From Pseudomonas sp. PGPPP3 (lineage in GTDB: Bacteria; Pseudomonadota; Gammaproteobacteria; Pseudomonadales; Pseudomonadaceae): a DNA stretch of 10,396 nt. How positions within the stretch are numbered: the first letter of the stretch is position 1; each line of letters starts with the position of its first letter. Location: contig NKIE01000061.1 in the NCBI GenBank assembly GCA_002256055.1, forward strand, positions 1 through 10,396, given 5' to 3'. This document shows positions 1-10,396 of the stretch, in pieces. Position numbers and translations under genes: made by a program. Below the pieces are notes generated by a model. It did no database searches, had not been told where the DNA came from, and worked only from the letters and a program-made list of their open reading frames with translations.

Positions 1-1579
1 TGTAAGTCAGGGCCATCACATACGCCTTACCGGTGGTCTCAACGTTCAAGTCGGCATAAGGGTTGTACACCACACTGTCGATCCCCGAACAGTTGACGTT
101 ACAACTCGTACCCGCCGGAATGCTCTGTTTCGACACCAAGTAGTTAAAGCCCAGGTCGATGACCGTGTCCTGATCCCAGCGATAACCCACGCCGAGCCCG
201 TACAGGTCCGCATCGCCCAAGGGCACCAAGGCATCAGCCTTGTTCCCCGGGATGGCCGCAGGCCGAGGCTCATAACCGGCACGCAAGCTCAGCCTCTCGT
301 TGACGTCATACTGCATGCCCAGCGCCCAACTCCATACCGACTCGTAACCGCGATCCAGAATGATGGATGTGGCAGTAGCGCTCTCAGGGGAGAAAATTCG
401 CGCAATTTTCAGCATGTCCAGCTCGCGATCAAACTTCAGCTCGAAGTTTTCCCACGCGGCATAGTCGGTCCACTTTACGTCCAAATTAAACTGCCACTGA
501 CTGGCAGGTTTGAGCTTGATCCCAGTGGAAAAATGCTGTGGATAGGTAAGATCCATCGACACATTGCCACGCTCTTCGTCAACATTACCATCGGGGGTAA
601 TGCTGTTGAAAACAGCTCCGAACAGCGAGCGATCCAATCCCTGCCAGAAGCCCTTCCAGTTCTCCGTGTAGTCGACAGTGTACTTGCCCTGCATATGCAT
701 TTTGGCTTCGCTCTGGTAGACCGCCCCCCAGGCAAACCAGTCAGTAGGCTCCCAGAGGACACCCAGGTTCCAGGTCGGCGCCAGCGACTGTTGCATGTCC
801 ACATCGAGGTTGGCCAGATTGGTGAAGGGCCCAAACTCGCCACCGCAAATATTGATCAACACTTCGAATGGGTTGCCCTGCACCGTACAAAGTGCGTCTT
901 GAGCCACCTTGGTAAAGCCCGTGAGCAGATTGGGCGCGCGAAAATCCTGATTGAGCGCCAGAGCTTGGTGCGAAAAATTGATCGACAAGCCAATCGCCAG
1001 TTCGTCATTCATCTGGTAACCCAACGACGGCGAGAAGTAGGTGAGCCGCTGCATCACCACTTCCTTGCCCTGGTAAGCAGCGGGGTCATTATCATCGCGG
1101 GTAAAACCCAGGGCCTGCGGGGTATAGACGTTGGTGGCAAAGGTCAGTTTCGAGCCTGGTGGGTTGATCGACAACCCAGCCAGGGGCATAAACAGTAAAG
1201 GCAGCTCAGTTGCACCGCCGAGGCCTGGCAAGTACACAGCCGGCGAAGTGGTGCGACTGGACGAGTTGGCCACAGGGTCATTTTTCAAGCCGAGAAACTT
1301 GCTGCCGTAATTCGCCGGCGCATCGAACTCCGCACGAATATCCATCACCCCGGTAATGAACTTCATCGTGGTCTTGCGCCCCTTGAGTTTGGTCAGGGCT
1401 GCCGGGTTGTAATGCACTGCATCGATGCCACTGTAATCAGCGGTAATGGCGTTGCCCATGGCCATGGCCTTGGGATTACCAATCGTCAGGTTTTGCGCCA
1501 ACTGCGCCTGGACCGCGCTGCTCAAGAGCAAAGTCGCCCCGGCAATCGCCCGCGCAAGCGGCGAAAATCGCATAGTCAT
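1..1579 (-). CDS. FadL/OmpP1-family outer-membrane transport protein, 3' end outside window
   Basis: This is a partial gene: 526 codons are visible and the reading frame is still open at position 1. It begins with a typical signal peptide (residues 1-25, ending VQA). The mature N-terminus carries the FadL-type hatch signature, GNPKAMAMGNA followed by DYSGIDAVHYNPAAL, with NPAAL at about residues 58-62. The rest alternates aromatic and polar residues like a beta-barrel. E. coli FadL is about 446 residues, so this member is long. FadL proteins take up hydrophobic compounds through the outer membrane. As last visible gene of a secretion cassette it may instead serve surface assembly, as suggested for FilD-like proteins (inference). 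I chose the ATG at 1579 because a weak GAGAA precedes it; ATG 1573 is possible. The gap to the upstream barrel gene is 18 bases, so the two are probably co-transcribed. Four cysteines (231, 245, 493, 497) are unusual for this family. The last visible residues (GKAYVMALTY) look like the final strand, so little may be missing. Confidence 0.88.
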   Translation of the reverse strand, partial: MTMRFSPLARAIAGATLLLSSAVQAQLAQNLTIGNPKAMAMGNAITADYSGIDAVHYNPAALTKLKGRKTTMKFITGVMDIRAEFDAPANYGSKFLGLKNDPVANSSSRTTSPAVYLPGLGGATELPLLFMPLAGLSINPPGSKLTFATNVYTPQALGFTRDDNDPAAYQGKEVVMQRLTYFSPSLGYQMNDELAIGLSINFSHQALALNQDFRAPNLLTGFTKVAQDALCTVQGNPFEVLINICGGEFGPFTNLANLDVDMQQSLAPTWNLGVLWEPTDWFAWGAVYQSEAKMHMQGKYTVDYTENWKGFWQGLDRSLFGAVFNSITPDGNVDEERGNVSMDLTYPQHFSTGIKLKPASQWQFNLDVKWTDYAAWENFELKFDRELDMLKIARIFSPESATATSIILDRGYESVWSWALGMQYDVNERLSLRAGYEPRPAAIPGNKADALVPLGDADLYGLGVGYRWDQDTVIDLGFNYLVSKQSIPAGTSCNVNCSGIDSVVYNPYADLNVETTGKAYVMALTY

Positions 1580-1597
1580 GAGGTTCTCGCTCGCCGC

Positions 1598-2602
1598 TTA
1601 AGGGGCCTTGAGGCCTTTGATATCCAGGGGCATGGACAGCCCCAAGAGCACATCCGGCGAGTCTTCCGTCATACCGAAACCGGCGTTGATGTTGACGATG
1701 TAATCCGGCGAAGTCCTCAAGCCCAGCGAGAAGTTCATCAGCGCACTGGTCTGCTCACTCCCTTCAACCTCGGCATCGCTGAAGGTGTAAGTCGGCTTAA
1801 GGGTGTATGCCATTTGATAGGACGTGGATAACGACACGTCATACGACAGCGCGTAAGCAAAACCCATGTTGTAGGAAATGGTCGAACCGGGTTCAACCTT
1901 GGTCAGCAGGCGTCCACCACGAACCTGATCGACGTCATCAACAGGCAGGTTGTAGGTGTAACCAAGGGAGCCGAACAGCACCACCTGTTCGATAACGTAG
2001 GAAACGTCGGCACCACCACCGATGCTGTAATAACCGCTGCCAGTAGAGAGCCCTTTGCCCTCATTGACGTCATACGGGCTTTGCCCTGTGGGCAAACCCA
2101 GGGTGGCATACAACGTAGTAACCGGTTTGCCACGGGTAGATGACCACGGCTGCCAGCGCAAACTGGTGGAAACATCCCCAAGGCTGTAAGCATCTAGGCT
2201 GCGCTCGGTGTCGTAAACGGCCACCAGCGGCAAACGGATGCTGAAGGTCAAGTTGTCCCAGACGCCATAGTCAAAGGTGAACGAGTTGGTAAAGGTGTGC
2301 TGCGCTTCGCTTTGCCCCACCACGCTGTAGATATTGTTGCCAGTACGAAAGGTCTCGATGACCACATCGCGAACCAAGGAATAATCAAAGCCATAGGTCA
2401 GCGTACGCTCACCTTTTTTCAACAAGGTGTAGCTCTGCTCAGAGGCCTGGAACACCTGTTCAAGCGCCTTGGCACTGTCGGCATCATCATCCTTCTTGCC
2501 CAAGGCTTCTCGTGCCTGCTCGACTGCAGGCTCGTCGGCCCAGGCAAACCCGCCCACCAATAGCGCCAGCATGGCCAGCCATGCCCTACTCCGAACTACC
2601 AT
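1598..2602 (-). CDS. Predicted outer-membrane beta-barrel of FapF/FilC type
   Basis: This 334-residue protein probably forms an outer-membrane pore. Residues 1-22 are a signal peptide (hydrophobic MLALLVGGFA, ending AWA before DEP). A charged, Ala/Lys/Glu-rich segment follows at about residues 23-60 and is likely helical or coiled-coil. The rest (from about KGERTLTYGFDYSL) consists of alternating strands with many Tyr, Ser and Gly and turn motifs such as GVWDNLTFSIRLPL and GLPTGQSPYD, consistent with a barrel. A helical plug followed by a barrel is the layout known for FapF, the amyloid secretion channel of Pseudomonas; I propose the same role by analogy. I chose ATG 2602 because GGGGA lies six bases upstream; GTG 2605 is an in-frame alternative. 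It follows the C39 peptidase stop by about 36 bases. I recognise the type, not a specific named gene; a MetA-pathway-type transporter family is an alternative label. Confidence 0.82.
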   Translation of the reverse strand: MVVRSRAWLAMLALLVGGFAWADEPAVEQAREALGKKDDDADSAKALEQVFQASEQSYTLLKKGERTLTYGFDYSLVRDVVIETFRTGNNIYSVVGQSEAQHTFTNSFTFDYGVWDNLTFSIRLPLVAVYDTERSLDAYSLGDVSTSLRWQPWSSTRGKPVTTLYATLGLPTGQSPYDVNEGKGLSTGSGYYSIGGGADVSYVIEQVVLFGSLGYTYNLPVDDVDQVRGGRLLTKVEPGSTISYNMGFAYALSYDVSLSTSYQMAYTLKPTYTFSDAEVEGSEQTSALMNFSLGLRTSPDYIVNINAGFGMTEDSPDVLLGLSMPLDIKGLKAP

Positions 2603-2638
2603 CACGCATCCCCGATATCTTGTTGTTATGGCGGGTCG

Positions 2639-3400
2639 TTACTTACGACGGATATAGCGAATATCGCCCTGTGAACCGAGTTCACGGACCTCGTTCTGGT
2701 TAAATTTACTGATCTGCGGAAACTCTCTGAACGCCAGCAAACTGATCGTTCTGTCATCGATGATGCGCAGGTCATGATCCTGCAAAGCCAAGGCGTTCTG
2801 TGGCTCCTGGCCACTCGGAAAAATCACGAAGACCACATCGTGGTCCCAGATCTCCTGAAAACGTGTACGGGTGAAGCTGATATTGCCCAGCGAAGGGTCA
2901 GCGACAAAAACATGATCGTTGTAGACATCACGCAACACGACAAAATGCTTAAAACCGGCATAGGTAATGGGCACTATTGCCGGATGTTCAAGCTCTTCCA
3001 AGTCTGAGAAATCCGCCTTGAAACCGCCACTCTTGTAGCCAAGAGCTGAGACAAAACGCTTCATATCCAGCAGGGAAAACCCCCGCCGCTCGACGATCTT
3101 GTCAGCCTCGCCAAAGCGTAATAAACCGTCCATAACCTGGCGCTCTTGCAAGTTACGACCCAGGTAGTAGTCCAACAACGTGGTCAAGGCCGCCGAGCCA
3201 CAGCTGTAGTCGTAGGCCTGGCGAATCACATTACGAAACTGCAGTTGGCTTTTCGGTTCCAGCACCACCGACTCACGTAACGGCCCGCTGGAAAGCGACG
3301 ACTGAGTGATATTGACCGTACCCGGCGCAGCCGGTTTGGTATCCACGGCTTCGGTAAAACCGAACAGTCCGATCAGGCTACCCAGCAGGATCTCAATCAT
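2639..3400 (-). CDS. C39-family cysteine peptidase, FapD/FilB-like
   Basis: This 253-residue protein is a stand-alone C39-type papain-fold peptidase, probably facing the periplasm. Residues 1-19 (MIEILLGSLIGLFGFTEAV) are a short hydrophobic export or anchor segment. The catalytic set is visible: Gln61 and Cys67 in RQAYDYSCGSAALTTLL, His152 in AGFKHFVVLRDV and Asp168 in VFVADPSLG. No ABC-transporter domains follow, unlike bacteriocin-processing C39 transporters. Instead there is a charged tail of about 55 residues ending IRYIRRK. FapD, the same kind of peptidase, is part of the Pseudomonas functional amyloid operon, and a C39 protein also occurs in the Acinetobacter fil set. The likely client is the small secreted protein encoded just upstream (inference). 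I chose ATG 3400; GGAG is 12 bases upstream, rather far, and GTG 3409 is an alternative. A longer TTG start at 3457 is unlikely because it would place the terminator stem inside the coding region. Confidence 0.88.
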   Translation of the reverse strand: MIEILLGSLIGLFGFTEAVDTKPAAPGTVNITQSSLSSGPLRESVVLEPKSQLQFRNVIRQAYDYSCGSAALTTLLDYYLGRNLQERQVMDGLLRFGEADKIVERRGFSLLDMKRFVSALGYKSGGFKADFSDLEELEHPAIVPITYAGFKHFVVLRDVYNDHVFVADPSLGNISFTRTRFQEIWDHDVVFVIFPSGQEPQNALALQDHDLRIIDDRTISLLAFREFPQISKFNQNEVRELGSQGDIRYIRRK

Positions 3401-3428
3401 TCGCGTCACACACTCCAGACACCGGCAG

Positions 3429-3464
3429 AAAAAAGCCTCACCGACCCAGGCCGGCAAGGCTTTT
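3429..3464 (-). terminator. Intrinsic terminator or attenuator inside the cassette
   Basis: On the minus strand AAAAGCCT (3464-3457) pairs with AGGCTTTT (3438-3431), an 8-bp stem, with an inner CCG/CGG pairing across two mismatches and an 8-base loop, followed by a run of six T. It lies 26 bases after the stop of the small secreted protein and 28 bases before the C39 start. Such a site lets the first gene be expressed more than the rest by partial read-through. The flanking A/T runs make it potentially bidirectional. Confidence 0.78.
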
Positions 3465-3489
3465 GTAGATTCAGCTCAAGCGAGCCGAA

Positions 3490-3951
3490 TCAATGACCCC
3501 ATACTTTGATGGTGGTGCCGGACATGTTGATATCGGAAATAGCCAGCGCACCGATGCTGGCAGCGCCAGTGGTCGCACCGTTAGCGTAGGTGCCGCCAAC
3601 ATAGATGCCGCCAACCGATACAGTACCGGTCATTGCAGGCAGGCTGATGGCCAACTGTTCAGTTTGATTACCGCCGATGGTGGTGGTTACCACATCAATT
3701 TTCAAGGGATTGGAGTCCGCGATGGAAAAGCCGGTGAAGCTGATGTTGGTCAGGTTCAGGCTGCCACCAGCGGCATCGTTGTCGGTGTATTTAACGTTAC
3801 CAACGCTACCGGAGAAGTTACCGGAAATGCTGATACCGTCCTGACCGGTTACGCCGGACAGAGCGGAGTCATCCATTGCAGTCATGTCGGCCTGAGCCAT
3901 GAACGGAGCAGCGAGTACAGCAGCGGCGAAAGCGAGTTGTTTAAGTTTCAT
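3490..3951 (-). CDS. Small secreted DUF6160/FilA-like protein
   Basis: This is a 153-residue secreted protein. Residues 1-21 (MKLKQLAFAAAVLAAPFMAQA) are a clean signal peptide. The mature protein starts DMTAMDDSALSGVTGQDGIS, the short signature I associate with the DUF6160/FilA group. The remainder is rich in Gly, Ser, Thr, Ile and Asn, has no cysteine, and alternates hydrophobic residues as in a beta-solenoid or aggregating beta protein. It ends MSGTTIKVWGH. Two segments, GSLNLTNISFTGFSI and GALAISDINMSGTTIKV, share a spacing pattern and may be two rungs of one fold. I chose ATG 3951 because GGAG sits nine bases upstream; an in-frame TTG at 3966 overlaps that ribosome site and is unlikely. 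As first gene of the cassette, followed by a terminator, it is probably the abundant product and the cargo of the downstream peptidase and barrel. A pilus- or amyloid-like role is inference. Confidence 0.85.
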   Translation of the reverse strand: MKLKQLAFAAAVLAAPFMAQADMTAMDDSALSGVTGQDGISISGNFSGSVGNVKYTDNDAAGGSLNLTNISFTGFSIADSNPLKIDVVTTTIGGNQTEQLAISLPAMTGTVSVGGIYVGGTYANGATTGAASIGALAISDINMSGTTIKVWGH

Positions 3952-4191
3952 TGTTGTTATCTCCAATGTTCACAGGTGGGTTGCCCTGAGGGCACTGACT
4001 GCAACGCCTGCTGCAGTCAGTTGGACCGGCTCACGCCAATATCCATTTCAGCCACTGCTTCCGTAGTCGCGACTGCCATGGATTCGTGAAGCGCTGGGCT
4101 TCTCGTCCTGGCAATCAAACTACTGGCCGCAACCCCAACTGCCAGCCCATCCAAGGGATGGAGCAAAAAACCTGACCAGCACCCATGCGCC
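3952..4191. other. Intergenic leader between the LAL pair and the secretion cassette
   Basis: These 240 bases hold no convincing gene. On the minus strand they contain, in order, the T-tract side of the LAL-gene terminator, a hairpin CCATCC-AAG-GGATGG (4147-4161), the abutting inverted repeats at 3982-4021, and a good ribosome site (GGAG, 3961-3964). The cassette promoter should lie here, because the upstream gene ends in a terminator, but I could not pick out a sigma-70 or sigma-54 element with confidence. Confidence 0.6.
3982..4021 (-). promoter_or_regulatory. Two abutting perfect inverted repeats in the cassette leader
   Basis: ACTGACTGCA (3994-4003) and TGCAGTCAGT (4012-4021) form perfect 10-bp arms around an 8-base loop. 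Next to it, sharing one base, TGCCCT-G-AGGGCA (3982-3994) is another near-complete palindrome. Both lie 31-70 bases upstream of the ATG at 3951. No T run follows, so a terminator is unlikely. They could be an mRNA-stabilising leader hairpin or a binding site for a dimeric regulator, such as the adjacent LAL proteins. The repeats are seen directly; the function is not. Confidence 0.45.
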
Positions 4192-4196
4192 TCAGG
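4165..4196 (-). terminator. Probable intrinsic terminator overlapping the LAL gene stop
   Basis: On the minus strand CCTGA (4196-4192) pairs with TCAGG (4175-4171), with an inner GCGC/GTGC pairing (one G-T) around ATGG, followed by six T (4170-4165). The TGA stop of the upstream regulator (4194-4192) forms part of the stem. The stem is short and has unpaired bases, so strength is moderate. If active, it separates regulator transcription from the secretion cassette. Confidence 0.55.
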
Positions 4197-6912
4197 CCTC
4201 ATTCAACAACCCCATGCTTTTGCCCTTGAGTACAGCCTGGGTGCGGCTACGCACCCCAAGCTTGGCGAATAGATTGTGCAAGTGCCATTTGATCGTGGCC
4301 TCTGACAAATGCACCGCCTGAGCGATATCACGGTTGGATAAACCGGCCGCGACAAAGCGCAAAATCTCCCGTTCTCTATGGCTAACATCTTGATTTTCAT
4401 CGAAAGTATCAGGATCAACTGCCAGTCGCCGGCACTGCTCGCGGAGGCCCTCGGCCACCCCTTGCCAGACGCTAGCGCACTTGGGTTCCGCTGCCGCCCA
4501 AGCATCCCAGAGCGGTAACAGCCACAGGGCATCGTCCTGAAATATGCGCCGATAACCGCGTGTCCAGGCCTCTTCCAGCGTTGAATGGAACAAGGCAAAG
4601 GCTTTTTCGCTGTTACCTTTACGCCAATACGCTACTGCGAGTAACAACGAAACCCGCAGTCGCCGATCCCGCTGATGTTCATCTGCAGGCTTAACCAGAC
4701 ACGCTTCGAGGCAGGCTTGTGCCTTTTCCGCACGGCGCTCACTGAGCGCCAACCGGGCTTCGGCCAACGCAAGGGCGATATGCGCATCGGGATAGCGCGC
4801 AGCAGGCAACACCGCCAAGTGCTGCTGCAACTGCAGGCATACTCTTTCCGCCTCATTGGGACGGCGCAGCCACAGCAGAAACTGCACCTTGCAGCTCATG
4901 GAGAAGGCAAACACCCGTTCGTACCCGGGGCGCTGCAAGTCGGCTAGCCATTCGTCTAACTGAGCCAGCCCTGACTCGGCCTCGCCGGCAAAAAAACGCG
5001 CGCGCGCCATCACCAATTGTCCACGACTGATCAGCTCAACGGGCGTAGCCACATCGCGCCAGGTAGTGGCCAATGGCAGCTCAGCCAGAACGGCAGCGTG
5101 CCGATCCTGCTCGTACAAAAGGTCCGCATAGGCAAGCACCAACGGCCCGCCAACCCGGCTACGGCGCCCGAACACCCGCTCCACCCGCGCACGCGCCGCC
5201 TCCGCGATGGAACGACCCCGTTCAAGATCACCGGCCTCCTTGCAAATCAGCACTTCGATCAGACTGGTCATCACATGCAGGTATTCACTGTCGGCAGCGC
5301 CCAAATAGCTGCGCGCAGCAGCAATCGACTTGGCCGCCTCAGCAAAGTCGCTGAGCAAGGCGTACGCAGCTGCCTGCACGCAGACCATGCTGGCACGAAA
5401 GATCGGTTGATCACCTGGCACCATGCTCAACCATTGCCGCGAAACCTTGAGGCAGCTCTCCAGCTTGTCCTGATACAGCAACACCAACGCTTTGAGGATC
5501 TGCGCCGCGACCAGCAACTCGGCCAGACCAAAGTGCATGGCCTTGCCGCGCCCTTGCATCAGACGCGTACTGACCTCCTCAATCAGCGCCTCGGCCTCGG
5601 CATACTTCTGCTCGAAGGCCAGTTGCCAGGCATAGAAAATCTGAAACACCGGATGTTCGCGAATCACCTCAACCGGCACGCTATTGAGCATGCTCAGCAC
5701 GCCATACACGCGATTACCGGCAATCAGCCGCGCCCCCTGACGCTCAAGCATTTCAGCTGCAAAGCTGTAGTCACGACCGCGCAAGGCGTACTTGATCGCC
5801 CGGTCCGGCAAGTCTCGGGCCTCACACCAGCGCGCGGCCGCATTCAGCAGCGCCGCCGTATCACCGCGACGCGCCAACCGGCCCTGAAGAAACTCGGCAA
5901 ACAGGTGGTGATAGCGAAACCACTCGCCCTGCTCGTCCAGCGGAATGACAAACAGCTGCTCACTTTGCAAACGCATCAGCATATCGAGGCCGTCGCGCCG
6001 CCCGGTCAGGGCATTGCACAACTCGGCACAAAACTCATCTAGCACCGAAGTCTGATCGAGAAACAGCTGCAATTCGGCCGGTAAGCTATCGAGCACATCC
6101 TCGGCCAGATAATCGGCAATATTGCGCTCGGTACCCGACAAACCCGCCAGAAAGGCTGCCCGATCAGGATGCCGCGCCAAGGCAAGCGCCGCCAAATGCA
6201 AAGCGGTGATCCAGCCCTCGGTACGCGCTTGGAGCAAATCCAGCTCAGCGGAGCTCAGTTCGATTTTTTTGATTTGCAGAAAGTAAGCCGCCGTTTCTTC
6301 ACGGCTAAGACGCAGATCTTCGGCCATTAACCAGAATGCCCAGCTATCGGCATCCTGCTCGCCACTGATAAACCGCGGTTTATAACGGGTGCTGACGACA
6401 AGCCGTACGTTCTTCGGCAGCGACTTCAGGAGATAGCGTACGGCCTGCCCCAAAGCGAGATGACGAATACGATGAAAGTCATCAAGCATCAGATAGATAT
6501 CACCGTCCAGGCGCTTCAAATCCGCCACGAAAGCATCGACCAAGGCTTCCACCGGCCAGCTAACATCACCCGGCACCAAGCCTGCCGAAGTGCTGGAAAA
6601 GGATGGCGCCACGGCTTCGATGGCGGCAGACAAATACTGCAACAAGCGGGCGGGCTCGCTGTCCGCCTCATCACAAGACAGCCAGGCTACGCGTGCGCCC
6701 TCGCGCATCAGGTGCTGGCGCATCAGGCTAAGCACGGTGCTTTTACCAAACCCAGCAGGCGCGCTAAGCACCACCAATCGCTGCGCACGGGCAGCCATAA
6801 GGCGCTCAATCAAAGCACTGCGTGGTAACAATGTCGGAGCACCGGCATCGGCCGGAAACAACTTGGTGCGCAACAAAGGCACCGGTGACAGCGGAGGCAA
6901 AGTAGTGATCAT
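4192..6912 (-). CDS. MalT-type (LAL) LuxR-family transcriptional regulator, distal copy
   Basis: This 906-residue protein has the full layout of large ATP-binding LuxR (LAL) regulators such as MalT (901 residues) and AlkS. The N-terminal STAND ATPase shows Walker A at residues 51-59 (APAGFGKST) and Walker B at about 141-149 (LMLDDFHRI). A sensor-like VVSTRYKPR follows near 172-180, then a long alpha-helical, TPR-like middle region from about residue 350 to 830. The C-terminal GerE-type helix-turn-helix covers about 844-900 (SHREREILRFVAAGLSNRDI, then TIKWHLHNLFAKL). These proteins bind ATP and an inducer, multimerise and activate transcription. The start ATG overlaps the stop of the upstream homologue (ATGA) and has only a weak ribosome site, suggesting translational coupling. 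It lies directly upstream of the secretion cassette in the same orientation, so it is a candidate activator of it. The inducer cannot be told from the sequence. Confidence 0.93.
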   Translation of the reverse strand: MITTLPPLSPVPLLRTKLFPADAGAPTLLPRSALIERLMAARAQRLVVLSAPAGFGKSTVLSLMRQHLMREGARVAWLSCDEADSEPARLLQYLSAAIEAVAPSFSSTSAGLVPGDVSWPVEALVDAFVADLKRLDGDIYLMLDDFHRIRHLALGQAVRYLLKSLPKNVRLVVSTRYKPRFISGEQDADSWAFWLMAEDLRLSREETAAYFLQIKKIELSSAELDLLQARTEGWITALHLAALALARHPDRAAFLAGLSGTERNIADYLAEDVLDSLPAELQLFLDQTSVLDEFCAELCNALTGRRDGLDMLMRLQSEQLFVIPLDEQGEWFRYHHLFAEFLQGRLARRGDTAALLNAAARWCEARDLPDRAIKYALRGRDYSFAAEMLERQGARLIAGNRVYGVLSMLNSVPVEVIREHPVFQIFYAWQLAFEQKYAEAEALIEEVSTRLMQGRGKAMHFGLAELLVAAQILKALVLLYQDKLESCLKVSRQWLSMVPGDQPIFRASMVCVQAAAYALLSDFAEAAKSIAAARSYLGAADSEYLHVMTSLIEVLICKEAGDLERGRSIAEAARARVERVFGRRSRVGGPLVLAYADLLYEQDRHAAVLAELPLATTWRDVATPVELISRGQLVMARARFFAGEAESGLAQLDEWLADLQRPGYERVFAFSMSCKVQFLLWLRRPNEAERVCLQLQQHLAVLPAARYPDAHIALALAEARLALSERRAEKAQACLEACLVKPADEHQRDRRLRVSLLLAVAYWRKGNSEKAFALFHSTLEEAWTRGYRRIFQDDALWLLPLWDAWAAAEPKCASVWQGVAEGLREQCRRLAVDPDTFDENQDVSHREREILRFVAAGLSNRDIAQAVHLSEATIKWHLHNLFAKLGVRSRTQAVLKGKSMGLLNEA

Positions 6913-9623
6913 GGTTCAAGCAAACTCAATTCACGGACGCGACGGATGGCCTGGGTACGGTTACGCACTTTGAGCTTTTCGTAGATGTTGTGCAGGTGCC
7001 ATTTCACGGTGCCCAAGGCCAGGGACAGTTGCTTGCCGATTTCATCATTGGACATGCCCTTGGCAGCCAGGCAAACCACCTCGCGCTCGCGGTCTGTCAG
7101 CTCATCGTCCAGCCCCTCAGCGGCCTTGCGCACGCTGTGTCCAGGCCAGATGCTCAATAGGCTGCGAATAAAACCCTGCAACGCTGGCTGGCGCTCGGCA
7201 GCTTCCAACTGCTGAAGCATTTGCCGAATGGCAGCGCCCTCCTCGACAAAGAGGCTGCGCACCCCTTCCCGCTCAGCCGCTAGCAAGCACTGTTGCAACA
7301 AACTCTGAGCCCGCTCCTGATAGCCCAGACGCTGGTAACTCAAGGCAGCCAATAGATCTAGGCGTAAGCGCTGCAGGCCATGCCAGTTGGGCTGCAACTG
7401 CCCCCGCAACTGCGTAATCTCGTGCAGTGCCTCACTGTAATTACCCCGCGCCTGCTGCAAGCGAATACGCGCCAGCCCCAGCACCCAACTCACAGGATTG
7501 AACCCCGTCTTGGCGTACTGGCCAGCCATCTTGTTCCAATCGACGCTTTGCAAACGCTGATCGGCGCGTTTGATTCGATCGCTTGCTGGCTCCTGCAAAA
7601 TCAGCGCAACCTCATCGCCCACCGCCAGCGCATAAAAGCGCCAAGACTGATTGCGTGCCGCCAAATTTTGCATCAGCACCAGGCTGGCCAAGGCTTCCTT
7701 GGGCTTGTCCTGCATGCGCTGGCTGCGTGCCAAGCAGAGCATGCCTTGAGCGTAAATATCGATGGGGTTGATCACGTCTACAGTGGCCAACGCCCAGTTG
7801 AGTTTTTCCTCGATACCTTGCACATGCCCCTGCTGATAAGCCACTAGAGCCTCGCCGATGGTCGGCAGCGCCAGCGCCCGCGACCGTTCACCGAACCAGG
7901 GCATGGCCTTGGTACGCATCTGTAAAAACAACTGCTGTGCCTGCTGCACGTGGCCCTGCTCCAGGGCCATAAAGACTTCCACGTTGGTCAGCTGCATATC
8001 CAGGTAGCGACCTTTGAGGAAATGGTTGCGCTGATGGGCCAGCGCTAACAAGCGCCGCGCCTGCTCAGGCTGCACCAGTACAACCTGAGCCAAGGCAGCG
8101 ATAATCAGAATCGCCACTTCCAGAAACGCGTTGTGCTGCCCCAACTGCGGCTCAATCTTGCGCGCCAGGTTGACGCACAGTTCTAGGTCATCCTTCTGCA
8201 GGGCAATGACCGCCTTGACCGCCAGAGCGGCCAGGTAATTGTCATTCAGTTGGCCTTCACTCTTGCCGCCATCCCAGCGCGCCAACAGCTCATCAATCAT
8301 CCGGTTGGCCTCCGGCAAGGCCAGTTCGGAAGCTTTGTCCCAGACCTCGGCCAACACCAGAATCGGATAGCGCTCGGCAATGGCATCTGGCACGTGCTTG
8401 CGCCAGCGATAAATCTGGCTGAGCTGGCCGCGGTTGATCAGCTCCAGGCCACAGCCGTCCACCAGGGCGGCGATCATCTCCGGGTCATCGGCAAGGCAGG
8501 CATGCTCAATGGCCAGGTCCTGCATATGGTGATTGGTAAACCACAGGCTGGCATTGAAGTGCAGCTGCTTGAAGCGCTCCGGATCACGTTCACGCAGGCG
8601 CCCCTGAAGGAACTCGGCAAACAAGTGATGAAAGCGGTACCACTGGCGCTCACGGTCAAGGGGTAGGAGAAACAGCTGCATCGCCTCCAACCGCTCCAGC
8701 AACGCCTGACCATCTGCGCGACCGGTCAAGGCACTGGCCAGCTCGCCACTGAGTTGGCGAGCAATGCCCAGCGCCAACAGCATCTCTTGCATATCGACCG
8801 GCAGCTGCTCAAAGACCGAGCGCAGCAAGTAATCGCCCACGGCCGCCTGACCGGCGCCGATATCCGGCAAGTGGGCGGGAATTTGCGTCTGGTTGCGCAA
8901 CCACAGGCTGGCCAAGTGCACGCCGACCATCCAGCCTTCGGTGTGGCTGTGCAGTTCGCTCAAGGCGCTGGCGTTGAGTTGCAAGCCAAGGCGATCGAGA
9001 TAATCGCGGGTTTCCCCCTCGGTCATGCGCAACTCGTCTGGGCCGATTTCCAACAGCAAGCCTTTGGCGCGCCAAGTGGCCAGGTTCAGCGGCGGCTGAG
9101 AACGACTACCAAGGGCCAGGGTAAAGCCTGCGGGGGCCAGTTGTACCAGGCGATTAAGGGCCGCAAACAGCTCACGATCCTGAAGCAGATGCAGGTCATC
9201 CAGCACCAGCAGCAAGGGTTGCTGCACCTGGGCCAGATCTACCAGCAAGCTTTCCATCACCGCAGCGACCGGCACGCGCATGGTGTTTTGCAGATAACCC
9301 AAGGCATCCTGACCGAGGCCGGGGATGGCAGCGCTAAGGGTTTCAATCAATTGAGCAAAGAAACGCGCCGGGTCGTCATCTTCGCTGGCCAGGGAAAACC
9401 AGGCGACTGCACTGCCGCGCTCCTGACGCGCCTGGGCCATAGCAACCAGGGCGGTGGTCTTGCCAGAACCCGCCGGCGCGGAAAACAGCACCAGGCGTGC
9501 ATTGGGATGGCCAGCCAAGGCCTCCAATACCTGTGGGCGGCAAAGGGAATCACTGGCCGCTTGCGGGGCCGTCAGCTTGGGGCGCAATAAACTGCCGGCA
9601 GCAGTTTGCTGAATACTATCCAT
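6909..9623 (-). CDS. MalT-type (LAL) LuxR-family transcriptional regulator, proximal copy
   Basis: This 904-residue protein is the first of two tandem LAL regulators. Walker A is at residues 48-57 (SAPAGSGKTT), Walker B at 137-147 (LLLVLDDLHLL), and the arginine-containing LALGSRSQPPLNLATWRAKG follows. The central region is helical and TPR-like. The C-terminal LuxR helix-turn-helix covers about 840-897 (DELTDREREVVCLAAKGMSN, then TVKWHLHNIYEKLKVRNRT). It clearly resembles its downstream neighbour in length, order of domains and short motifs, such as HHLFAEFLQGRL in both, but differs over most of its length, so the pair is an old duplication or two related genes brought together. I chose ATG 9623 because AAGGGA lies eight bases upstream. 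The four-base overlap with the next gene implies one transcript. It is divergent from pabB, which is a housekeeping neighbour and probably unrelated in function. Confidence 0.93.
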   Translation of the reverse strand: MDSIQQTAAGSLLRPKLTAPQAASDSLCRPQVLEALAGHPNARLVLFSAPAGSGKTTALVAMAQARQERGSAVAWFSLASEDDDPARFFAQLIETLSAAIPGLGQDALGYLQNTMRVPVAAVMESLLVDLAQVQQPLLLVLDDLHLLQDRELFAALNRLVQLAPAGFTLALGSRSQPPLNLATWRAKGLLLEIGPDELRMTEGETRDYLDRLGLQLNASALSELHSHTEGWMVGVHLASLWLRNQTQIPAHLPDIGAGQAAVGDYLLRSVFEQLPVDMQEMLLALGIARQLSGELASALTGRADGQALLERLEAMQLFLLPLDRERQWYRFHHLFAEFLQGRLRERDPERFKQLHFNASLWFTNHHMQDLAIEHACLADDPEMIAALVDGCGLELINRGQLSQIYRWRKHVPDAIAERYPILVLAEVWDKASELALPEANRMIDELLARWDGGKSEGQLNDNYLAALAVKAVIALQKDDLELCVNLARKIEPQLGQHNAFLEVAILIIAALAQVVLVQPEQARRLLALAHQRNHFLKGRYLDMQLTNVEVFMALEQGHVQQAQQLFLQMRTKAMPWFGERSRALALPTIGEALVAYQQGHVQGIEEKLNWALATVDVINPIDIYAQGMLCLARSQRMQDKPKEALASLVLMQNLAARNQSWRFYALAVGDEVALILQEPASDRIKRADQRLQSVDWNKMAGQYAKTGFNPVSWVLGLARIRLQQARGNYSEALHEITQLRGQLQPNWHGLQRLRLDLLAALSYQRLGYQERAQSLLQQCLLAAEREGVRSLFVEEGAAIRQMLQQLEAAERQPALQGFIRSLLSIWPGHSVRKAAEGLDDELTDREREVVCLAAKGMSNDEIGKQLSLALGTVKWHLHNIYEKLKVRNRTQAIRRVRELSLLEP

Positions 9624-9785
9624 GGCCTGGATCCCTTAGTAATTATCATTTTTGTGTGAGGTCTTTGCCTCTGGGATGACTGCATACTAATCAGCACTGC
9701 CCTCCCGAGTAAACCCAGGCAAAGGCTCTAGGATGTACGGTTGCGCCGGACTACAATCAGCCTCCGCGGATCTCGATCACCCAGC
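9624..9785. promoter_or_regulatory. Divergent promoter region between the LAL pair and pabB
   Basis: These 162 bases must hold promoters for both directions. On the minus strand TGATAAT (9648-9642) could be a -10 element but lies very close to the ribosome site AAGGGA (9637-9632). On the plus strand TACAAT (9752-9757) is a plausible pabB -10 without a clear -35. Repeated words occur: CTTTGCCT (9663-9670) is the inverted complement of AGGCAAAG (9717-9724), and CTCTGGGATG (9669-9678) is repeated as CTCTAGGATG (9726-9735). These may be operator half-sites for autoregulation (inference). Confidence 0.35.
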
Positions 9786-10396
9786 ATGCCAATAAGCTCC
9801 GTACACCCACTGCCTTACAGCGCCGACCCTGGTGTCTACTTTGCCCGCCTGCATCACGCCCCCGGCGCCGTGCTGCTCGACAGTGGGCGGCCCGGGGCCG
9901 AACGCGGACGCTACGACATTCTCAGCGCCTGGCCATTGGCAGAGCTGGCACCGGGCACCGACGAATCGGCCAACGACTTCCTCGCACGCCTGCGCCAAAG
10001 CCTGCACAGCCTCGGCCCGGCGACCTTGCCGGCTGAATACGAGCTGCCGTTTGTCGGTGGTTTGTTGGGTTATCTGGCGTATGACTTTGGCCGACGCCTG
10101 GAACCCATGCCGAACCAGGCCGCCGATGATCTGGGCTTGGCCGGAGTTTGCCGTATTGTCGAGATAGAGGCTTTCGGTGGTGGCGGCCGCGACGGTGTAG
10201 GAGTTGGTGTTGTCGAACGAGAGGGTGGAAACGGTCTTGTCGCCGTTGAGAGTGACGGTTCCCGGGGAGGTGAGCGTGTTTCCAAGGATCGCGGTGGCAC
10301 CAGAGGCATTTGGGACGCCTGCACCGGTCCAGTTGCCAGCCGTGGCCCAGTCACCGCCGGTCGTGGAAGCCCAGTCGGAAATGACGGAAGCGGTGA
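9786..10396 (+). CDS. pabB: Aminodeoxychorismate synthase component I, N-terminal part, joined to foreign sequence
   Basis: PabB with PabA makes 4-amino-4-deoxychorismate from chorismate and glutamine for p-aminobenzoate and folate synthesis in the cytoplasm. The frame opens MPISSVHPLPYSADPGVYFA, then GAVLLDSGRPGAERGRYDIL and VGGLLGYLAYDFGRRLE, typical of the N-terminal TrpE/PabB domain in Pseudomonas. About 119 residues match (to DDLGLA, near 10142) of a usual total of about 450. The chorismate-binding catalytic domain is absent from the window. Beyond 10143 the frame stays open to the end but reads as Gly/Val/Arg-rich nonsense, because the coding sense there is on the other strand. The true pabB part is therefore 9786 to about 10142 and the remainder is a join artefact or rearrangement. 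There is no strong ribosome site; the start was chosen by similarity to the family. Confidence 0.87.
   Translation, partial: MPISSVHPLPYSADPGVYFARLHHAPGAVLLDSGRPGAERGRYDILSAWPLAELAPGTDESANDFLARLRQSLHSLGPATLPAEYELPFVGGLLGYLAYDFGRRLEPMPNQAADDLGLAGVCRIVEIEAFGGGGRDGVGVGVVEREGGNGLVAVESDGSRGGERVSKDRGGTRGIWDACTGPVASRGPVTAGRGSPVGNDGSG
10143..10394 (-). CDS. Fragment of autotransporter-associated beta-strand-repeat protein (foreign sequence)
   Basis: About 84 codons on the minus strand are open at both ends. They read SDWASTTGGDWATAGNWTG, then GVPNASGATAILGNTLTSPG, TVTLNGDKTVSTLSFDN and TESLYLDNTANSG. The W-x-NWTG-x-GVPN opening followed by TVTLNGDKTVSTLSFDN is the style of autotransporter-associated beta-strand (PEP-CTERM-linked) surface proteins that are common in Verrucomicrobia and Planctomycetes and not in Pseudomonas. 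The recognisable reading stops where pabB begins near 10142, although the frame remains open into pabB antisense as far as a stop at 9777. There is no start or stop of its own in the fragment. The family call is from pattern memory and the phylum is inference. Confidence 0.6.

Follow-up and report, generated by a model that had tools for sequence, protein, structure and literature searches.

What might a small protein, a stand-alone C39 peptidase, an outer-membrane barrel and a FadL-family protein, encoded side by side in Pseudomonas sp. PGPPP3, build or export together? This question is raised by the 10,396-nucleotide stretch of DNA analysed here (the window), for which an earlier note had proposed four consecutive minus-strand genes resembling the Fil and Fap systems.

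The fil cassette and its neighbours

All four cassette genes were confirmed among the open reading frames (ORFs) on the minus strand of the window, and the cassette is a Fil operon, consisting of FilA (DUF6160), FilB, FilC and FilD, with two regulators upstream:

filA, 3490..3951, minus strand: DUF6160 (PF19657) protein of 153 aa, predicted filament subunit precursor (Pfam E 3e-24)
filB, 2639..3400, minus strand: stand-alone C39 peptidase, 253 aa, with Q61/C67/H152/D168
filC, 1598..2605, minus strand: FapF-like outer-membrane barrel with an N-terminal segment
filD, 2..1579, minus strand: FadL family, running into the contig edge
R1, 4192..6912, minus strand: MalT-like LuxR regulator (profile matches), next upstream of filA
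R2, 6909..9623, minus strand: MalT-like LuxR regulator (profile matches), overlapping R1 by 4 bases

FilA, which lacks Cys when read from its ATG, as had been claimed, scored 85 bits against PF19657 (Pfam cut-off 27) and 44 bits against NCBIfam pilus_FilA (E 1e-11, under the 220-bit cut-off). The parallel to both Fil and Fap was upheld by the peptidase and the barrel: FilB matched NCBIfam FilB (NF050078; E 1.1e-87, 294 bits against a cut-off of 475 bits, which none of 293 genomes of the order reached) and the FapD model (E 2e-34, 118.9 bits, under the 330-bit equivalog cut-off), while FilC matched NCBIfam FilC (E 7e-89), the FapF model (E 8e-17, 61.1 bits, under the 700-bit equivalog cut-off) and FapF in the PDB (E 6.5e-12 over residues 142-326). 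FilD belongs, as noted earlier, to the FadL family (PF03349, E 3e-92) and matched NCBIfam FilD (E 5e-159); it reads as 526 aa against 529-530 in three relatives, and about four residues and the stop codon are therefore lost at the contig edge.

The A-B-C-D order includes homologues of both FilC and FilD, and the gene order, whose lack of conservation in relatives had been named beforehand as a possible refutation, was conserved: filB, filC and filD followed one another on one strand in 80/80 loci kept out of 389 found. BLAST detected FilA at each of the 60 loci of Pseudomonas type and at 5 of the 20 others, and a motif scan revealed leader-bearing proteins in several more of these 20. R1 and R2 were conserved neighbours across the loci compared. 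In the relatives scanned, the gene following filD encodes a MalM-domain protein (over the Pfam cut-off in two and only below it in a third); the window contig ends in filD.

The same genes in the same order make up the fil operon of Acinetobacter (NCBIfam pilus_FilA to FilD). That operon, described as a 'putative pilus', has been reported in pellicles of this genus (PMC3203104) and presented as a source of vaccine antigens (PMC4751259). An unannotated A. baumannii stretch, read by eye, encodes FilA with the leader MDDAALSAATGQ, a FilB 49% identical to that of the window, FilC, FilD as two ORFs, and a FilE-like and a FilF-like gene, with three further DUF6160 matches approximately 1.4 Mb away. 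The Pseudomonas locus differs in that all four of its proteins fall under the NCBIfam 'exception' cut-offs, in its two upstream MalT-like regulators, and in the FilF-like gene, of which no counterpart was noticed when four loci of Pseudomonas type were read as ORF lists, a format that can hide overlapped genes.

FilA and a solved pilus-like filament

Three segments were predicted in FilA:

residues 1-21, 3889..3951, minus strand: predicted Sec signal peptide, MKLKQ...AQA
residues 22-37, 3841..3888, minus strand: double-glycine-like leader ending MDDSALSGVTGQ, with a predicted FilB cut after Q37
residues 38-153, 3493..3840, minus strand: predicted mature beta-rich subunit, ending WGH

Signal-peptide residues A19 and A21 were invariant in the FilA alignment (A2). 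The leader behind the signal peptide is absent from the earlier note.

FilA matched PDB entry 9xfv by profile (E 2e-13), and its AF2 model (mean pLDDT 70, moderate) found chain 9xfv_A with Foldseek (E 9.5e-6), with a TM-score of 0.48 and a Z just under 8, a value that alone could mean a common arrangement. This entry is a pilus-like filament (pilus-like-alpha) from a cave sample, made of 25 copies of one chain, for which our literature search found no describing paper. The chain covers residues 38-210 of its DUF6160 precursor, which is 210 residues long, and the 37 residues missing from the chain are a Sec signal peptide and a segment ending GQ. The layout of FilA is the same (signal 1-21, leader 22-37, then D38), the bodies are homologous (E 4e-5) and both end in W-x-H, although the mature 9xfv chain is 57 residues longer. 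The 9xfv precursor comes from Burkholderiales; that order was absent among the named organisms in the best 120 of 3209 FilB homologues. The start of a chain in a cryo-EM structure can reflect the onset of order instead of a cut.

Placed in the 9xfv filament family by both subunit sequence and fold, FilA very probably supplies the subunits of a hair-like, pilus-like surface filament, which would form in Pseudomonas. The earlier statement that no fibre component is visible was not borne out, since the one chain from which a solved filament is built is a homologue of FilA, while the suggestion that the small protein is cargo gained ground: FilA is the likely cargo. That FilA instead forms cross-beta fibres, as a Fap-like functional amyloid, would be in keeping with the kinship of FilB and FilC to FapD and FapF and with a Gly/Ser/Thr-rich FilA, but it sits poorly with the match to a pilus-like subunit, and we regard it as highly improbable. 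The window ORFs, as the earlier note held, include no FapB/FapC-type gene (upstream of filB lie only filA and the regulators), and a FapC query, run without a positive control, found no match in the genome. The FilB model likewise found only FilB, and no FapD, in this genome (assembly approximately 81% complete), whereas in the same run it found FapD in other genomes.

The leader, its relatives and the FilB peptidase

At C39 cut sites, position -1 is usually Gly, Ala or Ser. The segment MDDSALSGVTGQ fits C39-type double-glycine leaders (L/M-12, L-7, V-4, G-2) with Gln at -1, a residue present in all 41 genuine rows of the FilA-type alignment of 42 (row 42 being a chance frame in filC); rare paralogues end in GG, GA or GS in place of GQ. 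The -12, -7, -4, -2 pattern and the C39 fold are shared with Microcin V/PCAT systems. Fil departs from these in two ways: its peptidase carries no fused ABC transporter, and its leader follows a Sec signal. As conservation extends past the predicted cut (DGISI), the motif is something more than a leader alone.

FilB combines the C39 fold with the catalytic-site Gln, Cys, His and Asp, and the earlier assignment of Q61, C67, H152 and D168 stands, these residues being invariant in 38/38 aligned sequences. Frames of FilB, printed for 77/81 sequences, have M(I/F)EILL or a corresponding Met as their common start; a longer, TTG-started filB ORF was rejected, its upstream part not being conserved. The N-terminus is hydrophobic and without positive charge, and FilB may be exported to the periplasm. 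There it would trim FilA after Sec export, as the protease acting on the FilA leader.

Conservation on both flanks of GQ, together with a Gln at -1 that is atypical for C39, could also be accommodated if LxxVxGQ(D/A)G were an uncut docking or structural segment guiding Sec-exported proteins to FilC, with FilB acting on another target or as a chaperone and the start of 9xfv due to order or another protease. We consider this unlikely, given that 9xfv lacks exactly residues 1-37, ending GQ, that the spacing and the GG/GA/GS variants fit a C39 leader, and that all four catalytic-site residues of FilB are kept throughout the aligned sequences.

Leader-bearing DUF6160 proteins dispersed in the genome lay outside the earlier reader's view. 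By raw genome counts, not corrected for kinship, such proteins accompanied FilB in 11/11 genomes of the genus sample and 38/38 of the order sample, against 0/238 (over cut-off) and 2/255, respectively, of the genomes without FilB. The sole DUF6160 match of genome G082 was weak (E 0.0015). In the genome of the window, the 12-residue leaders of FilA and five further leader proteins agree at 5-9 positions, whereas the bodies (that of C699 interrupted by Ns) reached E 0.015 at best in BLASTP; the C403 protein, of 348 aa, fell under the DUF6160 cut-off (E 0.0064). Shared descent in place of a shared leader was rejected on these grounds. A chance leader was also rejected: the generic pattern occurred in 2/49 signal-like frames from 20-kb stretches taken at 20 arbitrary places in genomes with FilB, both resembling membrane segments by eye. 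The home-made Sec-signal rule used in that test is a rough yardstick, because it missed many leaders in non-Pseudomonas fap-type loci, where -4 varies and the distance between signal and leader is sometimes greater.

Membership of FilD in the FadL family, and the resemblance of FapF to COG4313 uptake channels (PMC6173800), might suggest a cassette for hydrophobic-solute uptake in which FilA would bind the solute in the periplasm; this seems most improbable, as it accounts for neither the filament homologue nor the C39 peptidase, and explains neither the leader nor its presence in dispersed paralogues.

A proposed Sec-then-C39 route shared with Fap

We think it likely that the Fil operon builds a pilus-like filament by Sec export, FilB trimming and FilC exit of FilA. 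FilA would be synthesised as a precursor in which a short leader of double-glycine type comes directly after the Sec signal peptide; after Sec export and removal of residues 1-21 by signal peptidase, periplasmic FilB would bind the leader (M-12, L-7, V-4, G-2) and cut after Gln37, and mature FilA (38-153) would leave through the FapF-like barrel FilC and polymerise. FilD and a FilE-like protein, whose gene would follow filD beyond the window contig as in relatives, may be accessory. The other Sec-exported leader proteins, encoded elsewhere, could likewise pass by way of FilB and FilC, to serve as minor subunits or as surface proteins of another kind.

The Fap system of Pseudomonas (FapD, FapE, FapF) likewise has a stand-alone C39 peptidase and a related barrel, and FapE, the suspected FapD substrate, carries such a leader at the same place as FilA, right behind its signal peptide. 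Its leader ends RGR/RGK and not GQ, and the Fil cargo differs in being DUF6160. Proteins at loci L187, L229 and L230, whose leaders end RGK or RGR, matched the FapE model (E 8e-14 to 3e-25, below cut-off). Proteins with GG at the leader end that lie next to FapD-type peptidases in other genera were rejected as FapE after a check with that model and are called neighbours, because the match at L185 was partial (residues 9-60 only, E 1e-4) and L180 gave none. A 2017 Fap paper calls the FapD target unclear and describes the Fap proteins as without canonical C39 sequences (PMC5557850), while a 2025 review gives FapD as thought to process FapE and FapF (PMC12822426).

FapD and FapE may follow the same Sec-then-C39 logic, and we lean, with some reserve, towards a general Gram-negative route in which surface-filament and amyloid proteins bear such a leader straight after the Sec signal, periplasmic FilB or FapD removes it, the FapF/FilC barrel exports, Fil pili form a distinct class (9xfv), dispersed leader proteins are co-exported and FapE is the FapD substrate. 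For FilA (after Q37) and for FapE (after RGR), the leader allows the position of the cut to be predicted precisely. It also links the putative-pilus operon of Acinetobacter to a solved filament and to DUF6160, a family of unknown function. If FilB trims FilA, a substrate of a poorly understood peptidase family would be shown.

Gene content and conservation of the fil locus

The operon in the window, one entire contig of a fragmented assembly (914 contigs, ~81% complete), is a Fil system, an already known operon type. Its genes are listed below with the two regulators upstream.

Genes of the window in transcription order
9623-6909, minus strand: R2, MalT-like LuxR regulator, first in transcription order
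6912-4192, minus strand: R1, MalT-like LuxR regulator, overlapping R2 by 4 bases
3951-3490, minus strand: filA (NCBIfam FilA, E 1e-11; Pfam DUF6160)
3400-2639, minus strand: filB (NCBIfam FilB, E 1e-87; Pfam Peptidase_C39)
2605-1598, minus strand: filC (NCBIfam FilC, E 7e-89)
1579 to contig edge, minus strand: filD (NCBIfam FilD, E 5e-159; Pfam FadL)

The gaps R1-filA, filA-filB, filB-filC and filC-filD measure 240, 89, 33 and 18 bases, respectively. None of the four proteins reached the strict 'exception' cut-offs of the NCBIfam FilA-FilD models; NCBIfam also matched FilB to FapD (E 2e-34) and FilC to FapF (E 8e-17), and a Pfam scan of FilC gave no match. The nearest named relatives of FilB are from Pseudomonas. 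On the plus strand, pabB similarity ends at 10142, and the last 254 bases (10143-10396), which do not continue pabB and on the minus strand resemble a repeat-rich surface protein, are probably a chimeric contig end.

Genome contigs were scanned with FilB as query and the best 80 of 389 loci retained, all 80 of which carry filB-filC-filD co-directionally and in the same order. FilA was present by BLAST in all 60 Pseudomonas-type loci (L035-L094, Pseudomonas and near kin) and in 5 of the remaining 20. The tandem regulators (4192-9623 in the window) are retained beside the fil genes, both being present by BLAST in 58 of the 60 Pseudomonas-type loci (L036 and L046 start within R1), and were not found by BLAST in any of the other 20 (Alcanivorax, Marinobacter and others). 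In six loci with inspected ORFs, genes that we take to be thrH- or pabB-like lie upstream and, in some, presumably prp-type genes downstream. A FilE-like protein with DUF4124 and MalM (PF07148) domains follows filD at L040:13477-14637.

FilB residues Q61, C67, H152 and D168 were invariant in 38/38 aligned sequences. C39 peptidase domains match the core of its AF2 model (mean pLDDT 69; block means 80-93 over residues 71-200), among them those of 6mpz, which contains a leader, and 6v9z, which contains a substrate. At L165, from the otherwise fil-positive genome G255, the FilB match is interrupted by one in-frame TAA.

The FilA leader and a solved filament homologue

In FilA, a signal peptide (residues 1-21) is followed by DMTAMDDSALSGVTGQ and then DGISISG. 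Counted back from its GQ end, this leader has in common with that given for microcin V, MRTLTLNELDSVSGG (PMC10231218), a hydrophobic residue at -12, L-7, V-4 and G-2. With fap loci excluded, 97 distinct rows passed the strict pattern and Sec filter (42 FilA-class, 55 others), eight of which were judged by eye to be chance frames (one and seven, respectively). With these removed, Q occupied -1 in 41/41 FilA-class rows, while the 48 others had Q (42), R (3), A (1), G (1) or S (1), the A/G/S-ending leaders being LEDNELSGVQGA (contig C403 of the window's genome), VSDNDLSGVTGG (L127) and MNDDAMAEVKGS (L009).

The FilA AF2 model (mean pLDDT 70) falls below 50 as a stretch only at residues 31-37, the GQ junction, the last three residues aside. 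Its sole PDB match at E <= 0.001 was 9xfv_A (Foldseek E 9.5e-6), also related by sequence (phmmer E 4.7e-5; profile E 2.1e-13), from an entry whose title describes a pilus-like structure of karst-cave origin, with 25 chains of 173 residues each. Residue 1 of the 9xfv chain aligns to FilA D38. A 210-aa precursor (P0001, Burkholderiales MAG PBB6) is identical to it at 144/144 visible chain residues, a comparison covering P0001 38-142 and 172-210, with chain residues 106-134 outside it. As the entry is numbered 38..210 and P0001 residues 1-37 are the signal peptide plus ...IDDSTLSTVSGQ, the solved subunit begins exactly at the hypothesised cut. At the other end, FilA residues 151-153 read WGH against WAH in 9xfv. 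Among 113 leader-bearing closed frames from the fetched loci, which include near-identical Pseudomonas FilA, 96 have [GA]H at the C-terminus or one residue short of it, and 60 of those 96 finish with W-x-H as in 9xfv; this conserved end may matter for export or polymerisation.

Dispersed leader-bearing DUF6160 proteins

Besides FilA, DUF6160 matches in the window's genome lie on contigs C699 (one) and C403 (three), making five in all. On C403 (L115:1116-6148), four overlapping genes encode proteins of 782, 201, 348 and 349 aa, each with a signal peptide and leader, the 348-aa protein scoring under the DUF6160 cut-off. One leader of this cluster ends in GA. The bodies of the leader proteins in this genome are unrelated or barely related to each other, and, judging by the matches listed for other FilB-carrying members of the genus, a C403-type cluster seems to be conserved far from filB.

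In a genus sample of 249 genomes, FilB (E <= 1e-40) occurred in 11, all with 3-6 DUF6160 matches and, from rows read by hand, at least one on another contig or ~0.9 Mb or more from filB; DUF6160 exceeded the Pfam cut-off in 0/238 genomes without FilB, three of which had borderline matches (18-19 bits). In an order sample (293 genomes; DUF6160 at E <= 0.01; FilB at >=160 bits, a threshold chosen post hoc at a break in scores from 161 to 126 bits), all 38 FilB genomes had DUF6160, G082 weakly (E 0.0015), as did 2/255 without FilB (G026, 75% complete, and G081, below the cut-off). By hand count of the printed rows, which omit some, 34/38 had DUF6160 on another contig or >20 kb from filB, the exceptions being G049, G133 and G160 (16-19 kb) and G082 (position not printed). 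In a phylum sample of 398 genomes, nine had FilB of the window's class and 9/9 had DUF6160; of the 389 without, G635 was above the DUF6160 cut-off and G081 below. The three samples overlap, and because exact-test p values ignore kinship, weight is placed mainly on the within-genus contrast.

Parallels in Fap loci and a proposed maturation route

Two papers call the target of FapD unclear (PMC5557850, PMC6173800). In 15/15 Pseudomonas fap loci, FapE carries such a leader directly after its signal peptide (e.g. LKDQELANLRGR); two of these proteins, the two scanned, passed the FapE profile cut-off. A looser pattern gave a candidate in 46/50 FapD-type loci and none in L176, L193, L224 and L236, although L176 shows LSLETLDRQRGG by eye; about 44/50 remain, since visual inspection discounts the sole matches of L191 and L221 as leaders. 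True GG endings occur in LSDPELSEYRGG (L185) and LTDIELEQQRGG (L180), whose proteins stand in FapE's place but match its profile weakly or not at all, and were not accepted as FapE; more distant FapE relatives (L187, L229, L230) end RGK or RGR. Thus one kind of leader precedes unrelated bodies beside these peptidases.

At L191:3711-4930, two signal-peptide proteins (LTSAQMDGVSAG, LSAPQLDAVTAG, as if AG-ending) adjoin another stand-alone C39 gene. A FapF-like ORF at L221:3089-3463 has an RGG motif (LATKRGG) between helical part and barrel; FapD cleavage of FapF at this kind of position has been suggested (PMC5557850).

In the open literature, with subscription journals and preprints mostly outside the search, we found neither the proposed Fil maturation step nor the proposed filament identity. 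The gene identities, the leader, the co-occurrence of FilB with DUF6160 and the start of the solved chain are direct observations; from them we infer that FilB is the protease for the FilA leader, that FilC is the exit channel and that the filament forms in the window's organism. FilA would be exported by Sec, its signal peptide being removed by signal peptidase after export; FilB would cut it after GQ, and mature FilA would leave through FilC and polymerise outside the cell. The over-expression reported for Acinetobacter FilF in pellicles (PMC3203104) and for FilC and FilF in solid-liquid biofilm (PMC8792954) is consistent with a surface role for the Fil system.
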